A DNA stretch of 64,000 bases from Ruminococcus sp. Its GTDB lineage: Bacteria; Bacillota; Clostridia; Oscillospirales; Acutalibacteraceae. Shown here in pieces: positions 1 through 64,000 of the stretch. The position numbers were made by a program, and so were the translations under genes. Under the pieces are notes generated by a model. It made no database searches. It was not told the DNA's origin and saw only the letters and a list, made by a program, of their open reading frames with translations. The stretch spans positions 23,844 through 87,843 of the forward strand of contig JAFRGI010000012.1 of NCBI GenBank assembly GCA_017433905.1, written 5' to 3'. Each line of letters starts with the position of its first letter. The first letter of the stretch is position 1.

Positions 1-2
1 TT

Positions 3-86
3 TTACAGCGCGAGGCTGCGTTCTCTGCCTCGCCGACGTCCGGCAAAGACGACGATAAGGACACTCTGCGGAATAATATGCAATAG
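3..86 (+). CDS. Possible C-terminal end of a gene cut by the window edge
   Basis: A frame open from the window start ends in TAG at 84-86 and would encode a hydrophilic tail ending in KDDDKDTLRNNMQ. It would converge on the minus-strand gene that follows. Only 27 codons are visible, so no product can be named. The same stretch holds a 7-bp inverted repeat (GCGAGGC/GCCTCGC), so it may be non-coding intergenic sequence instead. Confidence 0.2.
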   Translation, partial: LQREAAFSASPTSGKDDDKDTLRNNMQ

Positions 87-167
87 ATGCGATTATATTT
101 TTTTAGAAATGCATATATGATACTCGATAAAACAGAAAAACATTTTTTATCTAATAAACGTATACAT

Positions 168-195
168 AAAAAAGCCCTCCGAATGATCGGAGGGC
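168..195 (-). terminator. Rho-independent terminator of the scaffoldin gene
   Basis: A perfect 9-bp stem (174-182 with 187-195, GCCCTCCGA/TCGGAGGGC) with a 4-nt loop is followed, read on the minus strand, by six T. It lies about 40 bases past the scaffoldin stop. Confidence 0.85.
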
Positions 196-233
196 ACAAA
201 ACTTTAATGTTTTTTTGTGAATCTTAGCTCACA

Positions 234-3200
234 TTATTTCCTATCTCTTCTGCGTACAAAGTAGACAGCAACAGTTGCTGATACAAGTACGAGGAGGATA
301 ATAACGGCCATAGATGCACTACCTGTCTTAACTGTACCGGATCCGTTGGAATTGGTACCACTACTATCCTTTGTTGCAGAATCAGATGTAGAACCGGAGG
401 TAGTTGTCGGAGCTACAGTCTCAGATGTCGCATCAGGTGTTGTAGTAGGCTCTACAGATACAGGCTCAGAAGTAGGCTCGGTTGTAGGTGCTACTGTTGT
501 AGGCTCAACCGTTGTAGGTGCTACTGTTGTAGGCTCAACCGTTGTGGGCGCCACTGTTGTAGGCTCAACCGTTGTGGGCTCAACCGTTGTGGGCTCAACC
601 GTTGTGGGCGCTACTGTTGTAGGCTCAACCGTTGTGGGCGCTACTGTTGTAGGCTCAACTGTTGTGGGCTCAACTGTTGTGGGCGCTACTGTTGTAGGCT
701 CAACCGTTGTAGGCGCTACTGTTGTAGGCTCAACCGTTGTGGGCGCTACTGTTGTAGGCTCAACTGTTGTGGGCTCAACCGTTGTGGGCTCAACCGTTGT
801 AGGCTCAACCGTTGTAGGTTCTACAACAGGTACATAAGCAAGCTCATCAAGAAGCATGTTAGCTTTTACATCAAATTCAACACCGGTAGCCTTAAATACC
901 AAAGTGATGAAGGAAGCCTGCTTATCAATTGTGTAACCATTAATATTAGAAGCACTTGCCTTGATAACGCCGGGTGTTTGGGAATTGATCATGGCGCCAG
1001 TTGTGATCTGAGGCATCTCAGCCTTCACAAGCTGCATAACGTTCGGGTTGTATTCGAAGATCCACTGCAGGGACTCAACATCATTACCATCCGTGTCGAG
1101 CTTCCAAATCATAGTGAACTCATCGCCAACCTTGGAAACAACGGGGTTCGCACCCTGAAGTGCAAAGCTGGAGGGAACAGTCGGGATGTGAGCAGCATTA
1201 ATCTGTGTATTAACCGCAACAGAGAGAGTCTGCTCAAGTGTTGTGGGCGCTACCGTTGTAGGCGCAACTGTTGTGGGCGCAACTGTTGTGGGCGCTACCG
1301 TTGTAGGTGCAACTGTTGTAGGTGCAACTGTTGTGGGCGCAACTGTTGTAGGTGCAACTGTTGTAGGTGCAACTGTTGTGGGCGCAACTGTTGTAGGTGC
1401 AACTGTTGTGGGCGCTACCGTTGTAGGCGCAACTGTTGTGGGCGCTATCGTTGTAGGCGCAACTGTTGTGGGAGCTACCGTTGTGGGCGCTACCGTTGTA
1501 GGCGCAACTGTTGTAGGCGCTACCGTTGTAGGCGCTACCGTTGTAGGCTGTACGGTCGTCGGCTGTACAGGTGTGCCTTCGGGAAGTATCTCGAAGCGCA
1601 TATCTGCCTTTTTATCGAATTCTGCAAGAGTAGCTTCGTATTTATCACTATTCTTGTTTGCCTCATGCCATGTGTCGGGATCAGCAGGCTGACCGTAGTC
1701 ATTGAGGGTTATAATCTGAGTATCCAGATAAACATCAGTGTTACCTTCTCCGATAACCTCAAATACAGCACTGATAACGGGAAGAGCTTTACCCTTCTCA
1801 TCTGTCAGATAGATACCGCCGTCAGTGATGGACGAGAAATTGATCGGAAGAATGGGTTCTTTCTTCAGATTATCCCAGTATGATACAACACCGGCACCGG
1901 AAGCTACTGCTGCGGGAGACAATGTAGTCGTTCTGCCGGACTTGTTATTCTCTTCTTTCAGAGAAAGAACAGCAGGATCATAATGGAGCTCAAACTGACC
2001 GTTAATCATTTGATACGCATCTGTATCAATATAGAAATTAACAGTGACCTTCTGAGGAATGTTAGGCTCAGCATAAGACTGCGTTGTTTCTTTATAATAT
2101 TTAGAGTTGGAAAATGCGTGTACATTCAGATTCTTGCCGGCGGGTGCCGTTGTCGGCTGTACAGTTGTCGGCTGTACAGTTGTCGGCTGTACAGTTGTCG
2201 GCTGTACAGTTGTCGGCTGTACGGTTGTCGGCTGTACGGTTGTCGGCTGTACGGTTGTCGGCTGTACAGGAGCAACATAATCCGGATCGGTTACACCCGC
2301 ATATACTGCAACGGGGGTCTCCTTAGGAAGGTACGGAATTTCCTGAACAATAACAGAATTGTTGATGAAATAACTCTCTCTGGATTCACCCTCACCCTGT
2401 ACGTTCATGATTTCAACATCGAGATTAACCTCCGTGTTGCCGGCCTTTCCGGTAGGATTGAATGTAACAGATACGAAAGGAATTCTTCCGCCTTTCTCAG
2501 TGCAAAGGTCAAAACCATTCAGATCGGACGCGTTTGCCTTGATACCGCCGTTAGGCAAGGACTCGGGCTCAAAGTTAACGATTGTACCGTTACCCTCGGT
2601 AACATAGAATACGGAAGGAATAAATTTACCCTTCTTAGTCTTGCCGTTCACACCATCAGTCATGTCGACTGTAAGGAATTCCTTGTCGTAGGTCATTGTC
2701 CACTGAGCATTAATCATCCACTTCTCTGTCATCTCAATCCAGTAGGTAACCGTAACCTGATTGGTAGTGGGATCAAACGTCTGTGTATAAGTGGGGGTAA
2801 TATTAGACTTAGCGATTACCACAAGCTTTTCATCCGCAGAATCACCGACAGGCTCCGGAGAAGAATGAGTAACAGCCGTGGTCTCCTCAGCAGGAGCTGT
2901 TGAGGGATCCTGAGCGGAAGCCTTTGCGGTAGCTTTCTCGGGAATGAATTCCTGACCGTCGGAACCAACTACATTGATCTCATAGCTTGCATCAAAATTA
3001 CCCTTCCGGAAGTCAAACTTAGACATGTCAAGGGTAATTGTAACGGTAGAACCATTCTCGGGAACCTCAAAGCAGATGTTATCACCATCGTATTTGGCAG
3101 CATTATCTTTGCCTACGACAGTATTGCCCGCAGCACCGAAGTTGTCAGTCCATGAACCATTTGCAGCAAACTTGAACTGATAGGCGTCGTTGGAAGCAAC

Positions 3201-3764
3201 ATCATCAAAGACAATCTGGTAAACGCCGGTAGCAATCTCTTTCATCTTGTTGGCGTCTGCAGCAACGTCCCATGAGAGATCGTTCAGAAAGCCGCCCTGT
3301 CCGGAACCAACAACGCGCATCTCCTGAACAGCAGCTGGATTAAGCTCATGAAGCTTAACGTTATCGCCGGTTACCTTAACCTGATCTCCATCAACAAGCT
3401 TGGGATCAAAGGTTACGGTGATCTTACCGGTGCCGATCACTTCAATTGCGATATCGTTGCCGGTCTTTGTGCCAATCCAATCGGTACCGTTTGTTACCTT
3501 CAAGGAAACAACCTTGTCAATAGGACCGACATTCTCATACACTTTCGTGTATGTTCCGTCTCCGTTTGCGGTCATCGCGTTTCGGTCGATCATTGCATCG
3601 GACCACGTAGCGCCAAAGAGATCGGCGCTGCTGCCGACAACATACCATGTCGCAGCAGGATCGGTCGCATCATCCTCCGCAGCAGTAACGCTGATAGCGG
3701 TGATAGAAACCGATGTTACGATGAGCATTAAAGCAAGCAGAAGACTTAATGCTTTTTTGAACAT
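234..3764 (-). CDS. Cell-anchored scaffoldin-like protein with starch-binding-like and cohesin-like modules
   Basis: This is a secreted protein of about 1176 aa that probably holds starch-degrading enzymes at the cell surface. The start at 3764 (MFKKALSLL) follows AGGAGG at good spacing and opens a signal peptide ending near residue 29. Two beta-rich modules (about 35-138 and 145-268) resemble the X25/CBM-like modules of amylolytic proteins; the second has the YQFKFAANGSW pattern. Three modules (about 310-490, 545-725 and 843-975) show a cohesin-like pattern, such as MINAQWTMTYDKEFLTV and MINGQFELHYDPAVL. They are separated by Thr/Pro linkers built on PTTVQ, PTTVA and PTTVE units. The C-terminus has VKTG, a membrane segment and RRRDRK, like a sortase-type or membrane anchor. 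The architecture recalls the R. bromii amylosome scaffoldins; that identity is inference, because the modules are divergent and were judged by eye. Confidence 0.75.
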   Translation of the reverse strand: MFKKALSLLLALMLIVTSVSITAISVTAAEDDATDPAATWYVVGSSADLFGATWSDAMIDRNAMTANGDGTYTKVYENVGPIDKVVSLKVTNGTDWIGTKTGNDIAIEVIGTGKITVTFDPKLVDGDQVKVTGDNVKLHELNPAAVQEMRVVGSGQGGFLNDLSWDVAADANKMKEIATGVYQIVFDDVASNDAYQFKFAANGSWTDNFGAAGNTVVGKDNAAKYDGDNICFEVPENGSTVTITLDMSKFDFRKGNFDASYEINVVGSDGQEFIPEKATAKASAQDPSTAPAEETTAVTHSSPEPVGDSADEKLVVIAKSNITPTYTQTFDPTTNQVTVTYWIEMTEKWMINAQWTMTYDKEFLTVDMTDGVNGKTKKGKFIPSVFYVTEGNGTIVNFEPESLPNGGIKANASDLNGFDLCTEKGGRIPFVSVTFNPTGKAGNTEVNLDVEIMNVQGEGESRESYFINNSVIVQEIPYLPKETPVAVYAGVTDPDYVAPVQPTTVQPTTVQPTTVQPTTVQPTTVQPTTVQPTTVQPTTAPAGKNLNVHAFSNSKYYKETTQSYAEPNIPQKVTVNFYIDTDAYQMINGQFELHYDPAVLSLKEENNKSGRTTTLSPAAVASGAGVVSYWDNLKKEPILPINFSSITDGGIYLTDEKGKALPVISAVFEVIGEGNTDVYLDTQIITLNDYGQPADPDTWHEANKNSDKYEATLAEFDKKADMRFEILPEGTPVQPTTVQPTTVAPTTVAPTTVAPTTVAPTTVAPTTVAPTTIAPTTVAPTTVAPTTVAPTTVAPTTVAPTTVAPTTVAPTTVAPTTVAPTTVAPTTVAPTTVAPTTVAPTTLEQTLSVAVNTQINAAHIPTVPSSFALQGANPVVSKVGDEFTMIWKLDTDGNDVESLQWIFEYNPNVMQLVKAEMPQITTGAMINSQTPGVIKASASNINGYTIDKQASFITLVFKATGVEFDVKANMLLDELAYVPVVEPTTVEPTTVEPTTVEPTTVEPTTVAPTTVEPTTVAPTTVEPTTVAPTTVEPTTVEPTTVAPTTVEPTTVAPTTVEPTTVEPTTVEPTTVAPTTVEPTTVAPTTVEPTTVAPTTEPTSEPVSVEPTTTPDATSETVAPTTTSGSTSDSATKDSSGTNSNGSGTVKTGSASMAVIILLVLVSATVAVYFVRRRDRK
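480..828 (-). repeat. 15-bp minisatellite, linker 3 of the scaffoldin
   Basis: More than 20 tandem 15-bp units encode mixed VEPTT/VAPTT pentapeptides. Units differ mainly at third codon positions and at the E/A codon, in a higher-order pattern that suggests expansion by unequal recombination. The tract links cohesin-like module 3 to the C-terminal anchor. Confidence 0.9.
1237..1560 (-). repeat. 15-bp minisatellite, linker 2 of the scaffoldin
   Basis: About 20 tandem units encode VAPTT, with one IAPTT and two VQPTT units at the upstream end. It joins cohesin-like modules 2 and 3. Near-identical units occur in blocks, which fits recent duplication. Confidence 0.9.
2146..2272 (-). repeat. 15-bp minisatellite, linker 1 of the scaffoldin
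   Basis: Eight tandem units encode VQPTT and join cohesin-like modules 1 and 2. The units are almost identical at DNA level, differing mostly by one A/G change. Confidence 0.9.
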
Positions 3765-3809
3765 TTCTTTTTTTCCTCCTTGTTTAATAATGCTTCTATA
3801 AGCAATACT

Positions 3810-3839
3810 ATTATAATACAAGTACTTCCTAAAAGTCAA
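3810..3839 (-). promoter_or_regulatory. Sigma-A-type promoter of the scaffoldin gene
   Basis: Read on the minus strand, TTGACT (3834-3839) is followed after 18 bases by TATAAT (3810-3815). This leaves a leader of about 40 bases before the start at 3764. Confidence 0.7.
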
Positions 3840-3942
3840 TAAAATTTCGCAATTGGAAATCACATTTTATTGCTTTTTTCAATTATTTGTTTATTCAAAC
3901 AAATAATTCAAAGATTATTTGGCGGTTTCAACAAGAAATTTT

Positions 3943-4956
3943 TTATTTATAGCCATTCACGTTGTTTGACTGCCAGTTCCATGAATCAAAACACATCTCA
4001 TCCAGTCCCAGTTCTGCTTTCCAACCCAAAACTTTTGCAGCTTTTTCGGCATTGGCATAGCATTCCGCAATGTCTCCCGCTCTACGCGGCTTAATCACAT
4101 AAGGTATGGTAAGATGGTTGACACGCTCAAACGTCTTGACAATTTCCAACACGCTGTAACCCGTTCCCGTACCGAGGTTGATGATCTCGGCGCCGGTGTG
4201 ATCGGCAGAATAATCAATTGCCTTAACATGTCCCTTGGCAAGATCGACCACATGGATGTAATCGCGCACGCCTGTGCCGTCCGGAGTGGGATAGTCATCG
4301 CCAAATACACCGAGCTCCGGCAGTCTGCCCGCTGCCACCTGCGTGATGTAGGGCATAAGGTTGTTGGGGATACCGTTGGGATCTTCACCGATGCGTCCGC
4401 TCTTGTGCGCGCCGATCGGATTGAAATAACGCAAAATGACAATGGACATCTGCGGATTTGCGCGCTGTGTATCCGTCAGGATCTGCTCCATCATCAGTTT
4501 CGTCCAGCCATACGGATTGGTGGGAGAACCTGTCGGCATGGTCTCTACCAGCGGCACTTCCTCCGGCGTTCCGTAAACCGTTGCCGAGGAACTGAAAATA
4601 AAACGTGTTACATGGTGGCGATGCATCGCTTCAAGGAGCGTCAGGGTGGAATCAATATTGTTGCGGTAATAGAGAAGCGGTTTTTCACAACTCTCTCCCA
4701 CCGCTTTAAGTCCGGCAAAATGGATTACGGCGTCGATCTCATTTTCACTGAAAATTTGCTCTACCGCCTGTGCAGCGCAAACATCTGCATCATAGGTTTT
4801 GATAGACGTTCCGGTGATTTCCTCCACACGTCTGATGGCTTCCGGGCAGGAGTTTGAATAATTGTCGGCAACAATCACACTGTGTCCCGCCTGGATGAGT
4901 TCCACACAAGTGTGACTGCCGATATATCCTGCTCCACCGGCTAAAAGTACGTTCAT
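3943..4956 (-). CDS. galE: UDP-glucose 4-epimerase
   Basis: The 337-aa protein interconverts UDP-glucose and UDP-galactose in the cytoplasm, feeding the Leloir pathway and surface polysaccharide synthesis. It has the Rossmann NAD motif GGAGYIGSH at the N-terminus, the SSSATVYG stretch with the catalytic Ser/Thr, the YGWTK (YxxxK) pair, and the family DYIHVVDLAKGH region. Length is normal. The ATG at 4956 follows GGAGG. It is monocistronic or loosely grouped with the cyclophilin gene upstream, and could supply UDP-Gal to the distant capsule locus. Confidence 0.95.
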   Translation of the reverse strand: MNVLLAGGAGYIGSHTCVELIQAGHSVIVADNYSNSCPEAIRRVEEITGTSIKTYDADVCAAQAVEQIFSENEIDAVIHFAGLKAVGESCEKPLLYYRNNIDSTLTLLEAMHRHHVTRFIFSSSATVYGTPEEVPLVETMPTGSPTNPYGWTKLMMEQILTDTQRANPQMSIVILRYFNPIGAHKSGRIGEDPNGIPNNLMPYITQVAAGRLPELGVFGDDYPTPDGTGVRDYIHVVDLAKGHVKAIDYSADHTGAEIINLGTGTGYSVLEIVKTFERVNHLTIPYVIKPRRAGDIAECYANAEKAAKVLGWKAELGLDEMCFDSWNWQSNNVNGYK

Positions 4957-4997
4957 AAACTTCCTCCATCTATTACATTATATATAGTATACGAAAA

Positions 4998-5516
4998 TCA
5001 GCAGGTTTCCGGCTCGGGATATGTTTCTCCGAAGGTTTCGACCGTTACCTTACGCATGATTTGCCCGTCAAGGGGCTTATCGGCATAATCTGTATCGCAT
5101 TCCGCAATTTCATTGACGATCTCCATTCCCTCAACGACTTTTCCAAAAGCAGCATACTGCCCGTCAAGATGCGGAGCCGCTTTGTGCATAATAAAAAACT
5201 GTGATCCTGCGGAGTCCGGCATCATGGCGCGCGCCATCGACAGCACACCTTCGCTATGCTTCAGATCGTTTTGGAAACCATTCATCGTAAATTCTCCCTT
5301 GATATGGTATCCGGGACCTCCCGTACCCGTGCCGTCCGGACAGCCTCCCTGGATCATAAAACCATAGATGACTCGGTGAAAGGTCAAACCGTCATAAAAA
5401 CCATTTTTAACCAGACTGACAAAATTGTTGACCGTGTTTGGGGCAATCTCGGGATAAAGCTCCGCCTTAATCTGCTTTCCCCCGTCCATTTCGAATGTGA
5501 CAATAGGATTAGACAT
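4998..5516 (-). CDS. Cyclophilin-type peptidyl-prolyl cis-trans isomerase
   Basis: A small cytoplasmic cyclophilin of about 172 aa that isomerises prolyl bonds during protein folding. The core motifs are visible: FHRVIYGFMIQGGCPDGTGTGGPGY, AMARAMMPDSAGSQFFIMH in slightly altered form, and FGKVVEGMEIV near the C-terminus. No signal peptide is present. The start is taken as the ATG at 5516 (MSNPIVTFEM); a GTG nine bases upstream is possible because the AAGGA box lies nearer to it. Confidence 0.9.
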   Translation of the reverse strand: MSNPIVTFEMDGGKQIKAELYPEIAPNTVNNFVSLVKNGFYDGLTFHRVIYGFMIQGGCPDGTGTGGPGYHIKGEFTMNGFQNDLKHSEGVLSMARAMMPDSAGSQFFIMHKAAPHLDGQYAAFGKVVEGMEIVNEIAECDTDYADKPLDGQIMRKVTVETFGETYPEPETC

Positions 5517-5537
5517 AACAATCACTTTTCCTTTCTG

Positions 5538-5942
5538 TTAAATTGGTGCGATCGCCGGTACAAAATTGCGCAAAAAGAAATACACAAACCACAAAACCAG
5601 CAGACATACCATCCATTTTACATCATGAAGTAACGAGATTCGAAAACGCACACCAAAAACCTTGAAAGCGAATTCGAGATAATAAAGCGCTGCGATAACA
5701 GATAAAACCGGAACGGATATATTCTGACGCAGCGCAAGAAGAATATCTCCGCTGAGCAATGCCTGAACCGCCCTTGTGGAACCACAACCGGGACAATATA
5801 TATGCAGGTATTGCAGAGCAGGGCAAGTTGAAAAGGTCACATGCGCTAAAATAAACCGCGCAGCAACCATCAACAGTGCGATTCCCGCGAGAGGAATAAC
5901 AACCACTAATACCTTTTGGTAGGGTTTGTATTTCACGCACAT
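5538..5942 (-). CDS. DUF2752 family membrane protein
   Basis: The 134-aa protein has three or four predicted membrane helices and the DUF2752 hallmark CPGCGSTRAVQALLSGD at about residues 50-66. The function of the family is unknown. It sits between a DUF4190-type membrane protein and the cyclophilin on the same strand. A GGAGG box lies only two bases before the ATG at 5942; a GTG two codons later has better spacing, so the true start may be 5936. Confidence 0.8.
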   Translation of the reverse strand: MCVKYKPYQKVLVVVIPLAGIALLMVAARFILAHVTFSTCPALQYLHIYCPGCGSTRAVQALLSGDILLALRQNISVPVLSVIAALYYLEFAFKVFGVRFRISLLHDVKWMVCLLVLWFVYFFLRNFVPAIAPI

Positions 5943-5996
5943 AACCTCCCGACAGAAGAATCGGGCAGATTGCTCTGCCCGAACAGCGTTAATGTA

Positions 5997-6719
5997 TTAC
6001 CAATTATAAAAATACGGTGAAGAGAAGCGGTAGTTCGCCCCACCGACAAAAATCACGACCGTCATGATAACAGCAAATCCCAATCCGATAAAGGACAGAA
6101 TCATACCGACCAACGCAAACGCATTATTGGATTTACACTTAGACTTGGAAATGATACCAAATACAGCACCGGGAATGCTAAAGATTAATCCCCATAATCC
6201 GCAGCATCCGAAAACAACAGCCAAAATACCGCAAACAAGCGAAACAATGCTAAACGCTTTTGCCGCACCTGTCGGTCTGTTCGTCGGAACGGGGTTATAA
6301 ACATTTCCCTGTCGGTAGGGCGGTTGCTGATAACCGCCTTGATTGTAATCATATGTCTGTCCGGCATTGTTCTGATAGGGATTGTACGAATCAGGCTGCT
6401 GCGGCTGATACTGCTGATTGCCGTACGGCACCGGCTGCTGCGGCTGATACTGCTGATTGTCGTACGGCACCGGTTGCTGCGGCTGATACTGCTGATTGTC
6501 GTACGGCACCGGCTGCTGCGGCTGATACTGCTGATTGTCGGGCTGCACAGACTGCTGCGGCTGACCGTTATCTGCATCCGGCTGCAGATGAAACGCGTCG
6601 TTTCGCGGCTGATTATATTGCGCGTACTGATCCGCAAAGGTATCTTTCTGTGACGTCTGATCAGGATTAGGACCTTGATTCGGCTGAACATTATCATGAT
6701 TAAGGTTATTATTATCCAT
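5997..6719 (-). CDS. Gln/Pro-rich membrane protein with a DUF4190-like C-terminal domain
   Basis: The 240-aa protein has a long, disordered, Gln/Pro/Asn-rich N-terminal half that includes four copies of a 13-aa unit (NQQYQPQQPVPYD type). Two membrane helices follow in the C-terminal half (AFSIVSLVCGILAVVFGCCG and FALVGMILSFIGLGFAVIM), the usual DUF4190 arrangement. There is no signal peptide, so the tail is probably cytoplasmic. AAGGAGG precedes the ATG at 6719. The function is not known. The neighbouring DUF2752 gene is of a type often found beside such proteins. Confidence 0.75.
   Translation of the reverse strand: MDNNNLNHDNVQPNQGPNPDQTSQKDTFADQYAQYNQPRNDAFHLQPDADNGQPQQSVQPDNQQYQPQQPVPYDNQQYQPQQPVPYDNQQYQPQQPVPYGNQQYQPQQPDSYNPYQNNAGQTYDYNQGGYQQPPYRQGNVYNPVPTNRPTGAAKAFSIVSLVCGILAVVFGCCGLWGLIFSIPGAVFGIISKSKCKSNNAFALVGMILSFIGLGFAVIMTVVIFVGGANYRFSSPYFYNW
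6390..6543 (-). repeat. 39-bp tandem repeat in the DUF4190-like gene
   Basis: About four near-identical 39-bp units encode the 13-aa Gln/Pro repeat. Copies differ by one or two bases, so copy number may vary between strains. Confidence 0.85.
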
Positions 6720-6793
6720 AACGCCTAACCTCCTTAAACAATATGCTATTATTATAGAATAGAATATGTCGGTTGTCAAATACTTTTTCGAAT

Positions 6794-7798
6794 CTACTCA
6801 ATCGACATAGTTGCAAAAGCATTCAAATCCGCACCGGCGATATTTCCGGCAAGATACTCATAATACCCCTGCGCACCGACCATCGCAGCATTATCGCCGC
6901 AAAAAATTTTATCCGGCATGTAGAGCGCATATACGCGTTTTTGACATTCCGCCTCCAGTGTTGAACGCAAAAGAGAATTGGCAGATACTCCGCCCGCTAT
7001 CACAAGCTTTTTTACGCCCAAATCCTCCGCCGCTTTTAGAAAATTAGTGGTTAGACAGTCCACCACGGCATAGCGGAAGGATGCACAGACATCAGCTTTG
7101 TTTAGCTCGGTTCCTTTTTGTTCCGCGTTATGGATCAAATTGATCACAGCTGTTTTTAATCCGGAAAAACTGAAGTCATACGGCGCATCGTGCACAACAG
7201 GACGCGGCAACACAAACGCATACGGATCTCCTTCCTCGGCAACCCGGTCAAGCGCGATACCGCCCGGATAGGACATGCCCATTGTGCGCGCTGCCTTGTC
7301 AAACGCCTCTCCTGCCGCATCGTCGCGCGTTCTGCCGATTATTTTCATCGCGGTATAGTCCTCGACCATCACAATGTGACTATGTCCGCCCGACACCACC
7401 AAACAGAGAAACGGCGGCTTTAATTCCGGATGAGTGATATAATTGGAGGCAATATGCGAACGCAGATGATGCGTCGGCACCAGCGGCAAACCGGTCGCGC
7501 AGGAAAGTCCCTTTGCAAAATTCACACCAACCAACAGCGCACCGATCAATCCCGGCGCATGCGTGACGGCAACGGCTCCCATATCATCCAGTGTAACGTT
7601 TGCCTGCTCCAGCGCCTGCGCTACCACCGGCACAATCGCCTCGGCATGCCGGCGCGAAGCGATTTCGGGTACCACGCCACCATAGAGCTTATGTTCTTCC
7701 ACCTGCGAGGCAACTACGGAGGAAAGCACCTTCCTTCCGTCCTCCACGACTGCCGCGGCAGTTTCATCGCAAGAGGATTCTATTGCTAAAATTTTCAT
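6794..7798 (-). CDS. tsaD: tRNA N6-threonylcarbamoyladenosine transferase TsaD
   Basis: TsaD transfers the threonylcarbamoyl group from TC-AMP to A37 of ANN-decoding tRNAs, working with TsaB, TsaC and TsaE. The N-terminus ILAIESSCDETAAAVV, the metal-binding HHLRSHIASN (about residue 108), VSGGHSHIV and the C-terminal CGDNAAMVGAQGY are all present. Length (about 334 aa) is normal. The ATG at 7798 has AGGA nine bases upstream and is preferred to an upstream TTG. It ends a run with rimI, an arrangement common in Firmicutes. Confidence 0.95.
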   Translation of the reverse strand: MKILAIESSCDETAAAVVEDGRKVLSSVVASQVEEHKLYGGVVPEIASRRHAEAIVPVVAQALEQANVTLDDMGAVAVTHAPGLIGALLVGVNFAKGLSCATGLPLVPTHHLRSHIASNYITHPELKPPFLCLVVSGGHSHIVMVEDYTAMKIIGRTRDDAAGEAFDKAARTMGMSYPGGIALDRVAEEGDPYAFVLPRPVVHDAPYDFSFSGLKTAVINLIHNAEQKGTELNKADVCASFRYAVVDCLTTNFLKAAEDLGVKKLVIAGGVSANSLLRSTLEAECQKRVYALYMPDKIFCGDNAAMVGAQGYYEYLAGNIAGADLNAFATMSIE

Positions 7799-7815
7799 TT
7801 CATTCAATCCTATTA

Positions 7816-8253
7816 TTAAAAGTATTTTGTCATCAAAACTGCAGATTCAGTGGGATCAGAGTAGTATTCTTTTCTCTCTCCCACTTTAATAAAACCGAGT
7901 TTCTCATAAAGCGACATGGCGGGCACGTTGCTCTCGCGCACCTCAAGCGTGATGAAACAGAGACCATACTTTTTTCCGTACGTGATCAACTCACGGACTA
8001 AGGCATATCCTGTGCCGCGTCTGCGATAACGCTCATCTACGGCAATATTAAATACATATGCCTCGTCAACTATGACTTCCATACCCGCATAACCGATCAC
8101 CTCGCCGTCCTCCAGTGCCGCAAAAAACACCGCATTTTTGCCGGAAATCGTATCCTCCAGACTCTGCCGTGACCACGGATGCACAAAACAGCTTTGTTCC
8201 AACGCCGCCACTGCGTCGATCCGGGCGGCGGTCATGCGCTCAATCCGTAACAT
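7816..8253 (-). CDS. rimI: Ribosomal-protein-alanine N-acetyltransferase (GNAT), RimI-like
   Basis: A 145-aa GNAT enzyme that uses acetyl-CoA, by family, to acetylate protein N-termini such as that of ribosomal protein S18. The acetyl-CoA loop is visible as VDERYRRRGTGYALVRELI, followed by LEVRESNVPAMSLYEKLGF. It overlaps the upstream phosphatase gene by 14 bases and is followed 17 bases later by tsaD, the classic rimI-tsaD pairing that supports the name over a generic GNAT. Confidence 0.9.
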   Translation of the reverse strand: MLRIERMTAARIDAVAALEQSCFVHPWSRQSLEDTISGKNAVFFAALEDGEVIGYAGMEVIVDEAYVFNIAVDERYRRRGTGYALVRELITYGKKYGLCFITLEVRESNVPAMSLYEKLGFIKVGERKEYYSDPTESAVLMTKYF

Positions 8254-8671
8254 TTCGGAGTATCTCCTCCACGGCGAGTTGTATCATGTCGCGGCACATG
8301 CGGTAAATCTCCGTACTGCCTCCATAAGGATCGACAATATCGAGCGATTCCGCCATATCGGTGGATATGCCGATGCTCTGCGTCAAAATCTGAACATGCT
8401 CCGCCGACATACAATAGAATTTTTCAAATTCGCTAAGGTCATAATCATATATAAAATGTGTTTGAAAGCCGCTGAGATCAATGCCGATTTCCCGGCACAC
8501 CTCAAGCGTATGCTGCGAGGGCGGCATACCGCCGACTGCCGCCAGCCCGAAACTGCGAGCACGAACATCCAGTCCGCGTTTCTCCGCTTCCCGGTTAAAA
8601 ATCGCTTCTGCCATGGGACTGCGACAAGTGTTCCCCGTACAGACAAAGGCAATATACTTATTTTTTGGCAT
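8240..8671 (-). CDS. Low-molecular-weight protein tyrosine (or arginine) phosphatase
   Basis: The 143-aa cytoplasmic phosphatase has the P-loop VCTGNTCRSPMAEAIF near the N-terminus (catalytic Cys, CX5R) and the DP loop IVDPYGGS near residue 110 with the general-acid Asp. Family members act on phosphotyrosine or phosphoarginine. It overlaps polA by 14 bases and rimI by 14 bases, so the genes are translationally linked. The capsule locus here has a CpsD tyrosine kinase but no CpsB phosphatase in view, so this enzyme could serve it; that link is speculation. Confidence 0.9.
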   Translation of the reverse strand: MPKNKYIAFVCTGNTCRSPMAEAIFNREAEKRGLDVRARSFGLAAVGGMPPSQHTLEVCREIGIDLSGFQTHFIYDYDLSEFEKFYCMSAEHVQILTQSIGISTDMAESLDIVDPYGGSTEIYRMCRDMIQLAVEEILRNVTD

Positions 8672-11204
8672 CGTACCACGTCCTTCCGACTGCCGCGTCC
8701 GCCGTCAGCGGCACGCTGAGCGATACGGCGTTCTCCATTTCTTCTTGTAACAATTTCTGCACCTGCGCGCTTTCCTCCGCAGGTGCTTCGACAATCAATT
8801 CGTCATGTACCTGCAAAATCAACCGTGCGCGCAGTTTTTCGCGCTGCAACCGTTCGTCGACCCGCACCATCGCGATTTTTATGATATCGGCAGCAGTGCC
8901 CTGAATCGGCATATTCCGCGCCACACGCTCGCCAAAGGCTTTTAGCATATGCTTGCCGGAGCTGAGCTCCGGAAGATACCGCCGTCTGCCGAACATCGTC
9001 TCCACATAACCGTCGCGTTTTGCCTGCTCCACCACACGCTCCATATAACACTCAACGCCGCTGTAGTGCGCAAGGTAACTGTCGATATACTGTTTCGCTT
9101 CTCTGGTCGTAACACCGATATCCTTTCCGAGTGAAAACGCACCGATCCCATAAACGATTCCGAAATTAACCGCCTTGGCGTTGCGGCGCATGGTCGGTGT
9201 CACCATCTCGATCGGCATATGAAACACCTGAGATGCTGTTATCGTGTGTATATCGTCCCGATGACGGAACGCGGCGATCATATTCTCGTCATTGGCGATA
9301 TGTGCAAGCACACGCAGCTCGATCTGCGAATAATCCGCGTCAACCAACACACAACCTTCTTTGGCGCAGAAAAACTTACGCATTTCCCTGCCCAACTCTG
9401 TGCGTACGGGAATATTCTGCAAATTCGGCTCTGTGGAACTGATTCTGCCGGTGCGTGTTTCAGTTTGGTTAAAGCTGGAATGGATTCTGCCGTCGTCGGC
9501 GATCACCTTGAGCAAGCCCTCGCAGTAGGTAGAATTCAGCTTGGTGAGTGCACGGTAATTCAGAACCATGTCGACAATCGGATGGTCGTAGCGCAGCCCC
9601 TCCAGCACCTCGGCACCGGTGCTGTAGCCGCTTTTGGTTTTCTTCTTGGCAGGCAGTCCCAAATCCTCAAAGAGCACCTTTCCCAGCTGCTTGGGAGAAT
9701 TGATATTAAATTCCTGTCCGGCGTTCAGATAGATCGCCTGCTCCAGCTCCCGGATCTGTTCGGACAGCATGGAGCCGTAGGCTGAGATTCCGTTTTTATC
9801 AACAGCAAATCCGATGTTTTCCATCTTCGCCAGTACACGCGCAAGAGGTATTTCGATTTCACGGAGCAGTTCTTCCTGTCCGTTCGCCTTGATCTCTTTC
9901 TCCAGCTTTTTGCAAAGCCTGTCATATACTGCCAACGGACAGAGCGACTTGTCCTCCTCATTGTCGGCAACGGGCAATACCACCTCGTAGACCGCGCAGA
10001 GCGTTTCATCCGCATAGTCCTTCTCGGAGGGCTGCAGCAGGTATGCCGCCAATTCTACATCGAAGGTCAGATGATCTATCTGCAGCCCGTGCCTGTCTGC
10101 ATAAGCAAAAAGTGCCTTGCTGCCGCGCGTATACAGACAGATTTCGGGTTTTTGCAGTACAGCGGCAAACAAATTTGCATCGGTACTGCGATATATTTTT
10201 TCCTGATAGAATACAGAAAACGAATTTAACTGTTTATCGGAAATATCGAACTGCAGATACACCTCACCGACGAGATCATCAAGCGGCAAGGGCTTTTCAC
10301 AAACCGTCAGGGGCTGTACATCTGCCTGTTGTTCGGGCACAAGCGTGTCTGTCAGATGATATTTTTCGATCAGAGAAAACAATTCGAGCTTTTGCATCAG
10401 CGCAAGCGCCTTGGTCGGCTCTGTGCATACAACACGGTAATGACTGACGTCGGTATCTACCGGCACTTCGCGGCAGATTTCTCCCAGCATGCGGCTAAGC
10501 AAAGCGTTATCCCTGGAGGCGAGAAGCTTTTTGCGCATGCCGTCCTTGATATCCAGCTCATCAAGGTGGTCGAAAATATATGACACGGAATGGAAGCGCT
10601 GGATCAAATCTCCTGCGCCCTTCGGTCCGATGCCCGCGACTCCGGGAATATTATCGGAAGCGTCTCCCTGAATTGCCTTTATCTCAATCAGCTCCGCCGG
10701 CGTAACGCCGTATTCCTCCATAATTTTTTCGGGTGTATAGCGAATATCGCCCTTATTGGTGCAAAGACGTACCACCGTTTCCGCGGAAACAAGCTGCAAA
10801 CTGTCACGGTCTCCCGTGGCAATCACACAAACGTCGCTATTTTGCTCACAGGCATCGGCAAAGGTACCGAGAATATCGTCCGCCTCATAACCCTCGCAAG
10901 TGACGAGCTTGTAACCTAACAGTGTGAGCAACTCCTTCAAGAGCGGTATCTGCGCGGCAAGCTCCGCCGGCATTCCCTTACGCGTTGCCTTGTAGCCGTC
11001 GTATGCCTTGTGGCGAAAGGTCGGCGCCTTCAAATCAAAGGCAATCGCCACGGCGTCGGGCGATTCGTCGCGCTCGATTTTTGCAAGCATATTTAAAAAA
11101 CCATAGATAGCGTGGGTAAACTGACCGTCCTTATTGGTCAGCGGACGGATCCCGTAAAAAGCACGGTTGACGATACTGTTTCCGTCGACAACAAGAATTC
11201 TCAT
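8658..11204 (-). CDS. polA: DNA polymerase I
   Basis: The 848-aa enzyme fills gaps and removes RNA primers. Domains in order are the 5'-3' exonuclease (1 to about 290; VDGNSIVNRAFYG, GYEADDILGT, IQGDASDNIPG), a 3'-5' exonuclease fold (about 300-460), and the polymerase (VDADYSQIELRVLAHI, RRNAKAVNFGIVYGI, LQVHDELIVEAP). The middle domain lacks the usual DxE catalytic start, having LQFDISDKQL, so proofreading is probably lost, as in many Firmicutes. The ATG overlaps the alr stop as ATGA, which shows coupling. Confidence 0.97.
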   Translation of the reverse strand: MRILVVDGNSIVNRAFYGIRPLTNKDGQFTHAIYGFLNMLAKIERDESPDAVAIAFDLKAPTFRHKAYDGYKATRKGMPAELAAQIPLLKELLTLLGYKLVTCEGYEADDILGTFADACEQNSDVCVIATGDRDSLQLVSAETVVRLCTNKGDIRYTPEKIMEEYGVTPAELIEIKAIQGDASDNIPGVAGIGPKGAGDLIQRFHSVSYIFDHLDELDIKDGMRKKLLASRDNALLSRMLGEICREVPVDTDVSHYRVVCTEPTKALALMQKLELFSLIEKYHLTDTLVPEQQADVQPLTVCEKPLPLDDLVGEVYLQFDISDKQLNSFSVFYQEKIYRSTDANLFAAVLQKPEICLYTRGSKALFAYADRHGLQIDHLTFDVELAAYLLQPSEKDYADETLCAVYEVVLPVADNEEDKSLCPLAVYDRLCKKLEKEIKANGQEELLREIEIPLARVLAKMENIGFAVDKNGISAYGSMLSEQIRELEQAIYLNAGQEFNINSPKQLGKVLFEDLGLPAKKKTKSGYSTGAEVLEGLRYDHPIVDMVLNYRALTKLNSTYCEGLLKVIADDGRIHSSFNQTETRTGRISSTEPNLQNIPVRTELGREMRKFFCAKEGCVLVDADYSQIELRVLAHIANDENMIAAFRHRDDIHTITASQVFHMPIEMVTPTMRRNAKAVNFGIVYGIGAFSLGKDIGVTTREAKQYIDSYLAHYSGVECYMERVVEQAKRDGYVETMFGRRRYLPELSSGKHMLKAFGERVARNMPIQGTAADIIKIAMVRVDERLQREKLRARLILQVHDELIVEAPAEESAQVQKLLQEEMENAVSLSVPLTADAAVGRTWYDAKK

Positions 11205-12376
11205 AGCTTATACATGACCTCCGTAATCTGACCGTTTCGATAATAAATGCGCGGCACGCGTTTACCGACAAGACAAACGACCTCATAGTTGATCGTATCC
11301 GTGTTTTCGGCAAGTGTGTCTGCCGTCGGTTCTCCGTTGGCTCCCGTGCCGAAAACAACCACTTCATCACCCGGCTCAATTTTGTCTATATCTGTCACAT
11401 CGAGCATGGTCTGATCCATACATATTCTGCCGACAATTTTAGCTTGTTGCCCGTTGACCGTCATATAACCGTCCGCAGCATTTGCCCGGACATATCCGTC
11501 GGCGTATCCGATGGGCACCGTGGCGATTTTCATATCCTTATCTGCCGTAAAGGTGCGTCCGTAAGACACAGTTGCACCCTTTTTCAGCTCTTTGACATAG
11601 GCAACGGAGGTTTTGAGCGTCATGGCGGGAATCAAATCCAGCTTGCCGCTGAGCTTGAGAGACGGGGTCAATCCATAAAGAATAATACCCGCACGCACCA
11701 TATCACAGTAGGTTTCGCGGTAATCCTCAATGGCACCGCTATTGGAACAGTGGCAAAGCGCAAATGTTTTGCCGCGGGCCGCAAGCGCGTTCCTGACATG
11801 CCGAAAATTGCCGTACTGCTTTTCCGTAAATGCGCGCCCTTCCGCGCTCTCGTCCGACACGCAAAAATGAGTAAATATCCCCTCCGGCACCAATCCGGGC
11901 AGTTCGCATGCCTGACATATTTCTGTGACAGAATACTCGTCGCGCGGAAATTCCTGACACATAAACCCAATACGGCTCATGCCCGTATCCGTCTTGATGT
12001 GGATAGTACAAGTGCACGCAGCCTTTTCACACGCGGCAGAAAGCGCCTTAGCGTATTCCAAAGAAAAAACCGCCTGACTGATTCTGTGCGCAGAAAGCTT
12101 CGCCGCATCGCGAACGGGAGTGTAACCGAGAATCAAAATCGGCAGCTGAATTCCCGCGTTGCGGATCTCTATCCCCTCGTCCATATTGGAAACTGCAAAA
12201 TAATCCGCTCCGAGCTCTTCATACAACTGCGCAAGCTCAACGGCGCCGTGTCCGTATCCATCCGCTTTGATCACACAGCACAGCTTGGCACCGATTGTTT
12301 TTCGACGTATTTCCAAAAAATTATGCGTAATCGCATCCAGGGAAATTTCCGCCCATGTTCTCCTGACAAAATCCAT
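11201..12376 (-). CDS. alr: Alanine racemase
   Basis: This PLP enzyme makes D-alanine for peptidoglycan. The PLP lysine sits in CVIKADGYGHGA near residue 38, and the second-base Tyr lies in the TVPIGYADGYVR motif. VGRICMDQTMLDV and the C-terminal YEVVCLVGKRVPRIY complete the family pattern. Length (391 aa) is normal. It leads the alr-polA-phosphatase-rimI-tsaD run; polA starts within its stop codon. Confidence 0.96.
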   Translation of the reverse strand: MDFVRRTWAEISLDAITHNFLEIRRKTIGAKLCCVIKADGYGHGAVELAQLYEELGADYFAVSNMDEGIEIRNAGIQLPILILGYTPVRDAAKLSAHRISQAVFSLEYAKALSAACEKAACTCTIHIKTDTGMSRIGFMCQEFPRDEYSVTEICQACELPGLVPEGIFTHFCVSDESAEGRAFTEKQYGNFRHVRNALAARGKTFALCHCSNSGAIEDYRETYCDMVRAGIILYGLTPSLKLSGKLDLIPAMTLKTSVAYVKELKKGATVSYGRTFTADKDMKIATVPIGYADGYVRANAADGYMTVNGQQAKIVGRICMDQTMLDVTDIDKIEPGDEVVVFGTGANGEPTADTLAENTDTINYEVVCLVGKRVPRIYYRNGQITEVMYKL

Positions 12377-12463
12377 GATGATACCTTCTTACTGTTTCCA
12401 TACATATAGTCTGACTTGAAATGTATACAAATTTATTATATTACGAAACCGATTGAAAATCAA

Positions 12464-12480
12464 GGCAATACCACATAATT
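12464..12480 (+). repeat. Dispersed GGCAATACC element, copy 1
   Basis: GGCAATACCACATAATT lies in the alr-putP intergenic region. It matches the copies at 14164 and 27871 in 14 or more of 17 positions. Downstream, GCAGACGTACGCAAAGTATT resembles sequence that follows the third copy. Confidence 0.5.
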
Positions 12481-12532
12481 GCGTATGAATCCGCGCCGCA
12501 GACGTACGCAAAGTATTTTGTGCCATGATAAC

Positions 12533-12561
12533 TTGATTTTTTCACATTTTTATGGTAGACT
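12533..12561 (+). promoter_or_regulatory. Probable promoter of the proline symporter gene
   Basis: TTGATT (12533-12538), 17 bases, then TAGACT (12556-12561), about 40 bases before the start at 12601. Confidence 0.45.
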
Positions 12562-12600
12562 TATGAAAAATGTTGAAAAAATAAGGAGGAACATCTGAAC

Positions 12601-14163
12601 ATGTCAACAAGCAACATCATTGTTTTGGTTGCTTTCGCGTTTTATATGGTAATGATGATTATTATCGGTGTTGTCTATTCGCGAAAAACCAAAAACAACG
12701 AAGATTATTTCCTCGGAGGCAGAAACCTCGGAGGCTGGACAGCAGCACTCTCTGCACAGGCATCCGATATGAGCGGCTGGCTGCTGATGGGACTTCCGGG
12801 TTCCGTATATCTTGCCGGTACCGGCGAAATATGGATCGCCTTCGGTCTGCTGCTTGGCACAATCCTCAACTGGTACATTGTGTCCTCACGACTGAGGAAA
12901 TATACGATTGTCGCAGGCAACTCCCTGACCATCCCCAGCTTTTTTCAGAACCGCTACCGCGATAACAAAGGCGTGATCAAAATTGTCTCTGCCATCATTA
13001 TCGCTGTTTTCTTTGCCGTTTATACCGCTTCGGCATTTAGCTCAGGCGCAAAGCTTTTTGCCACCCTTTTTGGCAACGGTCAAAACGGCGAAATGGATCA
13101 AACAGCATATGTGATCGGTCTGATCATCGCTTCTGTCGTCATTCTGATATACACTTTTATGGGTGGTTTCAAGGCGGTCTGCACCACAGACCTAATCCAG
13201 GGACTGCTGATGTTAGTCGCTATCTTAGCTGTACCGATCATCGCCTACGCCATTCTCACATGGGATCATGGCTTTTCCACCGCCCTTATCTCCAAAGGCG
13301 TTGACAATCCCGAAAACTATCTTAATCTTTTCAAAAATACAGACGGCACGCCGGTTAAGGCTGTTTCGATCATCTCCAGCCTTGCGTGGGGACTCGGTTA
13401 CTTTGGCATGCCACACATTATCATCCGCTTTATGGCGATCAAAAACGAAACCGAGGTCAAAAAATCCCGCAAAATCGCGATTATCTGGGTTGTTCTCTCC
13501 CTTACGGCAGCCTGCCTTATCGGTATGATTGCCAGAGGTTACCTGAACGAACAACTGGAAGCAGGTTCCAGCGAGACAGCCTTTATTCGACTCATCCAGG
13601 AGATTTTCTCCAACAATGCCGTACTGATTTTCATTGGCGGTATCTTCCTCTGCGGTATTCTCGCCGCCATCATGTCTACTGCCGACAGCCAACTGCTTGT
13701 AACAGCTTCGGCTATTTCGGAGGATATGTACAAAGGCGCCATCAAAAAAGAGACATCTGAGAAGAATGCGCTTTTCGTCGGAAAAATCGCCGTTATTGTC
13801 GTAGCGGTTATCGCTTTTTTCATTGCGCTTGATCCTAATTCCAGCATTATGAATCTGGTTTCCGACGCATGGGCAGGCTTCGGCTCCGCTTTCGGACCCG
13901 TTGTACTACTTGCCCTGTTCTGGAAACGCTCCACCCTCTCTGGTGCCGTCAGCGGTATGGCAGTTGGCGCTCTGCTTGTCATCGCATGGGACTACATTCC
14001 CTTTGCAGGCGGTCAAACACTCAGTAATGCGACCGGTCTGTATTCCCTTGCTGTCGGCTTCTTCCTCGCGCTCATTGTTAACATCGTGGTTTCGCTGATT
14101 TCAAAGAAACCCTCCGATGAAATAGTCAAAGAATTTGATTCTATTAACAATGTAGAAATCTAG
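12601..14163 (+). CDS. putP: Sodium/proline symporter
   Basis: The 520-aa protein of the sodium:solute symporter family has about 13 membrane helices and imports proline with Na+. Family signs are EDYFLGGRNLGGWTAALSAQASDMSGWLLMG near residues 38-68, where the Na+/substrate site lies, and GGIFLCGILAAIMSTADSQLLV near 350. AAGGAGG lies eight bases before the ATG. It is alone on the plus strand, with an own promoter and a strong terminator, so it is probably monocistronic. A related osmolyte substrate cannot be excluded. Confidence 0.92.
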   Translation: MSTSNIIVLVAFAFYMVMMIIIGVVYSRKTKNNEDYFLGGRNLGGWTAALSAQASDMSGWLLMGLPGSVYLAGTGEIWIAFGLLLGTILNWYIVSSRLRKYTIVAGNSLTIPSFFQNRYRDNKGVIKIVSAIIIAVFFAVYTASAFSSGAKLFATLFGNGQNGEMDQTAYVIGLIIASVVILIYTFMGGFKAVCTTDLIQGLLMLVAILAVPIIAYAILTWDHGFSTALISKGVDNPENYLNLFKNTDGTPVKAVSIISSLAWGLGYFGMPHIIIRFMAIKNETEVKKSRKIAIIWVVLSLTAACLIGMIARGYLNEQLEAGSSETAFIRLIQEIFSNNAVLIFIGGIFLCGILAAIMSTADSQLLVTASAISEDMYKGAIKKETSEKNALFVGKIAVIVVAVIAFFIALDPNSSIMNLVSDAWAGFGSAFGPVVLLALFWKRSTLSGAVSGMAVGALLVIAWDYIPFAGGQTLSNATGLYSLAVGFFLALIVNIVVSLISKKPSDEIVKEFDSINNVEI

Positions 14164-14180
14164 GGCAATACCGCATAATT
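14164..14180 (+). repeat. Dispersed GGCAATACC element, copy 2
   Basis: GGCAATACCGCATAATT follows directly on the putP stop. Here it forms the left arm of an 11-bp hairpin: AGGGCAATACC pairs with GGTGTTGCCCT, with one G-T wobble. Confidence 0.55.
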
Positions 14181-14196
14181 CAGGTGTTGCCCTAAT

Positions 14197-14229
14197 AAAA
14201 CGCCCGGCGCCGGTTGCGCCGGGCGTTTT
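14197..14229. terminator. Strong bidirectional terminator after putP
   Basis: A 10-bp G+C-rich stem (14201-14210 with 14216-14225, CGCCCGGCGC/GCGCCGGGCG) is flanked by AAAA and TTTT. Confidence 0.9.
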
Positions 14230-14238
14230 GAAAACCAT

Positions 14239-14275
14239 AAAAAGAGGAGAGGTGTGATCTACATCAAACCTCTCC
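14239..14275 (-). terminator. Terminator of the amylase gene
   Basis: An 8-bp stem (14246-14253 with 14268-14275, GGAGAGGT/ACCTCTCC) is followed on the minus strand by TCTTTTT, nine bases after the amylase stop. Confidence 0.8.
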
Positions 14276-14283
14276 GAAAATTT

Positions 14284-16680
14284 TTATTTCAGGTATGTTC
14301 CTGTTGAACCGATTTTGCCGTCAATACCTGTAAAACCGGCGGCACAACAAACGTAAACACGCATATTGGCTGTTCCGATGGACGGCACCGTGAGTGTACC
14401 GTCTGTCACGGTCTTTTCATCACCTGTAACCGCGTCGATATACTTGCCGTTGGGCAAACCCTTGAAGGTTGCACCGCCCGAGACGGTTACACACGCAAGA
14501 CTGTCAACACCCTCTCCCGTGTAACGACGGATATACGCCATTTTGCCGCTGACATTGGAAGAAGATGTGGTATACTGACCCTTTTGCAGCGCCGGAATAG
14601 AGCGGCGAATCGCATTCAGCTTGGCAATATGCTGCGCAAGCGGATATGCAAGCGTTTCCTTAACTTTTCCGGAAGCCGTGTATTCACTGAAATCGCTCGC
14701 TTCTACCGTGCCCTCCAGACTGTCACCGAAATAAGCACGCCCCGTTGTAGCCAACGGTGCATTGGGTCCGACGTCGATCACAGCTCCCTTTTGGAATTCT
14801 ACTTCGGAACCGTAATACAGACAGGGTATGCCGCGGAAAGTAAACATCAAATCAAGATCTTCTGCCCATGCCTGCGTGCCGCCTCCGAAACGTGATTTTT
14901 CGTCCGGAGATTCAGGTGCGTAGTCATGCGAATCGACATAGGTGACGTTATAGGTTGCGTCATTATAATATTTGTCTCCGTCCTTGGCGATACCAAACGC
15001 ACTTTCGGCATTACCGAACATACGGTGCATCTGGAAGTCAATCGCCTCCATTCCCGACGCCTGTGAACGATCGGGTGTATGATAGGTAATACCCTTGAGA
15101 AAAGCATTATCCGAGGTGGGTTGTTTGGCCGGATCATCTTCCTCCGCATAATGATCAAAGGTGAGATTCATATTATGATTGATATCCGCCGCCGAGGTTC
15201 CCCACGACCAGTTTTTCCCCCATTTGTCATTGCTTTCTTTCCAAGTGTAGTAAGGCGTACTCTCCTCTGCGTGACCGCGGTACCAAACCTGTGTATAACG
15301 CGTACAGATTTCGCCAAACATCAAAAAGTTTGATTTTCCCGCTGCTCTCGCCGCGTCATAGATCTGTGAATTAAACATTAGATTCAGCGTCACGCGCGGA
15401 ATGTGTCGAACCGTATCGACGCGGAATCCGTCGACACCCATTTCAATATATTGAGAATAGGCATCCGTCAGATATTCTGCAACCGCAGGATTTTCCGTAT
15501 TGAGATCCACACAGTCTCCTGCGATCTGGCAGTATTTACAGGTCCAGTCATCCCAGTTAAGGCTTTGGAAATAGCCAGAGTGATAATAGTTCTTTGGGTT
15601 ATAGACCTTGCTTTCGGATATCTTTGTCATTTCATAGTCGCTCTGCGCGGGAATATTTCCCGTGGAATTACCGACATTGCCTGCATAATCGACATTCTTC
15701 AGCAAATTCAAACGCTGTCTGTACTGTACCTCAGGCTTCTGCGCCCAATATTCCTCAGGAGACTGCAGCCTGTAGGTATCGAGAAGATATTTGGTGGGAA
15801 CCATGGATTCCTCCAAGTTACCGAGATCGGCGGAATAATCCTTTTCAAAAATCGGACAAAAGAACGATTCACCGAAATTTCCCGTATGCTGAAAAACCAC
15901 GTCCTGCACAATTTTCATGCCCTTCTCGTGAACGGCACGGATCAGATCCGAGAAATCAAAATCATCGCTTTCATACCGCTTATCGACCGTCGTAAAATCC
16001 ATGGCGTGATAGCCGTGGTAATCATAACCCGAAGCATTAGTCACAACAGGCGAGATCCATATGGCGGAAAACCCGAGCGCTTTGATGTAATCCAGTTTCT
16101 CAGCAAGACCCCTGAAGTCTCCGCGCCACGCGGGATCGGAATCGGGATTGCCTGCATGGGAGTCATCCCAGCAGTGCACATTGTTTCCGCTATCACCGTC
16201 ATAGAAGCGTGTTGTCAATACAAAGTAGATGCTTTCTTCCCGCATGTCCACACTATCCACGGGGTCGAGCTCGTCGGGATTATACTTTGTCCACTTTCCG
16301 TTTGAGCACCACCACTCGGCACTCTCCCCCTCGGAAGTTGTGAGCTTTTGCTCACGTGAATACTGCTTGCCGTCCGCACCGGTAACGATTGCATTCACCT
16401 TGGTAACATCTCTGATCACATAGCGAAACCATTCGCCCGAAGCGTTCATCTTTTCGCCCGGATATGCCTCCGACATCGCACTATTGGTGGGAAGAGAATT
16501 CCATAAATATACATACGGCTGTGTCAATCCATCCTGTCTGACATAAACGACAATTGCAGTTTTGGACGCAAAAACCTCGGACGAATCCGAGGTTTTTGCA
16601 GCGTTAACTGTTATGATTCCTGTCGCAAGAACAGTCAGAAGGACAAGCATCGAAACCAAAATTCTTTTGATACCTGTCAT
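14284..16680 (-). CDS. Secreted GH13 alpha-amylase with N-terminal starch-binding-like module
   Basis: The 798-aa extracellular enzyme should cleave alpha-1,4 links in starch. A signal peptide (about 1-28) is followed by a CBM26-like module (about 40-135; YVYLWNS, EWFRYVI) and a GH13 barrel. Conserved regions are visible: QDVVFQHTG (region I), GVDGFRVDTVRH (nucleophile Asp near 422), LMFGEIC (acid/base Glu near 455) and YVDSHDYAP (Asp near 584), so the catalytic triad is intact. A C-terminal beta domain ends at IGSTGTYLK with no dockerin, so the enzyme is either freely secreted or held by its binding module. AAGGAG precedes the ATG. The dockerin gene lies 18 bases upstream on the same strand, so the two are probably co-transcribed. 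Exact GH13 subfamily and product pattern cannot be read by eye. Confidence 0.92.
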   Translation of the reverse strand: MTGIKRILVSMLVLLTVLATGIITVNAAKTSDSSEVFASKTAIVVYVRQDGLTQPYVYLWNSLPTNSAMSEAYPGEKMNASGEWFRYVIRDVTKVNAIVTGADGKQYSREQKLTTSEGESAEWWCSNGKWTKYNPDELDPVDSVDMREESIYFVLTTRFYDGDSGNNVHCWDDSHAGNPDSDPAWRGDFRGLAEKLDYIKALGFSAIWISPVVTNASGYDYHGYHAMDFTTVDKRYESDDFDFSDLIRAVHEKGMKIVQDVVFQHTGNFGESFFCPIFEKDYSADLGNLEESMVPTKYLLDTYRLQSPEEYWAQKPEVQYRQRLNLLKNVDYAGNVGNSTGNIPAQSDYEMTKISESKVYNPKNYYHSGYFQSLNWDDWTCKYCQIAGDCVDLNTENPAVAEYLTDAYSQYIEMGVDGFRVDTVRHIPRVTLNLMFNSQIYDAARAAGKSNFLMFGEICTRYTQVWYRGHAEESTPYYTWKESNDKWGKNWSWGTSAADINHNMNLTFDHYAEEDDPAKQPTSDNAFLKGITYHTPDRSQASGMEAIDFQMHRMFGNAESAFGIAKDGDKYYNDATYNVTYVDSHDYAPESPDEKSRFGGGTQAWAEDLDLMFTFRGIPCLYYGSEVEFQKGAVIDVGPNAPLATTGRAYFGDSLEGTVEASDFSEYTASGKVKETLAYPLAQHIAKLNAIRRSIPALQKGQYTTSSSNVSGKMAYIRRYTGEGVDSLACVTVSGGATFKGLPNGKYIDAVTGDEKTVTDGTLTVPSIGTANMRVYVCCAAGFTGIDGKIGSTGTYLK

Positions 16681-16698
16681 AATGGTTCTCCTTATTGA

Positions 16699-18276
16699 TT
16701 AGCTCGCAATCAAAATCTGAATCAGGGTCGCGTCAACAATCGTGATCTTATTATCATTATTCATATCCGCTGTTTTCAGATCAATCTCACGTGCATCGGG
16801 ATACTCTGCGCAGTGTTTTTGCACATACGTTGCATCCTTAATGTTAACAAAATGGTCCTTGTTCGCATCACCACGCTGATAACCATCCGGTGTGGTCGTC
16901 GACTCTACCGGAACCGTCACCGGATCTGTGGGAGCGCTCGTCCACTGCTGTGCGGTGGTGGGTTGTGTCGTGGGATCCTGCGGCTTCAGGGTCGTCGGCT
17001 CCGTCACATCTCCGTCAGTGGAAGTGTAGTGATATACCTTGCTGACAGTAGAGTTATCGGAAGCCTGCACAAACACCTCAACTGTATAATCACCCAGTTT
17101 ACTGGGTGTGAAGGAATAGGTGGCGTTGCGGGTATAATACGGTGTATTCGGCACACCGTTAGGATCGGTAACAATATACTTATAGAACAATAACTGTGTA
17201 CCGGTCTTGCCGCCGCCAGCAGAAACGGAAACGGTTGCTTCTCGACCCTTCTTCACCAAATTAAGGTTTTTGGGGGTAACCATCTTGATGATTGGACTCG
17301 TAACACCCGCATCCGAAGCGACCGAAAGACTGAGTGTGCGGCTGTTCTCGTTGCCTTCGCTATCCTTGACATCCAGCGTCAGGGTGTAGTTACCCGCATT
17401 CGTCGGCGTCCAGAAAACGGTATTTGCAGAGCTGAAATCGGAAATCACAGATGAAGAGCCCGCTGCATTGGTAACGGAGAACTTGTAGTAAACCGTCGCT
17501 CCCTTCTTATTGGCAGCATTAGCAGTAAGCGTCACTTCCGTGCCGGTATAAATATCCGAATCCGGATCTGCCGTGAAAGAGGAAATCCGCAAATCGCTGG
17601 TGTCATACACGCTCCATGATTTTGTGCCGTAATCATAAATCTGTCCGTACTGGGCAGTTAAATTACCGGTCTGGACACCGCCTCCGTTATTAAAGATACA
17701 ACTGGCAAACTTTTTCTTTGCCGTGTACATCCATACACCGTCGCCGAGATTGGTCATCGCCTCACCCGACCAAGCGGCATTATTATCAGAATCGCTATTC
17801 CACATATAACACTTGACGCTCGACCAGTTGTCTGTGTTCTTAAAGTATACCACATAATCGCCGTCCGGCTGAGGCGTCGTCGGCACGGGAGAAGTAGGCG
17901 TATCACCGCCGCTGTAGTCCGACCATGTGCTCGCGCTCAAGTCGTAAATCTTGTTGGCGCCGGGATAATCCATATCGTTTGTCTGATTACCGTTGCCGCC
18001 CGAACCTTTGTTGAAAATGATTTTTGAATAGTTGCCGTTAAGCTGATAAGAATAAATATCTCCGGAAACCTGTGTCATTGCAACGCCGGGCCATTCCGCG
18101 TTTTTCTGATCACCGTTCCACATGTAACAGTGAATATTATTCCATCCATTGTTCACCCTGACATATACCGTGTCGCCGCTTGCTGCAAAAACGCTGACCG
18201 CTCCGACGGTGACGGTGGTCAAAACAAGAACAAGACACAGAATCAGGCATAGAAATTTGTGTTGCTTTTTTACCAT
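16699..18276 (-). CDS. Secreted dockerin protein with two CBM26-like starch-binding modules
   Basis: The 525-aa protein has no recognisable catalytic domain. After a signal peptide (about 1-32) come two repeats with the CBM26 pattern (NNIHCYMWNGDQKNAEWPG and SSVKCYMWNSDSDNNAAWSG), about 33-125 and 137-225. Two Ig-like beta domains follow (about 230-330 and 335-430; FWTPTNAGNYTLTLDV, SFTPSKLGDYTVEVFV), then a Thr/Pro linker. The last 60 residues are a type I dockerin with two Ca-binding repeats (GDANKDHFVNIKDATYVQ; ADMNNDNKITIVDATLIQ). It probably brings starch-binding modules into an amylosome complex through cohesin binding. GGAGG precedes the ATG at 18276. Confidence 0.9.
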   Translation of the reverse strand: MVKKQHKFLCLILCLVLVLTTVTVGAVSVFAASGDTVYVRVNNGWNNIHCYMWNGDQKNAEWPGVAMTQVSGDIYSYQLNGNYSKIIFNKGSGGNGNQTNDMDYPGANKIYDLSASTWSDYSGGDTPTSPVPTTPQPDGDYVVYFKNTDNWSSVKCYMWNSDSDNNAAWSGEAMTNLGDGVWMYTAKKKFASCIFNNGGGVQTGNLTAQYGQIYDYGTKSWSVYDTSDLRISSFTADPDSDIYTGTEVTLTANAANKKGATVYYKFSVTNAAGSSSVISDFSSANTVFWTPTNAGNYTLTLDVKDSEGNENSRTLSLSVASDAGVTSPIIKMVTPKNLNLVKKGREATVSVSAGGGKTGTQLLFYKYIVTDPNGVPNTPYYTRNATYSFTPSKLGDYTVEVFVQASDNSTVSKVYHYTSTDGDVTEPTTLKPQDPTTQPTTAQQWTSAPTDPVTVPVESTTTPDGYQRGDANKDHFVNIKDATYVQKHCAEYPDAREIDLKTADMNNDNKITIVDATLIQILIAS

Positions 18277-18439
18277 AGTTATGTTCCTCCAAACTTCTGA
18301 ATGATACATGCAACAGATAGCCTACACTACCCTATACTTCTTTTATATAATACCTTATTTTGAAGCTTGTTTTTTTCCGATAAGGAATATATCAACTTTT
18401 ATACTGACGAAATATTATCATAATATTTGTGCAGTTTCA

Positions 18440-19711
18440 CTACACCTCCGTCTCCTTGACCTTTTCCCAGTACGCTTTGAACGCCTGCTCGTTCTTATTG
18501 TCTCCGTATTCATAATAATGCATATCTCTGAGTGCATCGGGAAGATATTGCTGGGGCGTATAATGATGGGGAAAACTGTGCGGATACAGATAATGCTGCC
18601 CCTTATTTCGGTTATCCTCGCCGTCATAGTGCATATTTTGAAGCTGTCGCGGAATCGGTCCGACGTTTCCGCGGCGGATATCACGCAACGCCTTTTCGAC
18701 AGCAACACAACCCGAATTGGATTTCGGCGCGTTGCAAACAAGAATCACAGCGTCCGCAAGCGGGATCCGTGCTTCGGGCAGACCGACCGCCTGTGCGATA
18801 TCCACGCAGGCTTTGACAATTGGGATCGCCTGCGGATAAGCAAGCCCCACATCCTCGCAGGCACACACCATCAGTCTCCGACACGCGGAGGGCAAATCGC
18901 CCGCCTCCAACAATCTTCCGAGATAATGCAGCGCCGCGTCCGCATCGGAACCGCGCATACTTTTTTGGTAAGCCGAAACGATATCGTAGTGTTCGTCGCC
19001 GTCACGATCATAGCGCATGGCGCTTTTCTGCGACAGCGCTTCGGCAGTCTCTGTCAAAATATGCTTTTCACCGTTAACACAGTCCGTCGCAATGGCAGCG
19101 AGCTCCAGCGCGTTCATCGCCTTGCGCACGTCGCCTCCGCATCCGACAGCGATTTTTTCCGCACAATCCTCCTCCATAGTAATGGTGATTTCCTGCTCCT
19201 GTTCCAACATCGACGCGGCGCGGCGGACAGCGCGAGCGACTTCGTCCGGTTCGACACTCTTGAATTCAAAAACCGTGGACCGGCTGAGAATCGCGTTGTA
19301 CACATAGAAATACGGATTCTCCGTGGTAGAGGCAATCAGCGTAATACTGCCGTTTTCCATATATTCGAGCAGCGTTTGCTGCTGCTTCTTATTAAAGTAC
19401 TGAATCTCGTCCAAATAAAGCAAAATGCCGTTCAAGCCCTCAAATGTACCGAGCTGCGCAACAATCTCCTTGATATCGGCGGTAGACGCCGTGGTACCGT
19501 TCAGTTTTTTGAGAGTTTTGTTTGTCCGGCGGGCAATGTAGGATGCCACCGTCGTCTTTCCAACCCCCGAGGGACCGTAAAAAATCAGGTTGGGTATATC
19601 ACCGCTCTCCATGATTTTGCGCAGCGGCCTGTCCTTTCCGAGCAAATGCTTCTGACCGACGATATCGTCGAGCGACTGAGGACGAAATCGGTCTGCAAGC
19701 GGTTTTTTCAT
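18440..19711 (-). CDS. rarA: Replication-associated recombination protein A (AAA+ ATPase)
   Basis: The 423-aa cytoplasmic protein of the RarA/MgsA/WRNIP1 family acts at stalled replication forks. The Walker A box (FYGPSGVGKTTVA) and Walker B box (LYLDEIQYF) lie in the N-terminal AAA+ domain. The C-terminus holds the tetramerisation part with YLYPHSFPHHYTPQQYLP. GAGGTG lies before the ATG. Length is normal for the family. Confidence 0.95.
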   Translation of the reverse strand: MKKPLADRFRPQSLDDIVGQKHLLGKDRPLRKIMESGDIPNLIFYGPSGVGKTTVASYIARRTNKTLKKLNGTTASTADIKEIVAQLGTFEGLNGILLYLDEIQYFNKKQQQTLLEYMENGSITLIASTTENPYFYVYNAILSRSTVFEFKSVEPDEVARAVRRAASMLEQEQEITITMEEDCAEKIAVGCGGDVRKAMNALELAAIATDCVNGEKHILTETAEALSQKSAMRYDRDGDEHYDIVSAYQKSMRGSDADAALHYLGRLLEAGDLPSACRRLMVCACEDVGLAYPQAIPIVKACVDIAQAVGLPEARIPLADAVILVCNAPKSNSGCVAVEKALRDIRRGNVGPIPRQLQNMHYDGEDNRNKGQHYLYPHSFPHHYTPQQYLPDALRDMHYYEYGDNKNEQAFKAYWEKVKETEV

Positions 19712-19727
19712 GCTGCATCACCTCTCA

Positions 19728-19760
19728 AATAAAAGCCGCGGCAAAGCCGAAGCCCTGCCG
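19728..19760 (-). terminator. Terminator between glyA and rarA
   Basis: On the minus strand a 9-bp stem with two G-T pairs (19752-19760 with 19739-19747) and a UUCG-type tetraloop is followed by GGCTTTTATTT. It lies 63 bases past the glyA stop and just before the rarA ribosome site. Confidence 0.55.
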
Positions 19761-19822
19761 CCGGTATCATCTATTTGTATGCGTATATCCATGCATACGC
19801 CGAAAATCAAGCGGTATCACCG

Positions 19823-21079
19823 TTATTCGTAAAGCGGATATTTTTGACACATGGACTCCACACCGACTCTGATCTTGTCCCTGCTGTTCTCGTAGTCGTT
19901 GAGAACAAGCGTGATGTACTCGGCGATCAAATCCATATCCTTCTCATTGAGACCACGCGTGGTCACGGCTGCTGTACCAATCCTCACACCGCTGGTAACA
20001 AAAGGAGAAAGGGGTTCTCCGGGAATGGTGTTCTTGTTGACCGTGATATAGCAATCGTCCAAACGCGCCTCGAGTTCCTTACCTGTCACTCCGGTATCAC
20101 GGAGATCGAGCAGTAACACATGGTTGTCCGTGCCGCCGGAAACAAGCTTGCAGCCTCTTTTGATCAAACCGTCTGCAAGCGCCTTACAGTTGGAAACAAC
20201 CTTCACACCGTAATCCTTGAATTCCGGCTTGAGCGCCTCGCCGAAACAAACCGCCTTGGCAGCAATCGTGTGCATCAGCGGACCGCCCTGCGTGCCGGGA
20301 AAAATCGCTTTGTCAATTTGCTTGGCAAATTTCTCGCGGCAAAGAATCAAGCCTCCTCTGGGACCGCGAAGAGTCTTGTGCGTGGTGGAAGTGACAAACT
20401 CACAATACGGCACGGGATTGGGATGCACACCTGCGGCAACCAGCCCCGCAATGTGCGCCATATCAACCATCAGATAAGCACCAACCTCATCAGCAATCTC
20501 TCTGAGTCTGGGAAAGTCAATGATTCTCGGATAAGCAGACGCGCCCGCGACGATCATCTTCGGCTTGCATTCCTTTGCCATTTCCAAAACCTTGTCATAG
20601 TCGATCCGGTGTGTTACACCGTCCACACCGTAAGCAACGAAGTTGAAATACTTACCCGAAATGTTAACGGGCGAGCCGTGCGTCAGGTGTCCGCCCTCGC
20701 TGAGGTTCATACCCATCACAGTGTCGCCGGGCTCAAGCACGGCAAAGTATACGGCAGTATTCGCCTGCGCACCCGAGTGAGGCTGCACATTGGCATGCTC
20801 CGCACCGAACAGCTCGCAAGCACGCTGACGGGCAATCTCCTCCACTACGTCCACACACTGGCAGCCGCCGTAATAGCGCTTGCCCGGGTAACCCTCGGCA
20901 TATTTGTTGGTCAGGTGGCTTCCCATCGCTGCCATCACGGCAGGCGTCACAATGTTTTCGCTGGCAATCAGCTCCAAATTGCGGCGCTGTCTTTTCAGTT
21001 CGTCATCCATTGCGTTTCCCACGACGGGATCATATTCCTGAAGATATTTCAGTGCTGCGATATTCGTTAATTCACTCAT
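19823..21079 (-). CDS. glyA: Serine hydroxymethyltransferase
   Basis: The enzyme converts serine and tetrahydrofolate to glycine and methylene-THF using PLP. The PLP lysine is in [15 protein letters not shown] near residue 225, and [15 protein letters not shown] and [13 protein letters not shown] mark the N-terminal part. The start at 21079 ([10 protein letters not shown]) follows AAGGGGAAG; an upstream ATG in frame lacks support. The length of 418 aa is normal. dusB ends 62 bases upstream on the same strand. Confidence 0.96.
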
Positions 21080-21141
21080 AGTATACTTCCCCTTTATATC
21101 TTGATTTGATAACTTGATAATTTCAAAAAACTGCATCAGCA

Positions 21142-22107
21142 CTATGTGTGCAAAATATGTTTTTTCAGCGCATACAGATCCGCAAGCGTGCTCAGCTTTC
21201 CTGCCTCCTTACGCAGCGTCGCCGCACCCTTCATTCCCTTAAAATATCCGATCACCAATTTGCGCGCCTGTCGCATGGCGATGTATTCACCCTTGTACAC
21301 CGCCATACGCTCCACCTGCTCGACCATTGTATCCAGCTTTTCCGAGAGAGAGGGTGTATACGGCGCTTCCCCCGCGAGCAAAGCGTTGATCTGTTCAAAC
21401 AGCCACGGATTGCCGAGAGTTGCCCGACCGACCATAACCAGTCCGCAGCCTGTCCGCTCCATCACCTCCAGCGCTTTCGGTGCGGAGTCGATATCGCCGT
21501 TGGCAATAACGGGGATTTGTACGGATTGACGCACCCGGCGAATGATTTCGTAATCGACGGGCGGCTTGTAAAACTGCATGCGTGTTCTGCCGTGCACGGT
21601 CACCGCCGACGCACCGGCACGCTCACAGATTTGTGCAATTTCCACGGCATTGACGCTGCTGTTATCCCATCCCTTTCGGATTTTAACTGTCACAGGCACG
21701 TCGCAAACCGCCGTAACCGCACGAACGATATCGCCGACCAGCTCCGGCTTGCGCATCAACGCACTGCCGCTGCCGTTGCCGCTGATTTTCGGCGCGGGAC
21801 ATCCCATATTGATATCAATGATATCCGGCTTGTTTTGCAGGGCGCGGCGCGCCGCGTCTGCCATACAGGAAGGCTCGTCCCCGAAAATCTGGATACCGCA
21901 CGGACGCTCGAGCGCGGAAATGACCATCAGCTCCTCGCTTTTTTTACTCTGAAAAGAAAGCGCCTTAGAGCTGACCATCTCGCTGACGCAGTACGCAGCT
22001 CCGTGCCGCATACACAACTCACGGTAAGCGCGGTCACTGACGCCGGCCATCGGGGCAAGCATTGCCACGGAATGAAATGTGACGCTGCCGATTTTCTGCT
22101 GCGTCAT
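21142..22107 (-). CDS. dusB: tRNA-dihydrouridine synthase DusB
   Basis: This flavoenzyme of about 321 aa reduces uridine to dihydrouridine in tRNA D-loops. Family motifs are [17 protein letters not shown] at the N-terminus, [21 protein letters not shown] with the catalytic Cys, [10 protein letters not shown], and [15 protein letters not shown]. The ATG at 22107 overlaps the stop of the upstream gene as ATGA, which fixes the start against a longer in-frame extension. Confidence 0.95.
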
Positions 22108-22628
22108 GTACGTCCGCGCGTGCGGAAAGCGCTGAGCTTGGTACTGGCAGCAACCGCGAAAATAACAATCAATCCCACAATCACGCAAATCCAAGAAATG
22201 ATGCCTGCTGCATAATTAGTCGTGTAGCTTTTTTCGCTGACAGTTTTGGGAATCGTAGGCGGTACAAACTCCGTTGCCTGCGGACGCGATGAATTGTCGT
22301 CCAAATTTCCCCCGGCGTTTTCCGTCGGCGTCTGTGTCCGCGTGGTTTCCTGCTGTGCAGGAGGCTCCGTAATCACCGTCTGCGCAGTCGTCGCAACCGG
22401 AGGCTGTGTCGGAGGCTGCGTTGGAGGAAATGTCGGAGCCTGCGTCGGAGACTCTGTCCAAATCGGAGGATCTGTCACGGGATCCGTGACGATCGGAGCT
22501 GCCGTTACCACTTCCTCCTGCGTCACGACAGGCACATCCTCGGCAAAAACGCCGGCTATACCCACCACCGTCAACAAAAGCCCGCACGCAACTGCTGTTA
22601 TTCGTATCCATAGTGTTTTATGTTTCAT
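22104..22628 (-). CDS. Pro/Thr-rich surface protein with signal peptide and C-terminal membrane anchor
   Basis: The unrecognised protein of about 174 aa has a signal sequence (VACGLLLTVVGIAGVFAE), about 90 residues rich in Pro, Thr and Gln with PTQPPTQPP repeats, and a C-terminal membrane helix (IISWICVIVGLIVIFAVAA) followed by a short basic tail. It resembles a wall-spanning stalk with no folded domain. The start at 22628 is chosen because GGGG lies seven bases upstream. It is translationally coupled to dusB, an unexpected partner that probably reflects transcription only. Confidence 0.75.
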   Translation of the reverse strand: MKHKTLWIRITAVACGLLLTVVGIAGVFAEDVPVVTQEEVVTAAPIVTDPVTDPPIWTESPTQAPTFPPTQPPTQPPVATTAQTVITEPPAQQETTRTQTPTENAGGNLDDNSSRPQATEFVPPTIPKTVSEKSYTTNYAAGIISWICVIVGLIVIFAVAASTKLSAFRTRGRT

Positions 22629-22658
22629 AATCATACCCCATTTGGCACATATATGTTT

Positions 22659-22687
22659 ATTATAACAAAAGGGAGTCATTTTTGCAA
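22659..22687 (-). promoter_or_regulatory. Promoter of the Pro/Thr-rich protein and dusB
   Basis: On the minus strand TTGCAA (22682-22687), 17 bases, TATAAT (22659-22664), about 30 bases before the start. Confidence 0.65.
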
Positions 22688-22783
22688 GCAAAAAAAAGCA
22701 CACAAAAGCATTCGGGATCCACATAATAACATTACGAAAAGCATACATAATTCCGGCGTACCCCTTGGCCGTTAAAGAATGAG

Positions 22784-22818
22784 GGCAACCGCAGGTCATG
22801 AATCAACCTACGGTTGCC
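22784..22818 (-). terminator. Terminator overlapping the spoIIP stop codon
   Basis: A 13-bp stem with one wobble (22784-22796 with 22806-22818) spans the TGA of spoIIP at 22803-22805. The T-tract downstream on the minus strand is weak (CTCATTCTTT). Confidence 0.5.
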
Positions 22819-23900
22819 TCGTTTTCATTCAGTACCGCAGCGATCACGCCGGCCAAATATACCGCCGTGCGCTGTACTTCATCCACGGAATTCGCATCGG
22901 TGCCCACCTCAATCAAGAGCGAACCGTCACAAATGTATTCATTATAGGCAAAAAAATCGAAACTCATCGGACGCGTCATGCCCGGATACATGGACTCCGC
23001 CTTCGTTTGCAGCTTTAGCGCAAAGCTGAGATTATTCTGCCAGTGGTCAAACCCGCGCTCGCCGTAAATATCGCATCCAGACAAAATCATGATCTGCGCT
23101 GCCTTTTCCCCGTCATGCTCAAAAACCGTCTTGACCTTGCAGTCCTCCGTGCCAAGCGCGTCGCGATGAATATCAAGCACAACCCGAATATCTTCGTGCT
23201 CTGCCAAATACGCACAGACGGTCTCAGCGCTCCGGTCATAGGAACCGTTATACGTGGAATCATGCACAGTTTTATCGTGAATCGTACAGATGCCGTGTTC
23301 CTCCAGCGTTTTGGCGAGGACATTGCCTACACCCACCACGCTGAAATCCTCATTCTGCGTGCGCGAATAAAAGCTCTCATAAAAATAATCCACGTCCTCG
23401 TCAAGATACGCCTCGCTTGTATGGGTATGATAAATCAATACCTGCGGTTCGGAAGCGTTTTGCTTGGTTTGAAAAGTCAACGGTGTATGTAAAATAGAGC
23501 CAAAATCGAAATCCAGTCCTGTACGATTTTTGACATAGGCGTTTTCAATCGCTGTGCCGTCCGCTCCGACAGTTTTCTCCGAAACAGCGTACCGTTCTTC
23601 TCCGCTGTGGTCAGCATATGAATCATAATATCCGGATTTATCTCGCGAAACGTTTTTCTGTTCGGAAGGACGCGCCGCTGCCGTCGCCTCGGTTCTGACT
23701 GCCTCCGTCACATCCGTCGGCGCTTCCGTCAGGGCTTCCATGCGGTATTTTCCGTCCGACAGTGTGAATGCTGCCGCCGCAAGCGCAGTATCCCTGCCGC
23801 CGATGCACTCCGGCAAACGCTGCATTAAACAAAACACGGCAACGCCGATCATAAACACTGCACAACATACCCGACAATACTTTCGAATCCGTATTTTCAA
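22803..23900 (-). CDS. spoIIP: Stage II sporulation protein P
   Basis: SpoIIP is a peptidoglycan amidase/endopeptidase that works with SpoIID during engulfment. The 365-aa protein has one N-terminal membrane segment (VCCAVFMIGVAVFCLM), a variable linker, and the family core with VLIYHTHTSEAY near residue 155 and VVLDIHRDAL near 240; both carry metal-binding His/Glu residues. The start is TTG at 23900, with AGGTG just upstream. It follows gpr by 55 bases, the standard gpr-spoIIP order of endospore formers. Confidence 0.93.
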   Translation of the reverse strand: MKIRIRKYCRVCCAVFMIGVAVFCLMQRLPECIGGRDTALAAAAFTLSDGKYRMEALTEAPTDVTEAVRTEATAAARPSEQKNVSRDKSGYYDSYADHSGEERYAVSEKTVGADGTAIENAYVKNRTGLDFDFGSILHTPLTFQTKQNASEPQVLIYHTHTSEAYLDEDVDYFYESFYSRTQNEDFSVVGVGNVLAKTLEEHGICTIHDKTVHDSTYNGSYDRSAETVCAYLAEHEDIRVVLDIHRDALGTEDCKVKTVFEHDGEKAAQIMILSGCDIYGERGFDHWQNNLSFALKLQTKAESMYPGMTRPMSFDFFAYNEYICDGSLLIEVGTDANSVDEVQRTAVYLAGVIAAVLNENEATVG

Positions 23901-23955
23901 ATCATCACCTGCTTTTTGGAATAGTATATGCGGACAAGAAAGACTTTATGAAATA

Positions 23956-24831
23956 TCACATCAGTTCCACCAGTTCCTCCAGTTCAAATTTATCCTGCAT
24001 GGCGGCATTCAGCGACAATGCGATCAAACGGGAAGCGCGCTCAATCAGAAGATCGATCTCACCGGGTATCACCAGCATACTTCTCCCCTCGGGCACCAGC
24101 TTTTCCGCTGCTTCGTGTTTCAACTCGTTTCCGAGCAAATCACAAGCAATGGTGCGCAAATCCACCACGGTCGGCACACCGACAGATATGACCGGAACAC
24201 CGACCGTCTCGTGGTTAATACCCGTGCGGTGATTTCCCACCCCCGCTCCCGGCGAAATGCCCGTATCGCTGATTTGCAGAGTACAGCCGAGACGCTCGAT
24301 CCGCCGCGAAGCCAGCGCGTCGACGACGATGACAGCAGTCGGACGGATTCGCCTGACCACACTGAGAATCAACTCTCCTGTTTCAATCCCCGTCTGTCCA
24401 GTCACTCCTGTGCTCACCACGGCAACGGGACGCAGTTTATCCAAACCCGCAGCGCGGGCGATCTCACCCGTCATATGGCGTGTTGCGAGTACTTTGGCAG
24501 CAGTCTGCGGGCCGAGCGAATCAGGCGTTATCTCTACGTTTCCCAGTCCTGCCACCAACAGCAGTCCGTTTACCGGCAACAAACGCCTGATCTCCGTTCC
24601 GATCGTTTTTAGACGTCCGTCTGTATCAGAAAACCGTTCCGTCATAGAGGGTAAACTGACGGTAATATAGGTTCCGGGCGCCTTTCCCAATGCCTGACAT
24701 GCGCGCTCCGTGCGTACTGTCAATCGTGAAATCTCCAGCCCGTTTTCACGATAAACCTGATAATCCACGCCGCCTGTATTTTCCCCCGCTATTTCACGCG
24801 CCTCAACCGCCAAATCTGTCCTCAGCTGCAT
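23956..24831 (-). CDS. gpr: Germination protease (A25 family)
   Basis: Gpr degrades small acid-soluble spore proteins during germination. The 291-aa protein begins RTDLAVEAREIAG and has the family stretches YITVSLPSM, LLVAGLGNVEITPDSLGP, VSTGVTGQTGIETGE and VIVVDALASRRIERLG. It is somewhat short but complete for Clostridia. With spoIIP next to it, it shows that the host makes endospores. Confidence 0.94.
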   Translation of the reverse strand: MQLRTDLAVEAREIAGENTGGVDYQVYRENGLEISRLTVRTERACQALGKAPGTYITVSLPSMTERFSDTDGRLKTIGTEIRRLLPVNGLLLVAGLGNVEITPDSLGPQTAAKVLATRHMTGEIARAAGLDKLRPVAVVSTGVTGQTGIETGELILSVVRRIRPTAVIVVDALASRRIERLGCTLQISDTGISPGAGVGNHRTGINHETVGVPVISVGVPTVVDLRTIACDLLGNELKHEAAEKLVPEGRSMLVIPGEIDLLIERASRLIALSLNAAMQDKFELEELVELM

Positions 24832-24882
24832 CGCATTCGCCTCCCCGAGACCTATTTTTCACCCATTGACAAGGAAATATTC

Positions 24883-24911
24883 TTTACAAACAGAATTTAT
24901 TCTGATATACT
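24883..24911 (+). promoter_or_regulatory. Promoter of the dockerin protease, with an inverted repeat in the spacer
   Basis: TTTACA (24883-24888), 17 bases, TATACT (24906-24911). The spacer holds CAGAATTTATTCTG, an inverted repeat that could be an operator. Confidence 0.6.
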
Positions 24912-24941
24912 ATATCAATAATAAAAAATGAGGTGAACCGA

Positions 24942-26525
24942 ATGAAGTACAAACCATTTTTCCGCATGCTCATTGTGCTCTCCGCCGCAACGCTGCTGGC
25001 GGGCACTGTCGGTGTTTCTGCTTCTGCAGCTACCATTGATCCCGACGAGTTGATTGCCGCAGAGTCTGTCGCGGAAACGGCCACACAGAATGATCTGCCC
25101 ACTTCCTACAACTCCGCAGCATTGGGCTATATCACACCTGTCAAAAACCAACAGTTCAACGACTGTTGGGCATATTCCGCAATGGGAACACTTGAAAGCA
25201 AACTGCTGCGCATGGGAATCGCAACAGACGATATGTCTGTCCCACATATCAATATGTGGGCAACCACACGTTCCAACGGCAAGGGTTGGATCCGTTCGAT
25301 CTCGGAACCCGCCTACTGCAGCACTGCCCCGGGCTATCTGACCGCATGGCAGGGCGGCGTGTGGGAACGAGACGCGCAGGACATCTCTCTGAACTGGGAT
25401 ATCAAGGGTGATGAAATGCCGACCGACCGTGCGCGCTTTGGCGTGACTTCGCTGCGCTATGTATCACGGAACAACCCCGACGAGATTAAACGTGCCATCA
25501 TGGAGAACGGCGGCGTCACCACGGGATATTCCCATAACGGCATCTATATGCAGTCAAGCATTTCCTATTTTATGCCTTCCAGTTACTCGGATCATCTCTC
25601 CGGACACCAGATTGAGGTCATTGGATGGGACGATAATTACAGCAAAAATAATTTTAACGTAACCCCCAACAACAACGGTGCATGGCTGTGCAAAAACAGC
25701 TGGGGCAATAATAACACGTTGGGCGGTTTGTTCTGGATTTCCTACGAAGACAAATATATTTTTAGTTCCAAATACCAACCCTCTTTCGCCATTGAGCAGC
25801 TCGAAAAAGTAACGCAAAACAAAAAGCTGATACAAAATGAAATCTACGGCGCTACATATGAATTTGATTACATTCAGGAAAACGAGCTGACCTTTGTCAA
25901 TCGTTTCCACTTTAACAAATCATACGCTCTGCTTGACAAGGTGATTTTTGAAACCAGGGTAGCGAATGCCTCGTATGAGCTCTATCTTGTTCCGGAACAA
26001 AGCGGCGCGCCTTCCAATGACGAAAGCTCATGGAAATTTCTCAACAAAGGCATAACGGATTACGCCGGTTACATCTGCGTCGACATCAACAACGTATTGC
26101 TGGAAGATTCCACAGCTTCTATTGCCGTCAAACTGAAATCCAATGACCGCAATATCACGATCGGCGTCGACGAATGGCTCAACAGCAGCACTGACTTACG
26201 GTATCTTTTCCTCAATGAGTCCGAATACGGTATGAGCTATATTTATCAAAACGGCAAAATGACCGATTTGATGGATTGGTACAATGACGTCAACCATGAT
26301 AGCATCGGCGGCACATTTATTATTAAAGCGCTGACCCTCAAGCCTGAAACGGGCGACGTCAACCTTGATGGTAAAATCGATATTAATGACGTCACCTTAA
26401 TTCAGCAGTACCTGGCAGAGTTTGTTACCCTTAACGACAGCCAGCGCCTTCTTGCCGACGTCAATCATGACAACAAAGTCGATATCACAGACGCAACTGC
26501 TCTGCAAATAATTATCGCGTCATAA
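24942..26525 (+). CDS. Secreted papain-like cysteine protease with C-terminal dockerin
   Basis: The 527-aa protein has a signal peptide (to about residue 30, GVSASAAT) and a C1-family peptidase domain (about 50-275). The catalytic Cys is in VKNQQFNDCWAYSAMG with the oxyanion Gln, the His in SGHQIEVIGWDDNY, and the Asn in WLCKNSWGNNN, so the triad looks intact. A beta-rich domain (about 290-465) of the kind that often follows such peptidases comes next, then a type I dockerin (GDVNLDGKIDINDVTLIQ; ADVNHDNKVDITDATALQ). The dockerin should dock it on cohesins, giving protease activity to the cell-surface complex. It is alone in its transcript. GAGGTG supports ATG 24942. Confidence 0.92.
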   Translation: MKYKPFFRMLIVLSAATLLAGTVGVSASAATIDPDELIAAESVAETATQNDLPTSYNSAALGYITPVKNQQFNDCWAYSAMGTLESKLLRMGIATDDMSVPHINMWATTRSNGKGWIRSISEPAYCSTAPGYLTAWQGGVWERDAQDISLNWDIKGDEMPTDRARFGVTSLRYVSRNNPDEIKRAIMENGGVTTGYSHNGIYMQSSISYFMPSSYSDHLSGHQIEVIGWDDNYSKNNFNVTPNNNGAWLCKNSWGNNNTLGGLFWISYEDKYIFSSKYQPSFAIEQLEKVTQNKKLIQNEIYGATYEFDYIQENELTFVNRFHFNKSYALLDKVIFETRVANASYELYLVPEQSGAPSNDESSWKFLNKGITDYAGYICVDINNVLLEDSTASIAVKLKSNDRNITIGVDEWLNSSTDLRYLFLNESEYGMSYIYQNGKMTDLMDWYNDVNHDSIGGTFIIKALTLKPETGDVNLDGKIDINDVTLIQQYLAEFVTLNDSQRLLADVNHDNKVDITDATALQIIIAS

Positions 26526-26566
26526 AATCTACGCATTTTCATAATAACCGCCCGAGTATGTAAGAT

Positions 26567-26605
26567 AAAAAGCACCTCTATCGACCGCCGATAGAGGTGC
26601 TTTTT
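26567..26605. terminator. Bidirectional terminator between the protease gene and dapL
   Basis: A perfect 13-bp stem (26571-26583 with 26589-26601, AGCACCTCTATCG) with a 5-nt loop is flanked by A5 and T5. It serves the converging genes on both sides. Confidence 0.92.
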
Positions 26606-26655
26606 ACTGATAAGGCATACGCATATACGCATAAAAACTGTCTGTAATCGTTTTG

Positions 26656-27840
26656 TTATGACAATAATCTTTTGATACGTGCAACCGCTTCAACCGTGTT
26701 GTCCCGATCCCCAAACGAGGTCAAACGGAAATAGCCCGCTCCGTTCTCGCCGAAACCTTCGCCCGGTGTTCCGACCACCTGCGCCTGCTGCAACAGATAA
26801 TCAAAAAATTCCCAGCTGCCCATTCCGTTCGGACATTTCAGCCAGATATAGGGCGAATTGGTACCTCCCGTGTAAAATACTCCCAACTCGTCGAGCGCAG
26901 ATGCGATAATGCGCGCGTTTTCCTGATAATAGGCAAGGTTTTCACGAATCTGGCTCTGTCCCTCTGCGCTGAATACAGCCGCTGCGGCACACTGAACAGG
27001 ATAAGAAACACCGTTAAACTTGGTCGCCTGACGGCGGTACCACGTCGCATACATGTTGTGACCGTCGCGCTCAAGCTCCTTGGGGATCACGGTATACCCG
27101 CATCGCGTACCCGTAAAGCCGGCTGTTTTGGACAGAGAACAAAACTCGATCGCACAGGTACGCGCACCCTCAACCGCGAAGATAGAACGCGGCAAATCCT
27201 CCGTGACAAACGCCTCATACGCTGCATCATAAAGAATAACGGCGTCATGGCGATTGGCGTAATCCACCCACTCCCGGAGCTGTTCAAAGGTAAACGCCGC
27301 TCCCGTGGGATTATTGGGAGAGCATAGATAGATGATATCCGCCTTCACACTGTCGTCGGGCATGGCAACAAAACCGTTTTGCTCATTGCAGGATGCATAA
27401 ATAATATTTCTGCCCGCCATGATACTTGAATCCACATACACGGGGTAGACGGGATCCGTCACCAGCACCGTGTTGTCCCGGGAGAAAATGTCACCGATAT
27501 TGCCGCAGTCGGACTTTGCTCCGTCAGAAACAAAAATCTCGTCTGCAGATACCTTCACGCCAAAGCTCTTATAGTAATCGGCAATTGCCGTGCGGAGAAA
27601 ACCGTAGCCCTCGTATTCGGGATATCCCTTAAAGGTTTCTTTCAATCCCATTTCATCCGCACCGCGCTTCAGCGCTTCCACCACGACCGGTGCAAGCGGA
27701 AGCGTCACGTCGCCGATACCGAGACGAATGATTTTTTCGCCGGGATGCGCCGCCGCGTACGCGGCAGTTTTCCGCGCCACATCCGCAAACAGATAATTCG
27801 TTACCAAATTATCAAAATTTCTATTGATTTTCACTTGCAT
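26656..27840 (-). CDS. dapL: LL-diaminopimelate aminotransferase
   Basis: DapL makes LL-diaminopimelate from tetrahydrodipicolinate in one step, bypassing succinylated or acetylated intermediates. The 394-aa class I PLP aminotransferase has the family N-terminus FDNLVTNYLFADVARK, VSDGAKSDCGNIGDIF, LCSPNNPTGAAF, and the PLP lysine in SLSKTAGFTGTRCGY. AAAGGA precedes the ATG. It lies downstream of the carB-dapF fusion on the same strand, so two consecutive lysine/meso-DAP steps are adjacent. Confidence 0.95.
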   Translation of the reverse strand: MQVKINRNFDNLVTNYLFADVARKTAAYAAAHPGEKIIRLGIGDVTLPLAPVVVEALKRGADEMGLKETFKGYPEYEGYGFLRTAIADYYKSFGVKVSADEIFVSDGAKSDCGNIGDIFSRDNTVLVTDPVYPVYVDSSIMAGRNIIYASCNEQNGFVAMPDDSVKADIIYLCSPNNPTGAAFTFEQLREWVDYANRHDAVILYDAAYEAFVTEDLPRSIFAVEGARTCAIEFCSLSKTAGFTGTRCGYTVIPKELERDGHNMYATWYRRQATKFNGVSYPVQCAAAAVFSAEGQSQIRENLAYYQENARIIASALDELGVFYTGGTNSPYIWLKCPNGMGSWEFFDYLLQQAQVVGTPGEGFGENGAGYFRLTSFGDRDNTVEAVARIKRLLS

Positions 27841-27870
27841 TCATTCCTTTATCTAACAGATTATTTCTGT

Positions 27871-27887
27871 GGCAATACCGCATCATG
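27871..27887 (+). repeat. Dispersed GGCAATACC element, copy 3
   Basis: GGCAATACCGCATCATG lies in the 157-base gap between carB-dapF and dapL. About 80 bases further, GCCGACGTATACAAAAAATA resembles the sequence downstream of copy 1. Confidence 0.5.
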
Positions 27888-27997
27888 CCGATCCCCGGAA
27901 AAATGCGAAGTCAGATTTTTGTCGGGGTGAGCAACCCATCCCTCTTGCCTGCCGACGTATACAAAAAATACGGATGATCGGACAAAAAGGAGTCGTC

Positions 27998-30900
27998 TTA
28001 AACTTCCACTTCACCCTCATATACCTTTTCAGCGTTACCGGTCATATAAACCGTTTCGTCGGTGTAATGGATAATCAAATCGCCGCCCTTGAGCTTGACC
28101 TTGATATCTTCTCCCTTTTGACAAAAACCGTTTTCGCATGCCGCAACAGCGACGGCGCACGCGCCCGTGCCGCAAGCCCATGTTTCGCCCGAGCCGCGCT
28201 CCCAAACACGCATTTTGATGGTATGGTCATTGATAACCGTCACAAACTCCGTGTTGACGCGCTCCGGGAAAATCGGATCGTTCTCAAACATGGGGCCGAT
28301 TTCCTCCAGGCTGATATGGTCGATATCGCTGTCGACAAACACCACACAGTGCGGATTTCCCATGGAAACGCAGGTAATATGATAGTCCTGTCCGCCGATT
28401 GTTACGCGGCGGTCAACCACCTTGTCGCCGCTGAGATTAACGGGGATCTGACGGGGATCCAAAATCGCCTTACCCATGTCCACGCGCAGCGTCTTAACTT
28501 CTCCGTCGGTCACGTACGCCTTGAGCGATTTGACGCCGCTAAGAGTCTCAATGGTGATCTCATCCTTTTCTCTGATGTCAACCATACCATGGTCATAGAG
28601 ATACTTGCCGACGCAGCGGATACCGTTGCCGCACATTTTTCCTTCCGTGCCGTCGAGGTTGTACATCTTCATCTGCGCATCGGCAACCTTGGAAGGCGCT
28701 ACCAAAATCACACCGTCGGCTCCGATACCGAAGTGGCGGTCACTCAAACGAACAGCCAGCGCCTCGGGATTATTGATCCACTGACCAAAGGTGCAGAAAT
28801 AGATATAGTCGTTGCCGATTCCCTGCATTTTGGTGAATTGGAGCTTGGTTTTGGATTCTCTCATATTGTTGATATCCACCAGTTCCGTGCTTCGCTGTGA
28901 ATAACGGCTCTTAAGACAATCCGCCAGCGCATTCGCCGTATCCAGAGAGGTCAGACAGGGGATATTTCTCTCAACGGTTTTGCGGCGAATCTTAACAGAA
29001 TCACGCGAAGGAATTCTACCCTTCGCCGATGTGGAAATCACATACTGAATCTTGCCCGATTCAATCAGGGTCATCGTGTTGCTGGTGTCGGACTCGTGAA
29101 TTTTTTTCACGCTTACGGCGTCGATACCGTACTTGTTGAGCACCTTGGTAGTGCCTTCCGTAGCGTAAATCTCAAATCCGAGATCAGCGTACTTCTTTGC
29201 AATTTCGCCGATTTCCGCTTTATCGGAATTACGAACCGTAATAAACACGCCACCGTGTTTTTTCATCTTATAGCCGGCAGCGATCAAGCCCTTGTAAAGC
29301 GCTTCCTCAAGAGTGCCCGCGATACCGAGCACCTCGCCTGTGGATTTCATCTCAGGTCCGAGGTGATTGTCAACGTTGATCAGCTTTTCAAAACTGAATA
29401 CCGGCACCTTAACCGCGATATAGGGGCTCTTTCTGTACAATCCCGTACCATAACCCATGTCGCTGAGCTTTTCACCAAGCATGGCTCGGGTCGCGAGATC
29501 AACCATCGGCACGCCCGTGACCTTGCTGATATAGGGAATCGTACGGGAAGAACGGGGATTGACCTCGATAACGTACAGCTCGTCGTGGTAAATCAGATAT
29601 TGAATATTGACCAGACCTTTGGTGTGCAGCTCAATCGCGAGGTTACGAGAACTTTCCACAATGGTCTTTGTCATTTCGTCGGAAATATTCCATGCAGGGT
29701 ACACAGCAATGGAGTCGCCCGAATGAACGCCCGCGCGCTCGACGTGCTCCATGATACCGGGGATGAGGATATCCTCCCCGTCACAGATCGCATCGACCTC
29801 AATCTCGGTTCCCTGCAAATATTTATCAATCAAAATCGGGTTTTCAATGTTTTGCGCGAGGATAATCGCCATATATTCCTTTACGTCGGCGTCGTTAAAA
29901 GCGATAATCATATTCTGTCCGCCGAGAACATAGGACGGACGGAGCAGAACGGGATAGCCAATGGTATCCGCAACCCGAAGCGCCTCCTCCGTGGTCATGA
30001 CCGTCACACCGCGCGGACGCTTGATGTGATATTTTTCCAGCAGCTCGTCAAAACGCTCTCTGTCCTCTGCCATATCAATCGCGTCGTAGGAGGTACCGAG
30101 AATATGGATGTTGTTCTCGCTGAGGAATTTTGTCAGCTTAATCGCCGTTTGTCCGCCGAAAGCAACCACCACGCCATAGGGCTTCTCAGTCTTGATAATA
30201 CCCATCACATCCTCTGTGGTCAGCGGCTCAAAATAAAGTCTGTCGGCAGTATCGAAATCCGTGGAAACGGTTTCGGGGTTATTATTGACGATTACCACGT
30301 CAAAGCCCGCTTTCTTGAGCGCCCAGACACAGTGAACGGAAGCATAGTCAAATTCGATACCCTGACCGATACGAATCGGACCCGAGCCAAATACGATGAC
30401 GGTCTTTTTGTCTCCCTTGCGCTCGGCAATAAATTCCGCCGCCTCGTTTTCTTTGTCAAACGTAGAATAGAAATACGGCGTCTCCGCAGCAAATTCCGCC
30501 GCACAGGTATCCACCATTTTATAAACGGGTGTCAACGGCTCCGCGATTTTCCGACCACTCCACTCCTCGATGGTTTTGTCAAGAAATCCCGTCTTTTTTG
30601 CTTTGACGTACAACTTCTCGCTGAACTCTCCGGTTTTCAGCTCATTGCCTACAGCAATAATATTGCGCAGCTTTTCGAGGAACCACTCGTCGATCATGGT
30701 GATTTCGTGGATTTTTTCCACGCTCACGCCGCGCTTGAGCGCCTCGTAAAGGCAAAAGATTCTTTTGTCATCGCAAACGCCGAGACGCGCGGAAAGCGTC
30801 GCGTCGTCAAGCTGCTCAAACTCCTTGGCGTCAAGCGTATTATGCGATATCTCTGCGCCTCGGACAGCTTTCATGATCGCCTGTTCAAAGGTGGGCGCAA

Positions 30901-32053
30901 TCGCCATAACCTCACCCGTCGCCTTCATCTGCGTACCGAGGTCACGTTTTGCGTAAACAAATTTATCAAACGGCCATTTCGGGAACTTAACGACCACATA
31001 GTCGATCGCAGGCTCAAAACAAGCATAGGTCGTACCCGTAACGGCGTTCTTGATTTCATTGAGAGTGTAGCCGATAGCAATTTTGGAAGCTACCTTGGCA
31101 ATCGGATAACCCGTTGCCTTGGACGCGAGCGCGGACGAACGCGACACACGGGGATTGACCTCAATCACCGCGTATTCCATGCTCTCGGGATCGAGCGCAA
31201 ACTGGCAGTTACAGCCGCCCTCTACCTTGAGCGCAGAAATAATATCGAGTGCTGCGGAACGCAGCATTTGGTACTCCTTATCGGAGAGGGTCACGGCAGG
31301 CGCAATAACAATTGAGTCGCCCGTGTGAACGCCGACGGGGTCGAAGTTTTCCATCGAACAGATAGTGATAACATTTCCGTCGGAGTCACGCATAACCTCG
31401 AACTCGATTTCTTTCCAGCCCGAAATACATTTTTCCACCAGCACCTGTGTGATCGGAGAAAGCTCCAGACCATTGGCGGTGATTTCACGCAGCTCCTTCT
31501 CGTCGTTGACAATACCGCCGCCCGTGCCGCCGAGGGTAAAGGCGGGACGGATGATGACGGGATAACCGATTTCATCCGCAAACGCAACGGCTGATTCTAC
31601 ATCTTTGACAACCGTAGAGGGAATAACCGGCTGATGAATGGACATCATCGTATCCTTAAAGAGCTGCCTGTCCTCCGCTTTATCAATCGTTTCGGGCTTG
31701 GCGCCGAGCAGCTGCACGCCGTACTTTTCGAGGAAGCCCTCCTTGGCGAGCTGCATGGAAAGGGTCAGACCTGTCTGACCTCCGAGCGTTGAGAGCAGGC
31801 TGTCGGGACGCTCCTTCATAATAATGCGCTTAACCACCTGCAGTGTCAGGGGTTCGATGTAGATTTTATCCGCCATAGCGTTGTCGGTCATGATGGTCGC
31901 AGGGTTGGAGTTGACGAGAATTACCTCGAGTCCCTCCTCTTTCAGCGCACGACACGCCTGGGTACCTGCATAGTCGAATTCGGCAGCCTGTCCGATCACG
32001 ATGGGACCTGAACCAATGACCATTACTCTTTTTATATCCTTTTTCAGTGGCAT
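27998..32053 (-). CDS. carB-dapF: Fusion of carbamoyl-phosphate synthase large subunit and diaminopimelate epimerase
   Basis: One open frame of 1351 codons joins two complete enzymes. Residues 1 to about 1063 are CarB: two ATP-grasp halves, each starting near a VMVIGSGPIVIGQAAEFDYAG or VIVFGSGPIRIGQGIEFDYAS motif, and a C-terminal MGS-like regulatory domain (about 930-1055). Residues 1064-1351 are DapF, with both catalytic Cys in MCGNGIRC and WACGTGACA. DapF begins at MRESKTKLQFTKMQGIGND; the codon is ATG (28862-28864) with GGTGG upstream, so internal initiation may also make free DapF. No stop or frame break is visible between the parts. CarB joins glutamine-derived ammonia to bicarbonate for arginine and pyrimidines; DapF makes meso-DAP for the wall and lysine. 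Each half is of normal length. A fusion is inferred from the DNA only. Confidence 0.93.
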   Translation of the reverse strand: MPLKKDIKRVMVIGSGPIVIGQAAEFDYAGTQACRALKEEGLEVILVNSNPATIMTDNAMADKIYIEPLTLQVVKRIIMKERPDSLLSTLGGQTGLTLSMQLAKEGFLEKYGVQLLGAKPETIDKAEDRQLFKDTMMSIHQPVIPSTVVKDVESAVAFADEIGYPVIIRPAFTLGGTGGGIVNDEKELREITANGLELSPITQVLVEKCISGWKEIEFEVMRDSDGNVITICSMENFDPVGVHTGDSIVIAPAVTLSDKEYQMLRSAALDIISALKVEGGCNCQFALDPESMEYAVIEVNPRVSRSSALASKATGYPIAKVASKIAIGYTLNEIKNAVTGTTYACFEPAIDYVVVKFPKWPFDKFVYAKRDLGTQMKATGEVMAIAPTFEQAIMKAVRGAEISHNTLDAKEFEQLDDATLSARLGVCDDKRIFCLYEALKRGVSVEKIHEITMIDEWFLEKLRNIIAVGNELKTGEFSEKLYVKAKKTGFLDKTIEEWSGRKIAEPLTPVYKMVDTCAAEFAAETPYFYSTFDKENEAAEFIAERKGDKKTVIVFGSGPIRIGQGIEFDYASVHCVWALKKAGFDVVIVNNNPETVSTDFDTADRLYFEPLTTEDVMGIIKTEKPYGVVVAFGGQTAIKLTKFLSENNIHILGTSYDAIDMAEDRERFDELLEKYHIKRPRGVTVMTTEEALRVADTIGYPVLLRPSYVLGGQNMIIAFNDADVKEYMAIILAQNIENPILIDKYLQGTEIEVDAICDGEDILIPGIMEHVERAGVHSGDSIAVYPAWNISDEMTKTIVESSRNLAIELHTKGLVNIQYLIYHDELYVIEVNPRSSRTIPYISKVTGVPMVDLATRAMLGEKLSDMGYGTGLYRKSPYIAVKVPVFSFEKLINVDNHLGPEMKSTGEVLGIAGTLEEALYKGLIAAGYKMKKHGGVFITVRNSDKAEIGEIAKKYADLGFEIYATEGTTKVLNKYGIDAVSVKKIHESDTSNTMTLIESGKIQYVISTSAKGRIPSRDSVKIRRKTVERNIPCLTSLDTANALADCLKSRYSQRSTELVDINNMRESKTKLQFTKMQGIGNDYIYFCTFGQWINNPEALAVRLSDRHFGIGADGVILVAPSKVADAQMKMYNLDGTEGKMCGNGIRCVGKYLYDHGMVDIREKDEITIETLSGVKSLKAYVTDGEVKTLRVDMGKAILDPRQIPVNLSGDKVVDRRVTIGGQDYHITCVSMGNPHCVVFVDSDIDHISLEEIGPMFENDPIFPERVNTEFVTVINDHTIKMRVWERGSGETWACGTGACAVAVAACENGFCQKGEDIKVKLKGGDLIIHYTDETVYMTGNAEKVYEGEVEV

Positions 32054-32144
32054 ACAATCAATCCTTATCTGTATTATAATTAATTCCGTTATACAAAGGA
32101 AACATCTGTGCTATACGAATTGTCATTATGGACTTTACGGACAA

Positions 32145-33233
32145 TCACTGCTTTTTCTTATATTCCTTCATCATATCCACAAAACGGTCAAACAGGAACG
32201 AGGTGTCGAGCGGACCGCCGCAGGCTTCGGGATGGAACTGTACCGAAAAAGCGGGAATATCTGTGTAAGACACGCCCTCACAGGTATTATCATTGCCGTT
32301 GACATAGCTGACAACCGCATCCGCAGGCAAGCTATCGGAAACAACCGCGTAACCGTGGTTCTGCGAGGTGATATATACCTTGCCGGAAGCAAGCTCCTTC
32401 ACGGGTTGGTTGGCGCCGCGGTGACCGTATTTGAGCTTTTCGGTCTGCGCGCCGCGCGCAAGCGCCAACAGCTGATGACCAAGGCAAATACCGAACATCG
32501 GTACGCCGCTGCCGGAAAGCTTTTTCAACTCTTTTATCACATCCGTATTTTGGGCAGGATCTCCCGGTCCGTTGGAAAGCATAATGCCGTCAGGCTTCAT
32601 TGCCAGAATCTCCTCCGCAGAGGTGTCGGCAGGCACAACCGTCAGGTTACAGCCGCGTTTGTTGAGCTGCCTTCCAATGTTATGCTTCGCGCCGAAGTCC
32701 ATCAGAACCACATCCCACTCAGACTGTTCTGCAGGGAAAAACTCTTTTTCCGAAATGGTGGTTTTTTCAACCGCCTCTGTAATAACATATTTTTTGAGTG
32801 CATCCAGAGTTTCCTCACTCACCTCGGGCGTATACTGAATTTTGCAGTTCATCACGCCGTACTCACGCACAATCCTGGTGATAGCCCTGGTATCGAGACC
32901 ACAGATACCCGGAATCCCTCTGTTTTTTAAAAAGGTGTCAAGATCGCCCTCACTGCGAAAATTGGAGGGTACCTGACACCATTCTCTGACAATATAACCC
33001 TTAAGGGCAGTTGCACCTGTCTCAAAATCGGTCGGAATCACACCGTAGTTGCCGATTAACGGGAATGTTTGAAGAACCACCTGACCGTAATAGCTGGGGT
33101 CGGTGAGTGTCTCAAGATAACCTGTCATCGCGGTAGTAAAAACGAGCTCTCCCATCGTTTCTTTTTCGGCGCCAAATGCCTCGCCCTCAAAAACGATCCC
33201 GTTTTCAAGCACTAAATAAGCAGCACGACTCAT
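32145..33233 (-). CDS. carA: Carbamoyl-phosphate synthase small subunit
   Basis: CarA hydrolyses glutamine and passes ammonia to CarB. The 362-aa protein has the N-terminal CarA domain (LVLENGIVFEGEAFG, TDPSYYGQ) and a class I glutamine amidotransferase with the catalytic Cys in MFGICLGHQLLALA and His/Glu in SVQFHPEACGGPLDT. AAAGGA lies eight bases before ATG 33233. It sits 91 bases upstream of carB-dapF and 99 bases after the ANTAR regulator, all on one strand. Confidence 0.96.
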   Translation of the reverse strand: MSRAAYLVLENGIVFEGEAFGAEKETMGELVFTTAMTGYLETLTDPSYYGQVVLQTFPLIGNYGVIPTDFETGATALKGYIVREWCQVPSNFRSEGDLDTFLKNRGIPGICGLDTRAITRIVREYGVMNCKIQYTPEVSEETLDALKKYVITEAVEKTTISEKEFFPAEQSEWDVVLMDFGAKHNIGRQLNKRGCNLTVVPADTSAEEILAMKPDGIMLSNGPGDPAQNTDVIKELKKLSGSGVPMFGICLGHQLLALARGAQTEKLKYGHRGANQPVKELASGKVYITSQNHGYAVVSDSLPADAVVSYVNGNDNTCEGVSYTDIPAFSVQFHPEACGGPLDTSFLFDRFVDMMKEYKKKQ

Positions 33234-33332
33234 AACAACAATCCTTTCATGTTTGGTATACAAAACTTCATAGTGTCCGGTCTTTTCCGGACAGAAACAA
33301 ACCGACAGTTTGTACGGCGACACGGCGTTTCC

Positions 33333-33902
33333 TTAGTTTTCGTACGTCCGGATCACCTGCTTCGCGACGTCCGGCTTGGAAACACGCAGATCCATCGCCT
33401 GTTTTTCCAGATAGCGATGCGCCTGTTCCTCGCTCATTTTCAGGCAGGTAACGAGCAAAAGCTTTGCACGGTCAATGATCTTCAATTCCTCAACCATATG
33501 CTTAAGCTTCTCATTTTCCTGCTCAACGCGCAGCATCCGTGTGCGGAAGCAGTCGGCAAATTGCAGATAGTGGTGAAACAAGTGCCTGTTAATCGGCCTG
33601 GCTATCACCAACACGCCGCGTTCATTCAGCAAATCGCTGACCTCATCAGCATTTTTCTGCGGTACAATAATGACCACGCTGGCACGGGTCGTCGCGGCAA
33701 AATGCCGCGCCAGCGAGATGCCGTTTTCGTCAGGCAGCGGCGCGTTAATACATATCAAATCATATACTTCTTCCCCGGCGAGCTCCTTGGCGCTGTAGGC
33801 GGCAAAAGAAACAGAAACGTCCGAATACCCCTCTGTGCGCAGCAATTGCAGCAGTGAAGCGGCACTCTGCTCGGAATGCGAAACCATCAAAGTTTTTTTC
33901 AA
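33333..33902 (-). CDS. ANTAR-domain response-regulator-like RNA-binding protein
   Basis: The 189-aa protein has an N-terminal receiver-like fold (about 1-115) in which the usual phospho-acceptor stretch is degenerate (DLICINAPLPDENG), a short coiled coil (VEQENEKLKHMVEELKIIDRAK), and a C-terminal ANTAR domain (LLLVTCLKMSEEQAHRYLEKQAMDLRVS). ANTAR proteins bind paired RNA hairpins and prevent termination, often in nitrogen-metabolism operons. The start is TTG (33900-33902) after GGTGG. A 9-bp inverted repeat (33914-33922 with 33947-33955) lies in its leader. Its place just before carA suggests control of carAB, but this is inference. Confidence 0.88.
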   Translation of the reverse strand: MKKTLMVSHSEQSAASLLQLLRTEGYSDVSVSFAAYSAKELAGEEVYDLICINAPLPDENGISLARHFAATTRASVVIIVPQKNADEVSDLLNERGVLVIARPINRHLFHHYLQFADCFRTRMLRVEQENEKLKHMVEELKIIDRAKLLLVTCLKMSEEQAHRYLEKQAMDLRVSKPDVAKQVIRTYEN

Positions 33903-33969
33903 ACGACCACCACCGCGAAATCTTTCTTCAACATCATATTTTAACCGATTTCGCGTTTTTAATATTTAC

Positions 33970-33997
33970 TTTATAGAATTATAAAAAAGTTTTTCAA
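33970..33997 (-). promoter_or_regulatory. Probable promoter of the ANTAR-car transcript
   Basis: On the minus strand TTGAAA (33992-33997), 16 bases, TATAAA (33970-33975). This lies in the 315-base gap 33903-34217, shared with the divergent rml promoter. Confidence 0.45.
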
Positions 33998-34057
33998 AAT
34001 ATAACATAAACCGTGCATGGCGGAAAATAAATCCTACATTTTTTGCCTTGTATACAG

Positions 34058-34086
34058 TTGAAAATACGTGAGAAATATGTTATTAT
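34058..34086 (+). promoter_or_regulatory. Promoter of the rml operon
   Basis: TTGAAA (34058-34063), 17 bases, TATTAT (34081-34086), about 130 bases before rfbA, leaving a long leader. Confidence 0.65.
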
Positions 34087-34104
34087 AAATAGAACTAAAT
34101 GTTT

Positions 34105-34180
34105 TGCACCCTAACAGAACATCGCACCCTTTTGGACAACACGCCAAAATTTTCCGCAGCGCCGGCGCGTTACGGGTGCA
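34105..34180 (+). promoter_or_regulatory. Structured 5' leader of the rml operon
   Basis: TGCACCCTAAC (34105-34115) can pair with GTTACGGGTGCA (34169-34180), leaving one bulged C, and encloses about 53 bases that include a second GCACCC and the palindrome GCGCCGGCGC. It fits a stable RNA structure between promoter and start codon. No known riboswitch class was recognised, and no T-tract follows. Confidence 0.45.
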
Positions 34181-34217
34181 GATAAAATTCTTAAACTGAT
34201 ATTTACTGGAGAAAACT

Positions 34218-35114
34218 ATGAAAGGTATTATATTGGCAGGAGGCTCGGGAACACGCCTGTATCCGCTGACGCGCGTCACCTCGAAGCAGCTTCTTCCGGT
34301 CTACGACAAACCGATGATCTTTTATCCTCTGTCTGTTTTAATGCAGGCGGGCATACAGGAAATCCTGATTATCTCTACACCGCAGGATACTCCGCGCTTT
34401 GAAGCTCTTTTGGGAAACGGAAAACAATTCGGCGTAAAATTGTCCTATGCCGTACAGCCTTCACCCGACGGTCTTGCGCAGGCATTCCTTATCGGAGCGG
34501 ACTTTATCGGAGACGACTGTGTAGCGATGATTCTGGGCGACAATATTTTTGCCGGTCATGGTTTGAAGGAACGCCTGATCACCGCTGTAAACAACGCTGT
34601 CGAAGGAAAGGGCGCAACGGTATTCGGCTATTATGTCGACGATCCCGAACGCTTCGGCATAGTGGAATTTGATCAAAACGGCAAAGCGGTCTCCATAGAG
34701 GAAAAACCTGAAAAACCCAAAACCAATTACTGCGTAACCGGATTGTATTTTTACGACAACCGGGTGGTGAAATACGCCAAAAACCTAACGCCCTCCGCAA
34801 GAGGTGAGTTGGAAATCACGGATCTCAACCGTATTTATCTGGAAAAAGGGACGCTCAACGTAGAGCTGTTGGGTCAGGGCTTTACATGGCTGGACACGGG
34901 TACTCACGAAAGTCTTGTAGACGCAAGCAATTTTGTCAAGACGATCGAAAATCACCAGCATCGCAAGATCGCCTGTCTGGAGGAAATCGCCTATCTCAAC
35001 GGCTGGATCTCCCGAGATGACGTCTTTGCGGTTTATCTGGAGCTTCAAAAAAATCAATACGGACAATATCTCAAGGACGTGCTCGACGGCAAATACCTCG
35101 ATGCACTCAGTTAA
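34218..35114 (+). CDS. rfbA: Glucose-1-phosphate thymidylyltransferase
   Basis: RmlA makes dTDP-glucose from dTTP and glucose-1-phosphate, the first step to dTDP-L-rhamnose. The 298-aa protein has the nucleotidyltransferase start [34 protein letters not shown], and [11 protein letters not shown] with the metal Asp. GGAG lies before the ATG. It leads the four-gene rmlABDC operon. Confidence 0.97.
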
Positions 35115-35124
35115 GGAGTAGAAT

Positions 35125-36153
35125 ATGACGATTATCGTAACAGGCGGAGCGGGATTTATCGGCTCGAACTTCATTTTCCATATGATCGAACAACATCCCA
35201 AATACCGCATCATCTGTCTGGATTGCCTGACCTATGCCGGCAATCTGTCGACACTCGCACCCGTGATGGAGCAACCGAATTTTCGTTTCGTAAAAGAAAG
35301 CATCACAGACAGAGCAGCGGTTTACAAGCTTTTTGAAGAAGAAAAACCCGACGTCGTCGTTAATTTCGCTGCGGAAAGTCATGTTGACCGCTCAATCGAA
35401 AATCCCGAAATTTTCCTAACAACCAATATTCTCGGGACACAAGTGCTGATGGATGCCTGCCGCCAATACGGCATTCAGCGGTATCATCAGGTTTCCACTG
35501 ACGAGGTATACGGCGACCTGCCGCTTGACAGACCCGACCTGTTCTTTACGGAACAAACGCCGATCCATACAAGCAGTCCTTATTCTTCGTCGAAAGCGGG
35601 AGCAGATCTGCTGGTACTGGCATATCACCGCACCTACGGACTACCTGTCACGATTTCCAGATGCTCTAACAACTACGGTCCCTACCACTTTCCCGAAAAG
35701 CTGATCCCGCTGATGATCGCCAACGCTCTCGCAGACAAACCGCTGCCGGTTTACGGCAAAGGTGAAAATGTGCGCGACTGGCTGTATGTAGAGGATCACT
35801 GCAAGGCTATTGACCTGATTATTCACAAGGGACGCGTCGGAGAAGTATATAATGTCGGCGGTCACAACGAGATGGCAAACATCGACATCGTCAAACTGAT
35901 TTGCAAGGAACTGAATAAACCCGAAAGTCTGATCACCTTCGTCACCGACCGCAAGGGTCATGATCTGCGCTATGCCATTGATCCGACAAAAATCCACAAG
36001 GAACTCGGTTGGCTGCCCGAAACCAAATTCGAGGACGGCATCAAAAAAACCATTCAGTGGTATCTGAACAACAAAGAATGGTGGAAGGAAATCGTCAGCG
36101 GTGAATATCAAAATTATTATGAGAAAATGTACGGAAACAGAGGTACGGCATGA
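35125..36153 (+). CDS. rfbB: dTDP-glucose 4,6-dehydratase
   Basis: RmlB forms dTDP-4-keto-6-deoxyglucose using bound NAD+. The 342-aa short-chain dehydrogenase has GGAGFIGSNFIF, the YSSSKAGAD (YxxxK) pair and STDEVYGDLP, where the Asp-Glu pair of dehydratases is found. It starts ten bases after rfbA with AAGGAG; its stop overlaps the rfbD start. Confidence 0.97.
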   Translation: MTIIVTGGAGFIGSNFIFHMIEQHPKYRIICLDCLTYAGNLSTLAPVMEQPNFRFVKESITDRAAVYKLFEEEKPDVVVNFAAESHVDRSIENPEIFLTTNILGTQVLMDACRQYGIQRYHQVSTDEVYGDLPLDRPDLFFTEQTPIHTSSPYSSSKAGADLLVLAYHRTYGLPVTISRCSNNYGPYHFPEKLIPLMIANALADKPLPVYGKGENVRDWLYVEDHCKAIDLIIHKGRVGEVYNVGGHNEMANIDIVKLICKELNKPESLITFVTDRKGHDLRYAIDPTKIHKELGWLPETKFEDGIKKTIQWYLNNKEWWKEIVSGEYQNYYEKMYGNRGTA

Positions 36154-37037
36154 TGAATGTCTTTGTAACAGGCGTCGGCGGTCAACTTGGCTGTGACGTC
36201 ATGAATGAACTGAAAAAACGAGGATATATTGTCATCGGCTCCGATATAATCGAAAAAAACGACGATCACTATATACAGCTGGATATCACCGATCAGGCTG
36301 CTGTTGAAGCAGCGCTGCATGCACTCCGTCCCGACGCGGTAATTCACTGCGCGGCATGGACGGCGGTAGACGCGGCAGAAGATGCAGAAAATCGAGATAA
36401 GGTCTATGCTGTCAATGTCGATGGCACCAAACATCTCGCCGAAGCGTGTCGACAGCTCGGCTGCAAAATGCTGTACGTCAGCACAGACTACGTTTTTAAC
36501 GGACAAGGCACGGAACCGTGGCAGGCGGATTGTGAAGATTACGCGCCGCTCAACGTCTACGGACAGAGCAAGCTGGAGGGCGAATTAGCGGTTGCCGCCG
36601 CACTGGAACGGTTCTTTATCGTTCGTACCGCATGGGTGTTCGGGCACAACGGCAGCAATTTTATCAAAACACTGATTAATGCCGGGAAAAAATATGATAC
36701 CGTTCGCGTCGTGGACGACCAAATCGGCACGCCGACCTATACCTTTGATCTGGCGCGTCTGCTCGTCGATATGATCGAAACTGAAAAGTACGGACGTTAT
36801 CACGCCACCAATGAGGGGCGCTATATCAGTTGGTATGACTTTTGTGTGGAATTTTATCGGCAATACGGTCTGTCAACCAAGGTAATCCCGGTTTCAACCG
36901 CTGAATACGGTCTGAGCAAAGCGGTCCGACCGTTTAACAGCCGATTAGACAGAAGCAAGCTGGTTGAATCAGGATTCGCACCACTCCCGACGTGGCAGGA
37001 CGCTGTGAAAAGATATTTGGAGGAAGCAAAGCTATAA
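36150..37037 (+). CDS. rfbD: dTDP-4-dehydrorhamnose reductase
   Basis: RmlD carries out the last, NAD(P)H-dependent reduction to dTDP-L-rhamnose. The 295-aa protein has GVGGQLGCDVMNE, STDYVFNG and YGQSKLEGE (YxxxK). Its ATG overlaps the rfbB stop as ATGA; a second ATG follows at once. Its TAA overlaps the rfbC start as TAATG. Confidence 0.96.
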   Translation: MMNVFVTGVGGQLGCDVMNELKKRGYIVIGSDIIEKNDDHYIQLDITDQAAVEAALHALRPDAVIHCAAWTAVDAAEDAENRDKVYAVNVDGTKHLAEACRQLGCKMLYVSTDYVFNGQGTEPWQADCEDYAPLNVYGQSKLEGELAVAAALERFFIVRTAWVFGHNGSNFIKTLINAGKKYDTVRVVDDQIGTPTYTFDLARLLVDMIETEKYGRYHATNEGRYISWYDFCVEFYRQYGLSTKVIPVSTAEYGLSKAVRPFNSRLDRSKLVESGFAPLPTWQDAVKRYLEEAKL

Positions 37038-37639
37038 TGGGACAGATCAAAGTAACAAGGGCTCCGATCGACGGTCTGTATATTATTGAACCGACGGTTC
37101 ACGGCGACAGCCGCGGCTATTTTATGGAGACGTATAATCAAAATGACATGCGCGCGGCAGGCCTGGACATGGTATTTGTCCAGGACAACCAAAGCATGAG
37201 CACAAAAGGCGTTTTGAGAGGACTCCACTTTCAAAAGCAATTTCCGCAGGGAAAGCTTGTCCGTGTCATCAGAGGCAGCGTATTTGATGTTGCCGTCGAT
37301 CTCAGAAAAAACAGCACTACATACGGAAAATGGTTCGGCGTAGAACTGACGGCAGAAAATAAAAAACAGTTTTATATTTCCGAAGGCTTTGCTCACGGTT
37401 TTCTGGTTCTTAGCAACAAAGCTGAATTCTGCTACAAGTGTACGGACTTTTATCATCCCGGCGACGAGGGAGGACTCGCGTGGAATGATCCGGAAATCGG
37501 CATTGAATGGCCGCAGCTCACCGGCACTTATTGCGGCAACTGCCGGGCTGACGGCTACGCCCTGCAGGACGGTACGCCGTTGAATTTATCCAAAAAGGAT
37601 CAACAATGGGCTTGTCTGCGCGATACCTTTCGCTTTTAG
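37037..37639 (+). CDS. rfbC: dTDP-4-dehydrorhamnose 3,5-epimerase
   Basis: RmlC epimerises C3 and C5 of the 4-keto sugar. The 200-aa cupin has VFVQDNQSMSTKGVLRGLHFQ with the catalytic His, VDLRKNSTTYGKW, and FAHGFLVLS. The start is ATG 37037, fused to the rfbD stop. A strong terminator follows the stop by about 11 bases. Compare the divergent family member at 53524, which lies in a CDP-sugar context. Confidence 0.95.
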   Translation: MGQIKVTRAPIDGLYIIEPTVHGDSRGYFMETYNQNDMRAAGLDMVFVQDNQSMSTKGVLRGLHFQKQFPQGKLVRVIRGSVFDVAVDLRKNSTTYGKWFGVELTAENKKQFYISEGFAHGFLVLSNKAEFCYKCTDFYHPGDEGGLAWNDPEIGIEWPQLTGTYCGNCRADGYALQDGTPLNLSKKDQQWACLRDTFRF

Positions 37640-37650
37640 TTCTGATAATA

Positions 37651-37685
37651 AACGCACCCTGCGCTTAAGGCGCAGGGTGCGTTTT
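37651..37685. terminator. Terminator of the rml operon
   Basis: A perfect 14-bp stem (37651-37664 with 37670-37683, AACGCACCCTGCGC arm) with a 5-nt loop ends in TTTT. On the other strand an AA-rich flank makes it partly bidirectional, and the minus-strand HExxH gene ends three bases away. Confidence 0.9.
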
Positions 37686-37687
37686 GA

Positions 37688-37909
37688 TTAAGCGCCCGCA
37701 TTTGCTTCCAGTTCATTGTAAACGACGGGCTCGTTGTCATAAAAGTGTTCTCTCAAAATGTGCGTCATTTCATGCTTTACGGTTTTTTGCTGCGTTGCAG
37801 CGCTCAATCGGGTATTGATATAAACATTATAATCACTTTCCTCATCCACAACCGTAACGCCTTTTATTTTGACAGGGAGAGACAATCCTCTGATAAAAAT
37901 ACGATTCAT
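37688..37909 (-). CDS. Short HExxH protein of ImmA/IrrE type
   Basis: The 73-aa protein carries the zinc-protease motif VKHEMTHILREHF near residue 44 and a downstream ELEANAGA, the NELEAN pattern that supplies the third ligand in ImmA/IrrE proteases. Such proteins often cleave or release a partner XRE repressor. It is much shorter than usual ImmA proteins and may be a minimal form. Its ATG directly abuts the stop of the XRE gene (TAA-ATG), so the two are co-translated. Activity is not proven by sequence. Confidence 0.75.
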   Translation of the reverse strand: MNRIFIRGLSLPVKIKGVTVVDEESDYNVYINTRLSAATQQKTVKHEMTHILREHFYDNEPVVYNELEANAGA

Positions 37910-38296
37910 TTAGTAGTCCTTTTTCAGCGCTTCAATGATTTTGACCGCCTGCATGACATCATCCTTCGACGCACCTTTTGCCAGACTGAACAGCATACGC
38001 ATTTCCTTGCGGTTTTTCAGTTCTTCCAAATACTCCTGTAAGTCCGCTTCTTCCGTAAAATTCTGCACAACGTGTTTCTCCGTCAAATCTGCTTTTGATA
38101 CGCCAAAATAATCGGCAATCCGCTGCATTTTATCCACGCGCGGATACTTTTTTCCGTTTACCCAATCAGACACCGTAGAGGCTGTCAAGCCCAAATCGCG
38201 TACCAGACTGTTTTGAGTTTTCCCTTCTCTCGCCAAATAATAACGAAGATTTTCCGCAAAAATTTGTTTGTTTTTATCCGCTTCAAACGTCGCCAT
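37910..38296 (-). CDS. XRE-family helix-turn-helix repressor
   Basis: The 128-aa protein has an N-terminal phage-repressor-like HTH (about 17-72): LRYYLAREGKTQNSLVRDLGLTASTVSDWVNGKKYPR, with the recognition helix around TASTVSDWV. The C-terminus is helical and may form dimers. It is followed by the HExxH gene and faces the phage-tail-like cassette across 278 bases. The matching inverted repeats at 38390 and 38465 are its likely operators. Confidence 0.88.
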   Translation of the reverse strand: MATFEADKNKQIFAENLRYYLAREGKTQNSLVRDLGLTASTVSDWVNGKKYPRVDKMQRIADYFGVSKADLTEKHVVQNFTEEADLQEYLEELKNRKEMRMLFSLAKGASKDDVMQAVKIIEALKKDY

Positions 38297-38324
38297 TTTA
38301 TCACTAACCTCTCTTATAAACTAT

Positions 38325-38353
38325 ATCATACACGAAAAACGCCGTAAAATCAA
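38325..38353 (-). promoter_or_regulatory. Promoter of the XRE-HExxH pair
   Basis: On the minus strand TTGATT (38348-38353), 17 bases, TATGAT (38325-38330), then GAGAGG before the ATG at 38296. Confidence 0.65.
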
Positions 38354-38381
38354 TAACCTTTAACAAAATTTCGTTTTCGGA

Positions 38382-38410
38382 TTGACATTACGCTTAAAGC
38401 GTGATATAAT
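38382..38410 (+). promoter_or_regulatory. Near-consensus promoter with operator in its spacer
   Basis: TTGACA (38382-38387), 17 bases, TATAAT (38405-38410), a full consensus pair. The spacer holds the inverted repeat ACGCTTAAAGCGT (38390-38402), exactly where a repressor would block polymerase. It drives the cassette at 38575-40604. Confidence 0.85.
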
Positions 38411-38438
38411 GATAATAAAGGTTGGACAGGCACACTAT

Positions 38439-38465
38439 AACGCACCTAGTTGCGTTTCTTTTTTT
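38439..38465 (+). terminator. Terminator-like hairpin in the cassette leader
   Basis: AACGCA/TGCGTT (38439-38444 with 38451-38456) with a 6-nt loop is followed by TCTTTTTTT. It lies about 25 bases after the expected start of transcription, so it could end a very short RNA or act as an attenuator. The 6-bp stem is modest. Confidence 0.5.
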
Positions 38466-38501
38466 GGCAAGCTATTACGCTTTTAGCGTAATAGCTTGCC
38501 A
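38465..38501. repeat. Perfect 17-bp-arm palindrome with a second operator core
   Basis: The arm TGGCAAGCTATTACGCT (38465-38481) pairs perfectly with 38485-38501 across TTT. Its centre, TTACGCT-TTT-AGCGTAA, repeats the core of the promoter operator. No T-tract follows on either strand, so it is not a typical terminator. It may be a second repressor site, an RNA hairpin in the leader, or both. Confidence 0.85.
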
Positions 38502-38574
38502 TGCGACCAATCAGGAGGGATGTACTTTTACACGAAAACACATTCAAAAACATCCTAAAAAGGAGGATTGAAAA

Positions 38575-39051
38575 TTGACAAACCATTATTTATCCGCAAA
38601 CAACATTTTCTTGTACAGCGGGTCAACCTTTGACGGCTGTCTTTCTCTTAAAGATATTCACGACCACACTTATTTCCTTTCCGAAGGCGAACAAGTATTC
38701 TTTTTCATTGAAAAAAAAGAACATGCCTACGGCAACACTCCCGGAGACAGTTCCATTAAACTGACGCTGACAAAAGATGATATGATTAACGGAAAATATC
38801 CTTTTATGCTCAGCCACAAGGTAACCGAAACCATGATCGGCGATTATTTCTATTATGCCTTCATTCGGTTTGCTAACGGCGATTATTATCAAATTGTACC
38901 GCACACGCTTCTTTTTGCGTCAAAGCCATGTGCCGGTATTGATTATTGGGAAAACAAAAACACCATTTATGCAAAAATACCAAGAGTGATGAGAGCTTGC
39001 GACGGCTGCGATCATCAAACTTGCCATACTGAAGGAGGAATTGAACTATGA
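38575..39051 (+). CDS. Unrecognised protein, possibly a phage baseplate/tail component
   Basis: The 158-aa protein starts at TTG after a strong AAAGGAGG. It looks like a beta-rich domain (LYSGSTFDGCLSLKD, SIKLTLTKDDMINGKYPF, YYYAFIRFANGDYYQI) comparable in layout to small phage baseplate modules, followed by a Cys-rich tail CDGCDHQTCH. No signal peptide is seen. The next gene overlaps its stop as ATGA. The function is unknown; the phage link comes mainly from the partner gene. Confidence 0.65.
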   Translation: MTNHYLSANNIFLYSGSTFDGCLSLKDIHDHTYFLSEGEQVFFFIEKKEHAYGNTPGDSSIKLTLTKDDMINGKYPFMLSHKVTETMIGDYFYYAFIRFANGDYYQIVPHTLLFASKPCAGIDYWENKNTIYAKIPRVMRACDGCDHQTCHTEGGIEL

Positions 39052-40604
39052 ATTGTAACCATTGCCAAAACTACTACGTTGACGAAACCGGTCAGACTTA
39101 CCCGGATATCCCGCTGAACACAACGGCGGAGGAAGCTTATGTCAGAACGAACCTTAAACTGAAAAATGAAGTTCAGCGTATGGAGAGTATGATACATGAA
39201 ACGGACAATACCATCGAAACAGAGATTGCACGGGTAGATAACACTGTTCAGGAAATTGTGGAAGTAACCGAACAAGAGCTGCAAGCCTCATCAGAAATCC
39301 TTAACCACCGCATTGATACGATCATTGCCCATAACAACGATACCGAAGGCAACACGGAACTCATTGACATCCGAACCGGCACAGACGGAACGGTTTATAC
39401 AAGCGCCGGCAGTGCCGTCAGGACACAGTTGACCAAAAATTCTGACGCTATTGATACAACAAATCAATTTATTGAAAGCTTTTATCACATTGAAGAATAT
39501 ACCGGAACGAATCTATTTGATCCGTCGGCAGCATCCAGAGATAAAACGCTCAATTATAGTGGTGTGCTGACAGATGCCCCCGGTTATACGCTTTCTGACT
39601 ATATTGCAGTAGATCAGGCAGAGACGCTGTTTTTTTCTCATAACAGTCAGTCCAGCACACCAACGTATATTTTTACCTTTAACAGCCGAAAAGAGTTTGT
39701 TCAACGAATCACCGGCAGCAGCAATGAATACACTGTCGGCTCCAATATCGCGTACATCCGATTCAACACCACAAATGAAAGAGTTTCCAAATATATGGTT
39801 GCCGATACCGATAATATCCCGTATGAGCCATACATCTACACGCGAACGACGGATTTAGAAGCAGACAACCTGACCGATATGGAACAAAGAATATCGAACC
39901 TCGAAACAAACGAAAGCACTGTGTCCAAGCTGTTCGGAAAAAAACTATGTGTCTGCGGCGACAGTCTGACTTTCGGAGCATATGCTGATGAGGATGAAAA
40001 CCATATCCGCAAAACTTACGCCTATTACACCGCCAAAAGGAATCACATGGAGCTAACTGTCAATGCCGTTTCGGGATCTACGCTGACAAGCTTTAAGGAA
40101 GGTGAAACCGGAGGCGGCGCGGCATTTACCTACGGCGGAAACTACGCGAGATACAAACAGTTGGGCAATGACTTGGATTATATCACTATATGGTTCGGGC
40201 TAAACGATCACACTTATCTGGAAAAAACAAACGGTATCGGAACGATAGACAGCTCCGACGTCACCACATTTTACGGAGCATGGAATGTAGTTTTGCAGTA
40301 TCTGATCCATCAATACCCAACTGCCAAAATCGGTATTATTGTTACTTACGGCGCATCTGCGGAAATCCGAAACGCAACCAGAAATATCTGCAAAAAATAC
40401 GGAATTCCGCCGCTTGATTTCATGGGGGACGAAAAAATCCCTCTCGTATCCGGTCACGGCAGAGATAACGGTACAGAAGTAGACGCCGCTGTTCTTGCTC
40501 AAAAAAGAAACACCTTCATCTACAGCGGAGACAGTGTCCACATGATCGATGAAGGCTATCAATATTTCTCGACGATATTTGAAAACTACTTGAATTCACT
40601 GTAA
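39048..40604 (+). CDS. Phage-tail-like protein with C-terminal SGNH/GDSL hydrolase domain
   Basis: The 518-aa protein begins with a Cys pair (CNHCQNYYV). A helical coiled-coil region follows (about 25-100), then the phage tail signature ELIDIRTGTDGTVYTSAGSAVRTQL near residue 104, a beta region (about 150-280), and an SGNH hydrolase domain from about 303. Its blocks are visible: GDSLTFGAYA (nucleophile Ser), the Gly residue near SGSTLTSF, WFGLNDHTYL (Asn), and SVHMIDEGYQYF (Asp-x-x-His region, here as DSVHM). Such enzymes remove acyl groups from glycans. No signal peptide is seen. It could be a phage relic recruited near the capsule locus. Confidence 0.82.
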   Translation: MNCNHCQNYYVDETGQTYPDIPLNTTAEEAYVRTNLKLKNEVQRMESMIHETDNTIETEIARVDNTVQEIVEVTEQELQASSEILNHRIDTIIAHNNDTEGNTELIDIRTGTDGTVYTSAGSAVRTQLTKNSDAIDTTNQFIESFYHIEEYTGTNLFDPSAASRDKTLNYSGVLTDAPGYTLSDYIAVDQAETLFFSHNSQSSTPTYIFTFNSRKEFVQRITGSSNEYTVGSNIAYIRFNTTNERVSKYMVADTDNIPYEPYIYTRTTDLEADNLTDMEQRISNLETNESTVSKLFGKKLCVCGDSLTFGAYADEDENHIRKTYAYYTAKRNHMELTVNAVSGSTLTSFKEGETGGGAAFTYGGNYARYKQLGNDLDYITIWFGLNDHTYLEKTNGIGTIDSSDVTTFYGAWNVVLQYLIHQYPTAKIGIIVTYGASAEIRNATRNICKKYGIPPLDFMGDEKIPLVSGHGRDNGTEVDAAVLAQKRNTFIYSGDSVHMIDEGYQYFSTIFENYLNSL

Positions 40605-40607
40605 GCC

Positions 40608-40635
40608 AAAAACGCTACTTTTTCAGCTTTAGCGT
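40608..40635 (-). terminator. Probable end terminator of the capsule operon
   Basis: On the minus strand ACGCTA pairs with TAGCGT (40630-40635 with 40612-40617) over a 12-nt loop and is followed by TTTTT. It overlaps the last codons of the gene ending at 40615. Confidence 0.4.
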
Positions 40636-41724
40636 CAAGAGAACCCCCTTGAGCTTCTGCTTGCGGAAGGACTTCGGATAACATTTTTTGACGATACGAT
40701 CTATCTGCGCACCGTTTTTCAGCTGATCAAAAAAATAGGCTCGTTGAGTCGAAACAGAAGCAGGAGCACACAGCTGACGATTGGCTGCCATAGCTTTTTG
40801 TATATCCACCGGCTGCAGATGCATTCCGCCGGCAGAAAGCAGTTCTTTTCCTTTTGCAGTCTGACACAGAATCAAAGAAATTCCCTTTCGCTGTTCTGCA
40901 TCCGGAAGCTCCGAACCCCATGCATCTCCAAGCGTGATATCCGATATCCGCTCAACGGACGCATAACTGCACGCATAACAATTCTCCGTATAGAACAGAG
41001 AATACAAAAATCCCATAGAATAAGCATCCTGACAATTTCTGACGGTAAAGGTTTTTCCGTCGCTGTCAATATAAAACCGATTCTTATCTCGGAAACTGAC
41101 ATGATCCGCACCGGCAAGATCTCTGCCATGCTGTTTGAAAAAAAGATCCAAAATCTGCGGTGACGGGCTGCCGTGACAGATCAGATCGATCGTATACAAC
41201 CGCTCGGAAAGCGCTTCGCCAGCCACACGGATCATGGCCGCCACATGGCAGGGCAATCCGACAAACAGCACCTTTTTTCCGTTTTTCAGCAACTCCTTTA
41301 CCTGTTGGTATATGCCGGTAGGATCACTCTTTACATATTTGGAACCGGAAAAAAGCCGGATATCCTCTTCTGTTTTACCTATCCGATATTCAAAACGTCC
41401 TTTGCTGAAAACACAACTGCACACATATCCTCCGGTTCGGACAAACTCCCGTTCAAGAACGGCTGCTGCCCCTCCGGAGGATGATTTTTTTCTGATTTCC
41501 GGATCCAAAGCCCATCCCTGCTGCCAACGAACCGGTTTTCTTCGTTGCGGCGAGCAATTGACCGGGCAAATCCGTTCACATGCGCTGCAACCAACACAAA
41601 CTTTTTCATCAATGACAGCTTGAACAGCTTGTACATGATCTCTGACCGACACAGCGCCGCAGGAACAGACGTCTTTGCACGCCATGCATCCGGTACATTG
41701 GTTTTCAGGGCATATTGTTTTCAA
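40615..41724 (-). CDS. Iron-sulfur protein of the FrhB/FdhB (coenzyme F420 hydrogenase beta-like) family
   Basis: The 369-aa cytoplasmic protein starts with two 4Fe-4S ferredoxin motifs (CTGCMACKDVC and CVGCSACERICP, within residues 9-55), then FrhB-type N- and C-terminal domains (KSSSGGAAAVLEREF, FVGLPCHVAAMIR, ICHGSPSPQILDLFF, ITLGDAWGSE). Family members inside polysaccharide clusters regularly accompany pyruvyl transferases, but their role is not established. A pyruvyl transferase lies at 50322. The TTG at 41722-41724 is the likely start. It is the last gene of the capsule operon. Confidence 0.85.
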   Translation of the reverse strand: MKTICPENQCTGCMACKDVCSCGAVSVRDHVQAVQAVIDEKVCVGCSACERICPVNCSPQRRKPVRWQQGWALDPEIRKKSSSGGAAAVLEREFVRTGGYVCSCVFSKGRFEYRIGKTEEDIRLFSGSKYVKSDPTGIYQQVKELLKNGKKVLFVGLPCHVAAMIRVAGEALSERLYTIDLICHGSPSPQILDLFFKQHGRDLAGADHVSFRDKNRFYIDSDGKTFTVRNCQDAYSMGFLYSLFYTENCYACSYASVERISDITLGDAWGSELPDAEQRKGISLILCQTAKGKELLSAGGMHLQPVDIQKAMAANRQLCAPASVSTQRAYFFDQLKNGAQIDRIVKKCYPKSFRKQKLKGVLLTLKLKK

Positions 41725-41753
41725 TCATCTCATCTCTCTTTCCGAGTGGTCTT

Positions 41754-42797
41754 CTAATACAGCTTTTTTAAGATTTTTTTATTTTTATCCAGTTTGATCA
41801 GCACAACACTATACACAATCAGTATGATCATGCAGCAAATATACGCCAGAGAACAATGCTCCTGAAAACGGATATGCAAAAGCATAAAGGCGATTTTCAC
41901 AAGATAGATAGCCAGAAAATGCGTAAAATAAATGATCGTGCTCATTTGCCTTGCATGATCTCTTAACCATCCTTTCGGGATGCGCTCATTCGGTATCTGC
42001 AAGGCGATTAAAAACCAAACCACAGATATCATGTACTTTCCCATCTGCATCAAAATACCTGTTCCGATATTTTTCGGCAACATGTGCAACCCTACGAACA
42101 AACCGTAAAGCGCCGCCTGCAACAAAAGAAATTGCCATACCGGATGTTTTTTCGGCTTGAAGCGAAACAGCAGAACGCCCGAAAAAAAATATATTCCGAA
42201 AAACAAAAAGGTTCGTTCACTCGTAAATACGGTATAATATGCTTTTTGAATCCATCCGATCAAACCGGACTGTTCCTCAAAGAATCCCCAGATACCCGGA
42301 AGCAAAAACAGCGCAAAGCTGATGCCCCAAAAAGCAAATTCCCGGTTCTTTTTGTAAAAACAAAACATCAGAAAAACGATCCACAGCACCGCATATACAT
42401 ACCACAAACCGCCGCCCGGGGACTCTACCGCCAATAAATGCAGTTTTTCCGGCAAAACCTCTTTTATCGGGCCTTTTTCAATAACGACTTCTTCGGCAAT
42501 TGCCAAAACAAAATAACATATTCCCCAAACAGCAAAAGGACGCAGCAATCTCAAAAAATACCGCTTCGCATTGGCTCTGATTTCTTTTCTGTCCTCCTTA
42601 CAGAGAATCAGCGGAGCAAAAAAAAATCCGCTGCTGATAAAGAAAAAAGGTACCGCAAAACGCGTAACATAATCTGTGTACAGCGTATATACCTGTTGAT
42701 CCACATCCATGAACAGGGTCGTGTGTATAGAAACCACCAAAAAAGCACCCATCAGCTTTGCCAGATCTATTCCATAATAGTATTCTTTCCTTGACAT
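41754..42797 (-). CDS. Integral-membrane acyltransferase (AT3 family), 1 of 3
   Basis: The 347-aa protein has about 10 membrane helices. The AT3 start is clear: YYGIDLAKLMGAFLVVSIHTTLF, with the conserved His after helix 1. Family members add O-acetyl or similar groups to surface sugars, using acetyl-CoA from the cytoplasm. It lies between the iron-sulfur protein and the hexapeptide acetyltransferase gene in the capsule operon. Confidence 0.88.
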   Translation of the reverse strand: MSRKEYYYGIDLAKLMGAFLVVSIHTTLFMDVDQQVYTLYTDYVTRFAVPFFFISSGFFFAPLILCKEDRKEIRANAKRYFLRLLRPFAVWGICYFVLAIAEEVVIEKGPIKEVLPEKLHLLAVESPGGGLWYVYAVLWIVFLMFCFYKKNREFAFWGISFALFLLPGIWGFFEEQSGLIGWIQKAYYTVFTSERTFLFFGIYFFSGVLLFRFKPKKHPVWQFLLLQAALYGLFVGLHMLPKNIGTGILMQMGKYMISVVWFLIALQIPNERIPKGWLRDHARQMSTIIYFTHFLAIYLVKIAFMLLHIRFQEHCSLAYICCMIILIVYSVVLIKLDKNKKILKKLY

Positions 42798-42806
42798 CTT
42801 GTCTCC

Positions 42807-43355
42807 TTATTTTATATGAAATTTTCGGAGCAAATACTGCTCTTTTTCCGCACAAGAGAGATTTTTGACAAAGTCAACCCTGTCCTTATATTTTTCATAG
42901 TATTCATCTATACTTTTAATCACTCTGGCGGGCGAGCCTACCGCAACACTGTTGGGCGGAATATCCTTTGTAACAATAGAACCAACTCCAATAACCGTGT
43001 TTTTGCCGATCGTCACACCCGGCATAATAATGGAATCCCATCCTATATGTACATTGTCTTCAATTTTGATTCTGCCAAAATAGTCTGCATTCTCCAACAT
43101 TCCGTTATGGCGCAGAACCCACATACCTCCGTCATGTGTACAAAATTTCACTCCGGAGGTAATTCGAACATAATTACCGATCTCAATCAAATACGGCTCA
43201 CTTCCGAACGGAACTGTTGTTGTCAAAAACTCACAGCCCACACCAACCTTATAATGTCCCGGCATATAATGATGGTGCAGCATCATTCCTCTTTCGGATG
43301 GCGTAGCGTGTGAAAATTTATAGCGTTTCCATTTTTGCTTTATCTTATCAATCAT
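42807..43355 (-). CDS. Hexapeptide-repeat sugar O-acetyltransferase
   Basis: The 182-aa soluble acetyltransferase has a left-handed beta-helix. Hexapeptide repeats are seen as IKIEDNVHIGWDSIIMPGVTIGKNTVIGVGSIVTKDIPPNSVAVGSPARVI, with the catalytic His in the KFCTHDGG stretch. It probably acetylates a sugar of the repeat unit. It belongs to the same operon as its neighbours; spacing is about ten bases on each side. Confidence 0.9.
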   Translation of the reverse strand: MIDKIKQKWKRYKFSHATPSERGMMLHHHYMPGHYKVGVGCEFLTTTVPFGSEPYLIEIGNYVRITSGVKFCTHDGGMWVLRHNGMLENADYFGRIKIEDNVHIGWDSIIMPGVTIGKNTVIGVGSIVTKDIPPNSVAVGSPARVIKSIDEYYEKYKDRVDFVKNLSCAEKEQYLLRKFHIK

Positions 43356-43366
43356 ACTATATCTCC

Positions 43367-44419
43367 TTATATCGAAAGTAGCTTGGCAGCTTTGGGAATC
43401 CGTTTTAGTCCAACAGCCATGAGCACGGATATCATAACCGAAACGAAAAAACCGGTAAAAACAATAAGAATAGGCGGTACATGCGGATTATTCATAACGT
43501 ATACCACTACCCAAATCCATTGCTGGTGAAACAAATACACTGCAAATTCATTTTCCCTAAACAATATACCGATTCTGCCCGTATTTCCTTGGTGTTTTCT
43601 TTCCTTCCTTTTTGTCATATAATCGACCAGCTTGTAAAACACTATGATACCCGTCAGCGAAACAATCGGCGTCAAAAAAATTGAAGCCGTCCTGAAGAGT
43701 CCCTGTGCATCGTGATTCAGATAATATACGAGCACAAATAAAGTAACATGACCAACTGTCAACGCTACCGTATGGATGTTTTTGATTAGCTGAATTCCTT
43801 CCCTGCACACAGCATATCCAAAAAAGAAAAACAATAAATAACGCATAACCGTAAAAATCTGAAAATAATTGGGAATATTGGTTCTGATGAAGAACGCTCC
43901 CATGATATAGATACCGTATAAAAACAACATCCCCTTGATAAGCGATAATGATTTTCTAATCCATTTTATCCAGAAACAAAAGACCACATTCACTCCCCAG
44001 AGCATCAACAAAAACCACAACTGTCTGGGAGCTGTTCCCAAAAGGAATTTGCTGATGAGCTCCTGCGCACCTTCGTGAAAAAAAAACAGTTCAAAGGGAA
44101 GCAGCCAGAAAACCGTAACGATCCCATAGGGAACAAGCAGTTTTGCTGCCCTTTTTCGAATCACTGCTTTGGTATCAAATTCATTTTTTTTGATAAAGTT
44201 ACTGAAATAAAACAGATATCCGGATGCAAACGCGAATACATAAATATGGATTGTATTGAGGTATTCTGTTAAAACCGGCAACACTAAGCTGGGCGTTTGC
44301 GGTTTTTGATTAAACCATCCCGCAGGACTCCATAAAGCAGCACTGTGATACAACACCACCAACAGCATCATCCATGTTTTCAGTGTTGCGATTACCTTTA
44401 GTTCTTCTTGTTTTGACAT
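43367..44419 (-). CDS. Integral-membrane acyltransferase (AT3 family), 2 of 3
   Basis: The 350-aa protein has about 10 membrane helices and an AT3-like N-terminus (LKTWMMLLVVLYHSAALW) with the conserved His. It ends two bases before the next gene begins. Sequence differs clearly from the other two AT3 proteins here, so separate positions of acylation are likely. Confidence 0.86.
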   Translation of the reverse strand: MSKQEELKVIATLKTWMMLLVVLYHSAALWSPAGWFNQKPQTPSLVLPVLTEYLNTIHIYVFAFASGYLFYFSNFIKKNEFDTKAVIRKRAAKLLVPYGIVTVFWLLPFELFFFHEGAQELISKFLLGTAPRQLWFLLMLWGVNVVFCFWIKWIRKSLSLIKGMLFLYGIYIMGAFFIRTNIPNYFQIFTVMRYLLFFFFGYAVCREGIQLIKNIHTVALTVGHVTLFVLVYYLNHDAQGLFRTASIFLTPIVSLTGIIVFYKLVDYMTKRKERKHQGNTGRIGILFRENEFAVYLFHQQWIWVVVYVMNNPHVPPILIVFTGFFVSVMISVLMAVGLKRIPKAAKLLSI

Positions 44420-44420
44420 A

Positions 44421-45890
44421 TCATGTACCCTTTCGACGGATCTTATTCTTTATCAAACGGGCATACTGTTTCATTTCGGCTCTTTCCCGCGGGAACAGCG
44501 CCACGGAAGCAAAATAGGTTACCATACAAATCAATATGCATGCGATCGTCCATATGAAAGAGGTTGACAGCGACCGCAGCAACAGCGCAACACCCGCCAT
44601 GATGAGACTGCAAAAAAGCGGAACGGACATTTCCCGGAGCATATCCATGACAGATATCTTGAAGCATAATCGCATGATCAATAAAAACACCAACATGCCT
44701 TCTAATCTGATTAAGGTTCTGGAAATATACAGTGCTTGGAAGCCGAGCGTGCTCGTAAAATACACCACGGGAAACAACACCGCAATCTGTGCCACCTGAG
44801 CCAATGCAGACAGCTTTGGCTTTCCTTTTGCCACGCAAACACACGTGCCGTATGTGTTGATCGGAACTGCAATGGCACTCATCACGCCCCACATGCCGAT
44901 AAAAAGCTCCGCTTCCACCCACTGATCACCCAAGAGAATCCCCGTAACAACATCACGAAATAAAAACACACCAACCCCCACCGGAAACAACAACATGGAT
45001 GTCAGATGCTGAAATTTGAACAGCATTGTATCAAATTCCTGTTTGTCATTCTGCAGCTTCGACAGCGCCGTCAATAAAACACTTGTCGTTGCCCCTGTCA
45101 CGATAGCCATAATGGAATTCACTGTATTCATGGATGTTTTGTAAAGTCCGACATAATAGCCGGAAAGCATGATGCCGATAATAAACATATCGCCCCAGGC
45201 GGTAAGCCAGTTCAAAATGTTATCCATTAAACTCCACAAACTGAAGGACAACATTTCTTTCAAAATACTGATGCTGTAAAAAAAACGCGGCCTCCACGTG
45301 GATTTGACTGTCAGTACAAGCGCGTTGGCAAAATTAAGAACCAGATTACCGATAATCAGCGCCCAATATGATCTCAACAGCAGTGCGAGCGGTATGGTAA
45401 CAAGAAAAGGAACCGTGATCAAAATACACTTTACAATAAACAGTGTCTTAAAATCAAACATACTTTTATATATGGCCATTTGAATACTGGAAAATGCCGT
45501 CAGCACCAACACAAAGCTTGCTACGATGACGCCCGTTTCATTTCCGGCTGTACCCACCATAAGCGACAGCGGTTTGATAAAAACAATGATCAACAGCCAG
45601 ATAAAAAGGGATACAAACAGATTGGTCCAAAAAGCAACCGTGATGTTTTTTTCTTTTTCATCTTCATTCCAAAACTGATGCTGAATAATATATTTCTGAA
45701 AACCTGCATCTGTAAAAACATCCGCAAAGCTTGTGATCATTGTAATCGTCGCAACCAAACCAAACGCTTCGGGAGCCAGTATTCTTGCCAAAATCATATT
45801 GCTGAGAGGCGTCACGATTTTGGACATAATCTCGGTAAAAGCAGACCATTTCGTAGCGTTGCCTACTTTGGAATATATTTTATTGTCCAC
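44421..45890 (-). CDS. Polysaccharide repeat-unit flippase (Wzx type)
   Basis: The 489-aa protein has 12-14 membrane helices and belongs to the MATE/Wzx-C polysaccharide exporter superfamily (SKIVTPLSNMILARILAPEAFGLVATITMI at the N-terminus). It should flip undecaprenyl-linked repeat units across the membrane. The start is GTG at 45888-45890 after GGGAGG, and it overlaps the polymerase gene by 11 bases. Confidence 0.9.
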   Translation of the reverse strand: MDNKIYSKVGNATKWSAFTEIMSKIVTPLSNMILARILAPEAFGLVATITMITSFADVFTDAGFQKYIIQHQFWNEDEKEKNITVAFWTNLFVSLFIWLLIIVFIKPLSLMVGTAGNETGVIVASFVLVLTAFSSIQMAIYKSMFDFKTLFIVKCILITVPFLVTIPLALLLRSYWALIIGNLVLNFANALVLTVKSTWRPRFFYSISILKEMLSFSLWSLMDNILNWLTAWGDMFIIGIMLSGYYVGLYKTSMNTVNSIMAIVTGATTSVLLTALSKLQNDKQEFDTMLFKFQHLTSMLLFPVGVGVFLFRDVVTGILLGDQWVEAELFIGMWGVMSAIAVPINTYGTCVCVAKGKPKLSALAQVAQIAVLFPVVYFTSTLGFQALYISRTLIRLEGMLVFLLIMRLCFKISVMDMLREMSVPLFCSLIMAGVALLLRSLSTSFIWTIACILICMVTYFASVALFPRERAEMKQYARLIKNKIRRKGT

Positions 45891-47088
45891 TTCTCAACCT
45901 CCCTGCCGGTTGTTTGGATGCACATTTCAAGAAAATCGCGGCAAAGCAAAACAAAACATGATAAATCGTAAAATAATAGGTGACAATACCATATTCAAAA
46001 ATAACGAATATCAGTATAATGGTCAGGAAAAAGCTGCCCATATTCCATTCCAACTCCCGGTTTTGATACAGCTTTACGATCAGATATGCATAAAACCAAT
46101 AATAAATCACAGCGCCGACGATACCGAAGGAAGACATAATCTCCAGCCAGTTATTGTGACAATACGCCACATGCGCATACCGAATTTGTGTTAGGTATGC
46201 CATAAACCCGTTGGCGCCCCATCCGAAGAACGGCTTTTGCAGGAATAATTTCCAAGCTGTATCTCGGTAGTACTGACGCTCCAGAACACTGACGTCACTT
46301 TTGGAATCAGACAACAACGTGCTGAAAAGATTATCCATTCTTCCCGACAGTTCCACATTCGACATAACAAAATGCCAAATAACCACCATGACAAACAGGG
46401 CAAAGATGATCCATCTAAAACGCGCCCGAATATCATACCGACCTATCAAAACCACGATAAATAAACCCACGAGCGGGATCAAAAGGCTTTTTCTGGAACC
46501 GGACCAGATGATCATGGTATATGCCGCCACCACATATAAACAGCAGACCCAAGCCGCCATTCCTTTGTGCTGCCTGCGGTTGAAAATAAACCACAATGCT
46601 AAAACAATGGCCAAAGCCAATATCTGTGCAACCGTATTAAAATATAGACCGACGCCCTTCACAAAAGAATTCAGACGATTCTGTCCGGAAAAAAAGGCAA
46701 TCAGAATTTTTGCCATCATAAACAACGTTGCCGCCATAAACTGTTTCAGCCGCAATATCAGCTTATCAAAGGAATTCGTTTCCGAATAGACAAATAAAAG
46801 CATGACCACTGCCTTGAAAAAGGTGTTCGCCAAATTCATGGCCAATGACTGTGACAGCGCCCAAAAAGCGCTGGCGTAAATCAACGCCGCAAACAAAAGA
46901 AGCCATATACCATAAGCTGATTTTACACTTTTTAGTAATTCACCTACTCCTCTTAACAACATAAATCCAATAGAGGAAAACATTAAAATATTATACGCCG
47001 TGAAATTCAACGCGTCTCCGAGGATATTACAGAAAAACAAAAATATAAGAATATTGGATATGGTACTGATTTTTATTTTCCATGTCAT
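45880..47088 (-). CDS. O-antigen/capsule repeat-unit polymerase (Wzy type)
   Basis: The protein of about 402 aa has some 11 membrane helices and the Wzy_C-like region WGANGFMAYLTQIRYAHVAYCHNNWLEIMSSFGIVGAVIYYWF, typical of O-antigen polymerases and ligases. It should polymerise repeat units on the outer face of the membrane. The ATG at 47088 follows GGGTG and overlaps the GT4 gene by four bases. Confidence 0.87.
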   Translation of the reverse strand: MTWKIKISTISNILIFLFFCNILGDALNFTAYNILMFSSIGFMLLRGVGELLKSVKSAYGIWLLLFAALIYASAFWALSQSLAMNLANTFFKAVVMLLFVYSETNSFDKLILRLKQFMAATLFMMAKILIAFFSGQNRLNSFVKGVGLYFNTVAQILALAIVLALWFIFNRRQHKGMAAWVCCLYVVAAYTMIIWSGSRKSLLIPLVGLFIVVLIGRYDIRARFRWIIFALFVMVVIWHFVMSNVELSGRMDNLFSTLLSDSKSDVSVLERQYYRDTAWKLFLQKPFFGWGANGFMAYLTQIRYAHVAYCHNNWLEIMSSFGIVGAVIYYWFYAYLIVKLYQNRELEWNMGSFFLTIILIFVIFEYGIVTYYFTIYHVLFCFAAIFLKCASKQPAGRLRSGQ

Positions 47089-48143
47089 AGCAAATTCACC
47101 CACTGCTGACAGATCATATCCTCTGCCAATCGCTGTCTGATCCCGACGGCTTCCTCTGACATCCTTTTCGCATGAGCAGGATGTTCAATCATATATTTCA
47201 TCCCGCGGTACAAAGCGCCGGCGTCCCCGACCGGCACCAGCAACCCGTTTCGTTCATGTTCGATCATCATTCTCGCTCCTCCTGCCGGACAATCTGTACA
47301 AACCACCGGCAACCCAATCGCCATTGCTTCCAGCATGGAATTGGAGATCCCTTCAAAATCCGAAGACGAGACAAACATGGCGGCGTCTCTTATTTTTTGA
47401 TGAATGTCCTTGGCAAAATCCTCCAAAAAGACAGCGCCTTCCAGATGACGGGTTTTCATCAGCTCTGTCAATTCTTTCTTTAATTCTCCGCGTCCATAGA
47501 TGCGAAGCGTGTAATCCGGATAGTCCTCCCGAAGCTTTTCAAAAGCCTGAAAAAGCAGCGGAAGATTTTTTTGTTTATTCAACCGGCAGAAATTAACGAT
47601 TTCTTTTCTGCGCACACCGGAAAACGGTTCGGGCAGATCATTTCGGATGGGATTTGGGATAATCACACCACGTTCCTGTACACTGCGATCAAAATAATTC
47701 TTTGCGTCCTCAGTCTGAAAAACAACACGTTCAGCCAAAGCAAGGAAGCGGTTGACTCTTTTTCCCAATACCCGGTCGACGCTGTATTGAGAGCCGGGAT
47801 CATTCCTTTCCGACAAAATCAGCCTGACTTTTGGATGCAGCTTCTTGAAGTAATGGATCATCATATCCCCCACACCCATCACAATCACAACATCTGTATG
47901 ATCCTCACGGCAAAACTTCTGAAACGCCAGCAAGCGTTTAAAATGCTTGAGATACTTGTTGGATGAATTCGGCAGTGTGATGATTTTTTGAATCCCGGTA
48001 ACCGAATAATCGTTGTAGGCGGAAAACATCCTGGCAATCGAAACATGGTATCCCTGTGCAGCCATATATTTAGCCACGGTGACACCAACCCTTTCGGCTC
48101 CGCCGTCACCGATATTGTTCATGACAAATACAACATTTTTCAT
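47085..48143 (-). CDS. Family 4 glycosyltransferase
   Basis: The 352-aa GT-B enzyme starts with a glycine-rich motif (NNIGDGGAERVGVTVAKYM) and ends with a GT4 donor region: FVSSSDFEGISNSMLEAMAIGLPVVCTDCPAGGARMMIEHERNGLLVP, with the E-x7-E type pair. Retaining transfer is expected. Donor and acceptor are unknown. Its ATG overlaps the stop of the next GT4 gene (ATGA). Confidence 0.9.
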   Translation of the reverse strand: MKNVVFVMNNIGDGGAERVGVTVAKYMAAQGYHVSIARMFSAYNDYSVTGIQKIITLPNSSNKYLKHFKRLLAFQKFCREDHTDVVIVMGVGDMMIHYFKKLHPKVRLILSERNDPGSQYSVDRVLGKRVNRFLALAERVVFQTEDAKNYFDRSVQERGVIIPNPIRNDLPEPFSGVRRKEIVNFCRLNKQKNLPLLFQAFEKLREDYPDYTLRIYGRGELKKELTELMKTRHLEGAVFLEDFAKDIHQKIRDAAMFVSSSDFEGISNSMLEAMAIGLPVVCTDCPAGGARMMIEHERNGLLVPVGDAGALYRGMKYMIEHPAHAKRMSEEAVGIRQRLAEDMICQQWVNLL

Positions 48144-49270
48144 ACCTTCACCCTCTTTCCTACTTCCTGCTCATAATACTGTTTCAATCGTTTTGCTTCC
48201 CTTTTGATATTAAAGCCTTTTTGATCCACATAGAAAAGCGAATCCTTTCGCGTGTTTGTATTCTGAGCGCGCATATTTTGCAGCTGTTCCGCCCATTTTT
48301 CAGCAGGACACTTCAGCGACATCATGACGGTGCCGGGCAAAATACACACCTCCGACGAAATAGTATCCGAAAACAGACACGGCAACCCATTGACCTGCGA
48401 TTCTACCCCTACCACCGGCAGCCCCTCATACAAGGAGGGTAATACAAATAAATCGAACATATTATACAAATCGGCAACATCATTTCTTTGACCCAAAAAC
48501 AGGACTCTGTCTGTCAAACCCCATTCCTGCACCCGTTGTTTGATTTTCTCCTCCAATTCTCCTGTACCAATCAAAACCAGCGTCGCATTGCTGTCACGGG
48601 ACAGATAAGACTGAAATATCCTCAATAAAAACGCATGGTTCTTTTGCCTACTGAAACGACCGATATGCCCGATCACTGTCCGCTCGGGCGTGAACCCAAA
48701 TTGTTCTTTTAATTGTTTCGCTTTTTGGGCGTCATAAGCATACCGCTTTACATCAACGGCATTGTTCATCACATACAACTGTCCTCTGTCAACAATCTTA
48801 TCGCCCCACATATACCGACCGGCATCCGTGCCGCAGGCGAAATACCCGGTGGCAGTTTTTTTAAGCACCGGCCGAAAACAGTTCAGAATCATTATCTTGC
48901 ATTTTGAATTGGGCTGCTGCGTCAAATGAGAATGCGCAATCCTCACCGGAACCCCGACCTTTTCCGCCATTTTTAGATACGCAAACGACCAGTTTTGATC
49001 ATGACAGTGAACAACGTCAAACCGACCCTTTTTCAAAATGGTTGTTACTTCCATGAAGTGTTTTTTCAGGCTTGTTTTTCTTTGTGTGACATAGCGAACG
49101 GGAATTCCCATTTCGTCAAACCGATCATGCAGCAAATGCCTGTGTCCATAATCTCTCACGCATAATTCAATATACATATCCGATCGATCCATATGATGCA
49201 GGTAGTTGAAGATAACGCCGCCCACGCCTCCGCCGTCTATACCCGGAGCAATGTGAAGAACCCTTAGCAT
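48140..49270 (-). CDS. Family 4 glycosyltransferase, EpsF-like
   Basis: The 376-aa GT-B protein has HIAPGIDGGGVGGVIFNYLHHMD at the N-terminus, VIGHIGRFSRQKNHAFLLRIF at the domain border, and FVLPSLYEGLPVVGVESQVNGLPCLFSD in the donor domain. It resembles EpsF-type enzymes of exopolysaccharide clusters. The sugar donor cannot be told from the sequence. Confidence 0.9.
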   Translation of the reverse strand: MLRVLHIAPGIDGGGVGGVIFNYLHHMDRSDMYIELCVRDYGHRHLLHDRFDEMGIPVRYVTQRKTSLKKHFMEVTTILKKGRFDVVHCHDQNWSFAYLKMAEKVGVPVRIAHSHLTQQPNSKCKIMILNCFRPVLKKTATGYFACGTDAGRYMWGDKIVDRGQLYVMNNAVDVKRYAYDAQKAKQLKEQFGFTPERTVIGHIGRFSRQKNHAFLLRIFQSYLSRDSNATLVLIGTGELEEKIKQRVQEWGLTDRVLFLGQRNDVADLYNMFDLFVLPSLYEGLPVVGVESQVNGLPCLFSDTISSEVCILPGTVMMSLKCPAEKWAEQLQNMRAQNTNTRKDSLFYVDQKGFNIKREAKRLKQYYEQEVGKRVKV

Positions 49271-49286
49271 AAATATCAGCTCCTTA

Positions 49287-50321
49287 TTACAGTAAGTTCT
49301 TTACCAGCGGAATTTTTTTCAGCACAAACGCCGTCGCCAGTGAAAGCGTAAAAACCACTGTAAAAAGCACTGCAATACCGGCTGCAATCGGAAAACTCAG
49401 CGGCGTAATGTGCAATACTTTATAGATAAAATTAATAAATAACGGATGGATCAGATAAATACCGAAGCTGGTACGGCATATCAGGCGAACCACCGGATGT
49501 ATCGCCTGTTTTCTCTCAAAGATATGCTTAAAGAGAATAAAGACAGATGCACCTAAAACCAAAGTGAAAACATTGGACGTCTGATGATTCAACGCAAACG
49601 CTTCACCTGTCTGACAAACCAACACGGTTTCGGAGACGATCATAAAAACAAGCGACACGACCGTTCCGATGCATGCGGGAACAAACAGCTTTCGCGTAGT
49701 GACCGATAAATAATACCCTGTCAGATACCACGTAACATACTCGCCGATTTGCATAAAGTTGACAAGCTTTAGTCCGGTGAGTGTGTTGATGCTGGGAATG
49801 AAAAAATTTCCGAGTATCAAAATTACGACCAGAATTTCCAGCGCTTTGCCGCTCATTTTTTCTGTTACCGCCCTCAGCGGAATGGTGATCAGATAAAGTC
49901 CAATCAACATATAAATATACCACATATGGCTCCATGAAGCTCCCTGCAGGGTGTTCAGAACAGCCTGAAACAACATTGGAACCGAAAAACTCTTTTGGGT
50001 AAATACAAGTTCCATCAACGCGTAGCCGACCCCAAAAGTTGCCAGCACAAGCAGCATGCGCACAACGTATTTTCTGATTTTTTTCCAGTCCATTCGCCTT
50101 GCCGGATCCAGCAACAAAACGCCCGAAATCATAATAAAACAGGGCACAGCCCACTTGACGCATATATAGCCGTCATTGAACACGGCAAAATTAAAAAATC
50201 CCAATTCATCCGATGTGTAGTTTTCCACTAATGTCATATTGATATGAAGAAAAACCACGGCAAAAGTAGCCGCCATTCTCAATATCTCAATATATACCTT
50301 CTTCTCTTTCTTTTCCATCAA
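49287..50321 (-). CDS. Integral-membrane acyltransferase (AT3 family), 3 of 3
   Basis: The 344-aa protein has about 10 membrane helices and an AT3 N-terminus (KKVYIEILRMAATFAVVFLHINMTL, conserved His). It is directly adjacent to the pyruvyl transferase gene, whose stop ends at 50322. A second ATG directly follows the first. Confidence 0.87.
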   Translation of the reverse strand: MMEKKEKKVYIEILRMAATFAVVFLHINMTLVENYTSDELGFFNFAVFNDGYICVKWAVPCFIMISGVLLLDPARRMDWKKIRKYVVRMLLVLATFGVGYALMELVFTQKSFSVPMLFQAVLNTLQGASWSHMWYIYMLIGLYLITIPLRAVTEKMSGKALEILVVILILGNFFIPSINTLTGLKLVNFMQIGEYVTWYLTGYYLSVTTRKLFVPACIGTVVSLVFMIVSETVLVCQTGEAFALNHQTSNVFTLVLGASVFILFKHIFERKQAIHPVVRLICRTSFGIYLIHPLFINFIYKVLHITPLSFPIAAGIAVLFTVVFTLSLATAFVLKKIPLVKNLL

Positions 50322-51419
50322 TCAGCTCAACGCAGACAAAAACGTATCTGCCCGCTCCCTCTCTTTTTTCAATATCTCATTTACCGCAGAATAATCCATC
50401 TCCTGCCCGACAACAGCCAACTCATTTTCTTGGCTGACCCTGCGGTTTTCAAGGTGGAACAGTCGAAGCAAGCTTTCTATTCTTCCGTTAAATTCACTCC
50501 TTGGCACAAAAATAAACGGACGGTTCAGATTGATCGAAAAAGCAGTACCATGGAACGAATTGGTGACAATAAAATCAGCATGAAAAAACAGCGACAAAAA
50601 ATCTCCGGGGGATCGATGTGTGAACAAACGGTCGACCCCGTTGGGTTTTTTCAGTTCCCACGAAAGCTTAACCAACTTCAACCCCTTTTCCTTTGCGATC
50701 TTCCCGGCGAATTCTGTTGCGCCGTTGTCTTCGTTATACAACAAAAAAAGCAACAAATAATTTTCTTTTTCCAAACGCCTGCTTGCCAAACCTTCCCAGT
50801 GTGATCGCTCAATTTGGAATGTCGGATCAATCAGGCACTCGCTTTGAAGCCCCATATCGGATAGCAACCGAACGGCACTGTCCTCGCGCACACTGATCCG
50901 TTGATATTCCGCGAGCATGGGTCTGACGACGTCGATCTCCTCCTGCGAGAGGGCGGTTTTACCAAAGCTGGATACAAATGCGTATTTTTTTGCACCCTCC
51001 GGCGCATAATTGAGGTAATAGCTTTTATCCACACCGTGGTTATATTTGCTGTTCCACACCTGGTCACTCCCGGAAATATAGATATCTGCCTGCGGAGGCG
51101 CCTTCAAAATATCTTCATTGGTGATATACTGTTGCTTTGTCAGACGAAGATTTTTTTTGATGAAGGAACCAAAGGTATGTTCTTTGAGAACAAAAGACGG
51201 GATTTTTGCTGTATAGTAAACAAACTTTTTCAGTTTCTTTCCTTCCAGAGACGGCGGATACTCCAGAAACAATGGCTTTTTTGCCCGAAAGGGAGAGATA
51301 TAGTCCACAATCTCGCACACAAAACCCTTATTCTCCAACAGCTTTTGCGTGGCATAGGCTTGGAGCACCGAACCATAATTATAGATCCGATGCATCGTAA
51401 TAACGGATACCTTTTTCAT
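50322..51419 (-). CDS. Polysaccharide pyruvyl transferase family protein
   Basis: The 365-aa cytoplasmic protein of the CsaB-type family should add a pyruvate ketal from phosphoenolpyruvate to a sugar. The typical start MHRIYNYGSVLQAYATQKLLE, ISGSDQVWNSKYNHGVDKSYYLNY in the centre, and FIVTNSFHGTAFSINLNRPFIFVP near the end are all present. Together with the iron-sulfur protein at 40615 it forms a pair often seen in surface-polysaccharide clusters. Confidence 0.9.
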   Translation of the reverse strand: MKKVSVITMHRIYNYGSVLQAYATQKLLENKGFVCEIVDYISPFRAKKPLFLEYPPSLEGKKLKKFVYYTAKIPSFVLKEHTFGSFIKKNLRLTKQQYITNEDILKAPPQADIYISGSDQVWNSKYNHGVDKSYYLNYAPEGAKKYAFVSSFGKTALSQEEIDVVRPMLAEYQRISVREDSAVRLLSDMGLQSECLIDPTFQIERSHWEGLASRRLEKENYLLLFLLYNEDNGATEFAGKIAKEKGLKLVKLSWELKKPNGVDRLFTHRSPGDFLSLFFHADFIVTNSFHGTAFSINLNRPFIFVPRSEFNGRIESLLRLFHLENRRVSQENELAVVGQEMDYSAVNEILKKERERADTFLSALS

Positions 51420-51428
51420 GGATTCCTC

Positions 51429-52421
51429 CTAATGCTTTATTTTCACAAAAAAGCACAGTGCTTTTCTGGTAAGTCCATATCCAAGTACGCGCCTGAGCCG
51501 ATTGACGTCTTTTACCTTCCGGCATATATCATAATCGAGCAATCCCCTCAGTTCCCTCATTTCACGCAGAAGCTTTTGGTTCCGCACGCCGGATGAAACC
51601 CCCAGGGTTACCGCATATTCATACGCATAATAAGACGCCAACAGTTCTTGTTTTTCCCGATCCTCCAGCGTCTGCGCCTGCGCGAGCCCTTTTCGGCACA
51701 TATACAGCTTATCCGAAACCAGCTTTTCGGATCTATTTTGTGTAATAGAACCGGCGCGCTGCTGCCGGTAAGCATAAAACGGCTCCGCATAATAATCAAA
51801 CCGCGCGGCATAAAGCAGCAAATCGCCGCACCAGTCCATATCTTCACTCAAATATCCCTCGCGAAAGTGCATATCATGGCTGCATAGCAATTCTCTGCGA
51901 ATCACCTTATTCCATGCCGCAGCGCGATAAATATTGTTTTCGAGCATATAACGTATCGCGCTGTTGACGTTATTGTCTGTTACTTTATTTCTGTCAGCTT
52001 CCACAGAAAGAATATCCGTAAAACTGTCGGTGTCCTCGTAATATCTTCTCGCCGAAAAAACGAGCACATCTGCATTGGTCTCGTTTAAATGACGAAAAAT
52101 TGTTTCCAGCGCATGATAATCTGTCCAGAAGTCATCACTGTCCAAAAAAATAACATAACGTCCGGAAGCCATATGCAAACCCGCGTTTCTTGCGCTTGAC
52201 AAACCGCCGTTTTTTTTATGGATCAGTCGGACACAGCTGTAACGTTCCGCAGCTGTCTCGCAAACGGCGCCGCTGTTATCCGAAGAACCGTCGTCCACCA
52301 GTATCAGCTCAAAATTTTGAAAAGTTTGTCCGATGACGCTCTCCATGCACTGCGGAAGATATTTTCCCACATGATACACCGGCACAATTATGCTGAAATC
52401 AGGAACCTTCATCTTGCTCAT
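51429..52421 (-). CDS. Family 2 glycosyltransferase
   Basis: The 330-aa GT-A enzyme has FSIIVPVYHVGKYLPQCMESVIGQTFQNFELILVDDGSSDNSG and VIFLDSDDFW (metal-binding DxD), so inverting transfer is expected. The ATG at 52421 follows AAAGGA and lies four bases after the GT8 stop. Donor unknown. Confidence 0.92.
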   Translation of the reverse strand: MSKMKVPDFSIIVPVYHVGKYLPQCMESVIGQTFQNFELILVDDGSSDNSGAVCETAAERYSCVRLIHKKNGGLSSARNAGLHMASGRYVIFLDSDDFWTDYHALETIFRHLNETNADVLVFSARRYYEDTDSFTDILSVEADRNKVTDNNVNSAIRYMLENNIYRAAAWNKVIRRELLCSHDMHFREGYLSEDMDWCGDLLLYAARFDYYAEPFYAYRQQRAGSITQNRSEKLVSDKLYMCRKGLAQAQTLEDREKQELLASYYAYEYAVTLGVSSGVRNQKLLREMRELRGLLDYDICRKVKDVNRLRRVLGYGLTRKALCFFVKIKH

Positions 52422-52425
52422 CGGA

Positions 52426-53445
52426 CTATCCTTTCGTTTTGGCTTTCTGCATTTTTTTTGCATTCTCTGTCGGGATCACCACACCGTGCAGCACAGAGGC
52501 AACCGCAAATAACGGCTTCCGCGGCGCCCGTCTGATCATGCGGGTACGCATTTTTTTCAACGCACCCCTGTTATCTTCCTGCAGGGGAACATCTTTCCAA
52601 AGCGACAGTGATTTATAGTGTAAAAATTTTTCCAAATACGGATGCTGATTATTTTTGATCCACGGTCTCAGTCCATCAAGAAAACAGGTTGTAAAATGGA
52701 CCAGACCCGGATTTCGGACGGCCTGCTCGTACTCCTCTTTAGAATAAAAGTTCTCCGGCTTCGAACGACGGATTCGCAGCACCTGTTCGTAGGACGCATA
52801 GAAATAGATGGAAAGGACGTTGTATCGCATCGGAAGCGGAATCATTTTATCCTGCTCCACCACGCTGTTCAGAACATCCTGATCCAGATAAGCCAGCGCG
52901 CTGCCGTATTGCCCGATATATTCCGTAAATCTTTTTTCATATCCGCCCCTGCGCACTTCATCCAAATTCAGGAATACCAGTCCTCCGTTCATATAATAAT
53001 CGCCGCTGTTTTTTCCAACGTTTTTCCGGTAACGGTCATTGATACATTCCGGCATTCCGCCGAAAACCTTGCCGGTCATATCCGTATTCCAGAGAGGCTC
53101 AATGGAATCCGCAATGATCGTATCACAATCGATATTCAAAACCTTATGCACGGTTTCGGGCAGGGCGCTTGCCATGAACAAACGTCCGAACGTACTGATA
53201 TTCCAGCGACGGGTATCAATATCCCGACCGGTCAACTGCTTCATATCCGGCATCGGAACAAACGAAATATCCCTGTGATAAGCGGCAACTGTTTCCTTTA
53301 GCTTATTTTTGTTTTCATCCGAAATATGGTTATCCATGATATAAATATGAATATGATTACAGGATTGGTTATTATCCAATAAGGACAAAACCGATATTCC
53401 TGTCAAAAAAGCATAGCTGTCGCTGCTTGAATACAATATATCCAT
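52426..53445 (-). CDS. Family 8 glycosyltransferase
   Basis: The protein of about 339 aa has the GT8 pattern: MDILYSSSDSYAFLTGISVLSLLDN at the N-terminus, VLNIDCDTIIADS (DxD), and YYMNGGLVFLNLDE. GT8 enzymes are retaining and often transfer galactose, glucose or galacturonic acid; UDP-GalA could be made in this locus. AAGGAGAG precedes ATG 53445. Confidence 0.92.
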   Translation of the reverse strand: MDILYSSSDSYAFLTGISVLSLLDNNQSCNHIHIYIMDNHISDENKNKLKETVAAYHRDISFVPMPDMKQLTGRDIDTRRWNISTFGRLFMASALPETVHKVLNIDCDTIIADSIEPLWNTDMTGKVFGGMPECINDRYRKNVGKNSGDYYMNGGLVFLNLDEVRRGGYEKRFTEYIGQYGSALAYLDQDVLNSVVEQDKMIPLPMRYNVLSIYFYASYEQVLRIRRSKPENFYSKEEYEQAVRNPGLVHFTTCFLDGLRPWIKNNQHPYLEKFLHYKSLSLWKDVPLQEDNRGALKKMRTRMIRRAPRKPLFAVASVLHGVVIPTENAKKMQKAKTKG

Positions 53446-53523
53446 CCGTTTTCTCTCCTTTTGGCGGGGCATTGTTATACAAACCCAAGATAAAGCGAAC
53501 AAGTATCCGCTCTTCGGAGCTTT

Positions 53524-54114
53524 TTATTTTCGGAACAACCCCCCGGATTCGTGCTTCCGGTCGCTGATATATTCCGCGAGTGTCGGCCAGCTCCGATCTT
53601 TCTCGGTAGCAATCACCTTTTCGATCCCATATTCTTGCAGCGGCCACGGGATTTGCAGCTCCGGGTCGTTCCACCGGATTCCGCCGCAGGCATCGGGAAC
53701 ATATGCTCCCGAGCACTGATAAGAAAATACCGTATTCTCGGATAATGCAATAAATCCGTGCGCAAAGCCCTCCGGAATAAACACAATTTTCTGCTCGTCT
53801 GATTTCAGAAGCTCTGTATGATACGCTCCGAAAGTAGGCGAGTCCTCTCTCAAATCCAGCGCCACATCAAACAAAACGCCTGCGATGACATGGATCAGCT
53901 TTGCCTGTGACGGTTCTGTCTGATAATGCAGCCCTCTTAAGGCGCCTTTTTGGGAATACAAATCGCTGGATTCATGGAAGGAACAGGTAATGCCATTTTC
54001 GGCGAACACATGTTTTTCATAATATTTTTTGTATAGACCGCGCTCATCCGGATATATATGCGGTCGGATAACGATCAAACCCGGAAGCTCAGTTTGCTGA
54101 AATTCAAATGACAT
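53524..54114 (-). CDS. RmlC-like sugar 3,5-epimerase family protein
   Basis: The 196-aa cupin has RGLHYQTEPSQAKLIHVIAGVLFDVALDLREDSPTFG and EGFAHGFIALSENTVFSYQCSGAY, the RmlC pattern with catalytic His and Tyr. It lies beside CDP-sugar genes rather than rmlA/B, so its substrate is probably a CDP-4-keto-6-deoxyhexose. It differs clearly from rfbC at 37037. Confidence 0.85.
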   Translation of the reverse strand: MSFEFQQTELPGLIVIRPHIYPDERGLYKKYYEKHVFAENGITCSFHESSDLYSQKGALRGLHYQTEPSQAKLIHVIAGVLFDVALDLREDSPTFGAYHTELLKSDEQKIVFIPEGFAHGFIALSENTVFSYQCSGAYVPDACGGIRWNDPELQIPWPLQEYGIEKVIATEKDRSWPTLAEYISDRKHESGGLFRK

Positions 54115-54117
54115 GGT

Positions 54118-55044
54118 TTATTCCTCGGTTTTCATAGAATGATATATTTCAAGAATCCCGTCCCTGTGATCTCCGGGAAACGGGTAATGAATAATACTTT
54201 GGAGTTTTTGGTTATCTCCTGCGAACACCATGGCTTCATTTTTTCGGTAAGGAATGCTGCCGAAATCAATCAACGACCGGTCAAATCCGCAGACATCGAC
54301 AATTTCAAGGATAAAATCCCTAACCTTGACCGGATTATCAGAACAAATGTTGTAGATTTCATACGGCCGGTACGCACTTTGCGAAAGCCGGATCACAGCA
54401 CGGACAAGATCTCGGACATTCACAAAGTCTCTGACCTGTTCGCCCGGGGTGGTTTTGATCACATTTCCTGCCATACAGCTTCTGATAACCGATGGAGCCA
54501 ACCTTTCCGGTCCTTCTCCTTCTCCGAACACGCCAAAGGGTCTCACCGTGATGGCATTGACCTGTAAATTTTTGGCATAAGCCGTCACAAGCTCGGTAGA
54601 CGCGTTTTTTGAAATGGCATAAAAAGAAGCCGGAGCACAATGCATATCCTCCGTTAAAAGAACACCTCCGTGGTCTCCGTATTCAAAGCACGAGCCAAAA
54701 TTGACAAGCAGCCGGCTGTGATTGTCTTTAGCGAATCTGACAAGCCGGCAGGACATTTTTATATTCACATCGCAGATAAGATCCATATCCTCAAAATCCG
54801 GACGAACGCCGACGGTCGCCAGATGAAAGATCTTGTTGAAAGCAGGAAACGATGCTGCATGCTCAAACAAGTATGCAGCATCATCAATCAAATGAATATC
54901 ATGATTCAAAGCATACAGCTTCTCCTTGCCCGCGAAATCTCCCTTTTCGATCAGGGCATATATGTTGCACTGCTGCCCGGACAGTTCCTCTGCGAGCTTT
55001 GTTCCGATAAAGCCTGCCGCTCCGGTAATCAATATATTTTCCAT
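54118..55044 (-). CDS. NAD(P)-dependent sugar epimerase/reductase (SDR)
   Basis: The protein of about 308 aa of the extended SDR family has ILITGAAGFIGTKLAEEL, an active-site YAISKNASTELV (YxxxK) and VRDFVNVRDLVRAVI. In the order rfbF-rfbG-this-rmlC-like it would be the ketoreductase that finishes a CDP-6-deoxyhexose. The start is set at 55044 (MENILIT); 55047 is possible. Confidence 0.85.
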   Translation of the reverse strand: MENILITGAAGFIGTKLAEELSGQQCNIYALIEKGDFAGKEKLYALNHDIHLIDDAAYLFEHAASFPAFNKIFHLATVGVRPDFEDMDLICDVNIKMSCRLVRFAKDNHSRLLVNFGSCFEYGDHGGVLLTEDMHCAPASFYAISKNASTELVTAYAKNLQVNAITVRPFGVFGEGEGPERLAPSVIRSCMAGNVIKTTPGEQVRDFVNVRDLVRAVIRLSQSAYRPYEIYNICSDNPVKVRDFILEIVDVCGFDRSLIDFGSIPYRKNEAMVFAGDNQKLQSIIHYPFPGDHRDGILEIYHSMKTEE

Positions 55045-55055
55045 CATCTCACCCG

Positions 55056-56111
55056 TCAACCTTCCGAGAATTCACCGATCTGCCTGTCCATACATTCTCT
55101 GACGTCTCTGTCCGCCAGCCAGCATTTGCTCCATTCGACCACTTTTTCAATTGCCTGCTCCAGATCCCACTTTGGCTGCCAGCCAAAGGTTTTCTTTAAT
55201 TTGGAACAGTCCAGCTTCAAAAATCCGGCTTCATGGGGACCGCCGTCATATTGGTTGATCCACTGCAGACCGCCTCCCCATTTTTGGACAAAGAGATCCA
55301 CCAGCGCGCCGGTTTCAAAGCAGTCTCTGTCATCCGGGCCGACATTGTAATATCCTGCAAGCCGCTTGTTTTCATACTGCTTCGAGGCTATCATCAGGTA
55401 TGCATAAAGCGGTTCCAAAACGTGTTGATACGGTCTTGTGGAATACGGATTTCTGACAACAATCGTATCACCCCTTTGTGCTGCACGAACGCAATCCGGG
55501 ATGATCCTGTCTTTGGCAAAATCACCGCCTCCTATGACATTTCCTGCACGAGCCGTTGAAACAGCGACCGCTCTGTCGGCAAAAAAGCTCCTCCGGTAGC
55601 TGTGCGTCACGAGCTCGGAACAGGATTTTGAATTGGAATAGGGGTCGTATCCGTCGAGCTCCTCGTTTTCACGGTACCCCCATTCCCATTCTTTGTTTTT
55701 ATATACCTTATCGGTCGTAACATTCAAAAACGATCGGACACAATCGCTCTGGCGCACACACTCCAAGATATTGACCGTACCCATCACGTTGGTTTCGTAT
55801 GTGTAAACAGGGTTTTGATAGCCGGTACGTACGATCGGCTGCGCAGCAAGGTGCAAAACAATCTCCGGCTGTGCCTGATCAAAAGCCGTTTTTAAGCTTT
55901 GTGCATCACGAATATCGCCGATTACCGAGGTGATATCCTGTTCGATTCCGGCAATTTGATATAGTGACTGCTCGGCTTCCGGCTCAAGCGCATAACCGGT
56001 GACAACCGCTCCAACTCCCGACAGTATTTTACAAAGCCACGAACCCTTAAATCCGGTATGACCTGTGACAAAAACCTTTTTCCCCTGATAAAAACTCAAA
56101 TCAAAATCCAT
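55056..56111 (-). CDS. rfbG: CDP-glucose 4,6-dehydratase
   Basis: This SDR enzyme makes CDP-4-keto-6-deoxyglucose. The family start FYQGKKVFVTGHTGFKGSWLCKILSGVGA, LAAQPIVRTGYQNPVYTYETNVMGTVNILE and DPYSNSKSCSELV (YxxxK) are distinctive. The ATG at 56111 shares bases with the rfbF stop (TAATG), and GGAG lies six bases upstream. Confidence 0.94.
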   Translation of the reverse strand: MDFDLSFYQGKKVFVTGHTGFKGSWLCKILSGVGAVVTGYALEPEAEQSLYQIAGIEQDITSVIGDIRDAQSLKTAFDQAQPEIVLHLAAQPIVRTGYQNPVYTYETNVMGTVNILECVRQSDCVRSFLNVTTDKVYKNKEWEWGYRENEELDGYDPYSNSKSCSELVTHSYRRSFFADRAVAVSTARAGNVIGGGDFAKDRIIPDCVRAAQRGDTIVVRNPYSTRPYQHVLEPLYAYLMIASKQYENKRLAGYYNVGPDDRDCFETGALVDLFVQKWGGGLQWINQYDGGPHEAGFLKLDCSKLKKTFGWQPKWDLEQAIEKVVEWSKCWLADRDVRECMDRQIGEFSEG

Positions 56112-56893
56112 TAATCTCTCCACTTTTTCCACGGCGCTTTTCCATCGCGAAGCAACTCTTCCAGCTTTTCCATCTCACGCATAGTGTCCATACACTGCCA
56201 AAAACCATCATGCCTAAATGCCTTTAACTGGCCGTCCTTTGCCAGCTGCCGCATTGGTTCTTTTTCAAAAACGGTGCTGTCATCCTGTAAATATCGAAAT
56301 ACAGCGGGTTCCAAAACCATATATCCGCCGTTGATACGAGCGCCGTCCAAATCATCTTTTTCACGGAATGAACGGATATCATTTGCATCCGTTATATCCA
56401 GCACACCCTTTAGCTGCTCAAAAACAACGGAGGTTACCGTACAGATTTTTCCTGATACACGGTGAAACTCCAGGAGCTCCCGGATATTCACGTCGCTGAC
56501 GCCGTCTCCGTACGTCAGCATAAAGGTTTCTCCGTTAACATATGGTTCAATACGCCTGACACGTCCTCCGGTCATGGTATACAGCCCGGTGTCTACCACC
56601 GTGACTTTCCACGGCTCCGTGTAACGATTATGCACGATCACATCATTTCGTCCGCTGGTAAAATCAAATGTGATGTCACTGTTATGAATAAAATAATCGG
56701 CAAACCATTCTTTAATCACATCCTGTTTGTAACCTGCACAAATGATAAACTCGTTAAATCCATAGTAGGAATACTCTTTCATGATATGCCAGAGTATCGG
56801 TTTTCCGCCGATTTCTATCATAGGCTTGGGCTTCAAGTGAGATTCTTCCGATATTCTTGTACCAAATCCTCCGGCCAGTATAACAACCTTCAT
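56111..56893 (-). CDS. rfbF: Glucose-1-phosphate cytidylyltransferase
   Basis: RfbF makes CDP-glucose from CTP and glucose-1-phosphate. The 260-aa nucleotidyltransferase has VVILAGGFGTRISEESHLKPKPMIEIGGKPILWHIMKEYSYYGFNEFIIC and YGDGVSDVNI. GAGGAGG precedes the ATG. It begins the CDP-sugar part of the operon, directly after ugd. Confidence 0.95.
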   Translation of the reverse strand: MKVVILAGGFGTRISEESHLKPKPMIEIGGKPILWHIMKEYSYYGFNEFIICAGYKQDVIKEWFADYFIHNSDITFDFTSGRNDVIVHNRYTEPWKVTVVDTGLYTMTGGRVRRIEPYVNGETFMLTYGDGVSDVNIRELLEFHRVSGKICTVTSVVFEQLKGVLDITDANDIRSFREKDDLDGARINGGYMVLEPAVFRYLQDDSTVFEKEPMRQLAKDGQLKAFRHDGFWQCMDTMREMEKLEELLRDGKAPWKKWRD

Positions 56894-56913
56894 AAGAAAT
56901 CGACCTCCTCTTA

Positions 56914-58158
56914 TCAGTCTCTTCTGAACAAATCTCTTGTATATACCTTATCCCGAACATCATCCAGACAATTGTGATATCGGTTCGCAATAATTGCCTG
57001 CGACATCTTTTTGAACCTGTCCAAATCGTTCACAATCCGGCTGCCAAAAAAAGTCGTCCCGTCTTCCAGCGTCGGCTCATACACAATAACTGTCGCGCCC
57101 TTGGCCTTGATCCGCTTCATGACACCTTGAATGGAGCTTTGGCGAAAGTTATCGCTGGCGCTTTTCATCGTCAGCCGATAAACGCCTATGACGACTTCCT
57201 TTTCTTTCTCTTTGTCGTAGCTGTCGTTAGCCTGATAGGCGCCGGCGATCTCAAGCACCCTGTCCGCTATATAATCCTTTCTGGTTCGGTTGCTCGCAAC
57301 GATCGCTTCAATGAGATTTTCCGGAACCTCCGCATAGTTTGCCAAAAGCTGCTTGGTATCCTTCGGCAGACAGTAACCGCCGTATCCGAAAGATGGGTTG
57401 TTGTAATGCGTACCGATTCTCGGATCAAGACAGACGCCGTTGATGATCTGCCGGGCGTCCAAATGCTTCATCTCCGCATAGGTGTCAAGCTCATTAAAAT
57501 AGCTGACGCGGAGCGCCAAATATGTATTGGCAAATAGCTTGACTGCTTCCGCCTCCGTAAAGCCCATGATCAGGGTTTTGATATCTGTCTTACGCGCGCC
57601 TTCGCACAGTAATTCCGCAAAGAGCTGTGCCGCGCGGACAAGCCTTCCGTCGTCTGTATCGGTTCCGACAATAATCCTGCTGGGATAGAGATTATCGTAC
57701 AGCGCCTTTGATTCCCGCAAAAACTCCGGGCTAAAAAGGATGTTTCGGCTGCCTGTTCTTTTGCGGACGGCTTTGGTATAGCCGACGGGAACTGTTGATT
57801 TGATCACTACGATCGCATCGGGATTGTAGTGCATCACCAATTCAATGACGCTCTCCACCGCGCTTGTATCAAAATGCTGCGTCCTGCTGTCATAGTTGGT
57901 GGGAGCCGCGATTACAACAAAATCCGCACGGCTGTATGCAATCTCCGCATCCAGCGTTGCGGTCAAATCAAGCTCCTCCTCGGCAAGAAAACGTTCAATA
58001 TAATCATCCTGAATCGGCGATTTTCTTTGTTGAATCAGTTCAATTTTTTCGGGAACAATATCGACGGCGTATACCGAATGGTTCTGCGCAAGCAGCGTCG
58101 CTATTGACAAACCGACATATCCGGTGCCGGCTACTGCAACGGTGTATTTTTTATCCAT
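56914..58158 (-). CDS. ugd: Nucleotide-sugar dehydrogenase, probably UDP-glucose 6-dehydrogenase
   Basis: The 414-aa protein has the NAD motif [77 protein letters not shown] with the catalytic Cys, and the short C-terminal domain with [20 protein letters not shown]. This fits the short Ugd form that oxidises UDP-glucose to UDP-glucuronate. capI nearby would use that product. GAAGG precedes ATG 58158. Confidence 0.9.
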
Positions 58159-58352
58159 AAACAAACCTTCTTCGTCTAAAAATCTGATACACTGCCATCT
58201 AAATCAAAAAAACTACGTGTCGAGCAAGCCCGGTCAATAAACGGAAGCCGACATTTTTCGCTGTTTTTCTACTCGTTATACATGATTATCATACCACATA
58301 ACGATCAAAAAGTACAGAGAATATCCAGATTTTTCTGCATTTCCCCCATCGG

Positions 58353-58382
58353 GGTTGACATAAATCAACCATATGTTATAAT
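58353..58382 (+). promoter_or_regulatory. Promoter with inverted repeat over the -35 box
   Basis: TTGACA (58355-58360), 16 bases, TATAAT (58377-58382). GGTTGA-CATAAA-TCAACC (58353-58370) overlaps the -35 box as an operator-like inverted repeat. It drives the one plus-strand gene of the capsule locus. Confidence 0.75.
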
Positions 58383-58404
58383 ATGTTAACAATAAATCTG
58401 TTTA

Positions 58405-58504
58405 CTGTCACATCCATACACATCCATACGCTATACCACGTTGCCGGATGACAGCTATGACTTATTTTACAAAATAACAGTAAGGACACCGCCGAGAAAT
58501 CGGC
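58405..58504 (+). promoter_or_regulatory. Structured leader before the nucleotidyltransferase-family gene
   Basis: In the 362-base gap 58159-58520, CTGTCA and TCC (58405-58415) can pair with GGATGACAG (58446-58454), skipping two bases. A tandem 10-bp repeat (CACATCCATA, 58409-58428) overlaps the left arm. A GAAA tetraloop hairpin GCCGA/TCGGC (58491-58504) ends six bases before the weak GGA ribosome site. No known RNA class was recognised. Confidence 0.35.
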
Positions 58505-58520
58505 TCCACGGAATAACACT

Positions 58521-59666
58521 ATGAACCACGATCTGTTGATGTCAACCGCAAAAGACTTAATCTATCTCCTGTCCTGCGCCGTCCATGAAACCGCTCCCGA
58601 TCCGCAGCGCTGTGCCTCCATGGATCTGCCTTCCGTGTACCGGCTGGCAGAGGAACATATGCTGTCCGCGGCAGCAGCTTTTGCACTGGAACGCACGATC
58701 ACCCTGCCCGAAAACTGGCAAGCGGCAAAAGGAAATGCCATACGCAAGCAAATTATCCATCATGCCGAACGAAAAAAAGTGTTTCAAATGCTGGAGGAAA
58801 ACAAAATATGGTATCTTCCGCTCAAAGGAATCGTCCTCAAGGACTGCTATCCCAAACCGGCCATGAGAGAGATGTCCGACAACGACGTTCTGTTTGATAT
58901 CTCCAAAGGCAACATCGTCAAAAAATGCATGCAGGATCTGGGATATACCTGCACGGAATTTTTCAAAACCGACCACGGTCACGACGTGTATCAAAAGCCA
59001 CCGTGCGTCGTTTTTGAAATGCACCGTTCTCTGGTAAATCGTCAGGCATTCCCCGTCATCTTTGAGTACTATCAAAACAAAACAGATCTGCGAAAAAAAG
59101 ATACCGGCTCTTCCTATGCCTGTCATATGTCCGATGAGGACTTTTATGTTTATCTCATCTGCCACATATACAAGCATTATTCCGGAAGCGGAACCGGGCT
59201 CCGTTCTCTGCTGGACATATATGTATACTGCCACCGTCATCACAGCCAACCGGACTGGCCCTATATTGACGCAACGCTCGCCGCACTGGGACTGAAGGAA
59301 TATGCCGACGGAGCACGCAGTCTTGCCAAAAAGATCTTTTCCGGGCAGGATCTCTCCGAACAGGAATACAAGGAACTGTGTTATTATGTTGAGTCCAGGG
59401 CATACGGGCAGTTCAAGCATTCCATCGAGAAAAAAATAGCCAAAAATGACGGCCGGTTTCTCAAATCCAAATACATTCTGCGCCGGATTTTTCCGACAAA
59501 AGACTCTCTCCAGCTGTATCACCCTTTTGTGTACCGCCACATGTTTCTCTACCCTGTCATGCTAATTTACCGCCCGATACAGGGACTGATACGGCATCCG
59601 AAAAAACTGAAAAAAGAATTCGCCGTTATACGGCGTTTTCAAAAAGATGCGGACGACGAAAAATAA
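58521..59666 (+). CDS. Nucleotidyltransferase-family protein (NTP_transf_5 type)
   Basis: The 381-aa protein shows the pattern of the uncharacterised nucleotidyltransferase family: WYLPLKGIVLKDCYPKPAMREMSDNDVLFDI near residues 95-127, with the Asp-x-Asp pair of the fold, then EMHRSLV and HIYKHYSGSGTGLRSLLDIYVYCH. Substrates of this family are unknown. It is the only plus-strand gene in the capsule locus and has its own regulated-looking promoter and a long leader, so it may be controlled apart from the synthesis genes. No signal peptide or membrane segment is obvious. Confidence 0.75.
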   Translation: MNHDLLMSTAKDLIYLLSCAVHETAPDPQRCASMDLPSVYRLAEEHMLSAAAAFALERTITLPENWQAAKGNAIRKQIIHHAERKKVFQMLEENKIWYLPLKGIVLKDCYPKPAMREMSDNDVLFDISKGNIVKKCMQDLGYTCTEFFKTDHGHDVYQKPPCVVFEMHRSLVNRQAFPVIFEYYQNKTDLRKKDTGSSYACHMSDEDFYVYLICHIYKHYSGSGTGLRSLLDIYVYCHRHHSQPDWPYIDATLAALGLKEYADGARSLAKKIFSGQDLSEQEYKELCYYVESRAYGQFKHSIEKKIAKNDGRFLKSKYILRRIFPTKDSLQLYHPFVYRHMFLYPVMLIYRPIQGLIRHPKKLKKEFAVIRRFQKDADDEK

Positions 59667-59675
59667 CGCCGTCCG

Positions 59676-60746
59676 CTACGCGCGTCCGTAAAAACCGGCG
59701 TACCATTCGGAAAACCGACGCAGACCCTCGCGCAAAGGCGTAGATGGGCGAAAACCAAAGTCGCGCTCCAACGCATCGGTATCGGCGAAGGTCACAGGCA
59801 CATCGCCCGGCTGCATCGGCACAAGCTCCTTGTGCGCGTCAAAATCATAGTCCTGAGGCAGGACGCCTGCCCGAATCAGCTCTTCTTGAAGAATACGGAC
59901 AAAATCCAGCAAATTTTCGGGATGGCTGTTGCCAATATTATAAACCGCATAAGGCGGCAGCGGTAAACCGTCGTCTCCCTGCCGCTTGTCAGGCGCACCG
60001 CACATCACACGCATAACGCCTTCAACAATATCGTCGATATAGGTAAAATCTCTTTTGCAGTTTCCGTAGTTAAAAATCCGAATGGTGTCTCCTGCCCGCA
60101 GTTTGTCGGTAAATCCAAAATATGCCATATCGGGACGTCCGGCAGGACCGTACACCGTAAAAAATCGCAATCCCGTTGAGGGAATATTGTATAGCTTGCT
60201 ATATGCATGGGCGAGCAGTTCGTTGGACTTTTTGGTCGCGGCATATAAACTCACGGGATTATCCACCCGATCATCGGTAGCATAGGGCACCTTCTTGTTG
60301 GAACCGTATACACTGGAGGAACTGGCATACACCAAATGCTCCACACCCGTCTCACCGCCGTCGTAGCTGTGCCGGCACGCCTCGAGAATATGATAAAACC
60401 CAACCAAATTGCTCTCAATATATACATCGGGATTTTCGATACTGTACCGCACACCTGCCTGCGCTGCCAGATTAACGACCACAGACGGCTTATGCATGGA
60501 AAAAATCTCCTGAATCAGTTCCCTGTCGGCAATACTGCCCCGATAAAAAACAAACAAATCGTTTTCTTTCAGCTCGGCGAGTCTGGCTTCTTTGAGCTTC
60601 ACATCGTAATAATCGTTCATGTTGTCTATTCCGACAACCGTTGCGCCGCAACAGCACGACAACAGCCGCCGCACCAGATTCGCGCCAATAAAGCCTGCCG
60701 CACCTGTCACAAATATTGTTTTATTATCCAATTGAATTGTACGCAT
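59676..60746 (-). CDS. capI: UDP-glucuronate 4-epimerase
   Basis: The 356-aa SDR protein converts UDP-GlcA to UDP-GalA. It fits the CapI/LspL group: IFVTGAAGFIGANLVRRLL, DNMNDYYDVKLKEARL, AAQAGVRYSIENPDVYIESN, YASSSSVYGSNKKVPY, VSLYAATKKSNELLAHAYS, GLRFFTVYGPAGRPDMA. Together with ugd it gives an acidic sugar for the polymer. It converges with the plus-strand nucleotidyltransferase gene and lies downstream of the cps initiation operon with its own upstream palindrome. Confidence 0.9.
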   Translation of the reverse strand: MRTIQLDNKTIFVTGAAGFIGANLVRRLLSCCCGATVVGIDNMNDYYDVKLKEARLAELKENDLFVFYRGSIADRELIQEIFSMHKPSVVVNLAAQAGVRYSIENPDVYIESNLVGFYHILEACRHSYDGGETGVEHLVYASSSSVYGSNKKVPYATDDRVDNPVSLYAATKKSNELLAHAYSKLYNIPSTGLRFFTVYGPAGRPDMAYFGFTDKLRAGDTIRIFNYGNCKRDFTYIDDIVEGVMRVMCGAPDKRQGDDGLPLPPYAVYNIGNSHPENLLDFVRILQEELIRAGVLPQDYDFDAHKELVPMQPGDVPVTFADTDALERDFGFRPSTPLREGLRRFSEWYAGFYGRA

Positions 60747-60815
60747 GTTTCACTCCGTTTGATACTAACCCGTAAATATATTCTTAACTGGCTCTTAGCG
60801 AAAAATATTTCCGGA

Positions 60816-60834
60816 CAAGGCATCCGATGCCTTG
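60816..60834. repeat. Palindrome upstream of capI
   Basis: CAAGGCATC and GATGCCTTG are perfectly paired around one base. It lies about 80 bases upstream of the capI start in the 260-base gap 60747-61006. It may be an operator; no strong promoter boxes are clear beside it. Confidence 0.5.
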
Positions 60835-60939
60835 CAGGAACAACAACTCCGTTATGCGAAAAGTAACGTAACAGAAAAAACAACACCATGGGTATGATCC
60901 TGCATCTGTCGTTTTCGCTCGTACAGTGTTTCCTTAGTC

Positions 60940-60977
60940 AAAGAAACCGGGAATTTCTTAAAACACCCGGTTTCTTT
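60940..60977 (-). terminator. Terminator of the cpsC-cpsD-sugar transferase operon
   Basis: A perfect 12-bp stem (60940-60951 with 60966-60977, AAAGAAACCGGG arm) with a 14-nt loop lies 30 bases past the sugar transferase stop. The T-tract is interrupted (TTTCTTT). Confidence 0.65.
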
Positions 60978-61006
60978 CATGTTTCGGGAACCATCGGACA
61001 ACACAC

Positions 61007-61705
61007 TCAGTACGCACCGTTTCCGCGAAAAACCGCGGGTATCGTGAGCGCCAATATTTTCAAGTCTGTCCAAATACTTCTGTCCTCAATATACTGACAG
61101 TCAAGCTTCAGCATTCCTTCAAAATCGATCTCACTCCTGCCGCGGATCTGCCAGTAACATGTCAGACCTCCGATAATACTCAGTCGCCTAAACGCCTCAT
61201 CGGAATAGTTTGCAACTTCACGCGGCAGCGGCGGACGCGGTCCGACAAAACTCATATCACCTTTTAGGATATTGATGATCTGCGGAAACTCATCCAAACT
61301 GGTACGTCTTAATATTTTTCCAATACGCGTAATCCTCGGATCATTTTTTATTTTAAAAAGATCGCCCTTTGTCTCGTTCCGGTGCTTAATCTGCTCAAAG
61401 GTCTCGTCTGCATCGGTTTTCATACTTCTGAATTTATAAAAGGAAAACTCCTTTCCATACTTTCCGACGCGCTTGCTCACATAAAACGCGGGACCACCGT
61501 CATCCATCCTGATTGCAACTGCAATCAGGATAAAAATCCAAAAAAACAGTATCAGGCAAAGCAGGGACACCATTATATCAAACGCTCTTTTTATTAACTC
61601 ATAACACGGCTTTTTCTTTATCTCAAACTTTCTTCCGTTTACTATTACGGACGTCTCGTTTTTTTTCATCATTTCACCAAAAACTGTTTTGTGCAAAATA
61701 TCCAT
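61007..61705 (-). CDS. Initiating undecaprenyl-phosphate sugar phosphotransferase (WcaJ/CpsE type)
   Basis: The protein of about 232 aa transfers a hexose-1-phosphate to undecaprenyl phosphate to start repeat-unit assembly. It is the short form, with only the catalytic half: a membrane hairpin (FDIMVSLLCLILFFWIFILIAVAI), KRVGKYGKEFSFYKFRSM, the DE pair in RRTSLDEFPQIINILKGDMSFVGPRPPLP and CYWQIRGR near the end. The ATG at 61705 follows GAAGG; alternative starts lie a few codons away. Confidence 0.92.
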   Translation of the reverse strand: MDILHKTVFGEMMKKNETSVIVNGRKFEIKKKPCYELIKRAFDIMVSLLCLILFFWIFILIAVAIRMDDGGPAFYVSKRVGKYGKEFSFYKFRSMKTDADETFEQIKHRNETKGDLFKIKNDPRITRIGKILRRTSLDEFPQIINILKGDMSFVGPRPPLPREVANYSDEAFRRLSIIGGLTCYWQIRGRSEIDFEGMLKLDCQYIEDRSIWTDLKILALTIPAVFRGNGAY

Positions 61706-61757
61706 TGCCGCCTTCACACGGAAACAGCAGTTGTCATCCGGTTTCCGGCGCGAAACA

Positions 61758-62468
61758 TCAGGCGTAGTAACCGCTGGAATACCCGTAACCGTAACTACCT
61801 TTTTTCACCTTTGTTGTTTCCACGCCGTTAACGATGATGCCAAGAAGCTTTCCGCCGTTTCGGTTGATAGAATCAATCAGCTTGTTCAGCTTTGGATATG
61901 TTGAATAATTGTGTTTTACAATAATCACAACACCGTCCGCCTGCTTGATGATCGGAACTGCGTCCGCGACCACACCGACAGGAGGCGTATCAAAAATGAT
62001 AAAGTCGAACTCCTTCTCCACGCACTGAACAAAATCATGCATATCGTGGCTGGCGAGCAGCTCCGAGGGGTTGGGAGGCACCGCTCCATAGGTGACGGCA
62101 AACAAGTTTTCCAAATTAGTCGCGCGGACGATCTGTTCTCTGCTGCATTCACCATTCAAATAGTTGGTAATGCCGGGGGCAAAGGGGATGGACAGCGCAT
62201 TGTGCACCTGCGGGCGTCTGAGGTCGCATTCGATAATCAGCACCTTTGTATTCACCTGCTGTGCAAGAGCGATAGCAATATTGGTTGCAGTAACGGTTTT
62301 TCCTTCGCCTTTGCCGCTGCTGGTAAACACAATCTTTTTACAACCCTTTTTGATAATAGAATAGACGATATTGGTTCTCGCCGTTTTATATGATTCTCTG
62401 ATTTGAAACGCGATGGTTTCCAGATCAATTGGATTTTCGGGCTTTTTTGCGCCTGCGTTTTTGTTCAT
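61758..62468 (-). CDS. cpsD: CpsD-type tyrosine-protein kinase (BY-kinase)
   Basis: The 236-aa cytoplasmic ATPase controls capsule chain length with its membrane partner. Walker A (SSGKGEGKTVTATN), Walker A' (VLIIECDLRRPQV) and Walker B (FIIFDTPPVG) are intact. The C-terminus is a tyrosine cluster (SYGYGYSSGYYA), the usual autophosphorylation site. GAGGTG supports ATG 62468. The gene follows cpsC by ten bases. Confidence 0.94.
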   Translation of the reverse strand: MNKNAGAKKPENPIDLETIAFQIRESYKTARTNIVYSIIKKGCKKIVFTSSGKGEGKTVTATNIAIALAQQVNTKVLIIECDLRRPQVHNALSIPFAPGITNYLNGECSREQIVRATNLENLFAVTYGAVPPNPSELLASHDMHDFVQCVEKEFDFIIFDTPPVGVVADAVPIIKQADGVVIIVKHNYSTYPKLNKLIDSINRNGGKLLGIIVNGVETTKVKKGSYGYGYSSGYYA

Positions 62469-62478
62469 TTGATTCACC

Positions 62479-63207
62479 TCACGTCTCATTTTTTTTCTTT
62501 TGATTAATATAGTTATCAAAATTCGGAACCGCCGCGAGAATCGGAATGCCGGAAATTTCTGTCATTTCCTCATTGTACTTAATCTTTTTGTCCGCAACAT
62601 GTCTGATAAATACCACAGCGAGCGAAAGAATCAAACCGGCGATAAACGCAAGCACCACATTCCTTGTCGTATTCGGAGACGACGGCGCAGTTGGAAGCCG
62701 TGCAGGATCACACACCTTCAGCTTGGCGTTAGATTTGAGGTTGGAAATCGTTTTGGGCGCAACTTCCGCTACCGCATTGCCGATACCCAGAGCTTCGTCA
62801 GGCGAATTGCTTCTGACGATAACATCAAAAATCTCTGTCGTTTCATCACTTTGAAAGGATATCATCTTGCTCAGCTGGGCAGACGTGTATTGATCGTTCA
62901 TATATTCTGCAACCTCGTTATAAAACGAAGTAGTGTCCAACATTCTGATGTAGGTCGAAACCAGTCGCTGCGCGTAGGTCTGCATATTCAGAGAATATGC
63001 AGGATTATATTGACCGTCCTCTGACATTGAGGTATCCACATACAGAGAAACCTTGGCTGTATACTTTTTGGGAATAAAAAATTTCGTCACAAAAAAAGAA
63101 CCAAGTGAAAAAACGATAACTGTTACCAAAATAAAAACAATATTTTTCCGAACGATTTCCCAAATCACCTTCGGGGAAATCAATAATTCTTCATTTTTTT
63201 CTTCCAT
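62479..63207 (-). CDS. cpsC: CpsC/YveK-type chain-length regulator (Wzz family)
   Basis: The 242-aa membrane protein activates the CpsD kinase. It has an N-terminal membrane helix (IVFILVTVIVFSLGSFFVTKFF), an extracellular Wzz domain with YTAKVSLYVDT, a proline-rich stretch near PARLPTAPSSPN, a second helix (VLAFIAGLILSLAVVFIRHV) and a short cytoplasmic tail (IPILAAVPNFDNY). AAGGTGG lies eight bases before ATG 63207. It is the first gene of the capsule locus from this side. Confidence 0.92.
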   Translation of the reverse strand: MEEKNEELLISPKVIWEIVRKNIVFILVTVIVFSLGSFFVTKFFIPKKYTAKVSLYVDTSMSEDGQYNPAYSLNMQTYAQRLVSTYIRMLDTTSFYNEVAEYMNDQYTSAQLSKMISFQSDETTEIFDVIVRSNSPDEALGIGNAVAEVAPKTISNLKSNAKLKVCDPARLPTAPSSPNTTRNVVLAFIAGLILSLAVVFIRHVADKKIKYNEEMTEISGIPILAAVPNFDNYINQKKKNET

Positions 63208-63289
63208 TATAACGTCCACCTTATCTGTTAAATAATTTAGGACATTCCTTAGAATCCATCCAACTGAATATCCAATTGTAGTGGTAGTT

Positions 63290-63331
63290 ATTATACCACA
63301 AATCTACATCGTAATCAATACTAGATGTAGA
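63290..63331 (-). promoter_or_regulatory. Promoter of the cps locus with flanking inverted repeat
   Basis: On the minus strand TTGATT (63313-63318), 17 bases, TATAAT (63290-63295). TCTACATC (63303-63310) and GATGTAGA (63324-63331) form an 8-bp inverted repeat around the -35 box, a likely operator for an unknown regulator. Confidence 0.75.
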
Positions 63332-63589
63332 ATTTTGAAAGATTTTACACAAATTGATTGGTTTGTGCTCCCCTACTCCGACAGGTTTGTATGATACGCT
63401 CCGTACAAGAATGACCGCTCCGTTTCCGGCACGGCTGCTGCAGGTTTCTCCGTAACAGGCGAAAAAGCATTTTAACCTGTGCATCATTATCCTTCCCGAT
63501 ATCCGAATACATCAAACATCACCCCGCCATGTTTATACGTGATAAAAAACAGGTACGGGACTCACATATAATAAAACATAAAAAATGAT
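63332..63589. other. Intergenic stretch between the cps promoter and the IS
   Basis: No convincing gene is present. On the minus strand several local hairpins are possible, one with a GAAA tetraloop (63414-63435, GCCG-TG-CCG/CGG-AG-CGGT), plus an ACAAA/TTTGT stem and a CAGGTT/AACCTG pair. It may hold an RNA or the remains of a disrupted gene; nothing more can be said. Confidence 0.35.
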
Positions 63590-63644
63590 GGGGCTGTCGC
63601 ATTAAGCCCTAACAAAAAGTAAAAGGCCGGGTATCCCAAAAGGG

Positions 63645-63719
63645 TTGCCCGGTCAGTGCTTTCGTTGTATAATTTAAGTGCTAAGAAAACCACACAGAAA
63701 GCAGGTTAATTATACAATG
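63645..63719 (+). promoter_or_regulatory. IS promoter and start-codon-masking inverted repeat
   Basis: TTGCCC (63645-63650), 17 bases, TATAAT (63668-63673). CGTTGTATAATT (63663-63674) is complementary to AATTATACAATG (63708-63719), including the start codon, with one G-T pair. RNA entering from outside would contain both arms; RNA from the own promoter would lack the left arm. Confidence 0.6.
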
Positions 63720-64000
63720 AAAGTATTAAGAAATCAACTGGTCTTGCCGTTAAATTTTGAAATTTTAATCGATGAGAACGATCCGGTGTGGAAACTGACG
63801 GAAATTTGCGACTCTTTGGACTATACGTGCTTGTATGATGAATACCTCCGGCACTGGCAGGTTATTGATCCCGTTGTTCTTTTTGAGATTCTAGTATTTG
63901 CATATATGAACGGCATTTATTCAAGCCGGGCAATCGAACACGCCTGCAAAACCGATGTCAGATTCATGTGGCTGCTGCAAGGTCAGCCGGCACCCGACCA
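63717..64000 (+). CDS. Transposase of IS1182 type, N-terminal part
   Basis: The visible 94 codons (MKVLRNQLVLPLNFEILI, DPVWKLTEICDSLDYTCLY, RHWQVIDPVVLFEILVFAYMNGIYSSRAIEHACKTDVRFMWLL) match the N-terminal domain of IS1182/IS5-like transposases. The catalytic DDE part lies beyond the edge. No internal stop is seen in the part given. Confidence 0.85.
   Translation, partial: MKVLRNQLVLPLNFEILIDENDPVWKLTEICDSLDYTCLYDEYLRHWQVIDPVVLFEILVFAYMNGIYSSRAIEHACKTDVRFMWLLQGQPAPD

Follow-up and report, generated by a model that had tools for sequence, protein, structure and literature searches.

The four-gene locus between rfbC and a capsule locus in the window (the whole 64-kb stretch of DNA that was analysed) may be a chimeric prophage-derived island that has put an orphan esterase fibre under the control of a phage repressor, a reading to which we give about even weight. 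As shown in Table 1, an XRE repressor and a small HExxH (HEMTH) protein are encoded opposite two tail-like genes, P3 and P4, the latter carrying an SGNH hydrolase domain. This arrangement had been proposed in the original prediction; all of the ORF positions agreed with the ORF list.

Table 1. Features of the four-gene locus, in window coordinates
Feature	Position	Strand	Remarks
HExxH protein (HEMTH ... NELEAN), 73 aa	37688..37909	-	minimal ImmA/M78-like; candidate anti-repressor protease
XRE (CI-like) repressor, 128 aa	37910..38296	-	HTH 'TASTVSDW..GKKYPRVDKMQ'
XRE-transcript promoter-like site TTGATT-17-TATGAT	38325..38353	-	read from sequence
Early promoter pR, phage-type, TTGACA-17-TATAAT	38382..38410	+	before P3-P4; consensus -35/-10
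Putative operator O1 ACGCTTAAAGCGT	38390..38402	+	within pR spacer
Terminator-like hairpin + T run, leader	38439..38465	+	score reached by 1/200 shuffles
cro 3'-end remnant (FFGKLLRF*)	38459..38491	+	matches to phage cro
Putative operator O2 ACGCTTTTAGCGT	38477..38489	+	centre of perfect inverted repeat
P3, phage baseplate-type protein	38575..39051	+	PHROG 1084 relatives; TTG start, AGGAGG upstream
P4, receptor-binding-fibre-like, C-terminal SGNH hydrolase	39048..40604	+	overlaps P3 by ATGA
P4 N-terminal collar NYYxDENGxxHRDIPLGTxPxDAYVRTN	39048..39182	+	common to 7/9 loci, not L126, L129
P4 linker RIDTIIA..TEGNTELIDIRTG.DG.VY.SAG.AVR.Q	39309..39428	+	found too in phage receptor-binding-type proteins
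SGNH domain of P4	39954..40562	+	GDSL aa 304-307, GLND 384-387, DSVH 495-498

The repressor matched the profiles HTH_26 (E 1.6e-10) and HTH_3 (E 3.5e-10), and seven prophage or phage repressors were 58-71% identical to it, with a nearly unchanged recognition helix. The HExxH protein matched PHROG 20936 (E 3.2e-7) and was 34-67% identical to its homologues in genus prophages and IMG/VR contigs (n = 9 compared). Its match to Peptidase_M78 (PF06114; E 0.0011, 19.2 bits) lies under the Pfam cut-off of 22, a point against the island. HExxH homologues were found in 10 of the 161 genomes of the genus, the window's own included. Eight of the nine other loci were opened; an XRE gene adjoined in all eight, a phage integrase was near in seven and a serine recombinase in one, and P3-P4 lay beside none of them. 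The recurrence of the pair in these prophages and in IMG/VR contigs supports the predicted control of phage type by XRE and HExxH proteins.

The palindromes had been predicted to be repressor sites. The exact sequence ACGCTNNNAGCGT (ACGCT-N3-AGCGT) occurred twice in the 64 kb, as O1 and O2, against 0.05 occurrences expected as the mean of 100 shuffles, one of which also held two sites. O2 is the centre of a perfect inverted repeat with 17-bp arms (38465-38501). The same site lies between TTGACA and the -10 box in the genus prophages L063, L064, and L068, with a near match in L065, and the second site is found at the end of cro, 249-269 bp from the first. The promoter-operator arrangement of pR recurred in L063, L064, L068, and six IMG/VR contigs; the second site was 238-271 bp off in five of these six, all of which encode an XRE and a cro-like protein and three an HExxH protein. 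The presence of the site in the early promoter of related phages supports its predicted role in repressor binding. A CI-like repressor with putative operators in the divergent early promoter, as expected of an immunity region, was thus found, and the left half is, judged by its sequence, the region that governs immunity in a family of temperate phages.

In the phage relatives the early promoter drives cro, while in the window P3-P4 come instead. The cro gene under pR has been lost apart from its last codons, and both operators have been kept. The remnant has 28 of its 33 bases in common with cro of L152, L153, and L064, and 25-26 of 33 with cro of L157, L063, and L068. A leader terminator was called by script in six of the nine P3-P4 leaders and was clearly above shuffles in only four, so a conserved leader terminator was dropped and the claim is restricted to the window's own hairpin. 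No Rfam family matched at gathering scores in the eight loci searched for a known RNA leader.

P4 matched Lipase_GDSL_2 (PF13472; E 1.1e-8, aa 303-505), PHROG 11541 (E 1.2e-35), and PHROG 5240 'tail fiber protein' (E 9.5e-21), which agrees with its prediction as a tail-like SGNH protein. The GDS, GxND, and DxxH blocks are all present, and the SGNH part matched PDB entry 3dc7 (E 6.8e-6). P3 had no match in Pfam or PDB and reached PHROG 1084 at E 0.3 only, compared with 1.8e-6 for the longer homologue at L120. Phage LT985570 also bore out the sequence relation to tail proteins. In the sampled phages nothing more than the linker or the SGNH part of P4 was matched. INPHARED phages held no P3 relatives, and scans of IMG/VR seeded by exact peptide patterns, which distant relatives can escape, found neither P3 nor P4-collar relatives. 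The homologues in genome G431 gave a single weak partial match for P3 (Bacillus phage Mater) and none for P4 when compared with phages. An origin of P3 and P4 from the sampled phages was rejected.

P3-P4 recurred as a two-gene unit in eight further genomes (L119, L120, L121, L122, L098, L124, L126, and L129). None of the eight carried XRE or HExxH genes beside it, and no phage genes were seen beside it as far as the contigs extend. More than 1 kb of contig lay on both sides at four of the nine loci (the window, L098, L122, and L126); at the other five a prophage may therefore lie past the contig end. The N-terminal parts of the cassettes are conserved and the SGNH ends of P4 differ as if exchanged: L120 and L121 were 61% identical in the N part and 26% in the C part. 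No diversity-generating repeat of at least 40 bp was found near the reverse transcriptase of L129. In genus g50, dN/dS, computed on the cassettes of other genomes and not on the window's, was 0.08-0.11 for P4 and 0.14-0.20 for P3. This purifying selection on stand-alone cassettes points to a use outside phages, and since these relatives come without a visible virus, P3-P4 may have some role for the bacterium. Orphan or solitary tail-fibre cassettes and orphan repressors were undescribed in the titles and abstract openings among the matches listed, a coverage that mostly excludes subscription journals.

The four-gene set itself was found in a single genome bin (74% complete) with no second copy, which counts against the island. 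The original prediction rated the four genes as the best candidate for an undescribed system in the window and named their failure to occur together in other strains as grounds for giving this up. XRE/HExxH genes were absent beside P3-P4 at its eight other loci, as was P3-P4 at the eight opened XRE/HExxH loci, so a conserved four-gene set was abandoned for the genomes searched. The search that it proposed in related genomes recovered the ACGCT-N3-AGCGT sites in phages and the four-gene set only here. XRE/HExxH was found in prophages, and the tail half, P3-P4, recurs outside visible ones.

None of the genes for integrase, capsid, terminase, or lysis was seen when the ORF lists of the 64-kb window were read, as the original prediction had noted in denying a normal prophage. 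There was also no tRNA gene in the window, no tail gene module around P3-P4, no early replication gene or integrase adjoining XRE, and no particle, holin, or lysin gene seen near the cassette. The tail tube and sheath genes of a complete prophage or tailocin were likewise unseen among the window ORFs, and a whole prophage was ruled out because no other phage genes were seen. In profile searches with TerL (PF03354), two of eight genomes had matches (three in G883, one below the cut-off in G431); G190, G111, G855, G894, G843, and G000, the window's 74% complete bin, had no match.

In the proposed island, the left half would comprise the CI-like XRE, the HExxH partner as a probable anti-repressor protease, pR with O1 in its spacer, and O2, which in phages lies within the cro end; cro, the integrase, and the other phage genes would have been lost. 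The right half would be an orphan 'host-recognition' cassette of a lineage living outside visible prophages in related bacteria. XRE bound at O1 and O2 would keep pR off and, as a by-product, may confer immunity to homoimmune phages. Cleavage of XRE, assisted by the HExxH protein, or titration of XRE by the operators of an incoming phage would allow pR to express P3-P4. The fibre, with no evident signal peptide, would act extracellularly only once the cell has lysed or as part of a co-resident phage's particle, and there may bind and deacetylate an O-acetylated surface glycan.

A serious rival, which we regard as a substantial possibility short of probable, is that the locus is what remains of a decaying 'grounded' prophage and serves no function today. 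Deletions would have happened to spare the immunity genes and the last tail genes, and a single one, running from cro to P3, would have joined them. The loss of cro, the integrase, and every other phage gene fits this explanation. So do two decay-like features that also count against a functional island: P3 lacks a further C-terminal half, some 150 aa long, that its homologues at L119-L122 and L098 possess (a part that looked SGNH-like by eye, with no Pfam match in three), and where relatives carry an additional operator-like site, at the XRE promoter, the window has only a degenerate one. Among 161 genus genomes, only the window's gave a strong match to the P4 N-terminal profile, with two others only at 1e-4, which also favors decay. 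Against it, the four frames are intact with their HTH, HExxH, and SGNH motifs, pR retains the consensus -35 and -10 boxes, both operators survived the loss of the intervening cro, and the stand-alone relatives of P3-P4 are under purifying selection.

The original prediction, that the bacterium has domesticated the locus as an inducible module for deacylating its own glycan or that of a rival, now appears unlikely. Its four adjacent acyltransferases stand, being three Acyl_transf_3 proteins and one hexapeptide transferase, in a locus that also encodes a flippase, a Wzy_C protein, and a pyruvyl transferase. Glycan-type genes flank four of the nine P3-P4 loci (clearly in the window and L120, likely in L119 and L121), and the GDS motif is present in 8/8 complete P4 proteins. 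However, the other five loci neighbor unrelated genes, the repressor and fibre halves are not conserved together, no DxxH pattern was found in the P4 proteins of L126 and L129 (two of the eight that are complete), and the locus encodes no way out of the cell. A broader speculation, which we hold to be distinctly unlikely, is that P3-P4 is a phage-free, occasionally moving cassette, retained by these bacteria and often at glycan loci, whose exchangeable esterase end is matched to the local glycan. It would be switched on at phage induction or entry, here through a captured CI-type repressor that senses the entering phage, and its fibres would curb further infection by deacetylating or masking the receptor.

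It is quite improbable that the pair is a fibre reservoir held by the host or a satellite and supplied to the particles of co-resident or infecting phages, altering the cells they bind. Prophage relatives of P3 adjoin tail, holin, or amidase genes (L127 and L099), the P4 linker is that of phage receptor-binding-type proteins, and a hydropathy scan revealed no evident export signal, all of which would suit such supply; on the other hand, the lack of P3 and P4-collar relatives in the IMG/VR scans means that no phage with this pair is known here. A misassembly that joined a prophage contig to a capsule contig is very improbable, since the arrangement, although from a single genome bin, has an intact promoter-leader-gene order, a 10-bp gap to the capsule gene, and a P4 G+C (0.443) close to that of the capsule genes (0.436).

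The preferred reading, a phage repressor controlling an orphan esterase fibre, would be a natural rewiring: receptor-binding fibre genes follow the repressor and operators of a phage, with cro stripped away. The wider pattern is of phage-type fibre genes outside visible prophages, with varied enzymatic ends and purifying selection where measurable. If functional, such cassettes could explain shifts in surface-glycan acetylation and phage host range that prophage scans overlook.

The excerpted accounts of ImmR/ImmA in ICEBs1 and TnSmu1 (PMC8960796, PMC10233336) likewise describe a cI-like HTH repressor with a metalloprotein gene, the ICEBs1 repressor being 127 aa compared with 128 aa here, and ImmR is inactivated through cleavage by ImmA according to the excerpt of PMC8960796. 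Unlike these systems, the HExxH protein here has just 73 aa, and the genes ahead are two tail-type genes, with no mobile element and no integrase. The temperate phages L063, L064, L065, and L068 and those on IMG/VR contigs L152, L153, and L157 match the window in repressor, HExxH partner, operators, and pR; in the window, by contrast, cro is a 33-bp remnant, integrase and early genes are missing, and pR reads into P3-P4. Fibres with a C-terminal SGNH esterase domain, like P4, are described for Klebsiella temperate phages and for phage G7C gp63.1 in the excerpt of PMC13123978, which reports phage SGNH fibres as active esterases; in that of PMC8471582, one such fibre deacetylated capsule. Unlike the Klebsiella prophage fibres, P4 lies outside a tail module, its collar was unfound in IMG/VR, and its host group is another. 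'Grounded' prophages are also defective prophages remaining in the chromosome, but here the switch for immunity adjoins a fibre cassette that is also found on its own elsewhere.

The window covers positions 23844-87843 of contig C8 in genome G000, an assembly of 31 contigs and 1.1 Mb that is 74% complete and belongs to the same family as genome G431. Reading of the open frames confirmed that the four genes lie where the original prediction had placed them (see the table) and that all of them are intact. The XRE protein matched the Pfam domains HTH_26/HTH_3, and its 73-aa partner carries the motif HEMTH and matched M78 weakly, under the Pfam cut-off. P4, the fibre-like protein, contains an SGNH domain and matched tail-fibre families in PHROG, and P3 matched PHROG 1084 weakly and no family in the Pfam search. 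A hydropathy scan of P3 and P4 revealed no hydrophobic segment of the kind found in signal peptides. The four acyltransferases claimed for the adjoining capsule-type locus were recovered as three Acyl_transf_3 proteins and one hexapeptide transferase, and this locus also encodes a flippase, a Wzy_C protein and a pyruvyl transferase. Elsewhere in the window, the ORF list contained a large protein in which long PTTV/EPTTV repeats are combined with a hydrophobic segment at the C-terminus.

Coordinates of the features in the window and in compared loci
Feature	Locus	Position (strand)
PTTV/EPTTV-repeat protein	window	234-3863
HExxH protein	window	37688-37909 (-)
XRE repressor	window	37910-38296 (-)
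Operator O1	window	38390-38402
cro 3' remnant	window	38459-38491
Inverted repeat around O2	window	38465-38501
Operator O2	window	38477-38489
P3	window	38575-39051 (+)
P4	window	39048-40604 (+)
P4 collar motif	window	39048-39182
P4 linker motif	window	39309-39428
NTP_transf_5 gene	window	58521-59666
NTP_transf_5 gene	L119	1825-2955
NTP_transf_5 gene	L019	6394-7524
Orphan two-gene unit	L019 (G190:C1)	7679-9522
Single fibre-SGNH gene	L074 (G111:C14)	8933-10987
uvrA-thyX operon	L077	8052-11626
uvrA-thyX operon	L071	8237-11858
Reverse transcriptase	L129	950-2221
P3 start region	L098	near 10871
P3 start region	L122	near 1340
P3 start region	L124	near 7283

Matches to the HExxH protein were found in 10 of the 161 genomes of the genus, the window's own included, and the wider surroundings were inspected for eight of the other nine (all except G169). 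A gene related to the window's XRE adjoined the HExxH gene in all eight loci, and a cro relative lay nearby in five (L063, L064, L065, L068 and L070). The same stretch encoded a phage integrase in seven loci and a serine recombinase in L066. The window's XRE was 58-71% identical to seven phage or prophage repressors over nearly the full length. These results indicated that the left half of the unit is, as judged by its sequence, the immunity region of a phage.

The sequence ACGCTNNNAGCGT occurred exactly twice in the 64 kb, both times in the XRE-P3 intergenic region; 100 shuffles gave a mean of 0.05 copies, and two copies arose in one shuffle. The promoter 5' of P3 (pR) has the consensus form TTGACA-17-TATAAT, and O1 lies within its spacer. 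Among 129 loci, the exact operator was otherwise found only in L063, L064 and L068 (two copies each) and in L072, where a single stray copy lay within a tail gene. The intergenic regions of the former three held the window's operator inside TTGACA...-10, that of L065 held a near copy, those of L066 and L067 held differing palindromes, and no palindrome of this kind was seen in those of L069 and L070. A scan of IMG/VR for TTGACATTACGCTNNNAGCGTGATA returned six contigs, all with a cro relative and an XRE relative (48-72% identity), and three with an HExxH gene (L152, L153 and L157). The XRE recognition helix of L152, L153, L155 and L157 agreed with the window's, and that of L156 differed.

A second operator lay 238-271 bp downstream in five of these six contigs (the exception being L155), compared with an O1-O2 distance of 87 bp in the window. 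In the phages it overlaps the final codons of cro (FFGKELRLKR in L152), and a 33-base stretch of the window was identical at 28 of 33 positions to the cro end of L152, L153 and L064, and at 25-26 of 33 to that of L157, L063 and L068. In the window cro is deleted apart from this 3' stretch. The consensus promoter containing O1 before P3, together with the loss of cro, indicated that a temperate-phage early promoter now leads into P3-P4. The perfect inverted repeat enclosing O2 has 17-bp arms and is longer than in the compared phage stretches; in the leader RNA it would fold into a strong hairpin.

P3 had no relatives in INPHARED phages or among 97 near relatives. Across 394 genomes of the order, 22 gave matches at E 0.1 or better, and apart from P3 itself and G431, the only strong relative (E 6e-26), all were weak. 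A two-row P3 profile matched 14 of 398 family genomes, with G000, G431, G855 and G894 below 1e-50 and the others weaker, and five contigs of the GTDB collection (RUG183, RUG14906, RUG14826, RUG11803 and RUG10751), presumably rumen bins from their prefix; the RUG11803 contig is identical to that of G894. In total, nine P3-P4 loci were obtained (window, L119, L120, L121, L122, L098, L124, L126 and L129). Within contig reach, XRE/HExxH genes adjoined none of the eight outside the window, and other phage genes adjoined none of the nine. The contig exceeds 1 kb on both sides only in the window, L098, L122 and L126; it is below 500 bp upstream in L120 and L121, 390 bp upstream in L124 and 209 bp downstream in L129, and in L119 it stops within P4.

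The cassettes of the window and L120 have glycan genes as neighbours. In L119 the neighbours encode a hexapeptide transferase and NTP_transf_5, and in L121 they encode a TPP enzyme together with an iron alcohol dehydrogenase; we infer that the latter is a phosphonate/glycan locus. The neighbours in the remaining five were PlsY with a leucine-rich-repeat protein, a histidine kinase with DnaJ, FtsZ, PRPP synthetase, and DUF6514 with a reverse transcriptase. The last (RVT_1, E 3.2e-19) lies about 1.4 kb from the orphan cassette of L129, whose 6-kb contig lacks direct repeats of 40 bp or more. NTP_transf_5, an uncharacterised nucleotidyltransferase, occurred near three fibre cassettes in glycan neighbourhoods. 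Three prophage-type stretches encode a P3 relative of 112-129 aa, which in L127 adjoins a phage minor tail protein and an SPP1_Dit-type protein (the order is identical in L128) and in L099 precedes a holin and an amidase. This position beside tail and lysis genes suggests that P3 belongs to the baseplate-type proteins; the window's P3 is without the C-terminal half found in larger homologues.

The collar was common to seven of nine P4 proteins and the linker to all nine. GDS followed the linker in all eight complete proteins, and DxxH stood near the end in six (missing in L126 and L129). The window's N part was 35-52% identical to seven others, compared with 25-28% for the C part in six of them (the L124 alignment spanned 11 residues and was left out); L120 and L121 shared 61% and 26%, respectively. 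Weak matches to the P4 N-terminal profile in two more genomes of the genus and a second in G000 (L148-L150) lay among housekeeping genes and were taken as chance coiled-coil matches. The genus g50 carries the cassette in three of six genomes, with three differing neighbour sets and dN/dS of 0.08-0.11 for P4 and 0.14-0.20 for P3, which indicates that it is retained there apart from visible phages, at varying positions. L098 and L124 share 85% DNA identity across 3.3 kb, stopping at the P4 stop codon. The three g50 P3 genes have a GGAGG Shine-Dalgarno-like motif before the start region and no ATG/GTG/TTG where the window has its TTG start; they may use ATA or a later start.

Other fibre units were also noticed. 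A different phage-type fibre N-terminal domain occurred in 98 of 161 genus genomes (single-copy in 97; 25-73% identity to the query, itself excluded), with no match in G000. In 20 contexts examined, mostly the best-scoring (L191-L210), the gene directly adjoined uvrA in 14, as in L077 and L071, and where the contig continued, in 12 of the 14, a lysin (GH25-type in 11, Amidase_3 in L194) and then thyX followed. These operons comprise a fibre with variable C-terminus, a lysin (CHAP in L071) and often a holin; neither a capsid nor a tail-tube gene was noticed. The arrangement resembles a fibre-lysin-holin unit kept by vertical inheritance, and one might guess at holin-dependent release (PMC9527704). 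The fibre C-termini were SGNH in L077, L071 and L074; of ten others (L193-L207), eight had no Pfam match, one had DUF6273 and one LRR_5. The L074 gene, with a uvrA-type N-terminus, lies away from uvrA, with a sugar transferase on one side and capsule-type genes on the other, as read from translations. The L019 unit, also in a capsule-type locus, has an unrelated first gene that overlaps by ATGA with a second, whose product is SGNH fibre-like (PHROG 5240, E 4.5e-53).

We propose that XRE would hold pR off by binding O1/O2, and that its loss, through titration or HExxH-aided cleavage, would turn P3-P4 on; the model is ImmA, which acts on ImmR by cleavage (PMC8960796). P4 would be an esterase fibre, for which PMC13123978 and PMC8471582 offer precedents, and its putative substrate would be an O-acetylated surface glycan. 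Because the window encodes no exit for P4, lysis or a phage particle would be the likeliest route of release. The main rival to such an inducible unit is that it is a defunct remnant. No description of the switch-fibre fusion or the orphan fibre cassette was found in the titles and abstract openings surveyed; the switch itself is of a known kind, and so is the fibre domain.
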